Assembly (NCBI RefSeq): GCF_030407815.1 | Contig: NZ_JASDCS010000006.1 | Coordinates: 186,001 to 250,000 of the forward strand | Length of the DNA: 64,000 nt | Source: Psychrobacter sp. APC 3281 | Lineage (GTDB): Bacteria > Pseudomonadota > Gammaproteobacteria > Pseudomonadales > Moraxellaceae | Direction: 5' to 3' | In this document: piece after piece, positions 1-64,000 of the stretch | How the letters are laid out: the number at the start of each line of letters is the position of its first letter | Position numbering within the stretch: position 1 is the first letter of the stretch | Notes under the pieces: generated by a model | Seen by the model: the letters and a program-made list of their open reading frames with translations, nothing else | Told to the model about the DNA's origin: nothing | The model's database searches: none | Made by a program: the position numbers and the translations under genes

Positions 1-143
1 ATGTCAAAGTCTGCAAGCAATTGCGCAGCAGCACTCATAGTTGCCCAGTCAGACTGCGAACCCATGATAATGCCGACTTTTGGCTGACCAGCAGGGGAGG
101 TGATTGGACCGTTCTGGTTAGCAGCAGTATTCGTGGTGCTCAT
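1..143 (-). CDS. purE: N5-carboxyaminoimidazole ribonucleotide mutase, PurE (5' part only)
   Basis: Only the first 47 codons lie in the window; the gene runs off the left edge. Reading on the minus strand from the ATG at 143, a polar leader of about 22 residues is followed by VGIIMGSQSDWATM, the N-terminal nucleotide-binding signature of class I PurE, with the conserved Gly-Ser-x-Ser-Asp. PurE rearranges N5-CAIR to 4-carboxy-AIR in the cytoplasm during purine synthesis. The polar extension (MSTTNTAANQ...) is longer than in E. coli PurE. The metallophosphoesterase gene lies upstream on the same strand with a gap of about 107 bases. The identity rests on this motif alone. Confidence 0.88.
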   Translation of the reverse strand, partial: MSTTNTAANQNGPITSPAGQPKVGIIMGSQSDWATMSAAAQLLADFD

Positions 144-250
144 GATTGGATATCCTCAAAAAGACCATCATACAAAAATTTTGCTACACTCGTAAAGCCA
201 AGTTTGACTTTTAATACTGGTATGGCGCTAATTGCATTGATATCACGATT

Positions 251-1207
251 TTATATATGTTTCTCATCGTGATAATGCTGAACAAAGTGATTGACCGTCA
301 ATGGTAATGGTTGTTTGGTATCTAACTGATAACAGGTCAAATAGCCGCTATCTACTGCTGCAGAGTAGTCGGTACAGGCAACTTGTGGACTGAGTGGCTC
401 AGGGGTGCCAGTGAGCCAATAGTGCCCGACAAACACAGGTTTATGAGTTTTTAGCACAAATTCAATATTTTCAGCCAACGCATCAGGCGGTATCTGGGCC
501 AACGCGGACGATGGAGCGCGAGACACTTCACGAAGTGTGCGTGTATTTAGCTCATCTAGCCACCATCGTACTCGCACTCGCGTACGTTCGGTACCTTCTT
601 TGTCTACCATCACAATACCATCAGGTAAGCCTGTTTCAACTCCTTTTAACACTCGCTCCAAAGCGTCAAAGGCGACGGTATCTTCTTTAGCCGTTGCGAT
701 TAAACCTGCTGGAGTCAGACAGTTATCATCAGTCAGAAGGGGCTTTAGTATTGCCATGCTATCTGTATCCCAGCAAGCATGCACAAAACACGCATAGTCG
801 GTCTCAATCCATAATGGAATTTCGTATAGACGCTGCAACCAGTACTCATGCTGCTCTGAATCAAATGGTATCTCTGCTAAAAACGCCTCGTGTTGACGTC
901 TATGGATATCATTGTGCGAACGTAAATACTGGCTAGTATTATCAGGATTAAGCGTGGCATATGCTAGCGCGTTATATTCATGGTTGCCCATCACTGCATC
1001 GGCTACATCGGCATCTAGCATTGCAAAGACAATCTCTAATGTGGCTAATTGCTGCGAACCACGATCGATCAGATCACCGATGAACAATGCCCTGTGACCT
1101 ATTGGTGGCACAAAATGCTGACCGTTATGCTCATATCCCAACTGATGCAGCAGACCGATCAGTTTGTCTGCATAACCATGTATATCACCGATAATATCTA
1201 TAATCAT
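251..1207 (-). CDS. Calcineurin-like metallophosphoesterase (ApaH/PrpE-like)
   Basis: A 318-residue cytoplasmic protein that opens with the complete two-metal phosphoesterase signature: GDIHG at residues 7-11, GDLIDRG at about 44-50 and GNHEYN at about 74-79. Later His residues (HACWD near 143, GHYW near 261) fit the remaining metal ligands. These motifs are shared by symmetrical diadenosine tetraphosphatases (ApaH) and PrpE/PP1-like Ser/Thr phosphatases, so catalysis of phosphoester hydrolysis is well supported but the substrate is not. It is longer than E. coli ApaH (about 280 residues). No strong Shine-Dalgarno precedes the ATG, but the GDIHG motif begins so early that a later start is unlikely. 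Confidence 0.85.
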   Translation of the reverse strand: MIIDIIGDIHGYADKLIGLLHQLGYEHNGQHFVPPIGHRALFIGDLIDRGSQQLATLEIVFAMLDADVADAVMGNHEYNALAYATLNPDNTSQYLRSHNDIHRRQHEAFLAEIPFDSEQHEYWLQRLYEIPLWIETDYACFVHACWDTDSMAILKPLLTDDNCLTPAGLIATAKEDTVAFDALERVLKGVETGLPDGIVMVDKEGTERTRVRVRWWLDELNTRTLREVSRAPSSALAQIPPDALAENIEFVLKTHKPVFVGHYWLTGTPEPLSPQVACTDYSAAVDSGYLTCYQLDTKQPLPLTVNHFVQHYHDEKHI

Positions 1208-1310
1208 AATGTATTACTAAATCTCAAATGTAGAAGTGTACCCTGCACAAAATAGAGTTTATAAAATATAACTGTCGTTAAAATGATAGTTTTACTATAC
1301 GTAAAAATGT

Positions 1311-1919
1311 CTAAAATCCCGGTGATAGCAACGCATTGATAAAATGCGGTAGTACTTTTGGTTCCAAAACAATCGTAGCGATAACGCCAAACGCACCGCC
1401 CCACATATGAGCCATATGATTGATATTTGAGCCACCGCGTCGATCAGCATAGATACTATAAAATATGTAAGCCACGGCAAATAGTATCGCAGGAATAGGA
1501 ATCACGGCAAAGAGGTAAATTCTCTCCCATGGTGCTAGCAGAATAAAAGCAAATAACACAGCCGATACACCGCCCGATGCACCTAAACTCAAATAACTGG
1601 CGTTGTTCTTATTTTTCACGTAACTTGGAATCATGGCAACGATAATTGCCAATACATAAAAGACCACAAAACCGTAGCCGAATAAAAACGGCTGATATAG
1701 TCCTTCGATAGCACGCCCAAAGAAATATAAAGTAAACATATTAAAGAGCAAATGCATACTATCAGCATGAATAAAGCCGTGGGTCACAAAGCGATCCCAT
1801 TGCCCATTGTTGACTGCTGGCGGGTAAAAAATCAATCGATTAAATAGCGTCTTGTTTTGCCAAGCTAATAAGCTGACAATAACGGTAATGATGATAATAA
1901 GGGTCGTATGGTTTAACAA
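1311..1919 (-). CDS. Rhomboid family intramembrane serine protease
   Basis: A polytopic membrane protein with the rhomboid catalytic layout. HLLFNMF gives the His56/Asn60 oxyanion pair, GASGG holds the nucleophile Ser115, and AHMWGG holds the general base His171 (numbering from the start chosen here). Rhomboids cleave transmembrane substrates within the bilayer. The open frame extends upstream to another TTG at 1991, but the TTG at 1919 is preceded at 7 bases by AAGGA on the minus strand and begins just before the first hydrophobic helix, so I chose it. This gives 202 residues, typical of compact bacterial rhomboids. Substrates are unknown. Confidence 0.85.
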   Translation of the reverse strand: MLNHTTLIIIITVIVSLLAWQNKTLFNRLIFYPPAVNNGQWDRFVTHGFIHADSMHLLFNMFTLYFFGRAIEGLYQPFLFGYGFVVFYVLAIIVAMIPSYVKNKNNASYLSLGASGGVSAVLFAFILLAPWERIYLFAVIPIPAILFAVAYIFYSIYADRRGGSNINHMAHMWGGAFGVIATIVLEPKVLPHFINALLSPGF

Positions 1920-2346
1920 AGGAAAATCCTTAGGCCGCGCCTGATATGTGACAATGCAATAAATGGCAATGCGATAAATGACAATGTTCAAAGCCTAAGC
2001 GTTAGGGCTGAGTAAAAACAAATATGACCATTAATTAATATATTGATACTAAGTTCAAGTTGCTCGTAACGTAATTAGTTAATACTAACAGCAGTTATGC
2101 TGATACAAATATCTATTATGTGACAAAACGATGCATTTTTATGCTTTTATAGTGAATAATGTAGCAGTGTACCATGCAACATAAGTGAAACTTTTAAAGC
2201 AAGGTTAAAGACGAGAGTAGTGTTCATTCATCCGCGCTGCAATGAATCTTTTAGACAAAGAAGCAAAATACACAAGTGACATGGACAAAAATAAAATAAG
2301 TGCTCAATTTTGCACATTCAAATAAGGCTGATAGAGGCAGTGGATT
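1920..2346. other. Divergent intergenic region, no gene
   Basis: This AT-rich gap separates the minus-strand rhomboid gene from the plus-strand paralogue pair and must carry promoters for both. I see no tRNA, convincing small ORF or strong hairpin in it. Confidence 0.5.
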
Positions 2347-3990
2347 ATGAACATTATTGACCAGCTAGAACAAACGGTAACCCCAGCTGTAATGGGTAAT
2401 GATGACAGCAATAATGTCGCCTATGTCAGTTTACTTGAGCAGTTTTATGCTGTTTTGGCTGCGCGCCTAGCTGTGCCACAAATTTATTCACAGTTGCTGC
2501 GTACGGATCAAGTAATCACTAGCAGCAACAATGAAAGCCCTTTATTTGAACAAATATGGCAAGATAAAAGCCTGCAAGAAATTATCGTCCAAGAATTGTC
2601 AGCCACCCACCACATTGATGAGCAGACAACTGCGCAACTACTAATTAGTGCCGCGCCGTTGGCATATCGTGAGCTAAAAGTATTGGCCAATGGGCAGTTT
2701 TTGCCAGCATTTCTACAAGAGAAACAGGCTGCTTTACGTCCATATTTACCTATCTGGGCAGCCACTGTGATTACGGCTACTCAAGGTGTGGATCAGCAAA
2801 TACAAACAAGCTTCAATTCAGATGATGACCATGTGTCAGTACATGTGCCAGTAAGTGACGACATATCGAATAGGCAAGATGATTCTACTTTAGATACTGG
2901 CATAGCTGGCATAGTCACACCAATAACGAACACTGATGCAGAAAGTATAGAGCAAATATCAACTGCTGAGCGCGCAAACACTGAAGCATTAGATGACAAT
3001 ACGATGGCCAATAGCGATGCTATTCATGCCAATCCAGCAGCCTACCATTTGGCAGAAAATCGTAACTTAAAACATGCGCAGGTGCGTACTCGTAATCAAC
3101 GAAACGATCTACTAATACGTGTGTTTTTATTAATAGTAGCTTTGGCTGCGCTTGCACTAGCAGCATGGGCATTATTAGTGAAACCCAATAATGAAATACC
3201 AGTAGAACCCGTGGCCGCAGCACCTGTTGAACCACCGCCAGTACCCGTATCTCCTGTACCAACAACGACTCCTGTTGAGCTTATTGTCGGTGTAGACAAC
3301 GGCGGCAACTTGTACACTTGTAGCGCGACCGTTGGCGATGCTGCGCTGCAAAGCACGTTACAACAGGCGCTTAATACAAGCTTTGGTGAGCAGGCGAGTA
3401 TTTGTGAATTGAACATACAGGATGGAGTAGCAACCACAATCGCTAATATGCCTGCGGAGACACTGCCCAATGTCTTGACGATGCTTAGATCAACACCATT
3501 TGCACGTTTTCATGTGCAAAATGACCGCCTCACACTGGAGGCGCCAGACAATATGCTGCTGCAAAAACTGGTCACAGAAATACGAAGCTTAGTACCAGCG
3601 ATGGTAGTCGAGAGTACAGCACCATTACCGTTGCCTGATAATAGCAATATTGATGATGCTACGAACAACATGGCAAACGCAAATAACCAGTTTGTAGATG
3701 ATGGGGCGGGGATTAATAATCAATTCAATAATAATGGGTTAAATAGTAACTCTGGCGAATACCAAGCATCAGATGAGGATACTGGAGATCGTGTGATACC
3801 AACTCCTTTGCCTAACAATAATAGCTTTAATAATGCGCCCAACAATCTGCCTACTAATGGCGCGAGCAATATTCCCAACAACTTTCCTTCGAATAATCAA
3901 AACACCAGACCGCCAGGACCTTTTTCACCTTCAGAAGTGGATGAGATGGCAAACACGGTCATCGTTGCTGAACCAGCTCAAATTAGATAG
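2347..3990 (+). CDS. Membrane-anchored protein, paralogue of the next gene, lacking the OmpA domain
   Basis: A 547-residue protein of unknown function. Order: a soluble helical N-terminal domain (residues 1-140, MNIIDQLEQTVTPAVM...), an acidic linker, one transmembrane helix at about 255-277 after a basic stretch, a Pro-rich spacer, an extracytoplasmic domain (about 310-420) with two Cys (YTCSATVG and ASICEL), then an Asn-rich tail. The N-terminal and extracytoplasmic domains align by eye with the downstream gene at 4293, including both Cys, which suggests a disulfide. The C-terminal OmpA module of that neighbour is absent and replaced by repeated NNN-rich sequence. An SD-like AGAGG lies upstream of the ATG. 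It probably arose by tandem duplication. Confidence 0.75.
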   Translation: MNIIDQLEQTVTPAVMGNDDSNNVAYVSLLEQFYAVLAARLAVPQIYSQLLRTDQVITSSNNESPLFEQIWQDKSLQEIIVQELSATHHIDEQTTAQLLISAAPLAYRELKVLANGQFLPAFLQEKQAALRPYLPIWAATVITATQGVDQQIQTSFNSDDDHVSVHVPVSDDISNRQDDSTLDTGIAGIVTPITNTDAESIEQISTAERANTEALDDNTMANSDAIHANPAAYHLAENRNLKHAQVRTRNQRNDLLIRVFLLIVALAALALAAWALLVKPNNEIPVEPVAAAPVEPPPVPVSPVPTTTPVELIVGVDNGGNLYTCSATVGDAALQSTLQQALNTSFGEQASICELNIQDGVATTIANMPAETLPNVLTMLRSTPFARFHVQNDRLTLEAPDNMLLQKLVTEIRSLVPAMVVESTAPLPLPDNSNIDDATNNMANANNQFVDDGAGINNQFNNNGLNSNSGEYQASDEDTGDRVIPTPLPNNNSFNNAPNNLPTNGASNIPNNFPSNNQNTRPPGPFSPSEVDEMANTVIVAEPAQIR

Positions 3991-3999
3991 TTTTTATAA

Positions 4000-4029
4000 G
4001 GCACGCTGTTTCATAGGGCGTGTCTTTTT
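4000..4029 (+). terminator. Probable rho-independent terminator
   Basis: GGCACGC at 4000-4006 pairs with GCGTGTC at 4018-4024 (with a G-U pair) and is followed by a T run. It lies just after the stop codon at 3990, so the two paralogues may not be fully co-transcribed. Confidence 0.55.
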
Positions 4030-4292
4030 ATACGGCCTATCTTTTCATGCAACTTGGCTACAGTTACGTGTGCCAACCGAAACATTACTTACTGTATCAT
4101 TTGCACAACAACGTACAGACTGTGAATAGCAGCTTAAGAATTTTATAATAATCAAAACCAAATAAAGTAGTTTGATGGATTTATCGCTATCATGATTACC
4201 TAATACTATAACGATTGAATACAAAAGAATGATATAGCTGCTTTTTGAGCGAACGAATGATATAAATAAAAAATTAAGGGGAGAGCCATATT
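4030..4292. other. Gap between the paralogues
   Basis: I looked here for a decayed OmpA domain belonging to the upstream paralogue and found none. An open frame at 3833-4129 crosses the end of the upstream gene and looks non-coding. A strong AGGGGAGAG ribosome site precedes the ATG at 4293. Confidence 0.5.
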
Positions 4293-5888
4293 ATGGATAT
4301 TATTAGCCACTTGACACGCACCGTCAGCCCAGCCGTATTGGAAGATGACCGTAGCCCAGCTAAGAAAAATCTACTAGAACAGTTTTATGCCATTTTTGCT
4401 GCTCGTCTTGCAGACAACGATACTTTTAGCCGCTTCGCTAATGAAAATATTGCCCGTGATGATAATGCTTTTTATGACCGTGTATGGACAGAAGGAGCAC
4501 ACCGCGACCAAATCTCTCGCGAATTGGCGGGCAAGCATAATGTCGATGCAACCGCTTCACGCGGCCTGATTGCGATGGCAGCGCCATTGGCTTTTCATGA
4601 GATCAAAAGCTTAGCTGGTACCACGCCCGTTCCACAATTTTTGAATGACAATCTGAACAGTTATCAGCATCATATCCCTGCATGGGCGGGTACTGTTTTG
4701 CCTGCTAGTGCGGTCGCTGCCACCTCTACGGCTGGTACATCGATTTCTGATACCACCAGTACAGCACCACTAGAAAAAGAAGAAGAGCCAAAAGAGAGCT
4801 TTATGAAAGCGCTGCTACCCATTATTGGTTTGATTATCCTAGGTGCATTGGCTTGGGCACTACTCAGAGGCTGTCAAGAAAACCCTGAGCCTGTAGCAAC
4901 GCCAGCAGCTACAGTACAGCAAGGGGCGCAAGGTAGTGAGGCACTAGCGGTTGCAGGCGCGATTGAACCTGCATCACTGAGTATCGCAACTGGTGAAAAT
5001 AGCGAGCTGTATGCTTGTCGTATGAGCGTGGGTGATGAGACATTACAAACCAATGTTATGAATGCTTTGACTGGTGCATTTGGTGATGAAGCAAATAAAT
5101 GCCGTGCTGACGTTGATGATAATTTTGCAGTAGATATGCCAGCATCCGCTCAGTTGGCAACGATATTACCAATTATCAAAAATGTACCGAATGCGAGCAT
5201 GATTATCAAAGGCGATAACATTACTGTTAATGCTCCTGATAAAGCTGCATTGGACAAGTTAGTTGCTGATTTACAAGCAGCTGCTCCTGCCATGACCGTG
5301 CAAGCTGAAGGTCCATTAGACCTACAAGGCGAGATTGACGATAGTCTGGCTGCTGCAGATGTGGCGATGACCAATCTGGGCGATAACCCAGATCCACGTG
5401 ATGTTGCTCGCGCTTTAAGTATTCAGGTGATTAACTTCCAAATAGATGAAGCGGTTATACCTGAAGTCAATAAAGCGCTGTTAGACCGTGCTGCAGAAAT
5501 CATTAATAACGTACCTGATATGAAGCTGATGATCGTCGGTCATACAGACAGTCAAGCCTCTGATACCTATAATATGGAGCTGTCTCAGGAGCGTGCTGAG
5601 TCAGTGAAAGCGTATTTAGTGTCTAAAGGGGTTGATACCAGTAAACTAACGACCAAAGGCATGGGCGAATCAGAACCAATCGCGGACAATTCAACTGAAC
5701 AAGGTCGTTTCCGCAATCGCCGTATCGAATTTATGGTCAATGACGAAGTGGTCAGCGCCAATGATGGCATGATGATAAACAGTGATTCGCTAGATCCAGA
5801 TATGAACCCATTAGATAGTAACAATGACGATTTGTTACCAGATGGCGATGATGCTACCCAAGATACTGCGGTAGACCCAAGCAATTAA
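4293..5888 (+). CDS. OmpA family protein with cytoplasmic domain, TM helix and BON-like periplasmic region
   Basis: A 531-residue protein. Residues 1-135 form a helical domain (MDIISHLTRTVSPAV...). A single transmembrane helix (about 173-192) follows a Glu/Lys-rich stretch. Residues 225-350 form a domain with two alpha/beta repeats reminiscent of BON modules and two Cys (YACRMSVG, NKCRADV). Residues about 370-490 are an OmpA C-terminal domain with peptidoglycan-binding signatures GHTDSQASD and FRNRRIEF, carrying the conserved Asp and Arg. It probably links the inner membrane to the peptidoglycan. The acidic tail (about 490-531) is disordered. The BON assignment is an inference. The start is fixed by AGGGGAGAG upstream. 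Confidence 0.82.
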   Translation: MDIISHLTRTVSPAVLEDDRSPAKKNLLEQFYAIFAARLADNDTFSRFANENIARDDNAFYDRVWTEGAHRDQISRELAGKHNVDATASRGLIAMAAPLAFHEIKSLAGTTPVPQFLNDNLNSYQHHIPAWAGTVLPASAVAATSTAGTSISDTTSTAPLEKEEEPKESFMKALLPIIGLIILGALAWALLRGCQENPEPVATPAATVQQGAQGSEALAVAGAIEPASLSIATGENSELYACRMSVGDETLQTNVMNALTGAFGDEANKCRADVDDNFAVDMPASAQLATILPIIKNVPNASMIIKGDNITVNAPDKAALDKLVADLQAAAPAMTVQAEGPLDLQGEIDDSLAAADVAMTNLGDNPDPRDVARALSIQVINFQIDEAVIPEVNKALLDRAAEIINNVPDMKLMIVGHTDSQASDTYNMELSQERAESVKAYLVSKGVDTSKLTTKGMGESEPIADNSTEQGRFRNRRIEFMVNDEVVSANDGMMINSDSLDPDMNPLDSNNDDLLPDGDDATQDTAVDPSN

Positions 5889-5937
5889 TCTATTTGTTCT
5901 TATTTTGATTATGGCTACGCAGTAGTAGTTAAATGAC

Positions 5938-5969
5938 AAAAACCGCATCCTATAAAGGTGCGGTTTTTT
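5938..5969 (+). terminator. Rho-independent terminator
   Basis: An A-rich lead, CCGCATCC, a short loop, GGTGCGG and six T residues follow the OmpA-family gene. The A tract on the other side means it could also serve nagZ, which ends at 6001 on the minus strand. Confidence 0.75.
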
Positions 5970-6000
5970 GCATGCTGCTCGATGATAGTTAAGTAAGCTA

Positions 6001-7077
6001 TTATTTATACAAAGTAGGATCTGTTGATTCTTTAGCAGTCTGACCATCAGCTTGGACATCAAAAAAAGTCTGAGTAACATTTTGCTTGGCTTGCTGCCAG
6101 TATTCAAATTGCTGGCAGGTAGACTCAAGATCGCCTTGCCATGTTGGGATGTTGCCGCGCATGGTTTTGATACGTTGCTGGTTAGGGTAAGGCAGATCTT
6201 GCGCAGCTTTAGCAGCCTCATGAGCAGCCACACGGTCGTTGCACACGAGAGCAATATCACAACCAGCATCAATGGCCGCTTTCACGCGAGCACTGACATC
6301 ACCAGCCGCCTTCGCACCTGCCATCGATAAATCATCAGAGAAAAGTACGCCATCAAATTTAAGCTCATCTCGAATGATATCTTGTAACCAAATTTTGGAG
6401 AATCCTGCTGGCTTGTCGTCTACTTGCGAAAATATCACGTGTGCTGGCATAAGAGCGTCCAGACTATGTAGTGTTTGAGCAAAAGGTTGCATGTCGCTAT
6501 TGATAATCTCATCTAAGCTACGCGTGTCGATGGCTTCTGATACGTGCGAGTCAGGAGCGATGGCACCATGACCGGGGAAGTGTTTACCAGTGGTTGCCAT
6601 ACCAGCCGCTTTCATTCCGCGCATAAACTGTGTTGCAAGCGCAGTGATGGCTTGCGGCTCATGATGAAAGCTGCGATCACCGATGACTTGGCTAATACCA
6701 TCTCTATCCAGTACGGGCGCAAAGCTTAAATCAATTCCTACAGCCAGTACTTCAGCTGCCATCAGATAACCGCAATCGTAGGCGCAGCTAAGTGCTTGAC
6801 TTGGGTCTTGATTGAATAGCTTACCCAGTCGACCCATAGCAGGTAGGGGCGTGAAGCCTTCACGCAGCCTCGCGACTCGTCCACCTTCTTGGTCCACACC
6901 GATAAGTATGTCCTGATTGTGATAACGTATATCGTCGCATAGTGCTCTGACTTGAGCCGCATCTGTGACGTTACGACCAAACAATATTACTCCGCCGACC
7001 TGTGCTTGTTTAATCAAGCTGACATCTTCAGCGGTCAAAGCGGTACTATCGATATCTATCATTAAAACGCCGTACAT
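6001..7077 (-). CDS. nagZ: Beta-N-acetylhexosaminidase NagZ (GH3)
   Basis: A 358-residue cytoplasmic glycoside hydrolase family 3 enzyme that removes N-acetylglucosamine from anhydro-muropeptides during peptidoglycan recycling. Visible motifs are GVDQEGGRV (about 60-68), KHFPGHG (165-171), the mobile-loop dyad Asp176/His178 in APDSHVS, and the nucleophile Asp248 in FSDDLSM. The length is close to E. coli NagZ (341) with a short extra C-terminus. AAGGA about 6 bases before the ATG fixes the start. NagZ products induce AmpC in some bacteria, but no ampR or ampC gene is seen nearby. Confidence 0.96.
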   Translation of the reverse strand: MYGVLMIDIDSTALTAEDVSLIKQAQVGGVILFGRNVTDAAQVRALCDDIRYHNQDILIGVDQEGGRVARLREGFTPLPAMGRLGKLFNQDPSQALSCAYDCGYLMAAEVLAVGIDLSFAPVLDRDGISQVIGDRSFHHEPQAITALATQFMRGMKAAGMATTGKHFPGHGAIAPDSHVSEAIDTRSLDEIINSDMQPFAQTLHSLDALMPAHVIFSQVDDKPAGFSKIWLQDIIRDELKFDGVLFSDDLSMAGAKAAGDVSARVKAAIDAGCDIALVCNDRVAAHEAAKAAQDLPYPNQQRIKTMRGNIPTWQGDLESTCQQFEYWQQAKQNVTQTFFDVQADGQTAKESTDPTLYK

Positions 7078-7529
7078 CGCGTGTTCCTTATTATTTTATA
7101 TATGGTTATATTATGAGGGTGACTGACTAAGCCTGTCTTATCGCTTAGCAGTCATTGTTCAGATATCTTATTATGACAGTTATTGTTAATTGAGCATAAT
7201 GTGGCAGATTATTGGGGTCAAATCAATTTGCTAATAGCCATTAGATTCAGTCATCAAATCGATGTTGATAGCCCTCAACTGCTATGTGTAATAAAAGTGA
7301 TAGAAAGTTTGGTATGTACAGGTGTAGCGTGTAAGATTGCTTATACAGTTTGAGACAGTTCAGTATTTATGCGCGTGATAATATTGATTGATTTTTGACT
7401 ATATATCAGTATTTAATAATGCATAAAGTATAAGAATAAAAACACAGTATTTATAGGTCATAACAGATTCGAGCATTTCTAATTCTGATAAATTACCCAA
7501 TACTATTAACTTCAAATAACTAGGTACAT
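7078..7529. other. Divergent intergenic region between nagZ and prc
   Basis: About 450 AT-rich bases between divergently transcribed genes; promoters for both are expected here. No coding sequence, tRNA or strong terminator is evident. Confidence 0.5.
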
Positions 7530-9743
7530 ATGATGAAAAAACAACCAGCACAGTGGTTACTCAGTGCAGCGTCAGTGGGCATCGCCGGTATTATCTTGAC
7601 CCAAAGCTACGGTACTGCAGTCGCCGAGACCAATACGGGAAGTTTCGTTCAGACCCCTGAGCAAAAGGTCACCACCCGTCAAGTAGCCGCTTTGTTGGAT
7701 CGCAGTCATTATCTCAATCAGCCTTTAGATAGTAAGACTGGTAGCGAAATCCTATCAATGTATATCGATAGCCTTGACCCAAACCACACGTTATTTTTGC
7801 AATCTGATGTCGATGAGCTGAAGAAAAAACACGCTGAAGACTTTGGTGCTCGCCTAAAACAAGGTGATCTATCTGCAGGGGTAGAGGTATTTGATCGTTA
7901 CCGCAAACGCTCAAACGAGTACTTTGCGATGGCTACCAAAATGCTCAAAACAGACATTGATTTGACAGGTAATGACACAATCATTCTTGATCGTGAAAAA
8001 CTCGGTCATTTTAAAACCAAAAAAGAGCAGCGTGATTACTGGGAACGTCAGTTAAAGTTTCAGTTGATGAGCATTACGCTCGGTCAAGAAGACGAAAAAG
8101 CCAAAGAGAAAGTATTTTTAAGCAACCCAGATATCACACGTGGGCAAGACTTGGTACGTAACGATGAGCGTACGCCAAATGAGATTTTGCAAAATCGTTT
8201 GTCGCGTCAACAAGAGCAGTTTAAGCGTCTCAAAGATGATGAAATCATGGAGACCATCTTAAATACGGCGATGCTCACTTATGATCCGCATAGTAATTAC
8301 TATGCACCGATTCAAGCGACTGAATTGCAAATCCAGTCTAGTCTTCAGTTGGAAGGTATTGGGGTCTCTATTCGTCCAGATCGCAAAAATCCAGACTATA
8401 CTCGTATTGTGACTTTGGTCGATGGTGGTCCAGCCGCTAAGTCAGGTCAGATTAAGCCCAATGATTTGATCGTTGGTATCGCAAAAGATGGCGAAACCAT
8501 GACGGACGTGGTTGGTTGGTCAACACGTGAAATCGTCAGCTTGATTCGCGGAAAACGCGGTACATCGGTCACACTGAAACTACGTCAACCTAACACCCCA
8601 GATGCTAGCGCCCGTACGGTCACGGTAGTACGAGACATTATTCAGCAAGAAGAGTCAGGCGTCACTCAGCGAGTGGTAGAAGTGCAGCGTCCTAATATTG
8701 ATAAGACGCCAAAACGTATTGGTGTACTTGAGATACCGAGCTTTTATCTAAACTATCGTGCACGTCGCAATGGTGAAGACTACCGTAGCGTCAGTATCGA
8801 TACTGAAAAAGCATTAAAAGAGTTGAATAAACAAAATATCGATGGCCTAGTGGTTGATTTGCGCAATAACCCTGGCGGCTCATTGGATGAAGTTGCCAAG
8901 ATGTTAGGTTTCTTTATCAAGAGTGGACCACTGGTACAGATTCGTGATAATCGTGGCAATATTCAAGTGTATCGCGACAACGATGGCGGCGAGCAGTTGT
9001 ATGATGGCAAGATGGCGGTCATTACCAACTTAGCATCGGCCTCAGCCAGTGAAATCTTTGCCGCTGCTATTCAGGACTATGGTCGCGGATTAGTAGTTGG
9101 TAGTACGACGACTGGTAAAGGCTCGGCGCAAATTCAGCTCGATAGCTTAGCCTTGGGCTCTGCTACCTTAACTCAGCGTAAGTTTTATCGTGTTACTGGC
9201 GGTAGTACACAAAATAAAGGTGTCGTACCAGACGTTGAGCTAGTCAATATCTATGACGATGCAACCTTTGGCGAGCGCGCTCAGAAAAAAGCATTGCCTT
9301 GGGACACTATCAGAACGGCGCCGTACAAGCCTGAAGGGAAGTTTACCAGTGATACTTTGGCGACGCTCAATCAACAGTCTAAGATTCGCCAACAAAAAGA
9401 CCCGCAGTTTACTTATCTGTCGACGCTAAATGATATTCGTAACATGGATGATGAAAAGAAACCTGTTCGTTTAGATATCAATAGCCGCCGAGCTAAAATG
9501 CAGCTAATTGAAAAACGCTCATTAGAAGCAGAAAACAAGCGCCTTATCGCAACTGGTGAGCGTCCGTACTCTAACTGGAACACTTATCAAGCAGCGATGG
9601 ACGCAAAATTTGAAGAACGTAGCCGTATGAAAGCAGCTGAACGTCCAGAATTACCAGAGGATGAAGCGTTTATCAATGAGGCAGCTTACCTGATGCTCAG
9701 CGCTGAACCTCAGACAATGCTTAGCCCTGAAGAGAAGCTATAG
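7530..9743 (+). CDS. prc: Carboxy-terminal (tail-specific) processing protease Prc/Tsp
   Basis: A 737-residue periplasmic S41A serine protease. A signal sequence (residues 1-32, ending near AVAE) is followed by the N-terminal Tsp domain, a PDZ domain (about 255-345, LEGIGVSIRPD) and the S41 catalytic domain. The Ser/Asp/Lys set is at Ser505 (SASASE), Asp516 (QDYG) and Lys530 (TGKGSAQ), spaced by 11 and 25 residues exactly as Ser430/Asp441/Lys455 of mature E. coli Tsp. A C-terminal Lys/Arg-rich extension matches the longer proteobacterial Prc form. It trims or degrades periplasmic proteins by their C-termini, including cell-wall hydrolases in E. coli. AGG lies 5 bases before the first of two tandem ATG codons. 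Confidence 0.95.
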   Translation: MMKKQPAQWLLSAASVGIAGIILTQSYGTAVAETNTGSFVQTPEQKVTTRQVAALLDRSHYLNQPLDSKTGSEILSMYIDSLDPNHTLFLQSDVDELKKKHAEDFGARLKQGDLSAGVEVFDRYRKRSNEYFAMATKMLKTDIDLTGNDTIILDREKLGHFKTKKEQRDYWERQLKFQLMSITLGQEDEKAKEKVFLSNPDITRGQDLVRNDERTPNEILQNRLSRQQEQFKRLKDDEIMETILNTAMLTYDPHSNYYAPIQATELQIQSSLQLEGIGVSIRPDRKNPDYTRIVTLVDGGPAAKSGQIKPNDLIVGIAKDGETMTDVVGWSTREIVSLIRGKRGTSVTLKLRQPNTPDASARTVTVVRDIIQQEESGVTQRVVEVQRPNIDKTPKRIGVLEIPSFYLNYRARRNGEDYRSVSIDTEKALKELNKQNIDGLVVDLRNNPGGSLDEVAKMLGFFIKSGPLVQIRDNRGNIQVYRDNDGGEQLYDGKMAVITNLASASASEIFAAAIQDYGRGLVVGSTTTGKGSAQIQLDSLALGSATLTQRKFYRVTGGSTQNKGVVPDVELVNIYDDATFGERAQKKALPWDTIRTAPYKPEGKFTSDTLATLNQQSKIRQQKDPQFTYLSTLNDIRNMDDEKKPVRLDINSRRAKMQLIEKRSLEAENKRLIATGERPYSNWNTYQAAMDAKFEERSRMKAAERPELPEDEAFINEAAYLMLSAEPQTMLSPEEKL

Positions 9744-9767
9744 TGTGAAGTTATTATAACGTTACGT

Positions 9768-9797
9768 AATCTATGTAAGCATATGCTTACATAGATT
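9768..9797. repeat. 30-bp perfect palindrome
   Basis: The two 15-base halves centred between 9782 and 9783 are exact reverse complements, with no loop. It lies 25 bases after the prc stop codon and has no following T run, so it is a poor terminator; it could be a binding site for a dimeric protein or an RNA-stabilising hairpin. Confidence 0.8.
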
Positions 9798-10014
9798 GAC
9801 GTTTAGACCTCTTACCAACGAAGGGTCAATCTGCGACTATAACTGTACGGCACGATTGAACGAAACGGTTCATTGATACTAGGGATTGGTATCTTAAAGG
9901 TCGCACTAGGGATAAGTAGTTTGCTGATTAAGGATGATAAGGCTGGATGCCTGTCAGTTATGAGATGCCCCGGGATTAGGTATCACGTAACGCTAACATG
10001 GATGGTTGGTAATA
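9798..10014. other. Non-coding stretch after prc
   Basis: Lies between the palindrome and the prc terminator. An open frame at 9873-10097 runs through that terminator and has no ribosome site, so I do not treat it as a gene. Confidence 0.5.
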
Positions 10015-10050
10015 AAAGCCGCATGACGCTTGTCGTTATGCGGCTTTGTT
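10015..10050 (+). terminator. Rho-independent terminator of prc
   Basis: A 14-bp stem (10015-10028 with 10034-10047, one G-U pair), a 5-base loop and a short T-rich tail. It is about 270 bases after the prc stop codon, which leaves an unusually long 3' UTR. Confidence 0.75.
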
Positions 10051-10152
10051 ACGTCTGGATATTAATAATTTTTATGGCGGATTCTTTAAATAGATAGTAT
10101 TCAAGTTGAGCATATTTATATTAATTCGAAACTTACCGTGAAATAAGTATAA

Positions 10153-10187
10153 AAAAGGCCAGTAACCTTATCGGCTACTGGCCTTTT
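10153..10187 (-). terminator. Bidirectional rho-independent terminator
   Basis: A 12-bp stem, AAAAGGCCAGTA with TACTGGCCTTTT, terminates the SlyD-type gene on the minus strand; its A/T tracts allow function in both directions. Confidence 0.8.
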
Positions 10188-10248
10188 ATATTAGATGATA
10201 AATCTAATAACTTACCATCTAACTATTGTCACTACACTCTAGAAGAGA

Positions 10249-10734
10249 TTAGTGCTCAACGCCACCTGCACCATGTACATGGCCATGGTTTAGTTCGTCT
10301 TCAGTTGCTGCACGTACTTCTTGGATTTCAACATCAAATGTCAAACGCTTGCCAGCCAATGGATGGTTTGCATCAACAGTAACTTCTTGATCGTTTACAG
10401 CAGTCACAGTAACCAACATTACTTGGCCACCAGCTTCTGACTGGAACTGCATACCAGGCTGAATGTCATCAACGCCTTGGAAGTTATCACGTGGTACGTG
10501 CTGTACTGCTTGCTCTTGGTATTCGCCGTAGCCATCAGCAGGTTCAACGACTGCATTAACTTTTTCGCCAGCAGACTTACCTTCTAATTGTGCTTCTAGG
10601 CCTGGGATAATGTTGCTGTGACCATGTAGATAAGCAAGTGGCTGACCTTCTGGTGACTGGTCAAGGATATTGCCTTCGTCGTCTTTTAGTGTGTAATTGA
10701 ATTTGACGGCAGTGTCTTTTGCGATAGTAGTCAT
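10249..10734 (-). CDS. SlyD-type FKBP peptidyl-prolyl cis-trans isomerase
   Basis: A 161-residue cytoplasmic FKBP-fold isomerase of the SlyD class. The N-terminal strand is KFNYTLKDDEGNILDQS, followed by LAYLHGHSNIIPGLE, the inserted IF chaperone flap (about 75-125, containing VPRDNF and GMQF), and return to the FKBP core at NHPLAGKRLTFDVE. The C-terminus ends in a short His-containing tail (HGHVHGAGGVEH), much shorter than the metal-binding tail of E. coli SlyD, so nickel binding would be weaker. AGGA lies 6 bases before the ATG. It is a single gene with its own terminator. Confidence 0.9.
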   Translation of the reverse strand: MTTIAKDTAVKFNYTLKDDEGNILDQSPEGQPLAYLHGHSNIIPGLEAQLEGKSAGEKVNAVVEPADGYGEYQEQAVQHVPRDNFQGVDDIQPGMQFQSEAGGQVMLVTVTAVNDQEVTVDANHPLAGKRLTFDVEIQEVRAATEDELNHGHVHGAGGVEH

Positions 10735-11058
10735 AAAATATCCTAAATATATCTATGTAAAAAATTAAATACGGTTGCAATAAACCTAAAAAAGCCAATC
10801 TGCAAGCCAAAAGGCCACGTCATTAGTCAATTATCATCAGTTTATTAAAGTAACTTTAGCAGTTAGCATCTTTAATTGAGATGGCCCACATAACTTTCAA
10901 GGCAAAAAACATAAAAAATGCCAATTAATGCCACAATTTACAATAATAACTGCTATTTTCTATAGTTAATGCATAGCTATTGGCTATTCATGGTTTAGGA
11001 GTTGCTTTTTTAGAGTAGGACTTCTAGCATAATTATAAAAATAAGGACGAGAGATACG
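10735..11058. other. Divergent intergenic region
   Basis: AT-rich gap between the SlyD-type gene and the M61 peptidase gene; no coding potential or RNA gene recognised. AAGGACGAGAG just before 11059 is the ribosome site of the peptidase. Confidence 0.45.
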
Positions 11059-13089
11059 ATGACTGCATTTGCCAATACCACTACTAAACAACCAGCGAGC
11101 AATGTTTCAACCAATCATGATGATACTAAGGCTAAAACGATAGCTGATATAAACTATCAATTTGATTTCGCCCGTTTCTACGAGCATTTGGTCGATGTAT
11201 CACTGAGTTTTACAGCAGTATCCGATGCGCCGCAGCTTTGGTTACCAGCGTGGATACCAGGCAGTTATCTGATGCGCGAGTTTGCTCGAAACATCACTGC
11301 GGTACACTATCAAGTGATAGATGCCCAAATCGTAGATAGCGACAAGCAGTCAGAGACTCATCGCGCACGCAAAATTGACAAAAATACGTGGCAGCTGCCA
11401 GCGGTGCAAGCAGGACAGACAGTAATCGTCGAATACGAAGTCTATTGCTATGATTTGTCTGTGCGTACCGCTTACGTCGATCAGCAACGCCTTTATGGCA
11501 ATTTTACCTCACTTGCGCTCGCAGTTGAGGAACAAGAGCAAGCGCCTGTCCAAGTTAGCTTGATGGTTCCTGCTGCATTTTTTGCAGACAAAGAAAGTAG
11601 CAAAGTACTGTTGGCTTGTGGTTTGGACGCTACGCACCTGCAGATTGATCAGCAGCAAAAAGGCCGTCAGCAAGCGAACCGTCAGCACATTTATAAGTTA
11701 CAGGCAGCGAATTATCACGAGCTGATTGACTATCCATTTGAAATCGCAGAACAAGAAAAATTTGATTTTATTATTCATGATAATGAGCATCAGACGCTAC
11801 ATCATAGCTTTTACCTGTCCGGCAAGCAGAATGCCAATCTAGGTCGATTGCAGCAGGATATTACTCAGATTTGTCAGACCTATGTAAATTGGTTAGGCGA
11901 TGCGCCATTTGATGATTATACCTTTATGACCTTTGCTAGCGGTCAGGACTATGGTGGGCTTGAGCATATCAACTCTACTAGCCTTATCACCCCGCGCAAT
12001 GACTTGCCAAGTGCCAATGAGCCAAAGTTACCGAGTACAGATTATCAGCGGTTTTTAGGCTTATGTAGTCACGAGTATTTTCATTCATGGTGGGTGAAGA
12101 CGGTGCGTCCTGATGTCATGATCGATGTCGATTTGCGCCGTGAGGCATTTACACCATTACTTTGGGTGTTCGAAGGGTTTACGTCTTATATCGATGATTT
12201 TATGTTGCAAGCGTCAGGTGTGATTGATAAAGCCAATTATCTGCGACTGCTAGCCGAGCAAATCAATCGCTACTACCAGACTCCAGGGCGTGGCAATCAA
12301 AGCGTGGCAGAGTCGAGCTTTGATGCTTGGATTAAACTGTATCGTACCGATGAAAATACAGGCAATGCAGGTATCAGCTACTATAATAAAGGGGCATTGG
12401 TAGCTCTATGTCTGGATCTAATCTTACTCAAAAATAGCGACGGTCGTTATCGTTTGTTTGATGTGGTCAAAGCTTTTTATACTCAAGCAAAGCAGAACGA
12501 TAGTAAGCGGATTGGTATCAGTAGTGCTGACATGGGCTCCGTCATTGAGCAGTTTATGCCGCTAGTAGAGTGGGAAGATTTTGAACGCCGTTATGTCAAT
12601 GGGGTAGAAGAGCTGCCAATTGAAGCATTGCTAATTGCAAACGGTGTCAAAATACAGGCAAATACTAAAGAAACCGCTGACAAGCATGTGCCTTGGGGTA
12701 TGCGATGTAACGAAACGCCAGCTGGACTCAAGGTAAATCGTGTGATGCGAGATAGTATTGCGGCTAGAGCTGGTATTTCAGCGCATGACGTTATTATCGC
12801 GATTGATGGTATCAAAGCGGATACGAAACAACTTACCACTTTGGTTAATACAGCGCATCCTGTTGAATGCTATTTGTTCCGCCGTGATGAGCTGATGTGT
12901 GTTCAGGTTCAACCCGAAACGACAACCAAAGTTAAGCCGCGAGATGAGACAACTAGTATGACTGGAGCAGTACCTCCTCATAAAGTAAGCTTACGCTTAG
13001 CAAAAGGAGATAAGACTCTAGAGAATGATAATGAGCAATTAAAAGGTGAGGCAGGTTGGGAGACATGGCTTAATGTTATGAAACGATAG
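11059..13089 (+). CDS. M61 family metallopeptidase (glycyl aminopeptidase type) with PDZ domain
   Basis: A 676-residue zinc peptidase. The N-terminal beta domain has the family signature LPAWIPGSYLMREFARN. The zinc site is HEYFH at 338-342 with the third ligand Glu372 in FEGFTSY. A C-terminal PDZ domain (about 560-620, GLKVNRVMRDSIAARAG) follows. M61 enzymes are related to Sphingomonas glycyl aminopeptidase, which prefers N-terminal Gly or Ala. No signal peptide is visible, so the protein is probably cytoplasmic. The last 40 residues are polar and unrelated to the domain core. The start has a strong AAGGACGAGAG site. Confidence 0.9.
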   Translation: MTAFANTTTKQPASNVSTNHDDTKAKTIADINYQFDFARFYEHLVDVSLSFTAVSDAPQLWLPAWIPGSYLMREFARNITAVHYQVIDAQIVDSDKQSETHRARKIDKNTWQLPAVQAGQTVIVEYEVYCYDLSVRTAYVDQQRLYGNFTSLALAVEEQEQAPVQVSLMVPAAFFADKESSKVLLACGLDATHLQIDQQQKGRQQANRQHIYKLQAANYHELIDYPFEIAEQEKFDFIIHDNEHQTLHHSFYLSGKQNANLGRLQQDITQICQTYVNWLGDAPFDDYTFMTFASGQDYGGLEHINSTSLITPRNDLPSANEPKLPSTDYQRFLGLCSHEYFHSWWVKTVRPDVMIDVDLRREAFTPLLWVFEGFTSYIDDFMLQASGVIDKANYLRLLAEQINRYYQTPGRGNQSVAESSFDAWIKLYRTDENTGNAGISYYNKGALVALCLDLILLKNSDGRYRLFDVVKAFYTQAKQNDSKRIGISSADMGSVIEQFMPLVEWEDFERRYVNGVEELPIEALLIANGVKIQANTKETADKHVPWGMRCNETPAGLKVNRVMRDSIAARAGISAHDVIIAIDGIKADTKQLTTLVNTAHPVECYLFRRDELMCVQVQPETTTKVKPRDETTSMTGAVPPHKVSLRLAKGDKTLENDNEQLKGEAGWETWLNVMKR

Positions 13090-13138
13090 CCTCAATGCTA
13101 TATCAAATACCTTTCCATACGAAAAACCCTTCCATATA

Positions 13139-13180
13139 AAAAATCCTCTTCCGAGCAGTACTGCTTAGAAGAGGGTTTTT
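13139..13180. terminator. Bidirectional terminator between convergent genes
   Basis: CCTCTTC at 13145-13151 pairs with GAAGAGG at 13168-13174, enclosing the palindrome AGCAGTACTGCT; A tract before and T tract after. It serves the M61 gene (+) and the DUF305 gene (-). Confidence 0.78.
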
Positions 13181-13254
13181 GATAACCTACAATATTGTCG
13201 ATATGTCTAAGCAACCTAAGTGATTAATCAATCCGTGATTGGTAACGTACAAGA

Positions 13255-14109
13255 TTACTGCTGTTTAGCTCTGTTATCTACGTTATCTGGATTCTTATTA
13301 TCGGTAGTTTCAGGCTCAATATTTTCATCTACAGAGCTACCGTCTTCGTCGTTACTTGCAGTCTCAAGCGCAGCAATCCAGTTTTTCATCACATCAATTT
13401 CAGTTTGCTGGTTATCAATGACGTCTTGCGCCAACTGACGCATCTCTTCATCTGTCCCATATTCGAGCTGAACTTTTGCCATATCAACAGCGGCAATATG
13501 ATGTGGTAGCATACCGCGTGCAAATGCCATATCAGGCACGGGATCAGCCACACCCAAAGTCATTTCGCCATGCATGTTTTCCATGCTTTTAGCGTATGCT
13601 TGCTGCATCGCCACAGTATTTGGCTTAGGTTTGGCAGCATCAGGATGGCTAGCCAGCCACTTGTTTAAGACGTCGATTTCAGCTTGCTGTGCTGTGATGA
13701 CGTCCTGAGCAAGCTGGCGCATCGCTTCATCAGTACCATACTTGAGCTCTATTTTTGCCATCTCTACCGCGCCGCGATGATGTCCCAACATGCCTTTAGC
13801 AAACGCGGTATCAGGATCGTTATAACCCATACCAATCATCATCTCATCATGCATTCTAGTCATTGATCTCGTATAGTCTCTGAGCATATCGCTCACTTGA
13901 GACTCATCATTGACACTGTTATCGCTGTCATTTGTTAGAGTGTCGTCTGCCATACCGTCATGCTCAGCATGTGGCATATCAGTCACTGGCGGTGAGGTTT
14001 CTTCTGCAGGATTTGATTGGTTGTCCTCTGTCGTTGGCTGACAGGCGCTCAATACAAGCGCTGCAGAAATGCTAGTGACCAACGAAAGAAAACGACGAGA
14101 AGCAATCAT
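13255..14109 (-). CDS. Lipoprotein with two tandem DUF305 domains
   Basis: A 284-residue predicted lipoprotein: signal peptide with lipobox LSAC (Cys at about 23), an acidic Ser/Thr/Asp linker to about residue 75, then two DUF305 copies. Copy one contains AFAKGMLGHHRGAVEMAK and copy two AFARGMLPHHIAAVDMAK; each is followed by YGTDE, MRQLAQDVI and an Ile-Asp-Val segment. The paired His residues and Met-rich helices resemble ferritin-like four-helix bundles, and DUF305 proteins often accompany copper or other metal genes, but none is seen here. The tail is acidic. AGGGA before the ATG supports the start. Confidence 0.88.
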   Translation of the reverse strand: MIASRRFLSLVTSISAALVLSACQPTTEDNQSNPAEETSPPVTDMPHAEHDGMADDTLTNDSDNSVNDESQVSDMLRDYTRSMTRMHDEMMIGMGYNDPDTAFAKGMLGHHRGAVEMAKIELKYGTDEAMRQLAQDVITAQQAEIDVLNKWLASHPDAAKPKPNTVAMQQAYAKSMENMHGEMTLGVADPVPDMAFARGMLPHHIAAVDMAKVQLEYGTDEEMRQLAQDVIDNQQTEIDVMKNWIAALETASNDEDGSSVDENIEPETTDNKNPDNVDNRAKQQ

Positions 14110-14322
14110 GACATATCCCTATTGTGAAAAAACCAAACGATAAATGGATAATACTTATTATACATAATCAATTACGTGCTGAATGTTAGCAGATAAACCT
14201 TACCCATTCGAGACACTATGTTTAACAGGTCGTAATATATTAGTGTCAGAGCTTTATATTAGGGGCTAAACAGCCAAACAGTGTGAATTAATCAACAGTA
14301 TCTAAACTCAAAACCATATAAA

Positions 14323-14937
14323 CTAGTTAAAAATACCTAGCTGACGACAGTGTTCGCTAGTTAGATGAACACGTACAAAATCTCCAACAGCTAACTCACC
14401 TAGCTCAAACCCTGCCACCGACCAACGTATCAAACGCAGACAAGGCAGACCGACGTGCGCTGTCATACGTCTAACTTGGCGGTTTTTACCTTCGTATATT
14501 GTTAGCATTAGCCATGAGTCCGGTACGCTTTTACGCTCACGTATTGGTGGATTGCGCTGCCAGAGTACCATCGGTAGCTCATCTTCACTGACGTGTTTAA
14601 CCTCAGCAGGTAGCGTTTTACCATCTTTTAAAACCACGCCACGTTTGAGCTTATTGAGTTGTTCAGCAGTAGGGATTCCTTCTACTTGTACTAAGTAAGT
14701 TTTACCTTGTTTGCGCCCTGCATTGGCTTTTGGCGGATGAGTAATTGCTTTATTAACTCGACCATCATCGGTCAAAATCAGCAAGCCCTCCGAAGTGGCA
14801 TCTAGCCTACCAGCAACTCGCAAAGCCTTATCGGTAAAGTATTGCGATAGGGTGGTGTGGTCGTTGTTACTATCATCTCTAAACTGACTTTGCACGCCGT
14901 AAGGCTTATTGAATAAGATGAGACTAGAAGTAGACAT
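14323..14937 (-). CDS. rluE: 23S rRNA pseudouridine synthase, RluE type
   Basis: A 204-residue RsuA/RluB/E/F family pseudouridine synthase without the N-terminal S4 domain, which is the RluE layout. Motifs: LILFNKPYGVQSQF at the start, the catalytic-Asp motif GRLDATSEGLLILTDDG, KTYLVQVEG, and the C-terminal GKNRQVRRMTAHVGLPCLRLIR. E. coli RluE modifies U2457 of 23S rRNA. An ATG 13 codons upstream is open, but the ATG at 14937 is preceded by AGGAA and gives the usual N-terminus MSTSSLILFNKP, so I chose it. Confidence 0.9.
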   Translation of the reverse strand: MSTSSLILFNKPYGVQSQFRDDSNNDHTTLSQYFTDKALRVAGRLDATSEGLLILTDDGRVNKAITHPPKANAGRKQGKTYLVQVEGIPTAEQLNKLKRGVVLKDGKTLPAEVKHVSEDELPMVLWQRNPPIRERKSVPDSWLMLTIYEGKNRQVRRMTAHVGLPCLRLIRWSVAGFELGELAVGDFVRVHLTSEHCRQLGIFN

Positions 14938-15374
14938 AAAAAGGTGTTTCCTAGTTTTTAATGGACAATGAATCATTGTAGCGTATGTTTTGTGATGCAG
15001 AGCTAGTATTAAGCAACAAGACTAAAGGCGATATATTTAATGTGCTGTATGCTACATGACCTGCTACAAAAGTAGGACAGTGCTTGTATAAATTTGCTGT
15101 TATCCTAAATCCGTATTCTGATAGTGGTATTTATATTTTTAATAGAGAAATATCCACTATCTACTAGCGGCAATCATTGTTTGGGTCTTTATGTTCATTT
15201 TTTAGCTTCAAGCTATCTTTCATATTGTTCAAATCAATGACGCAAGTGTCGTACTCATCAAAGCTTTGCTTAACCGATAAGAGCCCAGAGCGTTACCACT
15301 ATAATAAAACGGTTAACATAACAAAGTGTCTAGTTCGCTTGCGACGTCCAACATACAACCAAGGAGTATCATCG
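14938..15374. other. Divergent region between rluE and icd
   Basis: About 440 bases holding the promoters of both genes. The icd frame stays open back to 15177, but that part lacks homology to isocitrate dehydrogenase and AAGGAG at 15361-15366 marks the real start at 15375. Confidence 0.55.
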
Positions 15375-16634
15375 ATGTCATATGATAAGGTTATCGTGCC
15401 AAGAGACGGCGAAAAAGTGACCGTAAATGCAGATTTAACATTAAATGTTCCCAACCATCCGATTATTCCGTTTGTGGAAGGTGATGGAATCGGTGTAGAT
15501 ATCACGCCTGTCATGATAAAAGTAGTCAATGCTGCGGTTGATAAAGCGTATCACGGCAAGAAGTCTATCATTTGGATGGAGACTTATCTTGGTGAAAAGG
15601 CAGCAAAAGTATATGACGGCGACTATTTGCCAAGCGAGACGCTAGAGATTCTAAAAGACTATGTCATTAGTATCAAGGGTCCATTGACCACACCAGTGGG
15701 TGGCGGCTTTAGTTCGCTAAACGTCGCAGTGCGCCAAAACCTTGACCTGTATGTCTGCCAACGCCCCGTACGTTGGTTTGAGGGCGTGCCAAGTCCAGTA
15801 CAGCATCCAGAACTGACGGATATGGTTATTTTCCGTGAAAACACAGAAGATATCTACACCGGTATCGAGTGGAAAGCAGGCAGTGATGATGCCAAAAAAG
15901 TTATCAATTTCTTAAGAGATGAGATGGGTGTGACCAGTATTCGCTTCCCTGAAGACTGCGGCATCGGTATCAAGCCTGTCTCAAAAGAAGGCTCTCAGCG
16001 CTTAGTACGCAAAGCGATTCAGCATGCCATCGATAATGATCTGCCAAATGTGACGCTAGTGCACAAAGGTAATATCATGAAGTTCACTGAAGGGGCATTT
16101 AAGGATTGGGGTTATGAGCTAGCGGCAGAGCGTTTTGGTGCAGAGTTATTAGATGGCGGTCCATGGATGACCATGAAAAATCCAAAAACAGGTAACGATA
16201 TTATTATTAAAGACGTCATCGCTGATGCCTTCTTGCAGCAGATTTTGATGCGTCCTGCAGATTATTCTGTAGTGGCAACGCTCAATCTAAACGGTGACTA
16301 TATCTCTGATGCATTGGCGGCTGAAGTAGGCGGTATTGGTATCGCGCCTGGTGCAAATAAAGGCGGCGCGATCGCTGTTTATGAAGCGACGCACGGTACT
16401 GCGCCCAAGTACGCTGGTCAGAATAAAGTAAATCCAGGCTCACTGATATTGTCTGCTGAGATGATGCTTCGTGATATGGGCTGGACGGAAGCAGCTGATC
16501 TTGTCATTAGCGGTATCCAAGGTGCGATTGCCAATAAAACAGTCACATATGATTTTGAGCGTCTGATGCCAGATGCTACCTTACTGAGTACTTCGGAGTT
16601 TGGTAAGGCGATTATTAAGCATATGAAAGCCTAA
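15375..16634 (+). CDS. icd: NADP-dependent isocitrate dehydrogenase, dimeric (E. coli) type
   Basis: A 419-residue TCA-cycle enzyme oxidising isocitrate to 2-oxoglutarate. It matches E. coli Icd (416 residues) throughout: [12 protein letters not shown], the substrate loop [13 protein letters not shown] with the Ser that AceK phosphorylates in E. coli, [26 protein letters not shown] and [17 protein letters not shown] specificity is supported by [13 protein letters not shown] (the Lys344/Tyr345/Val351 equivalents) and TYDFER (Tyr391/Arg395 equivalents). The start is chosen at AAGGAG-N8-ATG. Its 3' end faces the unrelated monomeric isocitrate dehydrogenase gene across a 235-base gap. No aceK gene is visible. 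Confidence 0.97.
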
Positions 16635-16680
16635 GACTACTTAAGCTCTAAGCATTCTATTGTATTACTATGTATCAAAA

Positions 16681-16710
16681 GCCGCCTGATTATATAGGTG
16701 GCTTTTTTTA
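16681..16710 (+). terminator. Rho-independent terminator of icd
   Basis: GCCGCCT at 16681-16687 pairs with AGGTGGC at 16696-16702 and is followed by eight T residues. Confidence 0.85.
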
Positions 16711-16741
16711 TTTCACTCTTCATAAAGATTGTAGAAAACAC

Positions 16742-16780
16742 AAAAAAACACCCCAACGTTCGAAGACGGTTGAGGTGTTC
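16742..16780 (-). terminator. Terminator of the monomeric isocitrate dehydrogenase gene
   Basis: An imperfect stem of about 12 bp (AACACCCCAACG with CGGTTGAGGTGTT). Read on the minus strand it is followed by seven T residues. Confidence 0.75.
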
Positions 16781-16799
16781 TTTTACTAAGACTTAAAAT

Positions 16800-16843
16800 C
16801 GCCTAATCGTTTCTGAGTATAAAAACCAAAAGCGATTAGGCTT
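16800..16843. repeat. Inverted repeat between icd and the monomeric IDH gene
   Basis: GCCTAATCG and CGATTAGGC form 9-bp arms about 23 bases apart, between the minus-strand stop codon and the terminator. Role unknown; possibly a 3' UTR structure. Confidence 0.55.
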
Positions 16844-16869
16844 AATTGTTTAAGAGCAATCGCTTAAAA

Positions 16870-19089
16870 TTATAGCGATGCCAAAGTCTCGTTAAACAGA
16901 GCGCTTGGACGCATTGCTTTCTTAGCCAATTCTTCATCAGCATAGTAGTAGCCTTTGATATCTACTGGCTTGCCTTGAGCTTGGTTAAGTTCTTTAACAA
17001 TGGCTTCTTCGTTCTCTTTTAGCTTTTGCGCGAATGGTGTAAATTGCGCTTTTAGCTCGCTATCTTTATCTTGCGCTGCAAGCTCTTCTGCCCAGTACAT
17101 TGCTAGATAGAAGTGGCTACCACGGTTGTCGAGCTCGCCAGTTTTACGTGATGGCGACTTATCGTTTAGTAGCAGTTTTTCTGTTGCTGTATCTAGCGTG
17201 TCTGCCAAGATTTGAGCTTTAGCATTGTTGTCATTGTTTGCTAGATGCTCCAAAGATACCGTCAAGGCCAAGAACTCACCGAGTGAATCCCAACGTAGAT
17301 GGTTTTCTTCTGTCAGCTGCTCAACGTGCTTCGGTGCAGAACCACCAGCGCCAGTTTCAAACAAACCGCCGCCTTTCATTAATGGTACAACTGATAGCAT
17401 CTTGGCACTGGTACCTAGCTCTAGGATAGGGAACAAGTCCGTTAGGTAATCGCGTAGGATGTTACCGGTCGCAGAGATAGTATCTAAACCACGAGCAACG
17501 CGCTCTAGGGTATAACGCATCGCACGAACTTGAGACATAATCTCGATATGTAAGCCAGTAGTATCATGATCTTTTAGATACGTTCTAACTTTTTTGATTA
17601 GCTCGTTCTCATGTGGACGGTATGGGTCTAACCAGAAGATAACAGGCGTATCTGATTCACGAGCACGGCGTACAGCAAGTTTTACCCAGTCTTGGATAGG
17701 CTCATCTTTAACCTGACACATGCGCCAGATATCACCTTTCTCAACGCGTTTTTCAAGTAATACTTCATCAGTATCAATATCGACGATACGTGCAATACCA
17801 GCATCGCTAGACTCAAAAGTCTTGTCGTGCGAGCCATACTCTTCAGCTTTTTGAGCCATTAGGCCAACGTTAGGAACGGTACCCATTGTTTTTGGATCAA
17901 AGTTACCATGCCATTTGCAGAAGTTAATCATTTCTTGGTAAATACGCGCAAAGGTAGACTCTGGCATGACGGCTTTACAGTCATACATTTTACCATCAGC
18001 ACCCCACATTTTACCGCCTGAACGAATCATTGCTGGCATAGAAGCATCAACGATTACATCACTTGGTGAATGGAAGTTGGTGATACCTTTTGAAGAGTCA
18101 ACCATGGCCAGACGTGGGCGATGCTCTTGACACGCATGTAAATCACGCTCAATCTCTTCACGTTTTGAAGCTGGTAGCGTTGAGATCTTGTCGTACAAAT
18201 CTGCCATACCGTTGTTGACGTTAATACCTAGCTCATCAAAGAAAGCACCATGTTTTTCAAAGGCTTCTTTGTAGTAGATTCTAACCGCATGACCAAAGAC
18301 GATAGGATGCGAGACCTTCATCATGGTTGCTTTTACGTGTAGTGAGAATAAGATACCAGCTTCGCGGCAATCTTCCATTTCACGCTCATAAAACTCTAAC
18401 AATGCTTTTTTGCTCATGACCATTAGATCGATGACTTCTTTATCAAGCAAAGCAATTTTAGGCTTTAATACTTTTTGAGTACCGTCATCAAGTAACAACT
18501 CCATACGTACCGTACGAGCTTTATCTAATGTCATAGATTGCTCGCCATCGTAGAAGTCGCCGCCATGCATGTGTGATACGTGCGTGCTTGACCATTGCTT
18601 CCACTCACCCATAGAGTGTGGATGCTTGCGTGCATAGTTTTTGACTGCTTTAGGAGCGCGGCGATCTGAGTTACCTTCACGCAGTACTGGGTTCACTGAA
18701 CTGCCTAAGCTTTTGCCATAGCGCTTGCGTAGCTCTTTTTCTTCGTCAGTTTGTGGATCTTCTGGGAAGTTAGGAATAGCATAGCCTTTGCTCTGTAGCT
18801 CTTTGATAGCGGCTTTTAACTGCTGTACAGAAGCACTGATGTTTGGCAGTTTGATGATGTTGGTATTTGGATCTTGAGTCAGACGACCTAGCTCAGCTAA
18901 GTTGTCAGGAACACGTTGCTCTTCGGTCAAGTATTCAGGGAATTCGGCCAATATACGCGCTGCAACAGAGATGTCGCTGGTTTCAACTTCAACGCCTGCC
19001 GTTTTGGTGAATGCTTCGACAATAGGTAAGAACGACAGAGTCGCCAGCGCTGGGGCTTCGTCAGTTTTTGTATAAATAATTTTTGACAT
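16870..19089 (-). CDS. NADP-dependent isocitrate dehydrogenase, monomeric type
   Basis: A 739-residue enzyme of the monomeric IDH family (Azotobacter, Corynebacterium, Colwellia IDH-II), unrelated in sequence to E. coli-type Icd. Recognisable stretches include [19 protein letters not shown] near the N-terminus, [19 protein letters not shown] (phosphate/substrate region), [37 protein letters not shown], and [10 protein letters not shown]. The last and [21 protein letters not shown] belong to the cofactor and substrate region. The frame extends 27 codons further upstream, but AAGGAAG precedes the ATG at 19089 and homology begins at [17 protein letters not shown]. In cold-living bacteria this isoform is often the cold-adapted enzyme; its role here is inferred. 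Confidence 0.95.
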
Positions 19090-19696
19090 TTTAGTTAGAT
19101 CTTCCTTTAGGCTGTAGTTAATAATAAAGCTCAAATATAGTGTTGAATATGCGTCAATGATACTATGCAATAATCCATGATATGGTTAGAACAAGTACTT
19201 CATATGTAGCTTCTTAGAAATTTTTAAGACAGGTCAGACATTTTCTTTTAATAATATTCATGAAAAAAGCATTTAAAGGCAACACGTTAACGGTCGGTGT
19301 AAAATCGCCTAAAAGTGAATCACTGACGCTACATTATAATCAATCCACTATAAATCCGATAGGATGTCAATCGTATACCATGAACTAAGTATACTGTTTT
19401 AGCTCGTATCCTATGGTTTCGAATTATACTAAGCTAATAACAACCTTATTCTACCAGTCATCGGCTTCGATATCATCTTTTCCATACAACTACTGTTTTT
19501 TCATGACGTTTTATATTGATCTTACTGCCCATGAGCGCAGTCGTACAAACCACCCGCGTTATCGTTGGTGGTTTTTTGTTGGGTGCGGATAAGTTTTTGC
19601 AAATTGTGACAGCAATGACGTAAAAATTTGCTAGTCTAGGTCATCAATAGATTGGTTATCGATAAATATATCGCGATTATAATAGTGACGGTGAAT
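19090..19696. other. Long divergent intergenic region (about 600 bases)
   Basis: Separates the monomeric IDH gene (-) from the DUF482 gene (+). It contains an orphan rho-independent terminator at 19547-19577 and two small open frames, 42 codons from 19260 and 29 codons from 19503. Neither has a Shine-Dalgarno sequence. A short regulatory RNA or leader ending at the terminator is possible. Confidence 0.45.
19547..19577 (+). terminator. Orphan rho-independent terminator
   Basis: AAACCACC at 19547-19554 pairs with GGTGGTTT at 19567-19574, followed by a T run. No annotated plus-strand gene ends before it; the last is icd at 16634, which has its own terminator. It therefore ends an unannotated transcript or attenuates the gene at 19697. 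Confidence 0.7.
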
Positions 19697-21094
19697 ATGA
19701 GTTTAGAGTATGCGCTGATTAATGATACCAGCTGGCAGAGCCAAACAGAGTGGCAGACGCCAGACACCCCTTTTATGTCATTTGCTTTTTGGCAAGCCTT
19801 GACTGACACCGGAGCAATTGGTGAGCAGGCAGGGTGGCTACCGATATTTATTTTGGTACATCGTGTCACAGGCGCTACTAATAGTGCGGATAGTGAAGAT
19901 AACACCGATACCTTAGTAGATAGCGCGGCAGAAAATACATTGCAACCTGTGGCTGTCATGCCAGTATTTATAAAAGGTCATCATCGCGGTGAGTTTGTAT
20001 TTGATCATGCATGGGCTGAAGCTTATGCGCGCTATGGCGTTGATTATTATCCGCGACTGGTCACTAGCGCACCATATACACCGATTACTGGTCAAAGGAT
20101 TTGGTTGGCAAAAGGTGAAACCTTGAATGAAGATATCCTCAAAACAGCCATCGCAGGTATCGATGATATCGCTCAACAAGTGGGCGCCTCAAGCTGGCAT
20201 GGACTGTTTGTGACACCTGAGCTTGCCTCTATCGCCACCACATCTATGCCAACTGAAATTGATGTAGAGCTTGCGATAGCGGCTCAAGAAAACGGCGTAG
20301 AGTCAGCTGTTATTGAGCTACCGATATTTGAGCGTCAAGGTTGCCAGTTCTTATGGCAAAACAAAGACTTACTTAATGACCGTAAGCCATTTGCAGATTT
20401 TGATGCGTTTTTGATGACCTTAAAAGCCAAAAAGCGCAAAACCATTCGGGCTGAGCGTCGTAAAGTTGCTGAGCAGGGCATTAGTTGCCAGCGAAAGTGC
20501 GGTGATGCTATTAGCGATGCTGACTGGAAGGCTTTTTATCACTGTTATGTGATGACCTATGCAGTACGCGGACAGCAGCCTTATTTGACGATAGACTTTT
20601 TTATGGCATTGGCAGTAAGCATGCCTGAGCATATAATGCTTGCGCAAGCACTCGATGCCAGTGGTGAGATTATCGCGAGTAGTTTGTTCTTATATGATAG
20701 ACCTGATAGTGACAATGTTGATGGTGACAATGTTGATGGTGATGTTGATTATGTTGATAATAATGCCACCTTATATGGTCGTTACTGGGGTGCGCTAGGT
20801 GAGTATGACAGCTTGCATTTTGAGCTGTGTTATTACCAAGGTATCGAGTTTGCTATTGAGCAAGGGTTGATGTCTTTTGACCCAGGTACGCAAGGCGAGC
20901 ATAAGCTGGTACGTGGCTTTATCCCAACGACGACACATTCTATCCATCGTATCTATGATCCGCGTTTTGTACCGGCGATTGGCGATTTTTGTGCTAGAGA
21001 TCGTCTGCACATGGCGCAGTATCGTCAGCAGGCCTTTGAAGCTCTGCCTTTTAATGCAGACAATATGCCTGAATTTGACGGCATTGACTCATAG
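19697..21094 (+). CDS. GNAT-like acyltransferase of the DUF482 (PF04339) family
   Basis: A 465-residue protein of the FemAB-like DUF482 family, often annotated as peptidoglycan biosynthesis/recognition or GNAT acetyltransferase. Family features: WQALTDTGAIGEQAGWLP near the start, FVFDHAWAEAYARYGVDYYPRL, RKTIRAERRKVAEQG (written in the gene as KRKTIRAERRKV), and a C-terminal segment FDPGTQGEHKLVRGF with HSIHRIYD. The substrate is unknown. The ATG at 19697 begins the conserved MSLEYAL; the 15 codons before it in the open frame are not family-like. An Asp-rich insert (DSDNVDGDNVDGDVDYVD) near residues 335-355 is encoded by a tandem 15-bp repeat. Confidence 0.8.
   Translation: MSLEYALINDTSWQSQTEWQTPDTPFMSFAFWQALTDTGAIGEQAGWLPIFILVHRVTGATNSADSEDNTDTLVDSAAENTLQPVAVMPVFIKGHHRGEFVFDHAWAEAYARYGVDYYPRLVTSAPYTPITGQRIWLAKGETLNEDILKTAIAGIDDIAQQVGASSWHGLFVTPELASIATTSMPTEIDVELAIAAQENGVESAVIELPIFERQGCQFLWQNKDLLNDRKPFADFDAFLMTLKAKKRKTIRAERRKVAEQGISCQRKCGDAISDADWKAFYHCYVMTYAVRGQQPYLTIDFFMALAVSMPEHIMLAQALDASGEIIASSLFLYDRPDSDNVDGDNVDGDVDYVDNNATLYGRYWGALGEYDSLHFELCYYQGIEFAIEQGLMSFDPGTQGEHKLVRGFIPTTTHSIHRIYDPRFVPAIGDFCARDRLHMAQYRQQAFEALPFNADNMPEFDGIDS
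20711..20740 (+). repeat. Two tandem 15-bp units inside the DUF482 gene
   Basis: The unit GACAATGTTGATGGT occurs at 20711-20725 and 20726-20740, followed by degenerate GATGTTGAT copies. It encodes Asp-Asn-Val-Asp-Gly repeats in frame and could vary in copy number. Confidence 0.85.
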
Positions 21095-21193
21095 CACTAA
21101 TTCGTAATGGTAATCAGCTTTGATTAACTCTGTTTCTATTTGCAAACACTTTCTAACTGTTAAACATCCTATAAAAAATACTAGCCATAAACT

Positions 21194-21694
21194 ATGACCA
21201 GCAATTCTTTTAGTTCTACCAAGGATCTACCTCCTACTGAACTCTTACCTTGGCTAAATGCTGAAGGCTCTCTCACTGCGATATTAGAAGAGAAGGCAGG
21301 GCAGCCGCTGCGCGTAAAACGCAGCTTTGAAGGCTATCGCTCGCTAACTTTAGGTCAAAAAAAGCAGCTGGGTGTACGAGGCATGATGCTAAATCGTCCA
21401 ATGCTGGCATGGGTACGGGAAGTGCAGCTATATGGCAATGATGACATGCCATGGGTGCAAGCACAGAGTATCTTTCCTTTAGACAGTTTAAAAGGTCAGT
21501 CGCGTCGTCTGCAGCACTTAAAGAATACACCTATTGGCTACGTGTTATTTAAGCGTCGCCGTACCTTGCCAAATGAGCGTTTTATCAGTCATACCAGTGA
21601 CGGTTGGCAACGACAAACGTGTTATGACTGGTATGGTCGCACGCTTATGATTAGTGAAACTTTCTTACCTGCGTTTTTAACTAGTGACCTGTAA
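21194..21694 (+). CDS. ubiC: Chorismate--pyruvate lyase UbiC
   Basis: A 166-residue cytoplasmic enzyme converting chorismate to 4-hydroxybenzoate and pyruvate, the first committed step of ubiquinone synthesis. Collinear with E. coli UbiC: WLNAEGSLTAIL near the N-terminus, WVREVQLYG carrying the active-site Arg, PWVQAQSIFPLDSL, NTPIGYVLF and the C-terminal ISETFLPAF carrying the catalytic Glu. Length matches the family (about 165). It starts 99 bases after the DUF482 gene, so co-transcription is possible. No ubiA follows, unlike in enterobacteria. No clear Shine-Dalgarno precedes the ATG. Confidence 0.9.
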   Translation: MTSNSFSSTKDLPPTELLPWLNAEGSLTAILEEKAGQPLRVKRSFEGYRSLTLGQKKQLGVRGMMLNRPMLAWVREVQLYGNDDMPWVQAQSIFPLDSLKGQSRRLQHLKNTPIGYVLFKRRRTLPNERFISHTSDGWQRQTCYDWYGRTLMISETFLPAFLTSDL

Positions 21695-22142
21695 AAATAT
21701 TTTATGCCTAAAACAGCATAAAGGTGCAGGCAAGAGAAAAAAGTCAGCGGGTAAATCCTTTATTTTATTGGCTATTTATCTGTGTTATATAGTCATTTAA
21801 TTCCCTCATCTTAAGGTGAGGTTTTTTTGCGCTCACAGCACAAATTTTCATGTTACACTTAATCTTTCGCGATGATATCGATGCAAATGTACATCGATTT
21901 TATTGACGAATCAGTCAAGTTAATAACAGGTCAGTCGCCTGTATTTATTCTTATTTCAATCTTTGCTAATAGACTCCATTCACAATAATGGTTGTACCAT
22001 AAAACAGACTGCAGAAAAACAGCGTGCAGAAGTATCAAGCGTACTTCAGCGACGTTGACGCAGTAGTTGTTTTATTGTGGGCAGGCTATAAGCTTCTTTT
22101 CAATGACGTTTTTTAATGACAGTCACTACTTAGGACATCACT
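21695..22142. other. Long region between ubiC and glyA
   Basis: After the terminator at 21804-21828 there remain about 310 bases before glyA, which likely hold its promoter and a leader. Short hairpins are visible (for example GAAGTA with TACTTC near 22030-22048), but I recognise no glycine, THF or SAM riboswitch core. Confidence 0.5.
21804..21828 (+). terminator. Rho-independent terminator after ubiC
   Basis: CCTCATCTT pairs with AAGGTGAGG (one mismatch) and is followed by seven T residues. Confidence 0.65.
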
Positions 22143-23399
22143 ATGTTTAAAGATATTTCTATCAAAGATTTTGATCCAGTACTTGCTGAAGCGATGGCCG
22201 CAGAAAGCGTTCGTCAAGAAAACCACATCGAGCTTATCGCCTCTGAAAACTACTGCTCACAAGCAGTGATGGAAGCACAAGGTACCGACCTTACCAACAA
22301 ATACGCAGAAGGCTATCCTGGCAAGCGTTACTATGGTGGTTGTGAGCATGTGGACGTAGTTGAGCAATTGGCCATTGACCGCGCTAAAGAGTTGTTCGGT
22401 GCAGAGTATGTGAACGTTCAGCCGCATTCTGGTAGCCAAGCAAACTCAGCCGTATTTTTAGCATTGTTAGAGGCAAATGACACTGTACTAGGCATGAGCT
22501 TAGACGCTGGTGGTCACTTGACGCATGGCGCACACATCAACTTCTCAGGTCTGAACTACAATGCCGTACAGTACGGATTGATAGATGGCACTGGCCTTAT
22601 TGATTATGACCAAGTAGAGAGCTTGGCGCGTGAGCACAAGCCAAAAATGATCATCGCGGGTTTCTCAGCATACTCTCAAGTAGTTGATTGGCAGCGTTTC
22701 CGTGACATCGCGGACGAAGTAGGCGCGTATCTATTGGTCGATATGGCTCACGTTGCAGGCTTGGTTGCTGGCGGTGTTTATCCAAACCCAGTACCTTTCG
22801 CTGACGTGGTTACGACGACTACGCACAAAACTCTACGTGGCCCACGCTCAGGTATGATTTTGGCGCGTGATGAAGTATTGGCTAAAAAGCTAAACTCAGC
22901 TGTATTCCCAGGCAACCAAGGTGGCCCGTTGATGCATGTCATCGCTGCAAAAGCGGTTTGCTTTAAAGAAGCGTTAGAAGATAACTTCAAAACGTATCAG
23001 CAGCAAGTAGTGAAAAATGCGCAAGCCATGGCAAAAGTAGTTCAAGAGCGCGGCTATGAAGTCATCTCTGGCGGTACTGAAAACCATCTAATGCTGATCA
23101 GTCTCGTTAAGCAAGAAATGACGGGTAAAGAAGCAGACAAATGGCTTGGTGAAGCACACATCACTGTCAACAAAAACGCTGTACCAAACGATCCAAAATC
23201 ACCATTCGTGACTTCTGGTATCCGTATCGGTACGCCAGCGATTACTACTCGCGGTTTCAATGAAGCACAAGCGGGTGAATTGGCAGGTTGGATCTGTAAC
23301 GTACTAGACAGTCGCGGTGATGAAGCGGTTGCTACTGAAGTACGCGCTAAAGTAGAAGCGATTTGTGCAGAATTACCAGTCTATGCTAAAAATCAGTAA
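22143..23399 (+). CDS. glyA: Serine hydroxymethyltransferase
   Basis: A 418-residue PLP enzyme that interconverts serine and glycine while charging tetrahydrofolate with a one-carbon unit. Signature stretches: [14 protein letters not shown] at the N-terminus, [31 protein letters not shown], and the PLP-lysine motif [16 protein letters not shown]. The C-terminus has [15 protein letters not shown]. Full length compared with E. coli GlyA (417). AGGACATCAC precedes the ATG, and a strong terminator follows. The Na+/alanine-glycine symporter gene downstream could supply or recycle glycine. Confidence 0.98.
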
Positions 23400-23420
23400 A
23401 CTTTAGAATGGTAATAAAAA

Positions 23421-23452
23421 AAACCGCTAAGCTTTTGCTTAGCGGTTTTTTT
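23421..23452 (+). terminator. Rho-independent terminator of glyA
   Basis: A perfect 12-bp stem (23421-23432 with 23437-23448), a 4-base loop and a run of T residues. Confidence 0.92.
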
Positions 23453-23808
23453 GTTATTGCTCTCTATAAATATTAGAGCATTTAACGCAAACCTATATTG
23501 GTATTGCTATTTAGCTCTTTTAATTATATCTAAGTCTATTGTTTAACCTGAAGATTACTACCGACATTTTTCGATAAATGTAGTGATCTTGACTGAGTTT
23601 TGGTATTAGTTTCAAGGAGCTAAGTTGATGTTTAATTAAGAAAAATGCGTAAATCTCTTTGTTTATACAAAAATATTAGTATATAGTCAGTATTGAACAT
23701 TTAGTAATAATACTAATACAAATTATAATAAATAGTTACACTTTGTATTAGTATCGCTGTAATTGATTGAATAATTATATAAATATTATTTTCAATAGAG
23801 GGATTTAC
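23453..23808. other. AT-rich upstream region of the symporter gene
   Basis: About 350 bases with no gene. It contains a perfect 13-bp inverted repeat described separately and several TTAGTA-like words, consistent with a regulated promoter. Confidence 0.5.
23710..23754. promoter_or_regulatory. Perfect 13-bp inverted repeat, candidate operator
   Basis: ATACTAATACAAA at 23710-23722 is the exact reverse complement of TTTGTATTAGTAT at 23742-23754. The arm centres are 32 bp apart, about three helical turns, and the site ends 55 bases before the symporter ATG. There is no following T run, so it is not a normal terminator. Confidence 0.5.
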
Positions 23809-25344
23809 ATGAAAAAACAATCTTTAGTCGCAACGATGCTATTACTCAGCACGACTCTTGCGCAAGCAGCAGAACAATCAGGTTTAGCAGCATTTGGAGC
23901 AGGTCTCGATGGCTTTATGGCCAACATATTTGGCTGGTTCGTCGACCTTATTTTCTTTTCAGTACCTCTTGGAGACGTCAGCTTCCCGCTTATTGTGGGT
24001 TGGTTATTAGTTGCCGCACTCGTATTCACTTTTTACTTTGGATTTATTCAGTTTCGACAAATAGGCTTGTCTCTAGATATCGTCAGAGGCAAATATACCG
24101 ATCCCAATCCCGCTAACAAGGAAGAAGGCGAGGTCAGCCATTTTCAAGCTTTAGCTACTGCCTTATCAGGTACTGTTGGTCTTGGTAATATCGCAGGCGT
24201 TGGTGCAGCACTTGCTATTGGTGGACCTGGCGCTACCTTTTGGATGATTATGGTCGGCCTATTTGGTATGGCGACTAAGTTTGTAGAATGTACGCTAGGT
24301 GTCAAATACCGTACGGTACTACCATCTGGCGTTGTATCAGGTGGCCCTATGTACTACCTAAGCCGCGGTATGGCTGAACGTGGTATGGGCGGATTAGGTA
24401 AGTTTCTAGCTGTTGGTTTTGCACTCATGTGTATATTGGCGACCTTTGGTGCTGGTAACATGTTTCAGGGTAACCAAGCCTTTGCAGTCATGAGCTCTAC
24501 TTTTAGCATTCCAACGGACTACAGTGTATTCTTTGGTATTGGCTTAGCGTTTTTAGTCGGTATGGTTATCATTGGTGGTATGCCGCGCATCGCAACCGTT
24601 ACCGAAAAAGTCGTACCTTTTATGGCTTTGTTATACATTACTATGGCAGTAATCGTACTGATTGCTAACTTTAATCATATCGGTGCTGCATTTGGCGAGA
24701 TTTTCACGGGTGCCTTCACTGGTGCTGGCGTAGCTGGTGGCTTTATTGGCGCGTTGATTCAAGGTTTGAAACGTGCAACTTTCTCTAACGAAGCGGGTGT
24801 TGGTTCAGCCGCTATTGCTCACTCAGCAGTAAAAACCAAAGAGCCTGCTACTGAAGGTCTAGTAGCGCTATTAGAGCCTTTCATTGATACGGTTGTTATC
24901 TGTACGATGACGGCGCTTGTTATTACTATCTCTGGGGTGAACACTGCCGCAAACTTACAAACCCAAGCGCTTACTGGTGTGGATCTAACCCGTGCAGCCT
25001 TCATGGAAACGGCACCTATCTTCCAGTATTTCCTAGCAGTTGCGGTATTGCTGTTTGCTTTCTCAACGATGATTTCATGGTCATATTATGGTCTAAAAGC
25101 TTGGACTTACCTCTTCGGTGAAGGTAAAGGCGGCGAGATGATATACAAACTGATCTTCTTAATTTTCGTTGTTATTGGTACCATCGTACAGTTCAGCTTC
25201 GTTATCGACTTCTCAGATGCGGCTCTGTTCGCGATGGCTATCTTTAACATCATCGGTCTGTACTTCTTGATGCCAATTGTGAAAAGAGAGGTTAATTCTT
25301 TCATAGCGCGTGTGAAAAGTGGCGAAATTAAAAAGTATAAATAA
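23809..25344 (+). CDS. Sodium:alanine/glycine symporter (AGCS family)
   Basis: A 511-residue inner-membrane transporter of the AGCS family (SLC-like APC fold). An N-terminal hydrophobic segment ending AQAAEQ looks like a cleaved or signal-anchor sequence, followed by about ten transmembrane helices. Family signatures: ALSGTVGLGNIAGVG (Na+ and substrate site), GPGATFWMIMVGLFGMATKF, SGGPMYYLSRG, and RATFSNEAGVGSAAIAHS. The ATG at 23809 has GAGGGA upstream; the 14 earlier codons of the open frame are not needed. It probably imports alanine or glycine with Na+. It is a single gene with its own terminator, next to glyA. Confidence 0.94.
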   Translation: MKKQSLVATMLLLSTTLAQAAEQSGLAAFGAGLDGFMANIFGWFVDLIFFSVPLGDVSFPLIVGWLLVAALVFTFYFGFIQFRQIGLSLDIVRGKYTDPNPANKEEGEVSHFQALATALSGTVGLGNIAGVGAALAIGGPGATFWMIMVGLFGMATKFVECTLGVKYRTVLPSGVVSGGPMYYLSRGMAERGMGGLGKFLAVGFALMCILATFGAGNMFQGNQAFAVMSSTFSIPTDYSVFFGIGLAFLVGMVIIGGMPRIATVTEKVVPFMALLYITMAVIVLIANFNHIGAAFGEIFTGAFTGAGVAGGFIGALIQGLKRATFSNEAGVGSAAIAHSAVKTKEPATEGLVALLEPFIDTVVICTMTALVITISGVNTAANLQTQALTGVDLTRAAFMETAPIFQYFLAVAVLLFAFSTMISWSYYGLKAWTYLFGEGKGGEMIYKLIFLIFVVIGTIVQFSFVIDFSDAALFAMAIFNIIGLYFLMPIVKREVNSFIARVKSGEIKKYK

Positions 25345-25383
25345 TAGGTTCGATTGAACACTCTCTTATAACTTGATAATTAA

Positions 25384-25417
25384 AAAAGCCCGCCAAGATG
25401 AGTCTTGGCGGGCTTTT
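25384..25417. terminator. Bidirectional terminator between convergent transporters
   Basis: A perfect 15-bp stem, left arm 25384-25398 and right arm 25403-25417, flanked by A and T tracts. It serves the AGCS symporter (+) and gltS (-). Confidence 0.92.
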
Positions 25418-25479
25418 CGATGGCTAATATTTGTTATTTGCTAGATAGCTATTAAGTTTTGATCTATGACAGCATCGGC

Positions 25480-26754
25480 CTACATAAACGGCAGTTTAGT
25501 AAAAATCTGCAATATCGTGGCATTGACGATATCAACAAAGAACGCACCAACCATTGGCACGATCAGGAATGCTTTAGGTGAAGGCAGATAGCGATCAGTG
25601 ACTGCCTGCATGTTCGCAATCGCTGTCGGTGTTGCACCCATACCAAAACCACAATGCCCCGCTGACAATACAGCTGCATCGTAGTCTTTACCCATAATTT
25701 TAAAGGTAATGAGGTAAACGTAGATAATCATAATGATGGTCTGTACAACCAATATAATTAGTACAGGGCCTGCCAAATCGGTCAATTGCCAAAGTTTTAA
25801 AGACAATAATGCCATTGCTAAAAATAGGCTTAAAGAGGCATTACCAAGTACATCAATTGAGCGGTCAAACATATCAAAATTGAAGACCATCGTCAGTACA
25901 TTGCGAATGATGACACCGCCTGCCAGTGCCCATACGAAAGTAGGCAGCTCAAACCATGTACCTTCAGCAACTATGGCCATCACATCGGCAAAAGCCAAAG
26001 CACCTGCGAATAGTGCCAAGGTTTCGATAGTAGAAGAAGCGGTGATAAAGCGCATGCTATCAGGTCTTTCAAAGATATCTTTATTACTACCTGCAGACTC
26101 CTCGTCGTGTTTGGTGCTATATAACGACTGTGCACCAGCAACTTTTTCGATATCGCTAGGATCAGGGTTGGCTGGCGTTGGTTTTAGGCCAAGTCGATTA
26201 ATCAAGCGACGGGCAACAGGACCGCCAACGATACCACCCGCGACCAAACCATAAGTAGCAACCGCAATACCAAGTGTCGTCGCACCGACCACACCATAGT
26301 CTTGTTCTAACGTAATGCCCCAAGCGCCTGCTGTACCGTGACCACCAGTTAGAGCGATAGACCCTGTCACCAGACCGAGCAGAGGATCAAGTCCTAACGC
26401 ACTTGCCATGGCCACACCAACGACATCCTGCAGTACAATAAACACTGAAACAACGATAGTAAAAATTAGTAATGGTGTGCCGCCTGCTTTTAGCCTACTA
26501 AAATCAGCGCTCAGACCGATGGAGGCAAAGAACATCAACATGGTGGCGGTCTGTAGTCCTTGATGAAAGTTAAAACTATATCCCCAAACCATATTGAGAG
26601 CATAGACAACAATCGCTGCGACCAAACCACCAGCAACAGGTTCTGGAATATTAAAGTCTTCTAAAAACTTGACTCTCCGCACCAAAAACCGCCCAAGCAG
26701 CAGCACTAAGGTGGCCAATATCAGGGTGTAATAACCGTTTAAGGTAATCTCCAT
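25480..26754 (-). CDS. gltS: Sodium/glutamate symporter GltS
   Basis: A 424-residue inner-membrane ESS-family glutamate:Na+ symporter with two inverted sets of helices. The N-terminus MEITLNGYYTLILATLVLLLGR is typical, as are FNIPEPVAGG, TGGHGTAGAWG in the first reentrant loop and GHCGFGMGATPTAIANMQ in the second. A hydrophilic loop (about 195-240) sits between the halves. Length is near E. coli GltS (401). AAAGGA precedes the ATG. The window also encodes a glutamate/aspartate ABC system (44-47.6 kb), so the cell has two glutamate import routes. Confidence 0.95.
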   Translation of the reverse strand: MEITLNGYYTLILATLVLLLGRFLVRRVKFLEDFNIPEPVAGGLVAAIVVYALNMVWGYSFNFHQGLQTATMLMFFASIGLSADFSRLKAGGTPLLIFTIVVSVFIVLQDVVGVAMASALGLDPLLGLVTGSIALTGGHGTAGAWGITLEQDYGVVGATTLGIAVATYGLVAGGIVGGPVARRLINRLGLKPTPANPDPSDIEKVAGAQSLYSTKHDEESAGSNKDIFERPDSMRFITASSTIETLALFAGALAFADVMAIVAEGTWFELPTFVWALAGGVIIRNVLTMVFNFDMFDRSIDVLGNASLSLFLAMALLSLKLWQLTDLAGPVLIILVVQTIIMIIYVYLITFKIMGKDYDAAVLSAGHCGFGMGATPTAIANMQAVTDRYLPSPKAFLIVPMVGAFFVDIVNATILQIFTKLPFM

Positions 26755-26781
26755 AGGTTAATCCTTTCTATAAAATAAATT

Positions 26782-26825
26782 AACCTGAATTCGGGATAAA
26801 TATGGCTTTATCTCGAATTCAGGTT
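26782..26825 (-). terminator. Long hairpin (19-bp arms) between the barstar gene and gltS
   Basis: Arms 26782-26800 and 26807-26825 are complementary with one mismatch around a 6-base loop. Read on the minus strand, the stem is followed by a T-rich segment, so it probably ends the RNase/barstar transcript. The stem is longer than in ordinary terminators of this window. Confidence 0.6.
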
Positions 26826-26892
26826 TCTATGATGACGAATAATTATCGGTGACTATCGGCGGTCAAGCTTGCAATATATAGGCTTTTAATGA

Positions 26893-27312
26893 CTAAATCT
26901 CTAACGCATAAGCTTCATCCTCAGATGGCACGATGATCCACAATTGTGGTTTGCCAAATTCTCTAAAGGCATCCTCAATGATGCTTTTAAAGACATTGAA
27001 GTCCTCAGTGTTTATCTTCTTAACGTCTGTCAAATCCAGCCTTAAATGAATTGCATCACTGTCTGTTAGACAATCCCATGCACTGTCCCAGTTGTGTGAA
27101 AAATAACTAGGAAAGTCACAGGCCTTGCCTAAACTCGTCAATAGCTCAGTTTTTTCGAGCGTGTCACCTACGGCTATAGTAACAGCCTGCGCAGGAATGC
27201 TAGTACCCAGTGCTGTACCGTTTTGGTTAATGTGGTCTTGATTCACGTGGCTTTGATTAACGTAGTGGATTGCTTGGTTTATACTTTCTCGATTCATATC
27301 AGCTTTTTTCAT
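26893..27312 (-). CDS. Barstar-family ribonuclease inhibitor (immunity protein)
   Basis: A 139-residue cytoplasmic protein without signal peptide. The family core spans about residues 45-139: FPSYFSHNWDSAWDCLTD matches the barstar helix that blocks the RNase active site, with both acidic residues equivalent to barstar Asp35 and Asp39 kept, and the C-terminal strand LWIIVPSEDEAYALEI. The N-terminal 35 residues are an unusual Asn/Gln/His-rich repeat (HVNQDHINQN). The ATG at 27312 is one base beyond the stop codon (27314-27316) of the upstream RNase fusion, with AGGTG inside that gene's end as ribosome site. Tight coupling indicates it neutralises that RNase. Barstar is known to inhibit both barnase and RNase Sa. 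Confidence 0.9.
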   Translation of the reverse strand: MKKADMNRESINQAIHYVNQSHVNQDHINQNGTALGTSIPAQAVTIAVGDTLEKTELLTSLGKACDFPSYFSHNWDSAWDCLTDSDAIHLRLDLTDVKKINTEDFNVFKSIIEDAFREFGKPQLWIIVPSEDEAYALEI

Positions 27313-27313
27313 A

Positions 27314-28048
27314 TTAAGGCACCTGTAGTCTTTGGAAGCTATCATAATGGTCGACAGTCAAGTAATAGACGGTAGGCGGATTACCACCTGTGACGATACG
27401 CCGTGCGCCGCGATGAGAGACACCAGGAGTGGGCACGGTATATTCATGGTAGTAGCCTTGCGACTGAGCGGGTAGTCTGCCTTCACGATTATAAAACGTT
27501 GTGCCATCTTTATTTGGATATGGAAACGGGCCGCCTTGCTGAATAAGCGCAATCGTATTATCGACCTGTGCGTCACCTGTTATTCCTGATACTGCGGCCT
27601 GGCTCGTATTATTAGTGACGTCCTGCGATACCGTTGTCGACTCGATGCTATCAGCAAGCAATGTCGAATTTAAATCGCCAAAGAAATAGAAAGCGATGGC
27701 AATTATAGCGATAAGGCTAAATAGCGTAGAGCCTAAGCTTCTTTTATTGGGTCTGCTACGATTTGAGTTACGAGTGCTGTGATGGCTATTAGTATTAGCA
27801 GGTGTATAGCTTGGAACATCTGATGCAGTATCTTGTTCAAGGCTCAATGAAGACGAGGTCACTTCAGTGGCTCTCAATTGGTTTTTGTCGTTACGGGCAC
27901 TGTTAAAGTAGACACTTTGACCAACCGTTATAGGTTTCGCCAGTCTTGCTTTGCTAATATGAAAGAACACATCTTCATTTTGATTGTCTACATCGATAAA
28001 GCCATAGCCTTTATCTTCGTTCCAGTGCTTAATCTTGCCACTTTGCAT
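27314..28048 (-). CDS. Cold-shock domain / transmembrane / RNase Sa-like ribonuclease fusion
   Basis: A 244-residue three-part protein. Residues 1-65 are a cold-shock domain with RNP1 KGYGFIDV (13-20) and RNP2 DVFFHIS (26-32). A Ser/Asn/Arg linker with basic residues (93-103) leads to one transmembrane helix (about 107-123); the positive-inside rule puts the cold-shock domain in the cytoplasm. Residues about 160-244 match Streptomyces RNase Sa: GGPFPYPNKDG, YYHEYTVPTPG, HRGARRIVTGG and VDHYDSFQ, keeping catalytic Glu202, Arg213, Arg217 and His234. The Cys pair of RNase Sa is absent. The RNase would lie in the periplasm. The barstar gene follows with one base between stop and start. Roles are inferred. 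Confidence 0.87.
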   Translation of the reverse strand: MQSGKIKHWNEDKGYGFIDVDNQNEDVFFHISKARLAKPITVGQSVYFNSARNDKNQLRATEVTSSSLSLEQDTASDVPSYTPANTNSHHSTRNSNRSRPNKRSLGSTLFSLIAIIAIAFYFFGDLNSTLLADSIESTTVSQDVTNNTSQAAVSGITGDAQVDNTIALIQQGGPFPYPNKDGTTFYNREGRLPAQSQGYYHEYTVPTPGVSHRGARRIVTGGNPPTVYYLTVDHYDSFQRLQVP

Positions 28049-28106
28049 GGTTGTACCGCTCCCTATAATTTAAATGCCTTAACTAAAATACTTATGATTC
28101 AAACGA

Positions 28107-28136
28107 AGAAACGCCAGCATAATTGCTGACGTTTCT
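28107..28136 (-). terminator. Hairpin terminator of proA
   Basis: Arms 28107-28119 and 28124-28136 pair over 13 bp with one mismatch; on the minus strand a weak T-rich tail follows. It separates proA from the RNase/barstar operon. Confidence 0.6.
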
Positions 28137-28169
28137 GATTACTCGTTTCGATAGTGGATGCTGATATGA

Positions 28170-29471
28170 TTAAGCACGGGTTTCGCCATGACCATAAACA
28201 ATCCATTTTTGTGAAGTCAGACCTTCGAGACCGACAGGACCACGGGCATGGATTTTGTCCGTTGAGATACCAATCTCAGCACCGAGACCGTATTCAAAAC
28301 CATCAGCAAAACGGCTAGAAGCGTTAATCATAACGCTGGCCGAGTCCACTTCACGGATGAAGCGCTGCGACTTGGTATAGTTATCAGTGATGATGACATC
28401 GGTATGATGGCTGCCGTGCGTATTGATATGTTCAATCGCCTCATCAATACCTGCGACCACTTTTACCGCTAGGATAGGGGCTAGGTATTCAGTATCCCAA
28501 TCCTCAGAAGTGGCAGCTGATAGATGACCTTTAAGCTTAGCATTGTCATTTAGGATAGCTTGTGATTTGTCATCAAGGCGTAGTTGCATTGCGTCATCAG
28601 CATCGACAATGGCTTCTGCAATTTTAGGTAATAGCTTATCTGCGACTGTTTCATCGACCAGTAGCGTCTCCATCGTATTACAAGTGCCGTAGCGATGTGT
28701 TTTGGCATTGACACTGACCTTAATCGCAATCTCAGGATCCGCATCACTATCAATAAAGGTATGGCAATTACCATCTAAATGCTTAATCACAGGTACTTTT
28801 GCATCGTTGCTGATACGCGCAATCAGACCTTTACCACCACGTGGCACGATGACATCGACATATTCAGTCATGGTAATCAGCTCACCAACGGCTGCACGAT
28901 CGGTCGTCTGTAGCACTTGCACGCTATATTCCGATAGGTCAGTATGGCTAAGACCTTTAATGATACATTTAGCAATGGCTTGGTTAGATTCAAATGCTTC
29001 AGAACCACCGCGCAAAATAATGGCGTTGCCTGATTTGAGCGCCAATGAGGCAGCCTCTAAAGTCACGTTAGGGCGCGACTCATAAATCATACCAACCACA
29101 CCAAGTGGCACTCGCATTTTGCCCAAATGAATACCTGATGGCTGATAGGTCATGTCAGTGACTTCACCGATTGGGTCAGGAAGGCCAGCGACATCTTTAA
29201 GTCCTTGTAGCATACCGTTAAATCGTGCCTCGTTCAGCTCCAAACGATCGAGGAGTGCGCTATCAAGATTGTTTTTTTGACCGTTGTCCATATCGATTTT
29301 ATTGGCAGCCAAGATGTCTTGTTTGGCATTGACCAGTTCATCATGAATGGCTAATAGTGCTGAATTTTTATCGCCAGTGTTGGCAGCAGCCAGTGCACGA
29401 GAAGCAGTTCTTGCTTGCTTGCCGACAGACTGCATATAGGTCGTAATATCCGTAGTATTCGATTGACTCAT
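28170..29471 (-). CDS. proA: Glutamate-5-semialdehyde dehydrogenase (gamma-glutamyl phosphate reductase)
   Basis: A 433-residue cytoplasmic enzyme reducing gamma-glutamyl phosphate with NADPH in proline synthesis. Motifs: [45 protein letters not shown], and the catalytic-Cys region [16 protein letters not shown], then the C-terminal signature [18 protein letters not shown]. Slightly longer than E. coli ProA (417). AAGGA precedes the ATG. proB is not adjacent, and the RNase/barstar pair lies downstream behind a hairpin. Confidence 0.97.
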
Positions 29472-29902
29472 AAATTATTTTCCTTATGTGATACAGGTTT
29501 TTTATAACTAAAAGCGCCCAATTTTATATAGGTAAAAGTACCTACAAAGGCGAAAAATGTCGCAAAAAAAGAAGTTTTGAATGCCTACTTAGGTAGCGGT
29601 AGGTCATTATGCTATTTAACATAGAGCAGATTGAGACGATAGTAAAGATGATTTTGTGAACAGAATCCGCTTTACAGCGCTCTTGTAGGGGCTTATTCAA
29701 AGTAATATTGTTCATGCTAAGCGGTGTTTATTTAAGATAAGCGCGTTATCAGTACTACACTATATCTTTACGTGTTTTTAACAGAATTGCGCTGTAAATA
29801 CTAAGGTAGCTGCGAGATATCCTCAGTATAGTAAGCATTAAAACAGTAAGGCTATCAGTAGATAGTACTTAATCTTATTATGATGAGTGATGGAGAACGG
29901 AC
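29472..29902. other. Divergent region between proA and the acidic lipoprotein gene
   Basis: About 430 bases without a gene. A small inverted repeat, TAGGTA-AAAG-TACCTA near 29529-29544, lies about 60 bases upstream of proA and may be a regulatory site. Nothing else is recognised. Confidence 0.45.
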
Positions 29903-30208
29903 ATGGCTACGAAAAATACAACTTATAAAAATTGGTTAACGGTTGGTCTAATGGCAGGCGCTTTGGCATTAGGCGCTTGTAGCAAAAAAGATGACACACC
30001 GATGGAAACTGAAGCTGATACTACCGTAGACGCTCAAACCTCTGTAGAAGAAAGTGCAACAGCGAGCGACAATGACGATGTGGCCGTTGCTAGTGCTGAT
30101 GATGAGGGTATGGACGTTACCAATAATGATGATGTGGCAGTGGCGACAGCAGAAGATGCGGATATGATAGACGGTACTGAAGATTCAGAGCATGTATCGA
30201 CGTACTAA
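29903..30208 (+). CDS. Small acidic repeat-containing lipoprotein
   Basis: A 101-residue protein of unknown function: signal peptide with lipobox LGACS (Cys at about 26), then an almost wholly acidic and Thr/Ala-rich mature chain containing two copies of a 15-residue unit beginning NDDVAVA. No folded domain is recognised, and the mature part is probably disordered. GGAGAACGG upstream supports the ATG, and a terminator at 30315 makes this a single-gene unit. The absence of a positive charge two residues after Cys (Ser-Lys-Lys instead of Asp) fits sorting to the outer membrane. Confidence 0.75.
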   Translation: MATKNTTYKNWLTVGLMAGALALGACSKKDDTPMETEADTTVDAQTSVEESATASDNDDVAVASADDEGMDVTNNDDVAVATAEDADMIDGTEDSEHVSTY

Positions 30209-30556
30209 TCGCATGCTATAGAATGTACTAGCGCCATATTAAATGTACTAAGCACATACTATAAATAGGCAGTTATCAGATAACACAACGTCTCGTATTC
30301 TAAAGTGATAAAATAAAGCCCAGAGCGATAAATGCAGTCTGGGCTTTTTTGTATTCGCGGTTTGTTAGAATCTGATTAACCCGTTGGTTAAATACAATAT
30401 TTGCCTTTTTACTGCGTAATAAGAGACAATATGGCATTTTTCTCTTTGCCTCATCAGGCATATTACGATAATGCATCTAGATGCTTGTACTATATATAGA
30501 TATAGCTCTTATTTTATTCGTGTTTTCACTCATATTTATTGGAAGTCTGCTGAACC
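30209..30556. other. Region between the lipoprotein gene and the ABC locus
   Basis: Contains the terminator at 30315-30350 and the 12-bp palindrome GCATCTAGATGC at 30473-30484, about 75 bases before the ATPase ATG and a possible operator. No gene is seen. Confidence 0.45.
30315..30350 (+). terminator. Rho-independent terminator of the lipoprotein gene
   Basis: AAAGCCCAGA at 30315-30324 pairs with TCTGGGCTTT at 30339-30348, followed by T residues. Confidence 0.85.
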
Positions 30557-31354
30557 ATGCTTGATACTGCAAAAAACCCGACTCGGCCTATCGCCCTAGA
30601 CTTACAAGACATCCATAAAAGCTACGGCTCATTAGAGGTATTAAAAGGGGTATCCCTGACTGCCTATGATGGCGATGTTATCTCTATTTTGGGCTCATCT
30701 GGCTCAGGTAAGTCGACGTTGCTGCGTTGTATTAATCTTTTAGAAAACCCAAATCATGGTCGTATCTTGATCGGTAATGAAGAGCTGATGCTAAAACCTG
30801 CCAAATCAGGTGAGCTGCAAGCAGCAGATGTGAAGCAGCTAGAAAGCTTGCGTGCACGCGTTGGGTTTGTCTTTCAGAACTTTAACCTATGGCCGCATAA
30901 GACAATCCTACAAAACATCATCGAAGGACCAACGCAGGTCTTAAAGATTAAAAAAGACCAAGCAATTAGCGATGCAGAAAAACTGCTTGATAAAGTAGGT
31001 CTGCTTGACAAAAAAGACGCTTATCCTGCCAACTTATCTGGTGGTCAGCGTCAGCGTGTCGCTATTGCCCGTGCGCTTGCTATGCAGCCACAAGTCCTAT
31101 TATTTGATGAACCAACCTCTGCGCTAGATCCCGAACTGGTCAACGAAGTGCTTGCGGTAATGCGCGAGCTAGCAGAAGAGGGGCGTACGATGCTTATCGT
31201 TACTCACGAAATGCGCTTTGCCCGTGAAGTATCAAGCAAAGTCGTCTTTTTACACCAAGGTGTAGTTGAAGAAATTGGCACACCTGAGCAAGTCTTTGAT
31301 AACCCTACCTCTGAGCGTGTTAAAGACTTTATGGCATCACACCGTCCTACTTAA
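30557..31354 (+). CDS. Polar amino acid ABC transporter ATP-binding protein (HisP/ArtP type)
   Basis: A 265-residue cytoplasmic ATPase. Walker [10 protein letters not shown] (about 53-61), Q-loop [13 protein letters not shown] signature [15 protein letters not shown], Walker [14 protein letters not shown] and switch [10 protein letters not shown] are all intact. The closest known family is HisP/GlnQ/ArtP, with the characteristic insert after GNEEL. It opens a locus with three substrate-binding lipoproteins and two permeases of the same importer class, all plus strand. Substrate is likely arginine, histidine, lysine or another polar amino acid, but the sequence alone does not decide. Confidence 0.92.
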
Positions 31355-31684
31355 TTATTAGTTTTTTGCTTAATATCATGTCTAATACAAATGGTGGCAA
31401 CGCTCTTGCCATCATTTGCCCTGCCATATTTAAAATCACTGTAACGTAACCATTGTTGACTGTTTATTGCCCAATGATAACTATGAGTATGCAAAACGTT
31501 TGTTTTTGATATTTTACTCAGGTATTATCAAAAGGTTTATAGGCCGTCGCGTCTCGTGGCTGTCTGTTATTCTGCTATCTATATTGCTTGTCTGGCAGGG
31601 ACGTCAGAGAACAAAATATCAGAACCCTAAGTCAGAAAATCCTGTCAAAAACTTATGTAAAACCCATCAGAATTTAAGGAACGT
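31355..31684. other. Gap between the ATPase and first binding-protein genes
   Basis: About 330 bases. An open frame at 31467-31688 reads a basic, hydrophobic 73-residue peptide from a TTG, but it overlaps the next gene's start and has no ribosome site, so I doubt it. The gap may hold a separate promoter for the binding-protein genes. Confidence 0.45.
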
Positions 31685-32485
31685 ATGATGTCGAATTCTC
31701 GCCTATTGTGGTCATCAATGACCGTTACTGCTGCATTGATGTTGAGCGCTTGTAGCCAACCTGCCGATGAAACTACCGATACCAACGCTGACGCCCCTGC
31801 AGCAGAAACCACTGGTAAAACCATTCGTATCGCCACCGAAGGCGCTTACCCTCCATTCAACTACACCAACGCTGACGGCAGCTTGGCAGGTTTTGATATC
31901 GATGTTGCCAATGCCTTGTGTGATCAAATGCAAGCAAAGTGTGAAATCGTTGCACAGGACTGGGACGGTATCATCCCTGGTCTATTGGCACAGAAATATG
32001 ATGCTGTGATTGCAGGTATGTCTATCACTGCTGAGCGTCAGGAAAAAGTTGATTTCAGCGAGCCGTACTTTGCCAATACGATGGTATGGTTGACCAATAC
32101 GGATGGTGGTTTTGATCCTATGACGATTAAAGATGCAACGCTTGGTGGTCAACGTTCTACTACTCCAGGTGCTTATCTACAGGATAACTACGAAGGCAAA
32201 GAAGGCAACACAGTTCAATTGTATGACAACTATGACAATGCCTATCTAGATCTAAAATCTGGTCGTAGCGATGCCGTACTGGCCGAAAAAGTTTCTGCCA
32301 AATCATGGTTAGCAGAAAACGCAGCGGGCTTCGGTATCGTTGGTGATGAAATTGATAACGATGACAATATTGCCATTGCTGTACGTAAAGGTGACTCACT
32401 CAAAGCTGACTTTGACAAAGCATTGAGCGAAATCCGTAGTAACGGTGAGCTTGCACGTCTTGAGCAGATGAACTTTGGTCAATAA
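31685..32485 (+). CDS. Amino acid ABC transporter substrate-binding lipoprotein, copy 1
   Basis: A 266-residue SBP_bac_3 (cluster F) protein. Signal peptide with lipobox LSACS, a short acidic Thr/Ala linker, then the ligand-binding fold: RIATEGAYPPFNYTNADG, GFDIDVANALC, QDWDGIIPGL, and the Arg-containing ligand site GQRSTTPGAYLQDN. AAGGA precedes tandem ATG codons. It most resembles copy 3 by eye (shared EGAY-PFNYTNADG and CEIVAQDWDGIIPGL). It presents ligand to the permeases encoded at 35.2-36.6 kb. Confidence 0.9.
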   Translation: MMSNSRLLWSSMTVTAALMLSACSQPADETTDTNADAPAAETTGKTIRIATEGAYPPFNYTNADGSLAGFDIDVANALCDQMQAKCEIVAQDWDGIIPGLLAQKYDAVIAGMSITAERQEKVDFSEPYFANTMVWLTNTDGGFDPMTIKDATLGGQRSTTPGAYLQDNYEGKEGNTVQLYDNYDNAYLDLKSGRSDAVLAEKVSAKSWLAENAAGFGIVGDEIDNDDNIAIAVRKGDSLKADFDKALSEIRSNGELARLEQMNFGQ

Positions 32486-32637
32486 TGACTCACTGAAGAT
32501 TTATGCTTAGAACAAATAACGTTTGATGCGAGTAATGCTTAAAACTGGGCATGTTTCAAATAAACGATGTTTATAAGCATAAATCAGCAAGCAGTGATGG
32601 ACGATACAGCTGGTAAATATATTAAGGAATAAAACTT

Positions 32638-33540
32638 ATGACAATTTCAATGACATCATCAATGAGCAAAAAAGCATTGTGGCTAGCACCACTTAGCGCA
32701 GCAATGCTAATGCTAATGCTGGCAGGTTGTAACAATAGCTCAGCACCAGCAGAAAATGCTGAAGCTGATACCGCTACTGAAGCGCCTTTGAATATCAAAA
32801 TTGCGACAGAATCAAGCTATAAGCCTTTCAGTTATACCGATGCAGATGGCAAGCTGATTGGTTACGAGATTGAGCTGGTTGACGCATTATGTGCACAAAT
32901 GAAAGCTGAGTGTGAAGTCATCTCTCAAGATTGGGATGGTTTGATTCCAGGGCTTAACGCACAGAAGTTTGATGCAGCTATCGCAGGTATGTCTATCACG
33001 CCTGAGCGTAAAGAAGTGGTTGATTTTAGTGATCCTTACTTCCATAGCGGTATCATTTTGATCGGTAAAAAAGGTGATGATTTAAGTGTTGAGTCGCTAA
33101 CAGGTCTACCAATTGCGTCACAGCGCTCAACTGTTGCCTCGCAATACCTACAAGACGAGCATGCAGATGCTGATATCAAATTATACGATACGCAAGACAA
33201 TGCTTATCTAGATCTGACCTCAGGTCGCGTGCGCGGTATGATGTCTGACAAAGTAACGGGTATTGACTGGTTAAAAACAGACGCAGGCAAAGGCTACGAA
33301 GTCAAAGGTGAAGAAATCAGCACCAATGATGATGCAATGGGTATTGCTTTCCGTAAAGGCGATCCGTTAGTTGCTAAGTTCAATGCAGCATTGGCTGAGC
33401 TAAAAGACAATGGCACCTACGATCAAATCACGGGTAGCTATTTTGGTACTAGCTCAACGGCTGCAGCACAAAAAGCGGTAGCAACAACTGATAGTGTCGA
33501 AGAAGTAGTGGTCGCTGAAGAAGAAGCACCAGCTAACTAA
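32638..33540 (+). CDS. Amino acid ABC transporter substrate-binding lipoprotein, copy 2
   Basis: A 300-residue paralogue of the preceding gene. Lipobox LAGCN, then IATESSYKPFSYTDADGKL, GYEIELVDALC, QDWDGLIPGLNAQKF and SQRSTVASQYLQDE. The ligand-contacting region differs (ESSYKPFSY instead of EGAYPPFNY), so specificity may differ. A 30-residue acidic, Val/Glu-rich tail (VEEVVVAEEEAPAN) extends beyond the fold. AAGGA lies 8 bases before the ATG. Confidence 0.9.
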   Translation: MTISMTSSMSKKALWLAPLSAAMLMLMLAGCNNSSAPAENAEADTATEAPLNIKIATESSYKPFSYTDADGKLIGYEIELVDALCAQMKAECEVISQDWDGLIPGLNAQKFDAAIAGMSITPERKEVVDFSDPYFHSGIILIGKKGDDLSVESLTGLPIASQRSTVASQYLQDEHADADIKLYDTQDNAYLDLTSGRVRGMMSDKVTGIDWLKTDAGKGYEVKGEEISTNDDAMGIAFRKGDPLVAKFNAALAELKDNGTYDQITGSYFGTSSTAAAQKAVATTDSVEEVVVAEEEAPAN

Positions 33541-33612
33541 TACGATATTTAGCAGTTTTACTGCTGTTGTTTAAAGACGTGTTGTTTACTCAAGAAAAAA
33601 CCAAGGATGATC

Positions 33613-34560
33613 ATGAGCAACCATTGTGCCCCAATCTGTACCACGACTGACAAATCTAACATTAATGTAGCCAGTCGTCTGTCTATGTCATTGCTCGCAC
33701 TAGCGACGGCCTTTACCGTTGCTGGCTGTAGCAATAGCCAAGAGAGTGCAGCTGATACCAATCTAGAGGCTACCAACACAACGGCAGCGTCTACAGGTGA
33801 TGTATTACGCATCGGTACAGAAGGGGCCTATGCACCTTTTAACTATACCAATGCCGATGGGACACTGGGTGGTTTTGATGTTGAGATAGCAAATGCACTT
33901 TGTGCGGATATGCAGGTTACTTGTGAGATTGTAGCGCAGGACTGGGACGGTATTATCCCTGGCTTAAAAGCAGGTAAGTACGATGCAATCGTGGCCGCGA
34001 TGTCTGTTACTCCAGAGCGTTCGCAGCAGGTGAGCTTTACCGATCCGTACTTTAGCAATGCCTTGGTTTTCTTAGCCAAAAAAGACAGTAGCTTTGACCC
34101 TAGTAACAACAGCGATATCGACTCGCATTCTATTGCTGCACAGCGTTCAACCATTTCATCGCAGTGGCTAGAAGACACGTATCCAAAAGCCAATATGAAG
34201 CTTTATGATACGTTGAGCAATGCGTTTTTGGATCTCGGTTCAAACCGTGTCGATGCGATGATTTCTGATAAGCTGCCTGCGATAGAATGGCTGAGCTCAA
34301 ATGCTGGTAGCAAATATGCGCTAAAAGGTGATGAGATCGATATTAATGATAACTTTGCGATAGCAGTACGTCCAGGCGATCCGCTACAAGCAAAGATCAA
34401 TCAGTCTCTTGCTAATATAAAGGCTAATGGTACTTACGATAAGATCAATCAAAAGTACTTTGCGATACCAGCGTCTGCAACGAGCACAGTTGATGAAGAC
34501 GCAAATACAGGAACAGATACAAATACTGCCGAGCAACCAGCGACAGAAAACGCTAGTTAA
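33613..34560 (+). CDS. Amino acid ABC transporter substrate-binding lipoprotein, copy 3
   Basis: A 315-residue paralogue with lipobox VAGCS after an unusually long N-region containing two Cys (SNHCAPICTT). The fold contains IGTEGAYAPFNYTNADG, GFDVEIANALC, QDWDGIIPGLKAGKY and AQRSTISSQWLEDT, followed by an acidic Thr/Ala/Asp tail. An ATG at 33607 sits on top of the AAGG ribosome site, so the ATG at 33613, spaced 5 bases from AAGGA, is the better start. A strong hairpin follows, separating it from the permease genes. Confidence 0.9.
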   Translation: MSNHCAPICTTTDKSNINVASRLSMSLLALATAFTVAGCSNSQESAADTNLEATNTTAASTGDVLRIGTEGAYAPFNYTNADGTLGGFDVEIANALCADMQVTCEIVAQDWDGIIPGLKAGKYDAIVAAMSVTPERSQQVSFTDPYFSNALVFLAKKDSSFDPSNNSDIDSHSIAAQRSTISSQWLEDTYPKANMKLYDTLSNAFLDLGSNRVDAMISDKLPAIEWLSSNAGSKYALKGDEIDINDNFAIAVRPGDPLQAKINQSLANIKANGTYDKINQKYFAIPASATSTVDEDANTGTDTNTAEQPATENAS

Positions 34561-34610
34561 TAGCTAACAGTAGTCAAAGATAGCAGTCAAAAAATATTGT
34601 TTTGATCAAT

Positions 34611-34646
34611 AAAAGGATATCGCCATGATGGTGATGTCCTTTTTTA
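34611..34646 (+). terminator. Rho-independent terminator after the third binding-protein gene
   Basis: A 16-bp stem (34611-34626 with 34628-34643, two G-U pairs) ending in a T run. Confidence 0.8.
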
Positions 34647-34868
34647 TTTGTCGTTATAGCAACGAATATACATAATAGCCGCCTATCAATTTTGCTCAAA
34701 TTTAGTCGGCTGATTGTATATCTCTAGAGGCAAGTGTCTGTTTAAGTACGGTTTAGGCACAGCTTTTACGCGTCAGTATTAACATCACAGCGAGTGAATA
34801 TGATAAAATCAGCGCTCATTTCTACTGTGTCAATTATCGCAGCGTTAATCGTATTCTTCTGACGTCAT

Positions 34869-35070
34869 TTTTTGACGCCGACCATCCCTATTGATTTGGT
34901 ATAAAATACGGTGTTTCGCCGCGTTCAGCTATTGATGCTGATTCTTTTAACTCATATTTTGCTAAGGCGTGTCTTCATTTTAAAAATGGTAATAAAAATG
35001 AGATAAATTGCAGTCAAACAAGGAAAATAGCGCAAATAATATCGAGATATTAGTCAGCTTTTTGACGCCG
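34869..35070 (+). repeat. Two direct copies of TTTTTGACGCCG
   Basis: Identical 12-base words at 34869-34880 and 35059-35070, upstream of the permease genes. They could be regulator binding sites; chance is not excluded. Confidence 0.5.
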
Positions 35071-35168
35071 TTTGGCAAGATTTAGCCGTTTTTAAACCAT
35101 TTAGATGTCTATCGATTGAATTGAAGACATGCCCTAATTGCTAATATAAAGAGACTGAGTGGATAATC

Positions 35169-35903
35169 GTGTTTGACTTACAAGGATTTGGCGCGCTTTT
35201 ATTAAGCGGCGCTACCGTCACCATACAGCTAGCTGTAACCAGTTTAATCATTGGTCTGGCTTTAGGCTTGCTCGGCGCAACCGCAAAGATGTCCAATATC
35301 TGGTTGCTGCGTAAACTTGCGACTGTCTATACTGCGACGATGCGCGGTATTCCTGAGCTGCTATTGGTGCTCTTTATTTATTATGGCGGCTCTATCTTAT
35401 TGATGAGCATCCTCAAAAAGTTCGGCTATAACGACTATGTCGAGATTAGCGCTTTTTGGGGTGGTGTCATGGCACTGTCTATTGCTTTTGGTGCATATGC
35501 GACTGAGATTTTTCGCATGTCCATTCAAGAGATTCCAGTAGGGCAGCGAGAGGCTGCGCAAGCGATTGGTATGCGTCCTTTTCAGACTTTTTATCGCATC
35601 ACGTTGCCGCAAGTGTGGCAGATTGCTTTACCAGGTTTGGGAAATTTATTTCTGGTACTGCTCAAAGATACCGCATTGGTATCGGTCGTGGGTCTCAAGG
35701 ACATCATGTATCAGTCATCGCGTGCGGCACAGTCTACACAGCAGCCGTTTACCTTTTATATGGCAGCAGCGATTATTTATTTGGGTCTGACCATGTTGAT
35801 TACTGGCTTTATGATGTGGCTTGAGTGGCGCGCCAATCCTGCGGCACGCTATGCCAAAAAGATAAGCCGTCAATCCACTCACAGTCAATCGACCATAGGG
35901 TAG
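35169..35903 (+). CDS. Polar amino acid ABC transporter permease (HisQ/ArtQ type)
   Basis: A 244-residue inner-membrane permease with about five transmembrane helices. It has the HisMQ-family region TMRGIPELLLVLFIYYGG and the EAA coupling motif VGQREAAQAIGMRPFQTFYRITLPQ. The start is GTG at 35169 with GAGTGG upstream; the first residues MFDLQGFGALLLSGA fit the family N-terminus. It would pair with the next gene product to form the membrane channel of the importer whose ATPase is at 30.6 kb. Confidence 0.92.
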   Translation: MFDLQGFGALLLSGATVTIQLAVTSLIIGLALGLLGATAKMSNIWLLRKLATVYTATMRGIPELLLVLFIYYGGSILLMSILKKFGYNDYVEISAFWGGVMALSIAFGAYATEIFRMSIQEIPVGQREAAQAIGMRPFQTFYRITLPQVWQIALPGLGNLFLVLLKDTALVSVVGLKDIMYQSSRAAQSTQQPFTFYMAAAIIYLGLTMLITGFMMWLEWRANPAARYAKKISRQSTHSQSTIG

Positions 35904-35915
35904 AGGAGAGATACT

Positions 35916-36641
35916 ATGGATTGGAATTGGCAGGTCATTTTTGACCATATCCCTGATTTACTAGGCGGCGCGGTATTGACCGTACAGCTGGTTTTGTTTT
36001 CAGGTGTGATTGGATTGCTGTTTGGTTTGGTTTTGGCGTTATTACGACTGTCTAAGAATTGGGTGGTACAGATACTACCGTTTCTGTATATCTTCTTTTT
36101 CCGTGGTACGCCGCTGCTGGTACAGATATTCCTGATTTATTACGGTTTGGGTCAGTTCGAGGCCGTACGCGAGTCGTTCTTATGGGAGCCAGTACTTAGC
36201 CAAGCATATTGGTGTGCCATTATTGCCTTTACCCTCAATACCAGTGCTTATCTAGCCGAAATTATACGCGGTGCGATTCAAACGATTCCTATTGGAGAGC
36301 TTGAAGCTGCTGATGCACTTGGTATGTCAAAATGGCAAAAGCTAACACGGGTTACGCTGCCGCGCGCATTTGGCATTGTGATTCCAGCATACAGTAACGA
36401 AGTTATCTTTATGCTCAAAGGTAGTGCGCTAGCTTCGACTATTGCATTGATGGATATCACAGGTGTTGCTCGTACGATTAGTGCGCGTACCTATACCTTG
36501 ATGGAGCTATTCTTTGCCGCTGGTATCGTCTATCTATTGCTATCGTGGGTTATCTTGTTTAGCTTTAGAATGTTTGAAAAACGTATGAACCGTCATGCCA
36601 GTTATGTACCACCAGATGTCGTGACTAATACGATTCCATAG
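35916..36641 (+). CDS. Polar amino acid ABC transporter permease (HisM/ArtM type)
   Basis: A 241-residue permease partner of the preceding gene, 12 bases downstream with AGAGGAGAG as ribosome site. Motifs FFFRGTPLLVQIFLIYYGLG and the EAA loop IGELEAADALGMSKWQKLTRV (a stretch interrupted only by the family's usual substitutions) support the HisM class. About five transmembrane helices. The stop codon TAG overlaps the first base of the heptanucleotide repeat array that follows. Confidence 0.92.
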   Translation: MDWNWQVIFDHIPDLLGGAVLTVQLVLFSGVIGLLFGLVLALLRLSKNWVVQILPFLYIFFFRGTPLLVQIFLIYYGLGQFEAVRESFLWEPVLSQAYWCAIIAFTLNTSAYLAEIIRGAIQTIPIGELEAADALGMSKWQKLTRVTLPRAFGIVIPAYSNEVIFMLKGSALASTIALMDITGVARTISARTYTLMELFFAAGIVYLLLSWVILFSFRMFEKRMNRHASYVPPDVVTNTIP

Positions 36642-36703
36642 TTAACAGTTAACAGTTAACAGTTAATAGTTAATAGTTAATAGTTAATAGTTAATAGTTA
36701 GCA
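36641..36703 (+). repeat. Nine tandem 7-bp units after the permease gene
   Basis: Starting on the last base of the stop codon there are three GTTAACA, five GTTAATA and one degenerate GTTAGCA unit, exactly in phase over 63 bases. Such arrays change copy number by slippage. Confidence 0.95.
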
Positions 36704-36784
36704 ACTAAAAATCGTCAAAGTCACTGTAGACAATATAGTAGGGACTGCTGATAAAATAGCCATCATTTACAGGGAGAGTTTAGT

Positions 36785-37501
36785 ATGAGCCAATCGCCAC
36801 ACGAGTTATTAGCGAACGCCATTGCAGCTGGTGTCAATGCCGAGCAGGGCGCTATCAATCATAATGAAAGATTACGTGCTTCTATTGGTAAAGTCGTCTG
36901 TGTTGGTCGCAACTATGCGGCACATGCTGCAGAGTTGGGCAATGAAGTACCAACTACGCCGATACTGTTTATGAAGCCTGCGTCTTCAGTGGTCTCTATC
37001 CGTGGTGATGTGGTTCGCCCAAGTCCAGAGTTATTTGGCGAGACTCACTACGAGGCCGAGCTATGTATTCAGCTATCAGCTGGTTTATCTAGGGCGACGA
37101 TTGAGCAAGCTAAGCAAGCCATTGGTGGCGTGACATTAGGGCTGGATTTGACCTTGCGTGATTTGCAAAGCAAGCTAAAAGAAAAAGGTCATCCGTGGGA
37201 GCGTGCTAAGTGTTTTGACGGAGCCTGCGTGCTTGCTGATTGGCTCGACCCACAAGCGTTTGGCAATCTGCAGAATGTACAGTATCAGCTATCTATCAAT
37301 GATAAGTTAACGCAAGATGGCGATAGTGCCTTAATGCTATTTCCTGTCTATGAATTACTGGTCAATATCAGTCACGCCTTCAGCTTGCAAGCAGGGGATG
37401 TGATTATGACTGGCACGCCAAGCGGCGTTGGTGTGTTGCAAGCAGGCGATCAGCTTAAACTAAAACTGGGTGCTCATGAGTGGGTGTCGCAAGTACAGTA
37501 A
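36785..37501 (+). CDS. Fumarylacetoacetate hydrolase family protein
   Basis: A 238-residue cytoplasmic FAH-fold enzyme (YcgM/FAHD1-like). Signature parts: KVVCVGRNYAAHAAELGN, PILFMKPASSVV, the metal-ligand motif THYEAELCIQL, VTLGLDLTLRDLQSKLKEKG, and TGTPSGVGVL near the end. Members act as acylpyruvate hydrolases or oxaloacetate decarboxylases; which applies here is open. AGGGAGAG precedes the ATG. A strong terminator follows, making it a single-gene unit. Confidence 0.9.
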   Translation: MSQSPHELLANAIAAGVNAEQGAINHNERLRASIGKVVCVGRNYAAHAAELGNEVPTTPILFMKPASSVVSIRGDVVRPSPELFGETHYEAELCIQLSAGLSRATIEQAKQAIGGVTLGLDLTLRDLQSKLKEKGHPWERAKCFDGACVLADWLDPQAFGNLQNVQYQLSINDKLTQDGDSALMLFPVYELLVNISHAFSLQAGDVIMTGTPSGVGVLQAGDQLKLKLGAHEWVSQVQ

Positions 37502-37528
37502 GATTGATTGCAATAACAAACGCATATT

Positions 37529-37558
37529 AAAAACCCCGAGCAATTGCTTGGGGTTTTT
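37529..37558 (+). terminator. Rho-independent terminator
   Basis: AAAAACCCC with GGGGTTTTT enclosing the palindrome GCAATTGC; ends the FAH-family gene. Confidence 0.88.
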
Positions 37559-37656
37559 GCTTTTAAGCCTTTATATTTATTTTTTAAATTTGCTAACTGC
37601 CAAACAGCTCTAACTATCTAACCATTCTATTTTTCAATAATCATCAGTACAGTCGA

Positions 37657-37696
37657 TTGTCATTATTTTGTCATCTATTGTTCAGCGTACTGTCAT
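37657..37696 (+). promoter_or_regulatory. Pho-box array upstream of the PhoX gene
   Basis: TTGTCAT at 37657-37663 and again at 37668-37674 are direct repeats 11 bp apart, the architecture of the PhoB Pho box (CTGTCAT, 4 bases, CTGTCAY). A third half-site, CTGTCAT at 37690-37696, is exactly 22 bp further, so it stays on the same face of the helix. The array is about 100 bases before the ATG. PhoB control under phosphate limitation is inferred. Confidence 0.75.
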
Positions 37697-37798
37697 AAAG
37701 GTTGAGTAGACTTAAGCGGAATTCGTATTTTTGTGGTCGTAATTATAAAGCCGCGATCAACTCTCTGCCAATCTAGCCTAATAGCAAGGTGACTGATA

Positions 37799-40015
37799 AT
37801 GACATTATTGAACAATGAGCGAACGCTTGCCCACGAAGTGGTTGAAGACTCAAATCCTACTAACAATACTGACTTTCAGACGATTATCAATCGTCGATTG
37901 AACCGCCGTAGTATCCTAAAAGGTGGCACAGGGTTGACGGCTGCTGCGTTTTTTGGCGCATTACCTTTGGTCGGTTGTAGTGAAGACGACGATAGCAGTA
38001 TTGTTGGTGATGACGATAATGCCGCTATCCCTGCACAAGGTGATTTAAAGCGTCCTGATACCTTAAAGTTTGAGGCAGTCGCGCATTCAACAGCGGAAAC
38101 AATGACCGTAGCAGCAGGCTACAAGGCAGAGATGATATTACCACTTGGTACACCACTGAACTCTGGTATCGAGGACTGGAAAGACAATCGCGAGCAATCA
38201 GCAGAGTCATTTGAATGGCGTATGGGTGACAACCATGATGGGATGTGGTTCTTTGGCAAGAACGGTAACGCTTACGATGCCAAAGCGTCAGAAAATAGCT
38301 TGCTAGTCATGAACCATGAATACGTTAACAGCAGTGAGCTTAGTCCATTTGGCTATTACGTCACTCAAGATAACGATGCTGCGCCTATTTTTCAAAACCG
38401 TCGTCTTGCAAGCGACGTCCGCCGCGAAGTCAACTGTCATGGCGTCTCGGTGGTTGAGTTAACTCGCCGCGCAGATGGTATGGGTTATGAGATGGTACCT
38501 GACTCTAAATACAATCGCCGTATTACCAGTAGTACAACAGCACAATTGGCTGGCCCTGTGGCAGGCTCTGCTCTGGTCAAGACCAAGTTTGACCCGACAG
38601 GCTATCAGACTCGTGGTATCAATAACAACTGCGGCGCAGGTCTTTCACCGTGGGGTACTTATCTGACTACCGAAGAGAATTTCTTGGGGGTGTTTGCCCG
38701 TGGACAGGATGCTAGTCAATTGAGCGCTGGTGATAACTATGCGCGCGAGCGCTACGGTGCGGTGGAGGACTTCCCAGGATGGGAGTATCTATGGCATACC
38801 CCAGAGGCAAAGGATGCCAAGATAGCAGACGAGTTCTCACGTTGGGATATGACCGCAGTCGGTGCCAGTGCTGCGGAAGATTATCGCTATGGCTTTAACA
38901 CTTTTGGTTATATTACTGAAATTGACCCATTTGACCAAAACTCTATACCGCAAAAACGTACCGCACTGGGCCGATTCGCTCATGAAAACTGCGCGTATGC
39001 TCCTGTCGAGCAAGGTAAGCCAGTGGTATTCTATATGGGTGATGACGCCCGAGGTGAGTACATTTATAAGTTTGTCTCCAAAGCGATGTGGTCCAACTCG
39101 GACATCGGCGGCGGACTAAAAGCAGGTGACAAATATCTGAATAACGGCACGCTATACGTGGCGGTATTTAATGAAGACGGTAGCGGGGAGTGGAAAGCTC
39201 TCGTCCATGGTCAAAACGGACTGGATGCTTTTAATAGTGTACTGCCATTCAATGGACAGGATGAAGTATTGGTCTTTGCCCGTGCAGCTGCCGATGCCGC
39301 TGGTGCTACCAAAATGGATCGACCTGAATGGGTATCGGTCAGTCCTATGACGGGCGATGTCTATGTGACATTGACCAATAACAAATATCGCGGCGTACGT
39401 GACGATCAGCCTGTCTCAGCTTCCAATCCGCGTAGCTATCAGTCAAGCGGAAAAGCACTTGGTAATGACAATGGTCACATTATTCGCTGGGCAGAAGCAG
39501 GCGGTGACCATGCCGCAACGAGCTTTGAATGGGATATTTATCTGTTTGGTGCGCCAAGTGACTTATCAGCAGAAAACCTTTCTCAATTAAATGATAATAA
39601 TGACTTTTCTTCACCTGATGGGCTATATTTTGACCCGCGCGGTGTCTTATGGATTCAGACAGATGACGGCGCTTATACTGATACCAGTAGCTGTATGTTG
39701 CTCGCGGCACTACCGGGTAAGGTCAGTGATGGATCGATGACGACCACATCGGCAGGGCAGTCGACCCGAGTCGGTACATCTGCCAGCAATGACAATATCA
39801 AACGATTCTTTGTTGGTCCTGAAGGATGCGAAGTAACAGGTATCACCATGGCGCCAGATTTCAAAACGCTGTTTATCAATATTCAGCATCCTGGCAATAC
39901 GTGGGGCGCTGTCGCTGGTGGTAGTATACCTCGCTCAGCGACTGTGATGATTACTCGCGAGGATGGTGATGTCATACTGGCAGAATCATTTGATACAGCT
40001 GATAGCACGACATAG
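37799..40015 (+). CDS. PhoX-family alkaline phosphatase (DUF839), Tat-exported
   Basis: A 738-residue PhoX-type phosphatase. The N-terminus has a twin-arginine signal, NRRSILKGGTGLTAAAFFG, ending LVGCS, which also looks like a lipobox. The mature part shows the family motifs LLVMNHEYVN, REVNCHGVSVVEL, NNCGAGLSPWGTYLTTEENF, RFAHENCAYAP, and FSSPDGLYFDPRGVLWIQTDDG, and FVGPEGCEVTGI. Tat export fits a pre-folded Ca2+/Fe3+ enzyme, as known for PhoX. It releases phosphate from organic phosphoesters outside the cytoplasm. AAGGTGA precedes the ATG, and the Pho-box array upstream agrees with a phosphate-starvation role. Confidence 0.93.
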   Translation: MTLLNNERTLAHEVVEDSNPTNNTDFQTIINRRLNRRSILKGGTGLTAAAFFGALPLVGCSEDDDSSIVGDDDNAAIPAQGDLKRPDTLKFEAVAHSTAETMTVAAGYKAEMILPLGTPLNSGIEDWKDNREQSAESFEWRMGDNHDGMWFFGKNGNAYDAKASENSLLVMNHEYVNSSELSPFGYYVTQDNDAAPIFQNRRLASDVRREVNCHGVSVVELTRRADGMGYEMVPDSKYNRRITSSTTAQLAGPVAGSALVKTKFDPTGYQTRGINNNCGAGLSPWGTYLTTEENFLGVFARGQDASQLSAGDNYARERYGAVEDFPGWEYLWHTPEAKDAKIADEFSRWDMTAVGASAAEDYRYGFNTFGYITEIDPFDQNSIPQKRTALGRFAHENCAYAPVEQGKPVVFYMGDDARGEYIYKFVSKAMWSNSDIGGGLKAGDKYLNNGTLYVAVFNEDGSGEWKALVHGQNGLDAFNSVLPFNGQDEVLVFARAAADAAGATKMDRPEWVSVSPMTGDVYVTLTNNKYRGVRDDQPVSASNPRSYQSSGKALGNDNGHIIRWAEAGGDHAATSFEWDIYLFGAPSDLSAENLSQLNDNNDFSSPDGLYFDPRGVLWIQTDDGAYTDTSSCMLLAALPGKVSDGSMTTTSAGQSTRVGTSASNDNIKRFFVGPEGCEVTGITMAPDFKTLFINIQHPGNTWGAVAGGSIPRSATVMITREDGDVILAESFDTADSTT

Positions 40016-40069
40016 ATAGATAAGCTATAGGCGGATAATAGAAACAACCAAAATGCTCATAACCATAAG

Positions 40070-40097
40070 AATCCCAAGTTAAGGCTTGGGATTTTTT
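40070..40097 (+). terminator. Rho-independent terminator of the PhoX gene
   Basis: AATCCCAAG at 40070-40078 pairs with CTTGGGATT at 40085-40093, followed by T residues. Confidence 0.88.
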
Positions 40098-40251
40098 ATT
40101 ATTATATTGATTTAATAGTTAAAGAGACCGTCTATCACCTATCTAGCTCTGCTAGTCGTCATCCCGCTCTAAAGTCAAACCATTCACTTCTCTTTGCTGC
40201 AGTTACAGGATAATATAGACCATTACTTTTTTCGCTGAATGTGCAAATATT

Positions 40252-41745
40252 ATGAGCAGTCCAAAGGTGTTTTATAACGACAGTGTTAGTGACAGCGACG
40301 CTCAAAATGATAGCAGCTATACTCGTACTCATCATGAGCTCGATGCGCATTTTGTTCCAGATGCGAGTGTACCGCTACATAGTCATCTATATGAGCAAAT
40401 CGACCAACTCGAAGCCATTGATATGGATGAACTGGTTAAGCTACTAGCAGATTCAGATGACAGCGATGAAATCAACAAAACACCTGTGTCTTTGGCTGAT
40501 TTTTTTGAAGGATTGGCGCAGCTTGCCACCATGGGTGTGGTTGAGATTACAGAAATCGTAGAAGCTATCCATCGTGAAGTTATTCTGCGTCCGCTAGGCC
40601 GCTTCAATGACAAACATTTAAATAAATGGTCACGCGGATTTACTGGACGTATTTATGGCACGATACGTCATGTGATGCAGATGGTCGGTAATAATCTGGC
40701 GTCTGTACTACGCATATACAAAAACCTGATTCTCCAAAAGTCAGTGCAGCCTCTACCAGATTCACTAAAAAAACTGGTGAATGTACTCAATGGTGTCATG
40801 GGTGACCATCTTGTCAATAATCAAAATGCGCTCGCCATTCCGATGATGCTATACACTCAAGACGGCAAGCCACAAAATGAAGTACTATCAGGCCGTATCG
40901 TTATTTTGAGCCATGGTTTATGTATGAGTCATTTGAGCTGGCAAGCACAAACGGATAATGATTTAGGTGAGGCCATTCACATCAGCCAACCTGATACCAC
41001 GGTGTTGTATTTGGATTACAATACAGGTCGCCGTATCTCTCGTAGCGGTCGTAAGTTTTCTCAATTGCTACAAGCGCTAGTCGATGACAACCCAAATATC
41101 AGTCAGATAGATCTGGTCGGACATAGTATGGGCGGCTTGGTCTCTCGCAGCGCACTGTTTTATGGCGAGCAAGACCGTCTAGACTGGATCAAGCGCGTGG
41201 GCAATCTCATTACGCTAGGTTCGCCGCATCATGGGGCAGTGCTTGAGCGTATCGGTAATTATGTGCAAGACATCATTGCCAAGCTGCCTTTTGCAGGCTC
41301 ACTGGCCAAGCTTGGGGATATGCGCAGTGCCGGTATCATTGATCTACGTCATGGCAGTATTCGAGATGCAGATTGGAAAGCACTAGAAGGACGTAGCGTA
41401 CTACCACAAGACTTTCGCCATCCTGCACGGTTGCCAAGTGGTATCAAGACTTACTTTGTCGCTAGTGCCTTGCTTGAGACGCATTATGACTCTAAGGTAA
41501 CGGATCTGCTAGGAGACAGCTTGGTATCAGTGGCTTCAGCCTTAGGTGAAGATGATGCTGAGCATGCTTTGTTTGTGCCAGATGGTCACAAAGCAGTGTT
41601 TTATGGCGTCAATCATATGAACTTAATCCATAGTAGACGAGTGCGCGAACAAGTCGTTGAATGGCTACTTGATAATGGTCGAAGTGACTATGCCGGACGT
41701 CCGCGCATACATTCTTATCCTAGAAGTTTAGATGTGGCGGTGTAG
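40252..41745 (+). CDS. Alpha/beta hydrolase (lipase/PGAP1-like)
   Basis: A 497-residue protein with an N-terminal helical region (about 1-200) of unknown role and an alpha/beta hydrolase domain. VILSHGLCMSHLSW gives the oxyanion-hole strand and DLVGHSMGGLVSR the nucleophile elbow with Ser292. NLITLGSPHHGAVLERIGN is characteristic of PGAP1-like and triacylglycerol lipases, and a likely catalytic His lies in VNHMNLIHSRRV near the end. No signal peptide is visible, so it may be intracellular. The substrate is probably an ester or lipid. No strong Shine-Dalgarno precedes the ATG. Confidence 0.82.
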   Translation: MSSPKVFYNDSVSDSDAQNDSSYTRTHHELDAHFVPDASVPLHSHLYEQIDQLEAIDMDELVKLLADSDDSDEINKTPVSLADFFEGLAQLATMGVVEITEIVEAIHREVILRPLGRFNDKHLNKWSRGFTGRIYGTIRHVMQMVGNNLASVLRIYKNLILQKSVQPLPDSLKKLVNVLNGVMGDHLVNNQNALAIPMMLYTQDGKPQNEVLSGRIVILSHGLCMSHLSWQAQTDNDLGEAIHISQPDTTVLYLDYNTGRRISRSGRKFSQLLQALVDDNPNISQIDLVGHSMGGLVSRSALFYGEQDRLDWIKRVGNLITLGSPHHGAVLERIGNYVQDIIAKLPFAGSLAKLGDMRSAGIIDLRHGSIRDADWKALEGRSVLPQDFRHPARLPSGIKTYFVASALLETHYDSKVTDLLGDSLVSVASALGEDDAEHALFVPDGHKAVFYGVNHMNLIHSRRVREQVVEWLLDNGRSDYAGRPRIHSYPRSLDVAV

Positions 41746-41791
41746 TGATTGCGTTTAACATGGGTTTTGTTTTATACCACTTGTTGTTGGC

Positions 41792-42628
41792 CTAGTTGAT
41801 TTTATCAGTTGCCAGTAGCTTGATTTTAAGCTGATCACTTCCGTCTTTATAGAATTCGTAAGTATCAGAAGCGTACTGATTGTCAAATGCATAATTAATA
41901 TTGATTTGTTCACCACTTAATACATTGAGGGCTTCTTCAGTATGCTGATGGCGCTTTGCTTCTGGCGGAAGACTCAGTCTACATATTAATGTAATATGTT
42001 CAGCAGAAGAGTGAAATATTTTTTCTATTTCATTATCATCCATTCGTAAATTGATTCCAGTGTAAGTCTTAATATAAGTTTCAAATTCATCGGATGCCAA
42101 AATTCTTTTTACAACACAGTTTGCTCTAGAGTTTGAAAGTACTATAACGTACTCAACTCTAATAACTTTAGTTCTTTCTATAGTACGGCCATTAGTAAAA
42201 ATAGACTCCATTTCAAAAGGTTTTCTTTCTTCTTCCAATCCCTGATATACGATATCAAACAAAGGCCGTTTAGAGTTTAATATTTTCAAGTAGTCATTAT
42301 ATTGGTTCTCAACAATTTCTAACTGACGAAACAGAGCTTTAGACTGATCATTTAGGGCTGTTTCAGAGCCTTTTTGAGCCAATACGGATTGCTCTAATGC
42401 TTTACGTTGTAAAGTTAGCTCTTCTCGCTGCAATTTTAATTCGTTGCTTTGTATTCGATAGCTTTTATAAAACCATAGCAACGCAGGCGGTGCAAAAATT
42501 CCTGATAAGAAGGCACCTAGTCCGCCAAACCCTTCAACACTATCGAAACCTTTCATTAGAAGAGCTAGCCAAAAAATTACCCATATAACAGTACAAATTA
42601 CTGCCCAATCTATCTTCTTATAGTTCAT
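41792..42628 (-). CDS. Unknown membrane protein with two TM helices and a coiled coil
   Basis: A 278-residue protein I do not recognise. Two hydrophobic helices (about 8-28 and 36-55, the loop reading GFGGLGAFLSG) are followed by a charged coiled coil (about 58-115, containing ELKLQREELTLQRKALEQS) and a cytoplasmic domain with no known motif. It is more AT-rich than its neighbours and lies alone on the minus strand between unrelated genes, so it may have been acquired. The two-helix plus coiled-coil layout recalls some putative abortive-infection membrane proteins, but this is only an architectural resemblance. Confidence 0.65.
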   Translation of the reverse strand: MNYKKIDWAVICTVIWVIFWLALLMKGFDSVEGFGGLGAFLSGIFAPPALLWFYKSYRIQSNELKLQREELTLQRKALEQSVLAQKGSETALNDQSKALFRQLEIVENQYNDYLKILNSKRPLFDIVYQGLEEERKPFEMESIFTNGRTIERTKVIRVEYVIVLSNSRANCVVKRILASDEFETYIKTYTGINLRMDDNEIEKIFHSSAEHITLICRLSLPPEAKRHQHTEEALNVLSGEQININYAFDNQYASDTYEFYKDGSDQLKIKLLATDKIN

Positions 42629-42721
42629 TGTTTTAGCTCATCTTAATCAAGTTATCTACAATTGATTATAGCAATGAAACTAAAAAATAATCCGGTTTAA
42701 TAAAGTTGTCATTTAAAAACA

Positions 42722-42756
42722 AAAAACCCCTCAAGCATCACACTTGAGGGGTTTTT
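42722..42756 (-). terminator. Rho-independent terminator of hslO
   Basis: A perfect 14-bp stem, AAAAACCCCTCAAG with CTTGAGGGGTTTTT; A and T tracts on both sides permit bidirectional use. Confidence 0.9.
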
Positions 42757-42794
42757 GTATTTCTATAAAGGCTGATTTATAGTAAGTAAGAAAC

Positions 42795-43775
42795 TTACTC
42801 AGCAAATATTGCTGCTACATCATCTTTATTGAACTTATAGACTTCACCGCAGAATCCACAATCCATCTCGAATGTACCGCCTTGCTCTTCGACGATATCT
42901 AACGCTTCCGCTTCGCCGATTTGCTCGATTGCCATTTCACATTTCTCGCGTGAGCAAGTACAACCAAATGATAGAGGCGCAGGCTCAGGTGCCACGATGT
43001 TTTCTTCATGATACAAGCGATAGAGTATCTCGTTAGCATCCAGTGTCGTTAGTTCTTCTGCTTTTACCGTGCGCGTCAATACAGACAAGCGTGTCCATAA
43101 ATCATCGTCGATACCCGCATCTTGGTTTTGCTCAACTTCAGACGTTTCTTCAGCAGTACGCGGTAGCATTTGTACCAAGATACCTCCGGCTTGCAAGCCG
43201 TCAGATGCCAAGTTAATCAACGTTGGAATCTGTGCTGATTGCTTTTGATAATGCGCTAAGCAGTCCGCTAGATTGTCATGGCTACGCTCAACGATACCTT
43301 GGTATGGCTCACCGCCATCAGGCTGAATATTGATAAACAATACGCCTTGTCCCATCGCACCAAGTTCAGCAAACGCTTCTTTGGCATGGGTCATATTGTC
43401 CCACGCTTGTACCTGCTCATCCGTCTCGCCTTTCCAGCTAGCAAGCGCACGAATGATACCGTCTTGATCGCATTCTGCCATCGCCCAGTTTAGTAAGCTG
43501 TCACTGTCTGATGATTGCAACTGAATAGATAGGCGGCCGTTGATTTTTACCGTACTGATTAGCAAACTCGCTGCCGTCAGCATCTCACCCAATAAGCGTT
43601 TGATGGCTTCAGGATAGGGCTTTTGTGCAATCGTGCTCGCGTAGCTGCGTGATAGGCGTACCACATCACCGCGCACGGGCGAGTCTTCAACAAAGAAACG
43701 TTGGCGAATGTCGTTGCTGCTATGGTTGCCAATAGTTTGGCTGTCCGTATTTGGGACTGGGATATCTTGAGTCAT
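42795..43775 (-). CDS. hslO: Redox-regulated chaperone Hsp33
   Basis: A 326-residue cytoplasmic holdase activated by oxidation. The C-terminal zinc switch is intact: Cys272 and Cys274 in CTCSREKC match the C-X-C, and Cys306 and Cys309 in CGFCGE match the C-X2-C; an extra Cys279 lies between. Family stretches RFFVEDSPVRGDVVRLSRSY and GQGVLFINIQPDGG support the N-terminal domain. It is longer than E. coli Hsp33 (about 292), partly through an acidic insert (EVEQNQDAGIDDD) near 220. A leader of about 25 polar residues precedes the conserved region. Confidence 0.95.
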   Translation of the reverse strand: MTQDIPVPNTDSQTIGNHSSNDIRQRFFVEDSPVRGDVVRLSRSYASTIAQKPYPEAIKRLLGEMLTAASLLISTVKINGRLSIQLQSSDSDSLLNWAMAECDQDGIIRALASWKGETDEQVQAWDNMTHAKEAFAELGAMGQGVLFINIQPDGGEPYQGIVERSHDNLADCLAHYQKQSAQIPTLINLASDGLQAGGILVQMLPRTAEETSEVEQNQDAGIDDDLWTRLSVLTRTVKAEELTTLDANEILYRLYHEENIVAPEPAPLSFGCTCSREKCEMAIEQIGEAEALDIVEEQGGTFEMDCGFCGEVYKFNKDDVAAIFAE

Positions 43776-44151
43776 AAGTCATTTGTAGTATAGAGAAGTT
43801 GTTTGCTTTATGGGGATTACTGCTGATTTATCAATCTCACTTAGTAGACTGTTTTGATGATTATAAGCAGCAAAAGTTAATAATAGGCTTAAAAAACCAA
43901 GCAGCTGTCTGTACAAAACTCTGAGTAGATAGCCGCTATAAGCCATCATCTTATAGTTAGAATATAAATATATTCATAAATATGTACTCTCTCAAAAAAA
44001 ATTCACCCTCTACTGCAAATTTGTTGTACAGTAACATTAAGTTGCATTGTGATAAACAACAGCAACAACCGTACGGATGCGGGGCAGTCGGGTCAATCAG
44101 ACCTATGTCGTCCAAGCACTCACTCAATCTTGCGATAAAAGGATGTATTTC
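43776..44151. other. Divergent region between hslO and gltI
   Basis: About 375 bases carrying promoters for both. The gltI frame is open back to 44077, but AAAAGGA at 44137-44143 places the true start at 44152. No RNA gene recognised. Confidence 0.5.
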
Positions 44152-45126
44152 ATGACATACTCATTTTCCAAACCGTTGACTTTAGCTGCTGTTATGGCAT
44201 TAGGCTTAGCGGGATGTAATAACAGCAGCCAGACCAGCACTGATGCGCCAGCAGATGATGCAGCGACGACCGAAACCACCACCAACGGCACGCTACAGAA
44301 AATTAAAGACTCTGGCACTATTGTCGTCGGTCACCGTGATTCCTCTATTCCTTTCTCTTATATTGCTGATGATCCTAACCAACCGATTGGCTATGCTCAC
44401 GACTTGGAAATGAAAGTGGTTGAAGCCGTTAAGCAAAAGCTAAACATGCCAGACCTTAACGTTCGCTATAACCTAATCACTTCGCAAACTCGTATCCCAT
44501 TGGTACAAAACGGCACGGTAGATTTTGAGTGTGGCTCAACCACCAATAACGAAGAACGTCAAAAGCAAGTCGCTTTCTCAAACGGTTTCTTTGAAATTGG
44601 TACGCGTCTGTTGACCAAAAAAGATTCTGGTATTCAAGATTTTGAAGACCTAAAAAGCAAAACTCTGGTAACGACAGCAGGCACGACTTCAGAGCGTTAT
44701 ATCCGTCAGTACAACGATGATAATAAAATGGATACCAATATCATCTCAGCAAAAGATCATGGCGAAGGCTTCCTAATGCTAGAAAATGGTCGCGCTGATG
44801 CCTTTATGATGGATGATGTATTGCTCGCGGGCGAAAAAGCCAAAGCAAAAAATCCTGATGAGTGGGTCATCGTCGGTACGCCGCAATCGTTTGAAATCTA
44901 TGGTTGTATGATGCGTAAAGATGATCCTGAATTCAAAGCTGTGGTCGATGAAGCACTTGCTAATGTGTTTAGTTCAGGCGAAATCAATAGCATTTATGAT
45001 AAGTGGTTCTTGAACCCAATCCCACCAAAGAACGTCAATCTAAACTTTGAGATGTCAGACAACTTAAAGGCATTGATTGCCAATCCGCATGACAGCGCTC
45101 AGCCTAAAGAAGCAGCAGCGCAGTAA
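44152..45126 (+). CDS. gltI: Glutamate/aspartate ABC transporter substrate-binding protein GltI
   Basis: A 324-residue periplasmic binding protein with a lipobox-type signal (LAGCN, Cys near 22), which makes it a predicted lipoprotein, unlike the soluble E. coli GltI. The fold contains IVVGHRDSSIPFSYI, QPIGYAHDLEM, VDFECGSTTNNEERQKQVAFSN (Gly-Ser-Thr ligand region), TTAGTTSERYIRQ, FMMDDVLL and YGCMMRKDDPEF, all typical of the glutamate/aspartate cluster. The chosen ATG is 8 bases after AAAAGGA. It is the first gene of a gltIJKL-type operon. Confidence 0.93.
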   Translation: MTYSFSKPLTLAAVMALGLAGCNNSSQTSTDAPADDAATTETTTNGTLQKIKDSGTIVVGHRDSSIPFSYIADDPNQPIGYAHDLEMKVVEAVKQKLNMPDLNVRYNLITSQTRIPLVQNGTVDFECGSTTNNEERQKQVAFSNGFFEIGTRLLTKKDSGIQDFEDLKSKTLVTTAGTTSERYIRQYNDDNKMDTNIISAKDHGEGFLMLENGRADAFMMDDVLLAGEKAKAKNPDEWVIVGTPQSFEIYGCMMRKDDPEFKAVVDEALANVFSSGEINSIYDKWFLNPIPPKNVNLNFEMSDNLKALIANPHDSAQPKEAAAQ

Positions 45127-45223
45127 CGCTCATTGTCCCTCAACATAGCTTGCCTATACGTTCAGATAGCCAGTAATTTTATTTGACGTATAGGCTTATC
45201 AATCGTTGCTCGGAGAGACAACC

Positions 45224-45970
45224 ATGAATTATAGCTGGAACTGGGGTGTGCTCTTTGAGCAGACTGGTATTGGCAACGAGCTCTACATCCATTGGATGAT
45301 TACAGGTCTTGGCTGGCTGCTATTAATTGGCAGTATCGCTTGGGCCATCGCTATGGTCGTCGGTACTATTTTCGGTATCATGCGCACCTTGCCCAACAAG
45401 ACTGCTCGTGCAATCGGTACGGCTTATGTGACATTTTTTCGTAATATTCCACTGCTTGTTCAACTGTTTTTTTGGTTTTATATCGCGCCTGGCTGGCTCA
45501 CGCCGACGATACAAGAATGGTGGTATAAGGATTTGTCTCCGAATACTTCAGCCATGTTATCAGCCAGTATTGGTTTGGGCTTATTTACCGCTGCTCGTAT
45601 CGTTGAACAGGTACGGACAGGTATTGAGTCATTACCAGATGGACAGATTAACGCAGCCTACGCGTTAGGGTTTAGTATTCCACAAGTCTATAAAGAAGTA
45701 CTGCTACCGCAAGCATTTCGTATTATCTTGCCACCGCTCAGCTCTGAGTTAACCAACTGTTTCAAAAACGCTTCTGTGGCCTCGCTAGTGGGGGTAATGG
45801 AGCTGATTAGCCAAACCAAAACCATCAGCGAATATACTCAAAATAGTATCGAGATATATACTTACGCGACGATTATTTATTTGGTTTTCAACTTATCCTT
45901 GATCGCTATTATGGGATTGATTGAACGTAAATTGCGTGTGCCTGGGCTTATTGCGGGAGGTCAGAAATGA
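45224..45970 (+). CDS. gltJ: Glutamate/aspartate ABC transporter permease GltJ
   Basis: A 248-residue inner-membrane permease, near the 246 of E. coli GltJ. The N-terminal MNYSWNWGVLFEQTG, RNIPLLVQLFFWFYIAPGW and the EAA loop DGQINAAYALGFSIPQVYKE match the family. The ATG at 45224 is 7 bases after GGAGAGA. The gene overlaps gltK by four bases (ATGA), indicating translational coupling. Confidence 0.95.
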   Translation: MNYSWNWGVLFEQTGIGNELYIHWMITGLGWLLLIGSIAWAIAMVVGTIFGIMRTLPNKTARAIGTAYVTFFRNIPLLVQLFFWFYIAPGWLTPTIQEWWYKDLSPNTSAMLSASIGLGLFTAARIVEQVRTGIESLPDGQINAAYALGFSIPQVYKEVLLPQAFRIILPPLSSELTNCFKNASVASLVGVMELISQTKTISEYTQNSIEIYTYATIIYLVFNLSLIAIMGLIERKLRVPGLIAGGQK

Positions 45971-46635
45971 ATATGACCGAATTGGCAACAGCCTATCCTG
46001 GTTTGATGGGCGGCATGCTTACCACCTTAAAAGTGCTGTTTTTGGCTATTTTGGGCGGTATCAGCTTAGGTACCATACTGGCATTAATGCGCTTGTCAGG
46101 TATCAAAGCGCTTGAGATTCCAGCTAAACTATACGTCAATTACTTTCGCTCCGTGCCGCTGCTACTGGTACTGCTATGGTTCTACTTTGCTGTACCGATG
46201 ATTTATCTTTGGGTAGCGGGTAAGTACCTGCAACTCGATGCGGCATTTGCCTCTTGTGTGGTCGCATTTATGATGTTTGAGGCGGCTTACTTCTCAGAAG
46301 TGGTGCGTGCTGGTATTCAATCGATTGGTAGCGGGCAGGTCAATGCGGCAAAAGCGCTCGGCATGACTTATGGGCAGACCATGCGTCTGGTCATCTTGCC
46401 ACAAGCCTTTCGTAAGATGCTGCCATTGATTTTGCAGCAATGTATTATTTTATTCCAAGATACGACGCTGGTATTTGCCATTGGTTTGACCGACTTTTTC
46501 CGCGCAGCTTACGTTCGCGGTGAGCTAATGGGCTTACTCACGCCGTATATCTTAGGTGCTGGTGCTGTCTATTTTGTGATTAGCTTAAGTGCTTCTATTG
46601 GTGTGCAACAATTACAGAAGCGTTTGCGGTTTTAA
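45967..46635 (+). CDS. gltK: Glutamate/aspartate ABC transporter permease GltK
   Basis: A 222-residue permease (E. coli GltK 224) with YFRSVPLLLVLLWFYFAVP, EVVRAGIQSIGSGQVNAAKA (EAA region) and FQDTTLVFAIGLTDFFRAA. Its start overlaps the gltJ stop by ATGA. With GltJ it forms the channel. Confidence 0.95.
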   Translation: MNMTELATAYPGLMGGMLTTLKVLFLAILGGISLGTILALMRLSGIKALEIPAKLYVNYFRSVPLLLVLLWFYFAVPMIYLWVAGKYLQLDAAFASCVVAFMMFEAAYFSEVVRAGIQSIGSGQVNAAKALGMTYGQTMRLVILPQAFRKMLPLILQQCIILFQDTTLVFAIGLTDFFRAAYVRGELMGLLTPYILGAGAVYFVISLSASIGVQQLQKRLRF

Positions 46636-46749
46636 TATAGCGTATTCTGATACGGCTATCGCTTGTGCTTTTGAGTGTTGAGAGTTTGAGTATTTGATTT
46701 ACCTTTTTTAAATAATGATTATCGAAAATAATGTGGTTAGGAGCCAGTG

Positions 46750-47553
46750 ATGAGCAATGCTGATACGTACTTAAATGCCTTTGGCGGGCTGGTTACCAAT
46801 AGTGGTCATGCTAGTGATGAGATGGTCATCGAGATATCTAATGTCAGTAAGTGGTATGGAGACTTTCAAGTACTGACTGACTGTACGGCGCATGTACATA
46901 AAGGTGATGTCGTTGTTGTTTGTGGTCCATCGGGTAGTGGTAAATCAACTTTGATTAAGACAGTTAATGGACTTGAGCCTTTTCAAAAGGGTGACATCAT
47001 GGTCAATGGCATCTCTGTCGGTGACCCAAAGACTAATTTACCCAAGTTACGCAGTCGTGTCGGCATGGTATTTCAGCATTTTGAGTTGTTTCCCCATTTG
47101 ACTATTATTGATAATTTAACCGTGGCACAAATCAAAGTGTTGGGCCGTAAAGAGTCTGAGGCCAAACAAAAAGCGATGGCTTATCTCGACCGTGTTGGTC
47201 TGACAGTACAAGCGGCAAAATATCCAGCGGAGCTCTCTGGTGGTCAGCAGCAGCGTGTTGCAATTGCACGAGCGTTGGCCATGGATCCCGTCGCAATGCT
47301 ATTTGATGAACCAACCTCCGCGCTTGATCCTGAGATGATTCAAGAGGTGCTAGATGTGATGGTCGAGCTGACTCGTGATGGTATGACCATGATGTGTGTG
47401 ACACATGAAATGGGCTTTGCCAGTCAGGTAGCCAATCGTATTATCTTTATGGATGAAGGACATATCGTAGAAAACTGTAGTAAAGATGAGTTTTTTGAAG
47501 GCGCGAAAAGTGACCGTGCGCAGATGTTCTTATCGAAGATTTTAAATCATTAA
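46750..47553 (+). CDS. gltL: Glutamate/aspartate ABC transporter ATPase GltL
   Basis: A 267-residue ATPase. VSKWYGDFQVLTDC, Walker A GPSGSGKST, VGMVFQHFELFPHLTIIDNL, the signature [15 protein letters not shown] and Walker [15 protein letters not shown] follow E. coli GltL (241) nearly without gaps. About 25 extra N-terminal residues precede the homologous start (MVIEISNVSKWYG). AGGAG lies 6 bases before the ATG at 46750; the GTG at 46747 is too close to it. It completes the importer and is followed by a large hairpin. Confidence 0.95.
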   Translation: MSNADTYLNAFGGLVTNSGHASDEMVIEISNVSKWYGDFQVLTDCTAHVHKGDVVVVCGPSGSGKSTLIKTVNGLEPFQKGDIMVNGISVGDPKTNLPKLRSRVGMVFQHFELFPHLTIIDNLTVAQIKVLGRKESEAKQKAMAYLDRVGLTVQAAKYPAELSGGQQQRVAIARALAMDPVAMLFDEPTSALDPEMIQEVLDVMVELTRDGMTMMCVTHEMGFASQVANRIIFMDEGHIVENCSKDEFFEGAKSDRAQMFLSKILNH

Positions 47554-47956
47554 ATACACTTTGATTTACGATTGTGTATAGCAGTTTTTCTAAGATAAAG
47601 ACATGTTCTAAAGCTTATTTTTCTTTCTACTGCTAATAATTATACAAAGCGCCTTATTAAAGACAGTTAAACGCTATCTTTAATAGGGCGCTTTGTATTC
47701 AGTTTCTTTTGTATAACTATTTGAAAAACGATTTAGAGCCTATGATGTTTACACACAAGGAATTTGAATAAGATAGCTTTGAGACTATAAAGCCGCTGAA
47801 AATAGAGTGGGAATAGTCGCAGGATTAGAGAAATCGCAAACGGCAAAGGCAGATGAAATGGTTCATCTACTTAATCAAACAAGTTTGAAAAGATAGTAGT
47901 CATAATATAGATGAGTTTAATTTTATTTAATGCGATCAACTGAATTAGGATTGAAT
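47554..47956. other. Intergenic region after gltL
   Basis: About 400 bases holding the hairpin at 47643-47697 and then the presumed promoter of the DJ-1/PfpI gene. The frame of that gene is open back to 47930, but AGGA spaced 6 bases from 47957 marks the start. Confidence 0.5.
47643..47697 (+). terminator. Large hairpin, probable gltIJKL terminator
   Basis: Arms 47643-47663 and 47677-47697 pair over about 20 bp with one mismatch; the downstream tail is only moderately T-rich. Confidence 0.65.
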
Positions 47957-48565
47957 ATGACGCTAAAACGAACCGTCGGCATACTACTGTTCAATGAAGT
48001 AGAAGTATTGGATTTTGCAGGACCTTTTGAGGTGTTTTCGTTGGCTGAAAATGCTGCCCCTGCTAGTGATGATAAGTACTTCGATGTTATTACTATAGCT
48101 GAGAACCAAGCTCCAATATCCGCTAGAAACGGTCTACAAGTCATTCCTGACTATAGTTTTGCCAATCATCCAGATATTGATGTCTTAATCGTCCCCGGTG
48201 GGTACGGTGCCGAAAAAACAGAAATATATAATAAGGTGGTAATTGATTGGATTAACACTCAAGCAAGTTTGGCAGAGCTGACGCTTTCAGTGTGTACAGG
48301 AGCATTGCTGTTGGCTAAGGCAGGTTTGCTAACTGGTAAGTCAGCAACCACGCACTGGATGGATTTGGATAATTTAGCATCTTATCCTGATATCGATGTG
48401 ATCTCGCATACGCGTTTTGTAGATGCCAGTGATGATACTGGTAATATTGTCACATCAGCGGGGATAAGTGCAGGCATCCATGCAAGTCTATACTGTATAG
48501 AAAAATTAATAGATAGTGAAACCATGCGTGCAACAGCGCATCGCATGGAGTTCGATATTGACTAA
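47957..48565 (+). CDS. DJ-1/PfpI family protein
   Basis: A 202-residue glutamine-amidotransferase-like protein of the DJ-1/PfpI superfamily. VGILLFNEVEVLDFAGPFEVF at the N-terminus, VLIVPGGYGAE, and the nucleophile elbow SVCTGALLLAKAGLL with Cys113, then TTHW and ITSAGISAGI-like C-terminal residues (VTSAGISAGIHASLYCI). This resembles isonitrile hydratase (InhA) and the regulatory-domain half of AraC-type GATase regulators, but no HTH domain is present. Its reaction is not determined. Confidence 0.88.
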   Translation: MTLKRTVGILLFNEVEVLDFAGPFEVFSLAENAAPASDDKYFDVITIAENQAPISARNGLQVIPDYSFANHPDIDVLIVPGGYGAEKTEIYNKVVIDWINTQASLAELTLSVCTGALLLAKAGLLTGKSATTHWMDLDNLASYPDIDVISHTRFVDASDDTGNIVTSAGISAGIHASLYCIEKLIDSETMRATAHRMEFDID

Positions 48566-48664
48566 GTGAATTGCTAGATAGGTGAGTGAATGGCTGTTTA
48601 CTGATACAATAGCGGTCAATATTTTTGATAATTAAAATAATTCATAAACCATCTTGGAGTTTAT

Positions 48665-49915
48665 ATGAGCGTAGAAAACCTATCTGTAGCATCGAGCACA
48701 GCAGCAAAAAAAGGTGTGGTTATTATTGGTGCAGGACTGGCAGGCTGGCATGTCATTGATGCCATTCGTGCCAAAGACACAGAGATTCCAATCACATTAA
48801 TCACAGCTGATAGTGGCGACCGTTATCATAAGCCGATGTTGACGATGGCAATCAGCCAAAACAAACGAGCATCAGATTTGGTACGGGCATCTGGTAGCGA
48901 AGCGGCGAACACAGCAGAAGTGACGTTGTTAGCCAATACACAAGTGACAGATATTGATCCAGTGAGCCAAACTGTACAGGTGCGCTCTACTGCGCAGTCA
49001 GATGACGCACTGACGACTATTGGCTATGAGAAAATGGTACTGGCGATGGGCGCGCATCCTATCTTTCCTAAAAGTCTGCCACAAGATTTGGTCTGGCATG
49101 TCAATCATATTGAGCGCTTTAGTCAGCTACAAGAAAAGCTAGCAGCAGGTAGCCAGCACGTTGCGATCGTCGGTGCTGGTATGGTGGGTACAGAAATCGC
49201 AGAAGACCTACTTAAAGCTGGTCATAAAGTAACGCTTATTGATTTAAATGATGCACCGCTTTCGCAGATGCTACCAGCCAAAGCAACCGCACGTATCGCC
49301 AAAGCAATCGAATCACAGGGCATTCAATTCTTAGGTGGTTATCAAGTATCAGCTGTCACTCGTGTTGGCAGTAATGACGACGACAGCGAAGATGCTGAGA
49401 AACTACAAGTAGACTATGCCCCATTATCATCGGATGCAGACAATGCTGATACTCAGCCGCTCGAACCACTGATTGTAGATCATGTGATTGCCAGTACAGG
49501 TCTGACAGTCGATGAGCAATTACCTGCGGCGGCTGGTGTGGAATTCGATCGCCGTACGGGTATCGTGGTGGATGCAACGACGTTGCGTACCAATGCAGCG
49601 AATATCTATGCCATCGGCGACTGTATGTCTATCAATGGGGTCGCTTGTCGTTATGTTGCGCCATTACGCGCGCAGGCTGCGACTATCGCTGATGATATTT
49701 TAGGTCACGAGCACAGCGGTTATGATCATAAGCCGCCAATGATTCGCCTAAAAAATAAAGCCATCTCTGTGATGGTGACGGGCGTACCGCAAGCGTCGGG
49801 CAATTGGCAAGTAAAGACTGAGAGTGATGATGAGCTAATCATGGATTTGCTCGATGATGATGAAGTCGTTAGCGCAACGGTAACGATTAAGGCGCCTGCA
49901 GTTCCTAAAGCATGA
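48665..49915 (+). CDS. FAD-dependent oxidoreductase, rubredoxin reductase-like
   Basis: A 416-residue flavoprotein. FAD-binding GVVIIGAGLAGWHVIDAI (about 18-35) and NAD(P)-binding VAIVGAGMVGTEIAEDLLKAG (split here as two Rossmann turns) with the FAD-closing motif NIYAIGDC near 315 define the pyridine nucleotide-disulfide reductase fold. The HKPMLTMAISQNK stretch after the first strand is typical of rubredoxin-NAD+ reductases (RubB/AlkT) and absent from disulfide reductases. There is no CxxC redox pair. No rubredoxin gene is adjacent, so the electron acceptor is unproven. TTGGAG precedes the ATG. Confidence 0.85.
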   Translation: MSVENLSVASSTAAKKGVVIIGAGLAGWHVIDAIRAKDTEIPITLITADSGDRYHKPMLTMAISQNKRASDLVRASGSEAANTAEVTLLANTQVTDIDPVSQTVQVRSTAQSDDALTTIGYEKMVLAMGAHPIFPKSLPQDLVWHVNHIERFSQLQEKLAAGSQHVAIVGAGMVGTEIAEDLLKAGHKVTLIDLNDAPLSQMLPAKATARIAKAIESQGIQFLGGYQVSAVTRVGSNDDDSEDAEKLQVDYAPLSSDADNADTQPLEPLIVDHVIASTGLTVDEQLPAAAGVEFDRRTGIVVDATTLRTNAANIYAIGDCMSINGVACRYVAPLRAQAATIADDILGHEHSGYDHKPPMIRLKNKAISVMVTGVPQASGNWQVKTESDDELIMDLLDDDEVVSATVTIKAPAVPKA

Positions 49916-49942
49916 TGATTGCAATACCGTTTTTCGAAAAAC

Positions 49943-49980
49943 TAATAAAGGACATCATTTATAAATAATGTCCTTTATTA
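49943..49980 (+). terminator. Hairpin after the flavoprotein gene
   Basis: A 13-bp perfect stem (49943-49955 with 49968-49980); the tail is only weakly T-rich. Confidence 0.6.
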
Positions 49981-50025
49981 GATTCCTTTCAAGAAGATTC
50001 AGTTAAAAGACAATATTGATGATTG

Positions 50026-50061
50026 AGCTAGCCCATTACTTATAATGTGGCTGGCTTTTTT
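50026..50061 (+). terminator. Second, T-tailed terminator
   Basis: GCTAGCC...ATTA pairs with TAATGTGGCTGGC (one bulge), followed by six T residues. Tandem with the preceding hairpin. Confidence 0.65.
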
Positions 50062-50151
50062 GTGTCAAAAACTTGCCATGATTCTATGTTACCTTTTAAT
50101 AAATAGAAAGGCAGACTGACTAATTAAATGATACATAATGTATTGATATTG

Positions 50152-50181
50152 TTGACAGGCTTTCATTGATGGCGTTATAGT
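50152..50181 (+). promoter_or_regulatory. Sigma-70-type promoter of the liu region
   Basis: TTGACA at 50152-50157 and TATAGT at 50176-50181 are separated by 18 bases, close to the sigma-70 consensus. It lies about 105 bases before the acyl-CoA synthetase ATG. Confidence 0.6.
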
Positions 50182-50285
50182 AGCTGAATGCTATGTAAGA
50201 CCTGCCCAAGGAAGAAGGTTTGCACGCAGGCTATTGATAAGTGCTATTTATAAATAATATAAAAAGTAAAACGAAAGGACTCGTT

Positions 50286-52061
50286 ATGACTCAAACTCCT
50301 GATTTCGATTCGACTCGCGTTGACTTCGACACTATTTTAAACAACATTCCTAGTATCAATATGGGCGCACGCTCAGCCAATGCACCACTTACGCAAAGCT
50401 ATGACAAAGGTCCTGATGTACCGCTGATTGAAGCGACAATCGGTGACTTTTTTGATGCTATTGTTTCTAAATATCCTGAGCGCGAAGCACTGGTCGTCCG
50501 CCATCAAAATATCCGCTGGACATATCGTGAGCTACAGCAGCAAGTGAATCAGCTAGCCAGTAGCATGATTGAAATGGGATTAGAGATTGGTGATCGTATC
50601 GGTATATGGTCACACAACAATGCTGAATGGTTGCTCATGCAATTGGCCACGGCAAAAGTCGGCGTTATCCTCGTTAATATCAATCCTGCCTACCGTACTT
50701 TTGAATTGCAATATGCCTTAAATAAACTGGGCTGCTCAGCGCTGGTACTGATGCGTCATTTCAAAACCAGTGACTACGCCAGTTTAATCCGTGAGCTGTG
50801 TCCTGAGATTTACCATAAAGACTACACTCAGCTTGATTTGGTTGAGATTCCGACGATTGAGCGCATCATCTGGATTGATGAGCCAGAGTCGGACGAGACA
50901 TTCGGCTTTATGCAAAAATTCTCTACGTGGATGAGCGAGGGCGATGCTAACGATCCGCGTGTTGCCGAGCGTCAGGCGCAGCTTAAGAACACTGATGCTA
51001 TTAATGTACAGTTCACAAGTGGCACGACAGGCACACCAAAAGGTGCTACCTTAAGCCATCGCAATATCTTAAATAATGGCTATTTCATTGGTGAGGCCAT
51101 GAACCTTACCGAAGAGGATAGGCTGTGTATTCCAGTACCTTTGTATCATTGCTTTGGCATGGTGCTTGGCAATCTAGCGATTCTCACGCATGGCGGTTGT
51201 ATCGTATATCCAAACGATGGCTTTGAGCCGTTGACGGTATTGCAAGCAGTAGAAGAAGAGAAATGTACCGGTCTACATGGTGTGCCAACGATGTTTATCG
51301 CCGAGCTTGACCATCCTGAATTTGAAAACTTTGATTTGTCTACCCTGCGCACGGGTATCATGGCTGGCTCTAGCTGTCCGATTGAAGTGATGCGCCGTGT
51401 CATCGATAAGATGCATATGAGCGAAGTCACCATTGCCTATGGCATGACAGAGACCAGTCCTGTATCTTGCCAGACCAATGAGCACACGCCACTTGATAAA
51501 CAGGTCTCAACGGTAGGACTGGTACAGCCTGCACTTGAGGTGAAAGTCGTCGATACAGAGACAGGTGAAATTGTCCCGCTGGGTGAGACAGGTGAGTTGC
51601 TTACACGAGGCTATTCAGTGATGAAAGGCTATTGGGGCAGCCGCTTTAAAACGCGTGAGGCGATCCAAGATGGTTGGATGCATACGGGTGACTTGGCCAC
51701 AATGGATGAAGACGGCTATGTCAAAATTGTCGGGCGTAGTAAAGACATGGTGATTCGCGGCGGCGAGAATATCTATCCAGTAGAAATTGAAAATTATCTC
51801 TATCGTCATCCAAAGATTCGTGATGTGCAAATCGTGGGTATACCAGATGAGCGTTATGGTGAAGTACTCGCGGCGTGGATTATTCCGAAAGAGCCTGGCT
51901 GCTTGACTGAACAGGAAGTACGCGAGTTCTGTAGCGAGCATATCGCTCACTATAAAGTGCCGACTTACTATCGCTTCGTGACTGAATATCCAATGACCAT
52001 CACTGGCAAAATTCAAAAATATAAAATCATTGAGCAAATGAAAGAAGAGTTGGGTTTGTAG
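50286..52061 (+). CDS. AMP-binding acyl-CoA synthetase of the liu region
   Basis: A 591-residue ANL-superfamily ligase. P-loop-like motif [29 protein letters not shown], the hinge [23 protein letters not shown] and the C-terminal catalytic Lys region [14 protein letters not shown] are all intact. It activates a carboxylic acid to its acyl-CoA through an adenylate. Its position at the head of the leucine/isovalerate genes suggests isovalerate or a related branched or medium-chain acid, as for acyl-CoA synthetases next to liu clusters in other Gammaproteobacteria. The open frame starts 15 codons earlier, but AAAGGA before 50286 marks the start. Confidence 0.9.
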
Positions 52062-52100
52062 TAAGCTTGCTTATCTGCTCTAAAAAATAAAAGACTAACC

Positions 52101-52205
52101 ATATTCATTTCACTGTAAAAGTATTACAGCGTTAACCTCGCTTGAAGTATCACACATACATCTGCACTCGGTTGCCTTGTACTACTTTTAAATTGAATCG
52201 ACTAT
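52101..52205. repeat. Palindromic intergenic repeat, copy 1
   Basis: About 105 bases, an imperfect inverted repeat (TAAAAGTATTACA on the left against TGTACTACTTTTA on the right) with the shared core GCGTTAACCTCG, TTGAAGTA, ACATCT and CTCGGTTGCCTTGT. Related copies occur at 53926-54038 and 58050-58149. It lies between the synthetase gene and liuB. Confidence 0.8.
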
Positions 52206-52305
52206 ATGTGAGCAACGCTTAAAAATAGTAGTTAGTATCATTTATATAAAAAGCTACTCACATCTACGTATCTATCTATCTATGTATAAGAAAAAAAGGG
52301 GTATC

Positions 52306-53916
52306 ATGAGCGCTATCATAACCAGTAAACTGAGTCCAAACTCAAGCGATTTTCAGCAAAACAGTGCCGCGATGCAAGAGATAGTCGATGACCTGTATGT
52401 ACACTTGCGTAAAGTTGCCCAAGGTGGCTCAGAGCGCGCACGTGCCAAGCATTTAGCGCGTGGCAAGTTGTTACCACGTGAGCGCGTCGAGCGTTTATTG
52501 GATGTAGGTACACCGTTCCTAGAAGTGGCACCAATGGCCGCACATGATATGTATGGCGAAGAGATTCCAGCGGCTGGCGTAATTGCAGGTATTGGTCGTA
52601 TCAATGGCATCGAGTGTATGATTGTCTGTAATGATGCCACGGTAAAAGGCGGCACATACTACCCAATGACGGTCAAAAAACACCTACGTGCCCAAGAAAT
52701 CGCGCAAGAAAACCATCTGCCGTGCGTTTATCTGGTTGATTCAGGTGGTGCAAACTTACCGAACCAAGATGATGTATTCCCTGATAAAGAGCATTTCGGC
52801 CGTATCTTTTTTAATCAAGCAAATCTGAGTGCGGCAGGTATTCCACAGATTGCTGTGGTTATGGGTAGCTGTACGGCTGGCGGTGCGTATGTGCCTGCCA
52901 TGAGCGATGAGTCTATTATTGTCAAAGAACAAGGTACGATCTTTTTGGGTGGTCCACCACTAGTCAAAGCAGCGACGGGTGAAGAGGTCACGGCAGAAGA
53001 CTTGGGCGGCGGCGATGTACATACTAGACTATCAGGTGTGGTTGATCATCTAGCCCAAAACGATACCCACGCGTTATCGATTGCCCGTAATATCGTCAGT
53101 CATCTCAATCGCCCTACAAAAAGTATTCCTAATCAAATCACACCGCGTCCACCACGTTACGATGCCAAAGAACTCTATGGTGTGATTCCAACGGATAAGC
53201 GCAAGCCGTTTGATATCAGAGAAATCATCGCCCGTATTGTTGATGACAGTGCCTTTGATGAGTTTAAAGCACGCTTTGGTACGACGCTTGTCTGTGGATT
53301 TGCTCATATCGAAGGGATGCCTGTTGGTATTATCGCCAATAACGGCATCTTGTTCAGTGAATCAGCACAAAAAGGCACGCATTTCATCGAGCTGTGCTGT
53401 AAGCGCAAAATCCCATTAGTATTCCTGCAGAACATTACTGGCTTCATGGTGGGACGTAAATACGAAAACGAAGGTATTGCCCGTCATGGTGCCAAGATGG
53501 TAATGGCAGTGGCCAATGCAAAAGTGCCAAAGTTCACAGTTATCGTTGGTGGCTCGTTTGGCGCTGGTAACTACGGTATGTGTGGCCGCGCTTACAGCCC
53601 GCGTTTCTTATGGATGTGGCCAAATGCGCGTATCTCTGTCATGGGCGGCGAGCAAGCAGCGTCAGTATTGGCAACGGTCAAACGTGATAACTTTGATCGT
53701 AAAGGTGAAGCGTGGAGCGATAAGGACGAAGCGGCATTTAAAGCACCGATTCGTGACATGTATGAAGAGCAAGGTCATCCGTATTATGCCACCGCACGTA
53801 TGTGGGATGACGGCGTGATTGATCCTGCTGATACTCGTAATGTATTGGCTTTAGGACTAAGCGCTGCATATAACGCGCCGATTGAAGAGACGACATTTGG
53901 GGTCTTTAGAATGTAA
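52306..53916 (+). CDS. liuB: Methylcrotonyl-CoA carboxylase, carboxyltransferase (beta) subunit
   Basis: A 536-residue acyl-CoA carboxyltransferase, matching LiuB of Pseudomonas (535). [40 protein letters not shown], and [23 protein letters not shown] (a GFMVG-containing substrate loop) with [15 protein letters not shown] are characteristic of MCC and related carboxyltransferases. With LiuD it carboxylates 3-methylcrotonyl-CoA using biotin in leucine catabolism. The open frame begins 8 codons earlier; AAAGGGG precedes the ATG at 52306. Palindromic repeats flank the gene on both sides. Confidence 0.95.
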
Positions 53917-53925
53917 GCGTTCTAA

Positions 53926-54038
53926 GGTCTTCTCATAATAAGCGACTACTGCGTTAACCTCATTTGAAGTACGGTTTGTACATCTACGCTTAGTCTTTGT
54001 ACTTGGTTTCCTTGTATTAACATTATTATGGATTGACC
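53926..54038. repeat. Palindromic intergenic repeat, copy 2
   Basis: About 113 bases, beginning 10 bases after the liuB stop. The ends GGTC...CATAATA and TATTATGG...GACC are inverted, and the core GCGTTAACCTCATTTGAAGT with TTGGTTTCCTTGTA matches the other two copies. It is the most diverged. Confidence 0.75.
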
Positions 54039-54081
54039 AAGAGTTTATTTAAGAATTTACATAAAAAATATAGAGAAAGTT

Positions 54082-54891
54082 ATGCAAAAAGACAGTAATA
54101 AAAATTATAAAAGCCTATTGGTTAAAGTGGAGCAGCACGTGGCGACAGTGACGTTAAATCGTCCTGAGATACGTAATGCCTTTAACGATGAAATGATAGC
54201 TGAGCTGACCGATGCATTCAGTACACTTGGTGCTGATGATAATGTACGTGTCATTGTGCTAGCAGCAGCTGGCAAAGCGTTCTGTGCAGGTGCTGACCTC
54301 AATTGGATGCGTGCCATGGCGGATTACAGCTATGAAGAAAATTTAGCGGATGCTGATAAATTGGCGCAAATGCTTAAGACTATTTATGAATGTCCTAAGC
54401 CGACAGTTGCGGCTATTCAAGGCGATGTGTACGCAGGTGGCATGGGTCTGGTCGCTGCTTGTGACGTAGCCATTGCGGTCAAAATTGCAAACTTTTGCCT
54501 CAGTGAAGTCCGTTTAGGGTTGGCGCCTGCCACTATCAGTCCTTATGTTATCCGCGCGCTAGGCGCTAGAGCGTCGCAGCGTTATTTTTTAAGTGCTGAA
54601 GTATTTGATGCCAAAAAGGCACGTCAGCTTGGCTTTATCCATGAGCGTGTTAGCGAAGAGTGGCTAGGCGATGAAGTGGCTGCGTTCTGTAATAAAGTAG
54701 TTAAGAACAGCCCTGACGCGGTAAAAACCTGCAAGCAACTACTACATGATGTCGCTGGTGCGCCTATTACAGATGAGCTGATTGCTGACACGGTCAAAGG
54801 TATTGCTGATATCCGCTCATCAAAGCAAGGCCGCGAGGGGGTACAAGCTTTTTTGCAAAAGCGTAAACCTGATTGGCTAATGGCAGACTAA
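54082..54891 (+). CDS. liuC: 3-methylglutaconyl-CoA hydratase (enoyl-CoA hydratase family)
   Basis: A 269-residue crotonase-fold enzyme. VATVTLNRPEIRNAFNDEM, the oxyanion-hole motif AAAGKAFCAGADLNWM, VYAGGMGLVAACDVAIA and SEVRLGLAPATISPYVI are typical of methylglutaconyl-CoA hydratases, including the Asn-Trp-Met after GADL. It hydrates 3-methylglutaconyl-CoA to HMG-CoA, the step between LiuBD and LiuE. AGAGAAAG precedes the ATG. The next gene starts 77 bases later. Confidence 0.93.
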   Translation: MQKDSNKNYKSLLVKVEQHVATVTLNRPEIRNAFNDEMIAELTDAFSTLGADDNVRVIVLAAAGKAFCAGADLNWMRAMADYSYEENLADADKLAQMLKTIYECPKPTVAAIQGDVYAGGMGLVAACDVAIAVKIANFCLSEVRLGLAPATISPYVIRALGARASQRYFLSAEVFDAKKARQLGFIHERVSEEWLGDEVAAFCNKVVKNSPDAVKTCKQLLHDVAGAPITDELIADTVKGIADIRSSKQGREGVQAFLQKRKPDWLMAD

Positions 54892-54968
54892 CTAGTAGTA
54901 GAACAATGATAGGCAAATGGGCAAATAGACAAGACGTCAAATAATAATGACAAGACACAGGGATAGTT

Positions 54969-57065
54969 ATGTTTTCTAAAATTCTAATCGCCAACCGTGG
55001 TGAAATTGCTTGCCGAGTGGCTGCGACTGCTAAGCGTCTTGGCGTCAGTACCGTTGCTGTTTATTCCGATGCGGATCGTGAGGCCAAACATGTGGCTGTC
55101 TGTGATGAGGCTATCTATTTAGGCGGTTCGGCACCAAAAGACAGTTATCTCAAAGGCGATGCTATTATTGCTATCGCTAAGCAAACGGGTGCTCAGGCGA
55201 TTCATCCAGGATATGGGTTTTTAAGTGAAAATGCAGATTTTGCGCAAGCCTGCCAAAATGCTGGTCTAGTGTTTATCGGTCCATCAGCGGATGCTATCCG
55301 CGCCATGGGCGGCAAGTCTGAGTCTAAGCGCTTGATGGAGTCGGCTGGCGTGCCGTTGATACCGGGATATCATGGTGACAATCAAGATGCACAGTTTTTG
55401 CAGCAGCAGGCAGATAATATTGGCTATCCTGTCTTGATTAAAGCCAGTGCAGGTGGCGGCGGTAAAGGCATGCGTATCGTTGAGCAAAGCAGCGACTTTA
55501 TTGATTTATTAGACTCGTGCCGTCGCGAAGCGATTACCAGTTTTGGCAATGATCAAGTGTTGGTCGAAAAATATGCGCTAAAACCACGTCATATCGAAAT
55601 CCAAGTATTCGGTGATACGCATGGTAATTATGTACATCTATTTGAGCGTGATTGCTCAGTACAGCGTCGCCACCAAAAAGTATTAGAAGAAGCGCCAGCA
55701 CCGGGTGTCGACACTGCGATGCGTGAAGCGATGGGCACAGCGGCAATCGAAGCAGCACGTGCGGTCGATTACGTGGGTGCAGGTACGGTTGAGTTTATTG
55801 TGGAGCAGCGTGAAGACTCTATGAATTTTTATTTCATGGAAATGAACACGCGCTTGCAAGTTGAGCATCCCGTTAGTGAAGCGATTACTGGTGTCGATTT
55901 GGTCGAGTGGCAGCTGTTGGTTGCTGCGGGTCAGCCATTGCCAAAAACACAAGATGATTTGGCTATCAATGGTCATGCAATTGAGGCGCGTATCTGTGCT
56001 GAAAACCCTGACAACAATTTCTTGCCAGCGACAGGCACTTTATTCACTTATCAAAAGCCTGAGCATAGTACCTTTAACATTACCGATGTACGTATCGATG
56101 ATGGCGTACGTGAGGGTGATGTGATCAGTCCTTTTTACGATTCTATGATTGCCAAGCTTATCGTCCATGCTCCTACGCGCGAGCAAGCGTTGGCGAGACT
56201 AGACCGTGCATTGGCACAGACGCGTATCGTTGGTCTACCAAACAACGTGGCATTTTTGCGTTATATTTTAAATACCGATTCATTTAGCAAAGCCAATCTT
56301 GATACGGCATTGATAGAGCGTGAGCAGGATAAGCTTTTTGATCAGCATCCGCTTGGATTATCGACGCTTGTGGTGACTGCTATTACCCAGCAGCTTGCGA
56401 GTGAAGCGACCACGCAGGGCTCAGATCCGTTTAGCAAGCCAACGGGTTTCCGTGCTTATAGTGATTATACTCGTTCATTTAGCTTGGTTTATGATGAGCA
56501 AGCCTACAGTGCTCGCATCAGTAATTGGCATAATGCGAGTTGTGCTGATAGCAAAAAAGGCGGCGATAATCTCAGTAGTTTTACGCTCGTCATTGGTAAA
56601 GAAATCGCGAATACGCAGGATGATAGCAATATCAATGTAGCGGCTCAGACCGAAACGGTTTATGAAGGTCAGATCAGCTATGATAGCAGTGACGCGCACA
56701 ATCATACCTTATGGTTAGATGGTGCACGTATCAGTGCCCAAAGCTGGGTAAATAACGAGAAGGTCTACGTATTCACAGACGGTGGTCGTGATGAAATTAC
56801 GCTTATTGATATCATGGCACATGTGGGCGAAGACACAGCAGCGGTTGGTAGTTTGAAATCACCAATGCCAGGACAAGTGGTTGCATTCAAAGTAGCTGTT
56901 GGTGATACTGTGAAAAAAGGCGAGCCACTTGCCGTCATCGAAGCCATGAAAATCGAACATACCATTACCGCACCGACAGATGGTGTGGTAGCAGAGCTAT
57001 TATTTGCAGCAGGTGACTTGGTCGCTGATGGTGATGAGCTACTGCGCATTGATGCTGAAGGTTAA
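54969..57065 (+). CDS. liuD: Methylcrotonyl-CoA carboxylase, biotin carboxylase/biotin carrier (alpha) subunit
   Basis: A 698-residue biotin-dependent subunit. An N-terminal biotin carboxylase (FSKILIANRGEIACRVAATA, IHPGYGFLSENADFA, ATP-grasp KASAGGGGKGMRIV, EMNTRLQVEHPVSEAITG) is followed by a linker domain and a C-terminal biotinyl domain with EAMKIEH, the biotin being attached to Lys661. The domain order and length fit MccA/LiuD. The linker contains a polar, Asp/Ser-rich insert around residues 515-550 (AQTETV, DSSDAH) that is not conserved in Pseudomonas. AGGGA precedes the ATG; 45 bases separate it from liuE. BirA, encoded at 60.3 kb, would attach the biotin. Confidence 0.95.
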   Translation: MFSKILIANRGEIACRVAATAKRLGVSTVAVYSDADREAKHVAVCDEAIYLGGSAPKDSYLKGDAIIAIAKQTGAQAIHPGYGFLSENADFAQACQNAGLVFIGPSADAIRAMGGKSESKRLMESAGVPLIPGYHGDNQDAQFLQQQADNIGYPVLIKASAGGGGKGMRIVEQSSDFIDLLDSCRREAITSFGNDQVLVEKYALKPRHIEIQVFGDTHGNYVHLFERDCSVQRRHQKVLEEAPAPGVDTAMREAMGTAAIEAARAVDYVGAGTVEFIVEQREDSMNFYFMEMNTRLQVEHPVSEAITGVDLVEWQLLVAAGQPLPKTQDDLAINGHAIEARICAENPDNNFLPATGTLFTYQKPEHSTFNITDVRIDDGVREGDVISPFYDSMIAKLIVHAPTREQALARLDRALAQTRIVGLPNNVAFLRYILNTDSFSKANLDTALIEREQDKLFDQHPLGLSTLVVTAITQQLASEATTQGSDPFSKPTGFRAYSDYTRSFSLVYDEQAYSARISNWHNASCADSKKGGDNLSSFTLVIGKEIANTQDDSNINVAAQTETVYEGQISYDSSDAHNHTLWLDGARISAQSWVNNEKVYVFTDGGRDEITLIDIMAHVGEDTAAVGSLKSPMPGQVVAFKVAVGDTVKKGEPLAVIEAMKIEHTITAPTDGVVAELLFAAGDLVADGDELLRIDAEG

Positions 57066-57110
57066 TAAAGGCTGATAATTAACAGCCAAATAGCAAAAAG
57101 GACGACAAGT

Positions 57111-58028
57111 ATGAGCCATTCGTATCCAAGCCATGTCAGCATCGTTGATGTCAGCCCGCGTGATGGCTTGCAAAATGAGTCCATGATGGTACCGACTGAA
57201 GTTAAGCAAACGCTCATTAATGATTTAATCGCGGCGGGTGTCAAAAAATTAGAGGCGACCAGTTTTGTCTCGCCAAAGTGGGTGCCACAAATGGGTGATA
57301 ACAGCGAGTTGCTCGACGCACTCGCGCCTACGCGGCAGACGGACGTTTGCTATTCGGTACTCGTGCCCAATATGCGTGGCTTTGAAAATGCTATCTTGCA
57401 TCGCCCTGATGAAATCGTCATCTTTGGCTCAGCCAGCGAAACCTTTAGTCAAAAAAACATCAACTGTAGTATCGATGAGAGTATCGAACGTTTTGCGCCA
57501 GTAGCTGCTGCGGCAAAAGCACAAGGCATCAAAGTACGAGGCGTGATCTCTTGTACGGTCGGTTGTCCTTATGAAGGCGAGATTGCCCCTAGCCAAGTAG
57601 CTTATGTGACCAAGCGATTGATTGAGATCGGTTCAGAGCAGATTGGCATTGCCGATACGATCGGTGTGGGTACACCACTCAAAGTACAACGAGCGTTGCA
57701 AGCTGCACTTGAGTATGCTGATATCTCTATGCTATCGGGTCATTTTCATGATACTTATGGTCAAGCATTGAGCAATACGCTAACCGCACTACAAATGGGT
57801 GTTAGTGAGTTTGATACCTCTGTCGCTGGCTTGGGCGGTTGTCCTTATGCTAAAGGCGCAACGGGCAATGTCGCTACTGAAGATGTGGTGTATATGCTGC
57901 ATGGTATGGGTATCAGCACAGGTATCGATTTGGATAAATTGGTCGTGGCAGGCGAGCGTATCAGTGAGTTCTTAAAGCGACCAAATGGTTCAAACGTAGC
58001 ACGTGCCATCATTAATAAACGCCATTAA
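57111..58028 (+). CDS. liuE: Hydroxymethylglutaryl-CoA lyase
   Basis: A 305-residue TIM-barrel enzyme cleaving HMG-CoA to acetyl-CoA and acetoacetate, the last step of leucine catabolism. VSIVDVSPRDGLQNES at the start, TSFVSPKWVPQMGD, GTPLKVQRALQ, HFHDTYGQALSNTL and GLGGCPYAKGATGNVATED with the catalytic-loop Cys are all present. AAAGGACGAC precedes the ATG. Confidence 0.96.
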   Translation: MSHSYPSHVSIVDVSPRDGLQNESMMVPTEVKQTLINDLIAAGVKKLEATSFVSPKWVPQMGDNSELLDALAPTRQTDVCYSVLVPNMRGFENAILHRPDEIVIFGSASETFSQKNINCSIDESIERFAPVAAAAKAQGIKVRGVISCTVGCPYEGEIAPSQVAYVTKRLIEIGSEQIGIADTIGVGTPLKVQRALQAALEYADISMLSGHFHDTYGQALSNTLTALQMGVSEFDTSVAGLGGCPYAKGATGNVATEDVVYMLHGMGISTGIDLDKLVVAGERISEFLKRPNGSNVARAIINKRH

Positions 58029-58049
58029 TAAACGTCAGTCTTAATTAGT

Positions 58050-58149
58050 ATAGTCAATCTACTGTGAAGGTATGACAGCGTTAACCTCGTTTGAAGTATT
58101 TACATCTATACTCGGTTGCCTTGTCACAGTTTCACATTAAGTTGACTAT
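58050..58149. repeat. Palindromic intergenic repeat, copy 3
   Basis: 100 bases whose ends, ATAGTCAATCTACTGTGAA and TTCACATTAAGTTGACTAT, are imperfect inverted repeats (14 of 19 positions). The core GCGTTAACCTCGTTTGAAGT with ACTCGGTTGCCTTGT matches copy 1 closely. It lies between liuE and liuA. Confidence 0.82.
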
Positions 58150-58241
58150 GACATTAAAAACGGTATCAAAAATACAGTTACATTAGCTTTAAAAAACAGA
58201 TTAAAATTCGAAAATTAAATATTTATATACAAGGAATGGTT

Positions 58242-59429
58242 ATGAGTTTACCTGGATTAAATTTTCAACTTGGCGAAGATATTGACGCCCTACGTGATGT
58301 CGTACAGCAGTTTGCGGCAAACGAGATCGCTCCACGTGCTGCCGAGATTGATAGCAGTGATGAGTTCCCAATGGATTTATGGCAAAAGATGGGTGACCTC
58401 GGTCTACATGGTATTACCGTTCCTGAAGAGTACGGCGGCTCCAACATGGGCTACGTTGCCCATATGGTCGCAATGGAAGAGATTAGCCGTGCTTCGGCAT
58501 CGGTAGCACTGAGCTATGGCGCACACTCTAACCTATGTATTAACCAAATCAAACGTAATGGTAGTGAAGCGCAAAAACAAAAGTATTTGCCAAAGCTAAT
58601 CAGTGGTGAATTCATCGGTGCATTGGCAATGAGTGAGACAGGCGCTGGCTCAGACGTCGTCAGTATGAAGCTAAAGGCTGAAGAAAAAGACGGCAGCTAT
58701 ATTCTAAACGGTAGCAAAATGTGGATCACCAATGGTCCTGATGCGGACGTAATGGTAGTCTATGCCAAGACCAATCCTGAATTAGGTGCTAAAGGCATGA
58801 CGGCCTTTATCGTTGAAAAAGGTATGGAAGGTTTTGGTACCGCACAAAAGCTAGACAAGCTCGGCATGCGCGGTAGCCATACTGGCGAGATGACTTTTAA
58901 TAATGTAAAAGTGCCAAACGAAAATATTTTAGGCGGTCTCAATGAGGGTGTTAAAGTATTGATGAGTGGCCTAGATTATGAGCGCGCTGTATTGGCCGCA
59001 GGTCCTATCGGTATCATGCAAGCAGTAATGGACAATGTGGTGCCTTATATCCACGACCGTAAACAGTTTGGTCAAGCGATTGGTGAGTTCCAGCTTATCC
59101 AAGGTAAAGTTGCGGACATGTATACAATACTGCAAGCAGGTCGTAGCTTCTTATATACGGTCGGGAAAAACCTCGATATGTTGGACGCACGCGGTGCCGG
59201 TCATAGTCGAGAAGTGCGTAAAGATTGCGCCAGTGTAATTCTATGGTGTGCCGAAAAAGCGACGTGGATGGCAGGTGAGGGCATTCAAATATTTGGCGGA
59301 AATGGCTACACTAATGAGTATCCACTTGGTCGCTACTGGCGTGATGCCAAGCTGTATGAGATTGGCGCAGGTACCAGTGAAATCCGCCGTATGCTAGTCG
59401 GTCGTGAGCTGTTTAACGAGACCAAATAG
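58242..59429 (+). CDS. liuA: Isovaleryl-CoA dehydrogenase
   Basis: A 395-residue acyl-CoA dehydrogenase. [37 protein letters not shown] and [12 protein letters not shown] bind FAD and substrate; the catalytic Glu247 in [13 protein letters not shown] occupies the position used by isovaleryl-CoA dehydrogenase (Glu254 in the human enzyme) rather than the C-terminal Glu of other acyl-CoA dehydrogenases. The C-terminus [22 protein letters not shown] is typical. It oxidises isovaleryl-CoA to 3-methylcrotonyl-CoA. AAGGA lies on the proper side of the second ATG, at 58242. In Pseudomonas liuA comes first; here it is last, beyond a 213-base gap with a repeat. Confidence 0.95.
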
Positions 59430-59443
59430 GAAAGTATTGGGGG

Positions 59444-59471
59444 AATAGCTAGCATACGTTAGCTATTTTTT
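59444..59471 (+). terminator. Terminator of liuA
   Basis: AATAGCTA at 59444-59451 pairs with TAGCTATT at 59460-59467, followed by T residues. Confidence 0.7.
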
Positions 59472-59482
59472 GATAGTAAAAT

Positions 59483-59517
59483 AAAAAAGCAGCACGTTCA
59501 AAACGTGCTGCTTTTTT
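59483..59517. terminator. Bidirectional terminator between liuA and coaX
   Basis: A perfect 16-bp stem (59483-59498 with 59502-59517) with A and T tracts. It would end coaX/birA transcription on the minus strand and back up the liuA terminator. Confidence 0.92.
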
Positions 59518-59551
59518 CATGTCAACGTTAAACCGAATTATCTATAAGCGG

Positions 59552-60280
59552 TTAAGACTTATTGCGATAATCAAAGTATCTTGCCAAACCATTTAATAAT
59601 AAATCATCACGTAAGCGCACTGGGCGATTAACATGCTGGGAGATAATGGCTGCATCTCCACCTGTCATAATCAATTCAAAATTAGGGTGACGATGGCTAA
59701 TCTCATTAATCGCGCCGACGATAGAGAGCAAAATACCGCGATGCACTGCGTCTTGAGTGGTTAAGCCTTGGTTGACGCTATCAAAAGTACCGTTCGAGAT
59801 AGTGATTTGCTTAGTACCAGAGAACAGTGATTCACGTTGCAGGTAGATGCTGGGGAAAATATAACCGCCCAAATGCTCAGCATGATCAATCAAATCAATA
59901 GTCACCGCTGTACCGCAACCAATCACACATTGACGTTTTTTCTTATCGACCGCGCCCAGCATCTGTAGCCAGCGATCACAGCCGAGCTGCTGATCATTGT
60001 AAGCACTTTTCATCAGCGCGTGTGCGGCATCGACATGGACAAACTCAAACGGAATATTCAAACGACTGAGTGTTTCTGATACTTTGGCATTTAGATTGTC
60101 GCCCAATACCGATGAGATACCAATAAAATCAGGCGCGTAACGTTCAAAGCGATCCGTCAGACCCATAAGTAGTTCGGCAGGCGCTTGCAAATGCTGCTTG
60201 GCATCATGTGCGACTATTTGTCCGATATCATCGGTTAGCCAGTATTTTAGGCGGGTATTTCCAAGATCAAGCCAGAGCAT
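59552..60280 (-). CDS. coaX: Type III pantothenate kinase CoaX
   Basis: A 242-residue cytoplasmic ASKHA-fold kinase that phosphorylates pantothenate at the start of CoA synthesis. LWLDLGNTRLKYWL (phosphate-1), LGCDRWLQMLGA, CVIGCGTAVTIDLID (phosphate-2) and HLGGYIFPSIYLQRESL, GGDAAIIS are the family marks. It lies 59 bases after birA on the same strand; birA-coaX is a common pair. AAAGGGA precedes the ATG. Confidence 0.94.
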   Translation of the reverse strand: MLWLDLGNTRLKYWLTDDIGQIVAHDAKQHLQAPAELLMGLTDRFERYAPDFIGISSVLGDNLNAKVSETLSRLNIPFEFVHVDAAHALMKSAYNDQQLGCDRWLQMLGAVDKKKRQCVIGCGTAVTIDLIDHAEHLGGYIFPSIYLQRESLFSGTKQITISNGTFDSVNQGLTTQDAVHRGILLSIVGAINEISHRHPNFELIMTGGDAAIISQHVNRPVRLRDDLLLNGLARYFDYRNKS

Positions 60281-60339
60281 AAAAGTCCCTTTATATAGTG
60301 CTCGTTAATGATGGTGTTCATCAATATAGTTGTCTAAGC

Positions 60340-61341
60340 CTAATAAATAACGTCGATGCGTCCAGTAAAAAGCGTAGAAATCTTACCGCTATCTTGGCGT
60401 AATTGCAAACAGCCATGTGTGTCGACACCGCAAGCAACTCCTGTTACGACTTTTTCTTCGTTATTATAGTCTTGGGTGACGCGTAAGCGCAGACCTGATA
60501 GCGCATCCATTGTCGCAAACTGCTCCAAAAAACTATCCAAATAATAAGTATGACCCGTTGGCTGCTCTATGCCCAAATGCTCAAAGCGTGTCATCGCCGC
60601 CATCAATGCTTTGCACATCTGCTGATAGAGCATTGGTAGGTCTAGTAGGCTGGCGGATCGTGTCTCTAAAGGCAGCCTCTCATTAATGTCTTGTAAGCTA
60701 ATCGCTTGGTAGCTCATACCCTCAGACGTTTGCGTAGTGAGTTTTGGTGTTGCTTGTACGTTTAGGCCAATACCTAGCACCACACCGATCAACCTGCCAG
60801 CTTTCGTCACTGGCTCTATCAAAATTCCAGCCAGTTTATTAAATGGTAGCGTACGCTGATTTGCTACATCACTATTCAATGCTGAGTCTAATGCTGAGTC
60901 TAATACCGAGCTGTCCGTTATGGACTGTTCTTTAGATAGCTCTTTAGATTGGCTCTGAGCTTGCTGATAAAAACCCAAGTCATTTGCCCATTTTACACCG
61001 ATTGGCGTCATCTCTTGCGCTTGCAGTTGCTCGTTCAACATTTGAATGACGGGCATTTTTGCCAGCTCAAGACCAATGATGAGCGATAGCAAGCCACTAA
61101 TTGGCATATGCACAGGATGATATAGCGACAGATAGACATTACCACGCGGTGATTGCCACGAGCGCCCGTGCTGACCACGACCTGCGCTTTGGGTTTCCGC
61201 GGTCAAAACGTGTACGGTGGCGACATCTAACGACCCGTTTTGCAAGGCTTCTATCAGCTCGCTATTGGTCGAGGCGCTACTAGCCACATGACGGTGATTG
61301 AGCTCGGATAAATAGGTAGAAAAACTAGTGAGTGGCGGCAT
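60340..61341 (-). CDS. birA: Biotin--[acetyl-CoA-carboxylase] ligase BirA, no HTH domain
   Basis: A 333-residue biotin protein ligase. The catalytic motif TAETQSAGRGQHGRSWQSPRG, NVYLSLYHP, and KWANDLGF precede the substrate helices, and KLAGILIEPVTKAGRLIGVVLGIGLNVQ-type strands follow (given here in parts). The N-terminus begins directly in the ligase domain, so the DNA-binding helix-turn-helix of E. coli BirA is missing and it cannot be a classical bio repressor. A Gln/Ser/Leu/Asp-rich insert (SVLDSALDSALNS) after KWANDLGF is partly encoded by a 12-bp tandem repeat. It should biotinylate LiuD here and AccB elsewhere. No clear Shine-Dalgarno sequence. Confidence 0.92.
   Translation of the reverse strand: MPPLTSFSTYLSELNHRHVASSASTNSELIEALQNGSLDVATVHVLTAETQSAGRGQHGRSWQSPRGNVYLSLYHPVHMPISGLLSLIIGLELAKMPVIQMLNEQLQAQEMTPIGVKWANDLGFYQQAQSQSKELSKEQSITDSSVLDSALDSALNSDVANQRTLPFNKLAGILIEPVTKAGRLIGVVLGIGLNVQATPKLTTQTSEGMSYQAISLQDINERLPLETRSASLLDLPMLYQQMCKALMAAMTRFEHLGIEQPTGHTYYLDSFLEQFATMDALSGLRLRVTQDYNNEEKVVTGVACGVDTHGCLQLRQDSGKISTLFTGRIDVIY
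60877..60900 (-). repeat. 12-bp tandem repeat inside birA
   Basis: AATGCTGAGTCT occurs at 60877-60888 and 60889-60900, with a degenerate third start at 60901. In frame it encodes part of the Asp-Ser-Ala-Leu repeat of the BirA insert. Confidence 0.85.
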
Positions 61342-61512
61342 AAGTTTAGTCGATGTGGTTAAAGGAAACTTTGATATACTGAGCGATTGTTGCGGTCAGA
61401 CAGTACCGAGTAAACAGCATAAAGGTCACGTTGAGATTTGGCAAATACAATTAAGCACGCCTAAGCGCTAGTGAGTACTTAGCGCCAGTCAGTATTATAA
61501 AAGGTTCGTTCT

Positions 61513-62319
61513 ATGATGTTATATGTGTGGTTTGTGATTGCAGGCGCGTTTGCGGGTGTCAGCGCGGGCTTGTTTGGCGTCGGCGGTGGCATGATTATCG
61601 TGCCTGCATTGGTCTGGATTTTTACCGCTTATGACTTTTCGCCAGAAGTAATCACCCATTTGGCCATCGGGACGTCACTGGCGACCATCGTTGTGACCTC
61701 AATCAGCTCACTGACTGCACATAACAAGCGCGGCGGCGTGCGCTGGGAAGTATGGCGCAAGATGGCGCTTGGATTGGTCATCGGTAGTTTGATTGGCGCT
61801 GGTATCGCGGATATGATTGATGGGCAAGCGCTACAGGCTATCATTGGTTTCGGTGCGCTATTGGTTGCGCTAAAAATGCTGTTCTTTTCGAATAAAGAAC
61901 AAGTGGGCAAGCCGTTACCATCGGCCGGCATCCAGTTTGGTGCAGGTACTGGCATTGGTATGGCGTCCTCTATTTTTGGCATTGGCGGCGGCAGCTTGAC
62001 CGTACCGTTCTTGAACTGGGCAGGGCTTCCGATGAAACAATCGGTCGGCACGTCAGCAGCATGCGGTCTACCAATTGCCTTGGCTGGAGCAGCAGGCTTT
62101 GCTTGGTTCGGTCAAGACGTGGTCAATCTACCTGAGGGCACAATAGGATTTGTCCATGTCATAGGATTCTTGTTTATTTCAGTTGCCAGCTTTGCGATGG
62201 CAAAAGTTGGCGCCAAGCTCGCCCATATTTTACCTGCGCTGATGCTTAAGCGCGCGTTTGGCGTATTGCTAATATTTGCTGGAGGACAGTTGTTATTAAG
62301 TGGATTAGGTGTTTTATAG
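61513..62319 (+). CDS. TSUP family transporter (TauE/SafE)
   Basis: A 268-residue inner-membrane protein with about eight transmembrane helices in two homologous halves. GVSAGLFGVGGGMIIVPAL and its repeat MASSIFGIGGGSLTVPFLN are the family Gly-rich motifs, with HLAIGTSLATIV and KQSVGTSAACGLPIALA as the matching second elements. Members move sulfite, sulfoacetate or other small organic sulfur or carboxylate anions; the substrate here is unknown. It diverges from birA. AAAGG precedes tandem ATG codons. Confidence 0.9.
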   Translation: MMLYVWFVIAGAFAGVSAGLFGVGGGMIIVPALVWIFTAYDFSPEVITHLAIGTSLATIVVTSISSLTAHNKRGGVRWEVWRKMALGLVIGSLIGAGIADMIDGQALQAIIGFGALLVALKMLFFSNKEQVGKPLPSAGIQFGAGTGIGMASSIFGIGGGSLTVPFLNWAGLPMKQSVGTSAACGLPIALAGAAGFAWFGQDVVNLPEGTIGFVHVIGFLFISVASFAMAKVGAKLAHILPALMLKRAFGVLLIFAGGQLLLSGLGVL

Positions 62320-62370
62320 CAATAATGAGTTTTTATAAAATTAGTATGCAAACCGTGAGACATTATTAGT

Positions 62371-63312
62371 ATGAAAGCTGCAGAAAAATACCGCCGTGTT
62401 TTCGGCTCAATGAATCATCTAAAAGACCAGTTATCATGGACGACGGGTCTCTCTAATATGGTAGAGTTTTTGGCATGGGAGCCGCAGCGTATTTTAGGCA
62501 TCACTAAAAAGCAATACGTACGCCAAATCATCGAGTGGGCGGCCCACCCAGAGTTAAAGGACAAAAATATAGAAGAGATTGAGCAATCAGTCATCAAAAA
62601 GCTCAATACAAAAATGAATGAAACTGAGCAGCTAGAGACGTATTCAACGCAAAAGATGGGTATCTGTAATGCGAGAGAAGCCGTGCGCCGCGTAACATTC
62701 TTTTCTGAAGACTATCTCAATAAAGAATTCGATATCTTTTTGAGTTTGTGCAGTGATGTTTATCTAAACTTATTTTATCAGCAATTTATTAGCTTTGAGC
62801 TGAGTGAATCATGGTCGACACATGGTAATAGCGGCATGTTTGAAAACAGTACAGAGCTAAAAGCAATGTACATGGACAACCTAGCCTATAACCATCAGGC
62901 AAATGTGCTGATAGCAAATGAGCTAAAACTCGCTGGCCGTAAAAACCCAGACCAAATCCTAAAGTACTGCTTGATGTATGAGCACTTATTAGAAAAAGGC
63001 TTTATCGATAAAGGGGCAAAGTTTTTGCTGTTGTTTATCGGTGGTGACGCGCTAAAGCAAAACAAGCAAACGCTCGTAGATCGGGAGCTGGCTCTGTGTC
63101 ATAAACGGCCAAGGAAGTATCAGCATCTACTAAGACCAGAGCTGTTAGAAATAGTCGATCATTTAGCAGTGGCAAGTATCTCTTGGTCAGCCTTTATCGA
63201 GTTTAATAATCGCTATTTAGCAGAAAATAGCGTCTGCCAAGTGGAGCAAAAACTGCTACGAGGGTTCCATCAAAGCCTTGAATCAAAATCGTTTATGCAG
63301 TTAGCCGTTTAA
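62371..63312 (+). CDS. Unknown soluble protein
   Basis: A 313-residue protein I do not recognise. It has no signal peptide or transmembrane helix, is rich in Lys, Glu, Leu and aromatic residues, and reads as mainly alpha-helical. It begins MKAAEKYRRVFGSMNHLKDQ and contains four Cys without a metal-site spacing. It lies 51 bases after the transporter gene and 66 bases before smc on the same strand. Codon use and length look like a normal gene, although no strong Shine-Dalgarno is seen. Confidence 0.72.
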   Translation: MKAAEKYRRVFGSMNHLKDQLSWTTGLSNMVEFLAWEPQRILGITKKQYVRQIIEWAAHPELKDKNIEEIEQSVIKKLNTKMNETEQLETYSTQKMGICNAREAVRRVTFFSEDYLNKEFDIFLSLCSDVYLNLFYQQFISFELSESWSTHGNSGMFENSTELKAMYMDNLAYNHQANVLIANELKLAGRKNPDQILKYCLMYEHLLEKGFIDKGAKFLLLFIGGDALKQNKQTLVDRELALCHKRPRKYQHLLRPELLEIVDHLAVASISWSAFIEFNNRYLAENSVCQVEQKLLRGFHQSLESKSFMQLAV

Positions 63313-63378
63313 CCCTAAAAACCTACTACAATTTCAGGTAGAATAGCCGCCTGTTTTTGCTAAGTTTATTGACTCTTC

Positions 63379-64000
63379 ATGCGTTTAAAATCTCTAAAGC
63401 TGGCAGGCTTCAAATCCTTTGCCAATCCAACAACCTTTACTTTTCGTCATGGTATCACCGCCATCGTCGGGCCGAACGGCTGTGGCAAATCCAACGTGAT
63501 TGATGCCATCCGCTGGGTGCTGGGCGAAACCTCAGCCAAACAGTTACGCGGTGGGGCGATGAGTGATGTTATCTTTGCCGGTACGCAAGATAAGACAGCC
63601 AAAAGTGTCGCCAGTGTTGAACTGACATTTGAGCATACCCAAGATGAGCAGACTGGCATTCGCCACGAGTTTAACTTGTACCAAGAGCTATCGGTTCGCC
63701 GTCAGGTAAATAAGGATGGCCGCTCAGATTATTTTATCAATGGTACGCGTTGTCGTCGCCGCGATGTAGTCGATGTGTTTCTAGGTACCGGACTGGGTGC
63801 ACGTAGCTATGCGGTGATTGAGCAAGGCATGATTGGTCGCATCGTTGAGTCTAGTCCCATGCAGCTGCGTGAGTTTATTGAAGAGGCGGCAGGTGTCTCG
63901 CGCTATCAGGCTCGCCGTGAAGAAACGCAGAAGAAGTTAGAGAAGACAAGGGACAATCTAGCGCGTCTGCACGATATGCAAAGCGAACTACTACGCCAAC
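63379..64000 (+). CDS. smc: Chromosome segregation protein SMC (N-terminal part)
   Basis: The first 207 codons of SMC; the gene runs off the right edge. The head domain begins MRLKSLKLAGFKSFANPTTF and has Walker A GPNGCGKSN, the Q-loop region VLGETSAKQLRGG, and GLGARSYAVIEQGMIGRIVE followed by EEAAGVSRYQARREE, which starts the coiled coil. SMC dimers with ScpA/ScpB organise and segregate the chromosome. Use of SMC rather than MukB agrees with a Moraxellaceae host. The upstream region has no strong ribosome site. Confidence 0.96.
   Translation, partial: MRLKSLKLAGFKSFANPTTFTFRHGITAIVGPNGCGKSNVIDAIRWVLGETSAKQLRGGAMSDVIFAGTQDKTAKSVASVELTFEHTQDEQTGIRHEFNLYQELSVRRQVNKDGRSDYFINGTRCRRRDVVDVFLGTGLGARSYAVIEQGMIGRIVESSPMQLREFIEEAAGVSRYQARREETQKKLEKTRDNLARLHDMQSELLRQ

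Follow-up and report, generated by a model that had tools for sequence, protein, structure and literature searches.

Barnase and barstar are among the best studied of all protein pairs, and the natural role of simple pairs of this kind is, to our knowledge, hardly known. A locus in the window, the 64,000-nucleotide stretch of Psychrobacter DNA analysed here, raises the question in a particular form: what would an RNase of this general kind do at the end of a membrane protein that begins with a cold-shock domain, and what would a neighbouring barstar gene do for it? The fusion gene occupies positions 27314..28048 of the minus strand and encodes 244 amino acids. The barstar gene (26893..27312, minus strand; 139 amino acids) starts one nucleotide after its stop codon.

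A preliminary description of the sequence had read the larger protein as a cold-shock domain joined through a membrane helix to an RNase Sa-like domain. This composition is borne out, and the profile searches proposed for the cold-shock, RNase and barstar parts all gave Pfam-A matches above the gathering cut-offs. The cold-shock domain (residues 1-65; 27854..28048, minus strand) matches PF00313 (CSD) over residues 3-65 with an E value of 2e-12. The RNase Sa-like domain (residues 159-244; 27317..27574, minus strand) is identified by a match to PF00545 (Ribonuclease) over residues 147-241, with an E value of 4e-22 and 78.9 bits against a gathering score of 24. Between the two lie a basic, low-complexity and variable linker that is predicted to be cytoplasmic (residues 66-103; 27740..27853, minus strand) and the only strong hydrophobic segment of the protein, which can be read as a single transmembrane helix or signal anchor (residues 104-126; 27671..27739, minus strand).

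The RNase domain belongs to the RNase Sa (PF00545) family by both sequence and fold. Its nearest solved structures are RNases Sa3, Sa2 and Sa, with E values from 6e-25 (Sa3) to 1e-20. The HMMER alignment pairs Glu202, Arg213, Arg217 and His234 of the fusion with Glu54, Arg65, Arg69 and His85 of RNase Sa, so that the catalytic residues named in the preliminary description were correctly numbered and all find their counterparts; Arg188 is likewise paired with Arg40. All four catalytic residues are invariant in an alignment of 49 distinct full-length fusions, which were extracted as frames from the loci of relatives. When the RNase domain was modeled alone with AF2 (pLDDT 81.9), the model matched RNase Sa with a Z score of 11.9 (84 residues, rmsd 2.0 A); its Z scores against barnase were 7-8.6. 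The AF2 model of the full-length fusion was of low confidence (pLDDT 50.8) and was left out of the interpretation.

The barstar match (PF01337) has an E value of about 1e-10. Tyr70, Asn74, Asp76, Trp79 and Asp80 of the window protein align with Tyr29, Asn33, Asp35, Trp38 and Asp39 of barstar, which we take to be its inhibitory or interface residues. Among 53 distinct barstars, Asn74, Asp76, Trp79 and Asp80 are invariant, and these include both of the acidic residues that had been picked out earlier. The spacing of one nucleotide between the fusion stop codon and the barstar ATG is retained in nearly all loci inspected, while a longer barstar reading frame starting at 27345 is specific to one clade and not kept generally. 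The genome from which the window comes also has a second barstar-like frame of 106 amino acids (G000:C22:274938-275075), with a partial profile match and away from any PF00545 gene; it is possibly an orphan inhibitor.

Could the fusion simply be two genes joined by a sequencing artefact and absent from relatives, as the preliminary description had allowed? An uninterrupted frame is present in 49 distinct sequences, which rules out such a joining, and the fusion is found in most sampled genomes of Psychrobacter, the genus in which named relatives at 91-94% identity also place the window. Invariant positions in these sequences make up 48 of 86 in the RNase domain, 25 of 65 in the cold-shock domain and none in either linker. 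The Nei-Gojobori method, applied to 129 close pairs that are not independent of one another, gives a dN/dS of 0.033 in the RNase domain, 0.036 in the helix and 0.052 in the cold-shock domain, against about 0.43 in each of the two linkers. Purifying selection thus holds both domains and the helix to a similar degree.

The arrangement of the protein in the membrane can be predicted from the same alignment. The hydrophobic segment lies at residues 105-123, with a 19-residue mean hydropathy of 2.21 against 0.84 for the next best segment, and has a short core of about 15 residues. The 30 residues before the helix carry a net charge of +3 to +9 (mean +6.3) and the 30 residues after it a charge of -5 to 0 (mean -3.0), and the charge before exceeds the charge after in 49 of the 49 sequences. 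By the positive-inside rule, this asymmetry would leave the cold-shock domain on the cytoplasmic side and the RNase domain on the periplasmic side. The predicted topology, which has charge and hydropathy as its whole basis, agrees with the split across the membrane proposed earlier. Cleavage by signal peptidase after the helix is possible.

The cold-shock domain is more difficult to assign a role. It had been described as a domain of the cytoplasmic type in which the motifs RNP1 and RNP2 are visible. The motifs are indeed present (KGYGFI and VFFHI), largely conserved among relatives and supported by the profile match, but they are slightly atypical. Most residues for nucleic acid contact are kept, and K7, K13, F17, F28 and H30 are conserved; the position of CspB Trp8 is occupied by His with a Trp immediately following. 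Natural variants of the domain were also found. In one Psychrobacter genome (G020; L172/L020) it has been cleanly deleted in frame, with MQSGK joined to the linker and with helix, RNase and barstar retained. In two others an in-frame stop (L044/L081) or a frameshift (L045/L083) cuts it off from helix and RNase, with RNase and barstar intact; either of these two could be a sequencing error. The deletion and the two separations argue that the cold-shock domain is dispensable in those lineages, while the purifying selection argues that it is no passive leftover in most others. The best reading is that it is a selected cytosolic accessory and that the RNase/barstar core can persist without it. Most likely, although this is a guess, the domain binds nucleic acid close to the membrane, either RNA or single-stranded DNA. 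It may help to keep the nascent chain, or the message that encodes it, there; alternatively, it may bind nucleic acid at the inner face of the membrane.

The pair resides at one fixed chromosomal locus among housekeeping genes, with proA upstream (28170..29471, minus strand) and a gltS-like glutamate symporter gene downstream (25480..26754, minus strand). Between proA and the fusion gene is a hairpin, AACGTCAGC...GCTGGCGTT (28107..28136, minus strand), that is conserved together with a T-run in most relatives and is probably the proA terminator; a generic promoter and terminator scan, which did no better on the locus than on shuffled sequences, did not flag it. When the upstream regions of relatives were aligned in search of a regulatory motif, conservation was seen chiefly in the hairpin and at the ribosome-binding site. 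A TATAAT sequence lies just upstream of the hairpin in many relatives, which suggests that the message may begin with the hairpin; the window lacks it. Phage records and viral contigs gave no match to the fusion, and the plasmid matches, apart from one to the cold-shock domain, were distant, came from other genera and covered the RNase domain only. These results argue against a mobile or phage origin.

How widely is this arrangement distributed? PF00545 was found in 79 of 100 Psychrobacter genomes, a count that includes one (G094) in which PF00545 and barstar belong to a CdiA-like locus rather than to the fusion. Barstar was found in the same 79, and the remaining 21 have neither. From this perfect co-occurrence we infer that the window barstar inhibits the neighboring RNase domain. 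Nearly all of the RNase loci examined in Psychrobacter encode the fusion of cold-shock domain, helix and RNase. Among 299 genomes of the family, matches were confined to Psychrobacter and a single genome of another genus (G139), which encodes a plain RNase homologue, short and exported, followed by barstar. The PF00545 proteins of other Proteobacteria are mostly short exported RNases as well, usually with barstar downstream, and we therefore take an exported RNase with a cytoplasmic inhibitor to be the common state. The identical fusion arrangement does occur in two genomes of another gammaproteobacterial order (G512 and G822), and in a tree of the RNase domain (87 columns) these fusions group near Psychrobacter with weak support. 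One of them (G822; L193, fusion at 5454-6131) has an intact fusion with a tRNA-like sequence directly behind its stop codon and no barstar detectable anywhere in the genome. An intact fusion in such a genome is easier to understand if the RNase lies outside the cytoplasm.

Where the pair is missing from Psychrobacter, proA and gltS are often adjacent with a short gap between them. Several such loci retain barstar remnants (L169, L171 and L175; E 7e-11 to 5e-5), and there are weaker remnants of the RNase 3' end (L169, L174 and L173), which rest mainly on position (E 0.03 to 4). The empty sites and the remnants in several species argue that the pair is an old resident that decays repeatedly. The literature search, to which subscription journals were mostly inaccessible, found no paper naming barstar together with Psychrobacter and none describing such a fusion. 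To judge from this search, the apparently anchored RNase fused to a cold-shock domain and accompanied by barstar is a so far undescribed form of the barnase/barstar pair, present in most Psychrobacter sampled.

On balance, we think it probable, with real room for error, that the locus encodes a periplasmic guanyl-specific RNase anchored in the inner membrane, with a cytoplasmic barstar as safeguard and the cold-shock domain as a selected cytosolic accessory. The cold-shock domain and basic linker would remain in the cytoplasm, one helix would span the inner membrane, and the RNase Sa domain would fold in the periplasm, where it could cleave single-stranded RNA entering or leaking into that compartment, either for scavenging or for clearance. 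Barstar, one base downstream and probably translated from the fusion's own message, would stay in the cytoplasm and block those RNase domains that had not been exported, as in the classical barnase/barstar system. It is also conceivable, though unlikely, that the internal hydrophobic segment acts as a signal peptide and is cleaved, which would free the RNase into the periplasm or medium for a role like that of barnase or RNase Sa and leave the cold-shock domain and a stub in the cell. The shortness of the hydrophobic core, with polar residues following it (and Leu-Leu-Ala in the window), is in keeping with such cleavage, as is the prevalence of short exported RNases among relatives elsewhere. 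However, the sequence that follows the helix is variable, with no clear signal-peptidase motif retained, the helix itself is as strongly constrained as described above, and a stretch of 100 residues with a folded domain would be an unusual prelude to a signal peptide. Control of placement or activity by the cold-shock domain had been suggested in the preliminary description; the domain is under selection, but its deletion in one lineage and its separation in two others left RNase and barstar in place. Rather improbable, in our judgment, is a coupling across the membrane, in which the cytoplasmic cold-shock domain, on binding RNA or single-stranded DNA, would change where the periplasmic RNase sits or how active it is, or the influence would run the other way, while barstar guards the cytoplasm. 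If it were true, a single protein would read nucleic acid on one face of the inner membrane and cut it on the other.

The order of the genes, toxin before immunity, recalls a weapon of competition, contact-dependent or released on lysis, with barstar as the immunity protein; a contact-dependent or release-activated toxin had in fact been suggested in the preliminary description. Barnase-like domains and barstar are used in polymorphic toxins (PMC3482391), and the CdiA-like protein mentioned above is a Psychrobacter example with a PF00545 tip. Several properties of the fusion nevertheless make this role very unlikely. A module for delivery or export is absent, CSD and Ribonuclease being the only Pfam domains above the cut-off. 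Polymorphism is also lacking, as the RNase domain is 82-100% identical within the genus and the barstar interface is invariant. The locus is fixed and decays gradually, leaving relics in several species, and the phage and plasmid searches point in the same direction. The low variation fits a published account (PMC3482391) in which barnase/barstar pairs of the simple type may represent an incipient toxin-immunity order and show no notable polymorphism. The fusion of a selected cold-shock domain to the RNase, and the strict co-occurrence with barstar, might instead suggest an RNA-sensing suicide system, in which an RNase facing the cytoplasm is held by barstar and set free under the control of the cold-shock domain, for instance on phage attack or in the cold. 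We give this little credence, since the charge asymmetry places the RNase outside, one intact fusion lacks a detectable barstar, and one lineage has deleted the cold-shock domain and yet kept the RNase. The neighbors are housekeeping genes rather than a defence island, and a defence system was rejected as a class because PADLOC yields only a generic cold-shock profile.

If the anchored periplasmic enzyme is the correct reading, most of a Gram-negative genus keeps an anchored RNase that is linked through the membrane to a nucleic-acid-binding domain on the other side. The natural variants, with the cold-shock domain deleted or split off, or with barstar missing in another order, offer a direct way to test what each part does.

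Comparison with known systems places the locus near several of them. The RNases Sa, Sa2 and Sa3 of Streptomyces, guanyl-specific enzymes of PF00545, are about 50% identical in the catalytic domain and share its fold and its Glu/Arg/Arg/His set, and one solved entry (PDB 1ay7) contains both RNase Sa and barstar. The Streptomyces RNases are plain secreted enzymes, however, whereas the Psychrobacter RNase forms the C-terminus of a membrane protein that also carries a cold-shock domain. The Bacillus barnase-barstar pair is alike in its exported RNase, its cytoplasmic barstar and the Asp35/Asp39 pair, but differs in that the Psychrobacter genes are adjacent (1 nt apart) and the RNase belongs to the Sa branch, apparently anchored and provided with a cytoplasmic cold-shock domain. 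In place of the cleavable N-terminal signal peptide of the classical free RNase, the hydrophobic segment is internal and lies behind a folded domain. The earlier view that this is a different arrangement from a secreted RNase with a cytoplasmic inhibitor thus holds. Closer in sequence are the plain pairs of other Proteobacteria (e.g. L088, L098 and L106), with RNases 47-66% identical and barstar downstream in most, but these RNases have only a short signal or anchor and no cold-shock domain.

The CdiA-type protein of G094 also ends in a PF00545 domain and is followed by a barstar-like gene, but it has a large haemagglutinin-like carrier, a divergent RNase, a weak barstar match and an unrelated locus. 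Its frame of 1469 amino acids (L192; G094:C1:3104000-3110000) is found in a genome without the fusion and probably encodes a contact-dependent toxin with its immunity protein. A similar cold-shock domain and helix precede a Cys-rich, zinc-ribbon-like C-terminus at two further loci (L128 and L131). Within Psychrobacter, a paralogue (e.g. L021) has the same N-terminal plan as the fusion, with a KxW-type cold-shock domain, a basic linker and a helix, and shares the His at the CspB Trp8 position followed by Trp, but it ends in a DUF1294-like membrane domain (recognized by eye rather than by profile) instead of an RNase. The cold-shock domain with its helix looks like a reusable membrane module, and the fusion is another sign of it.
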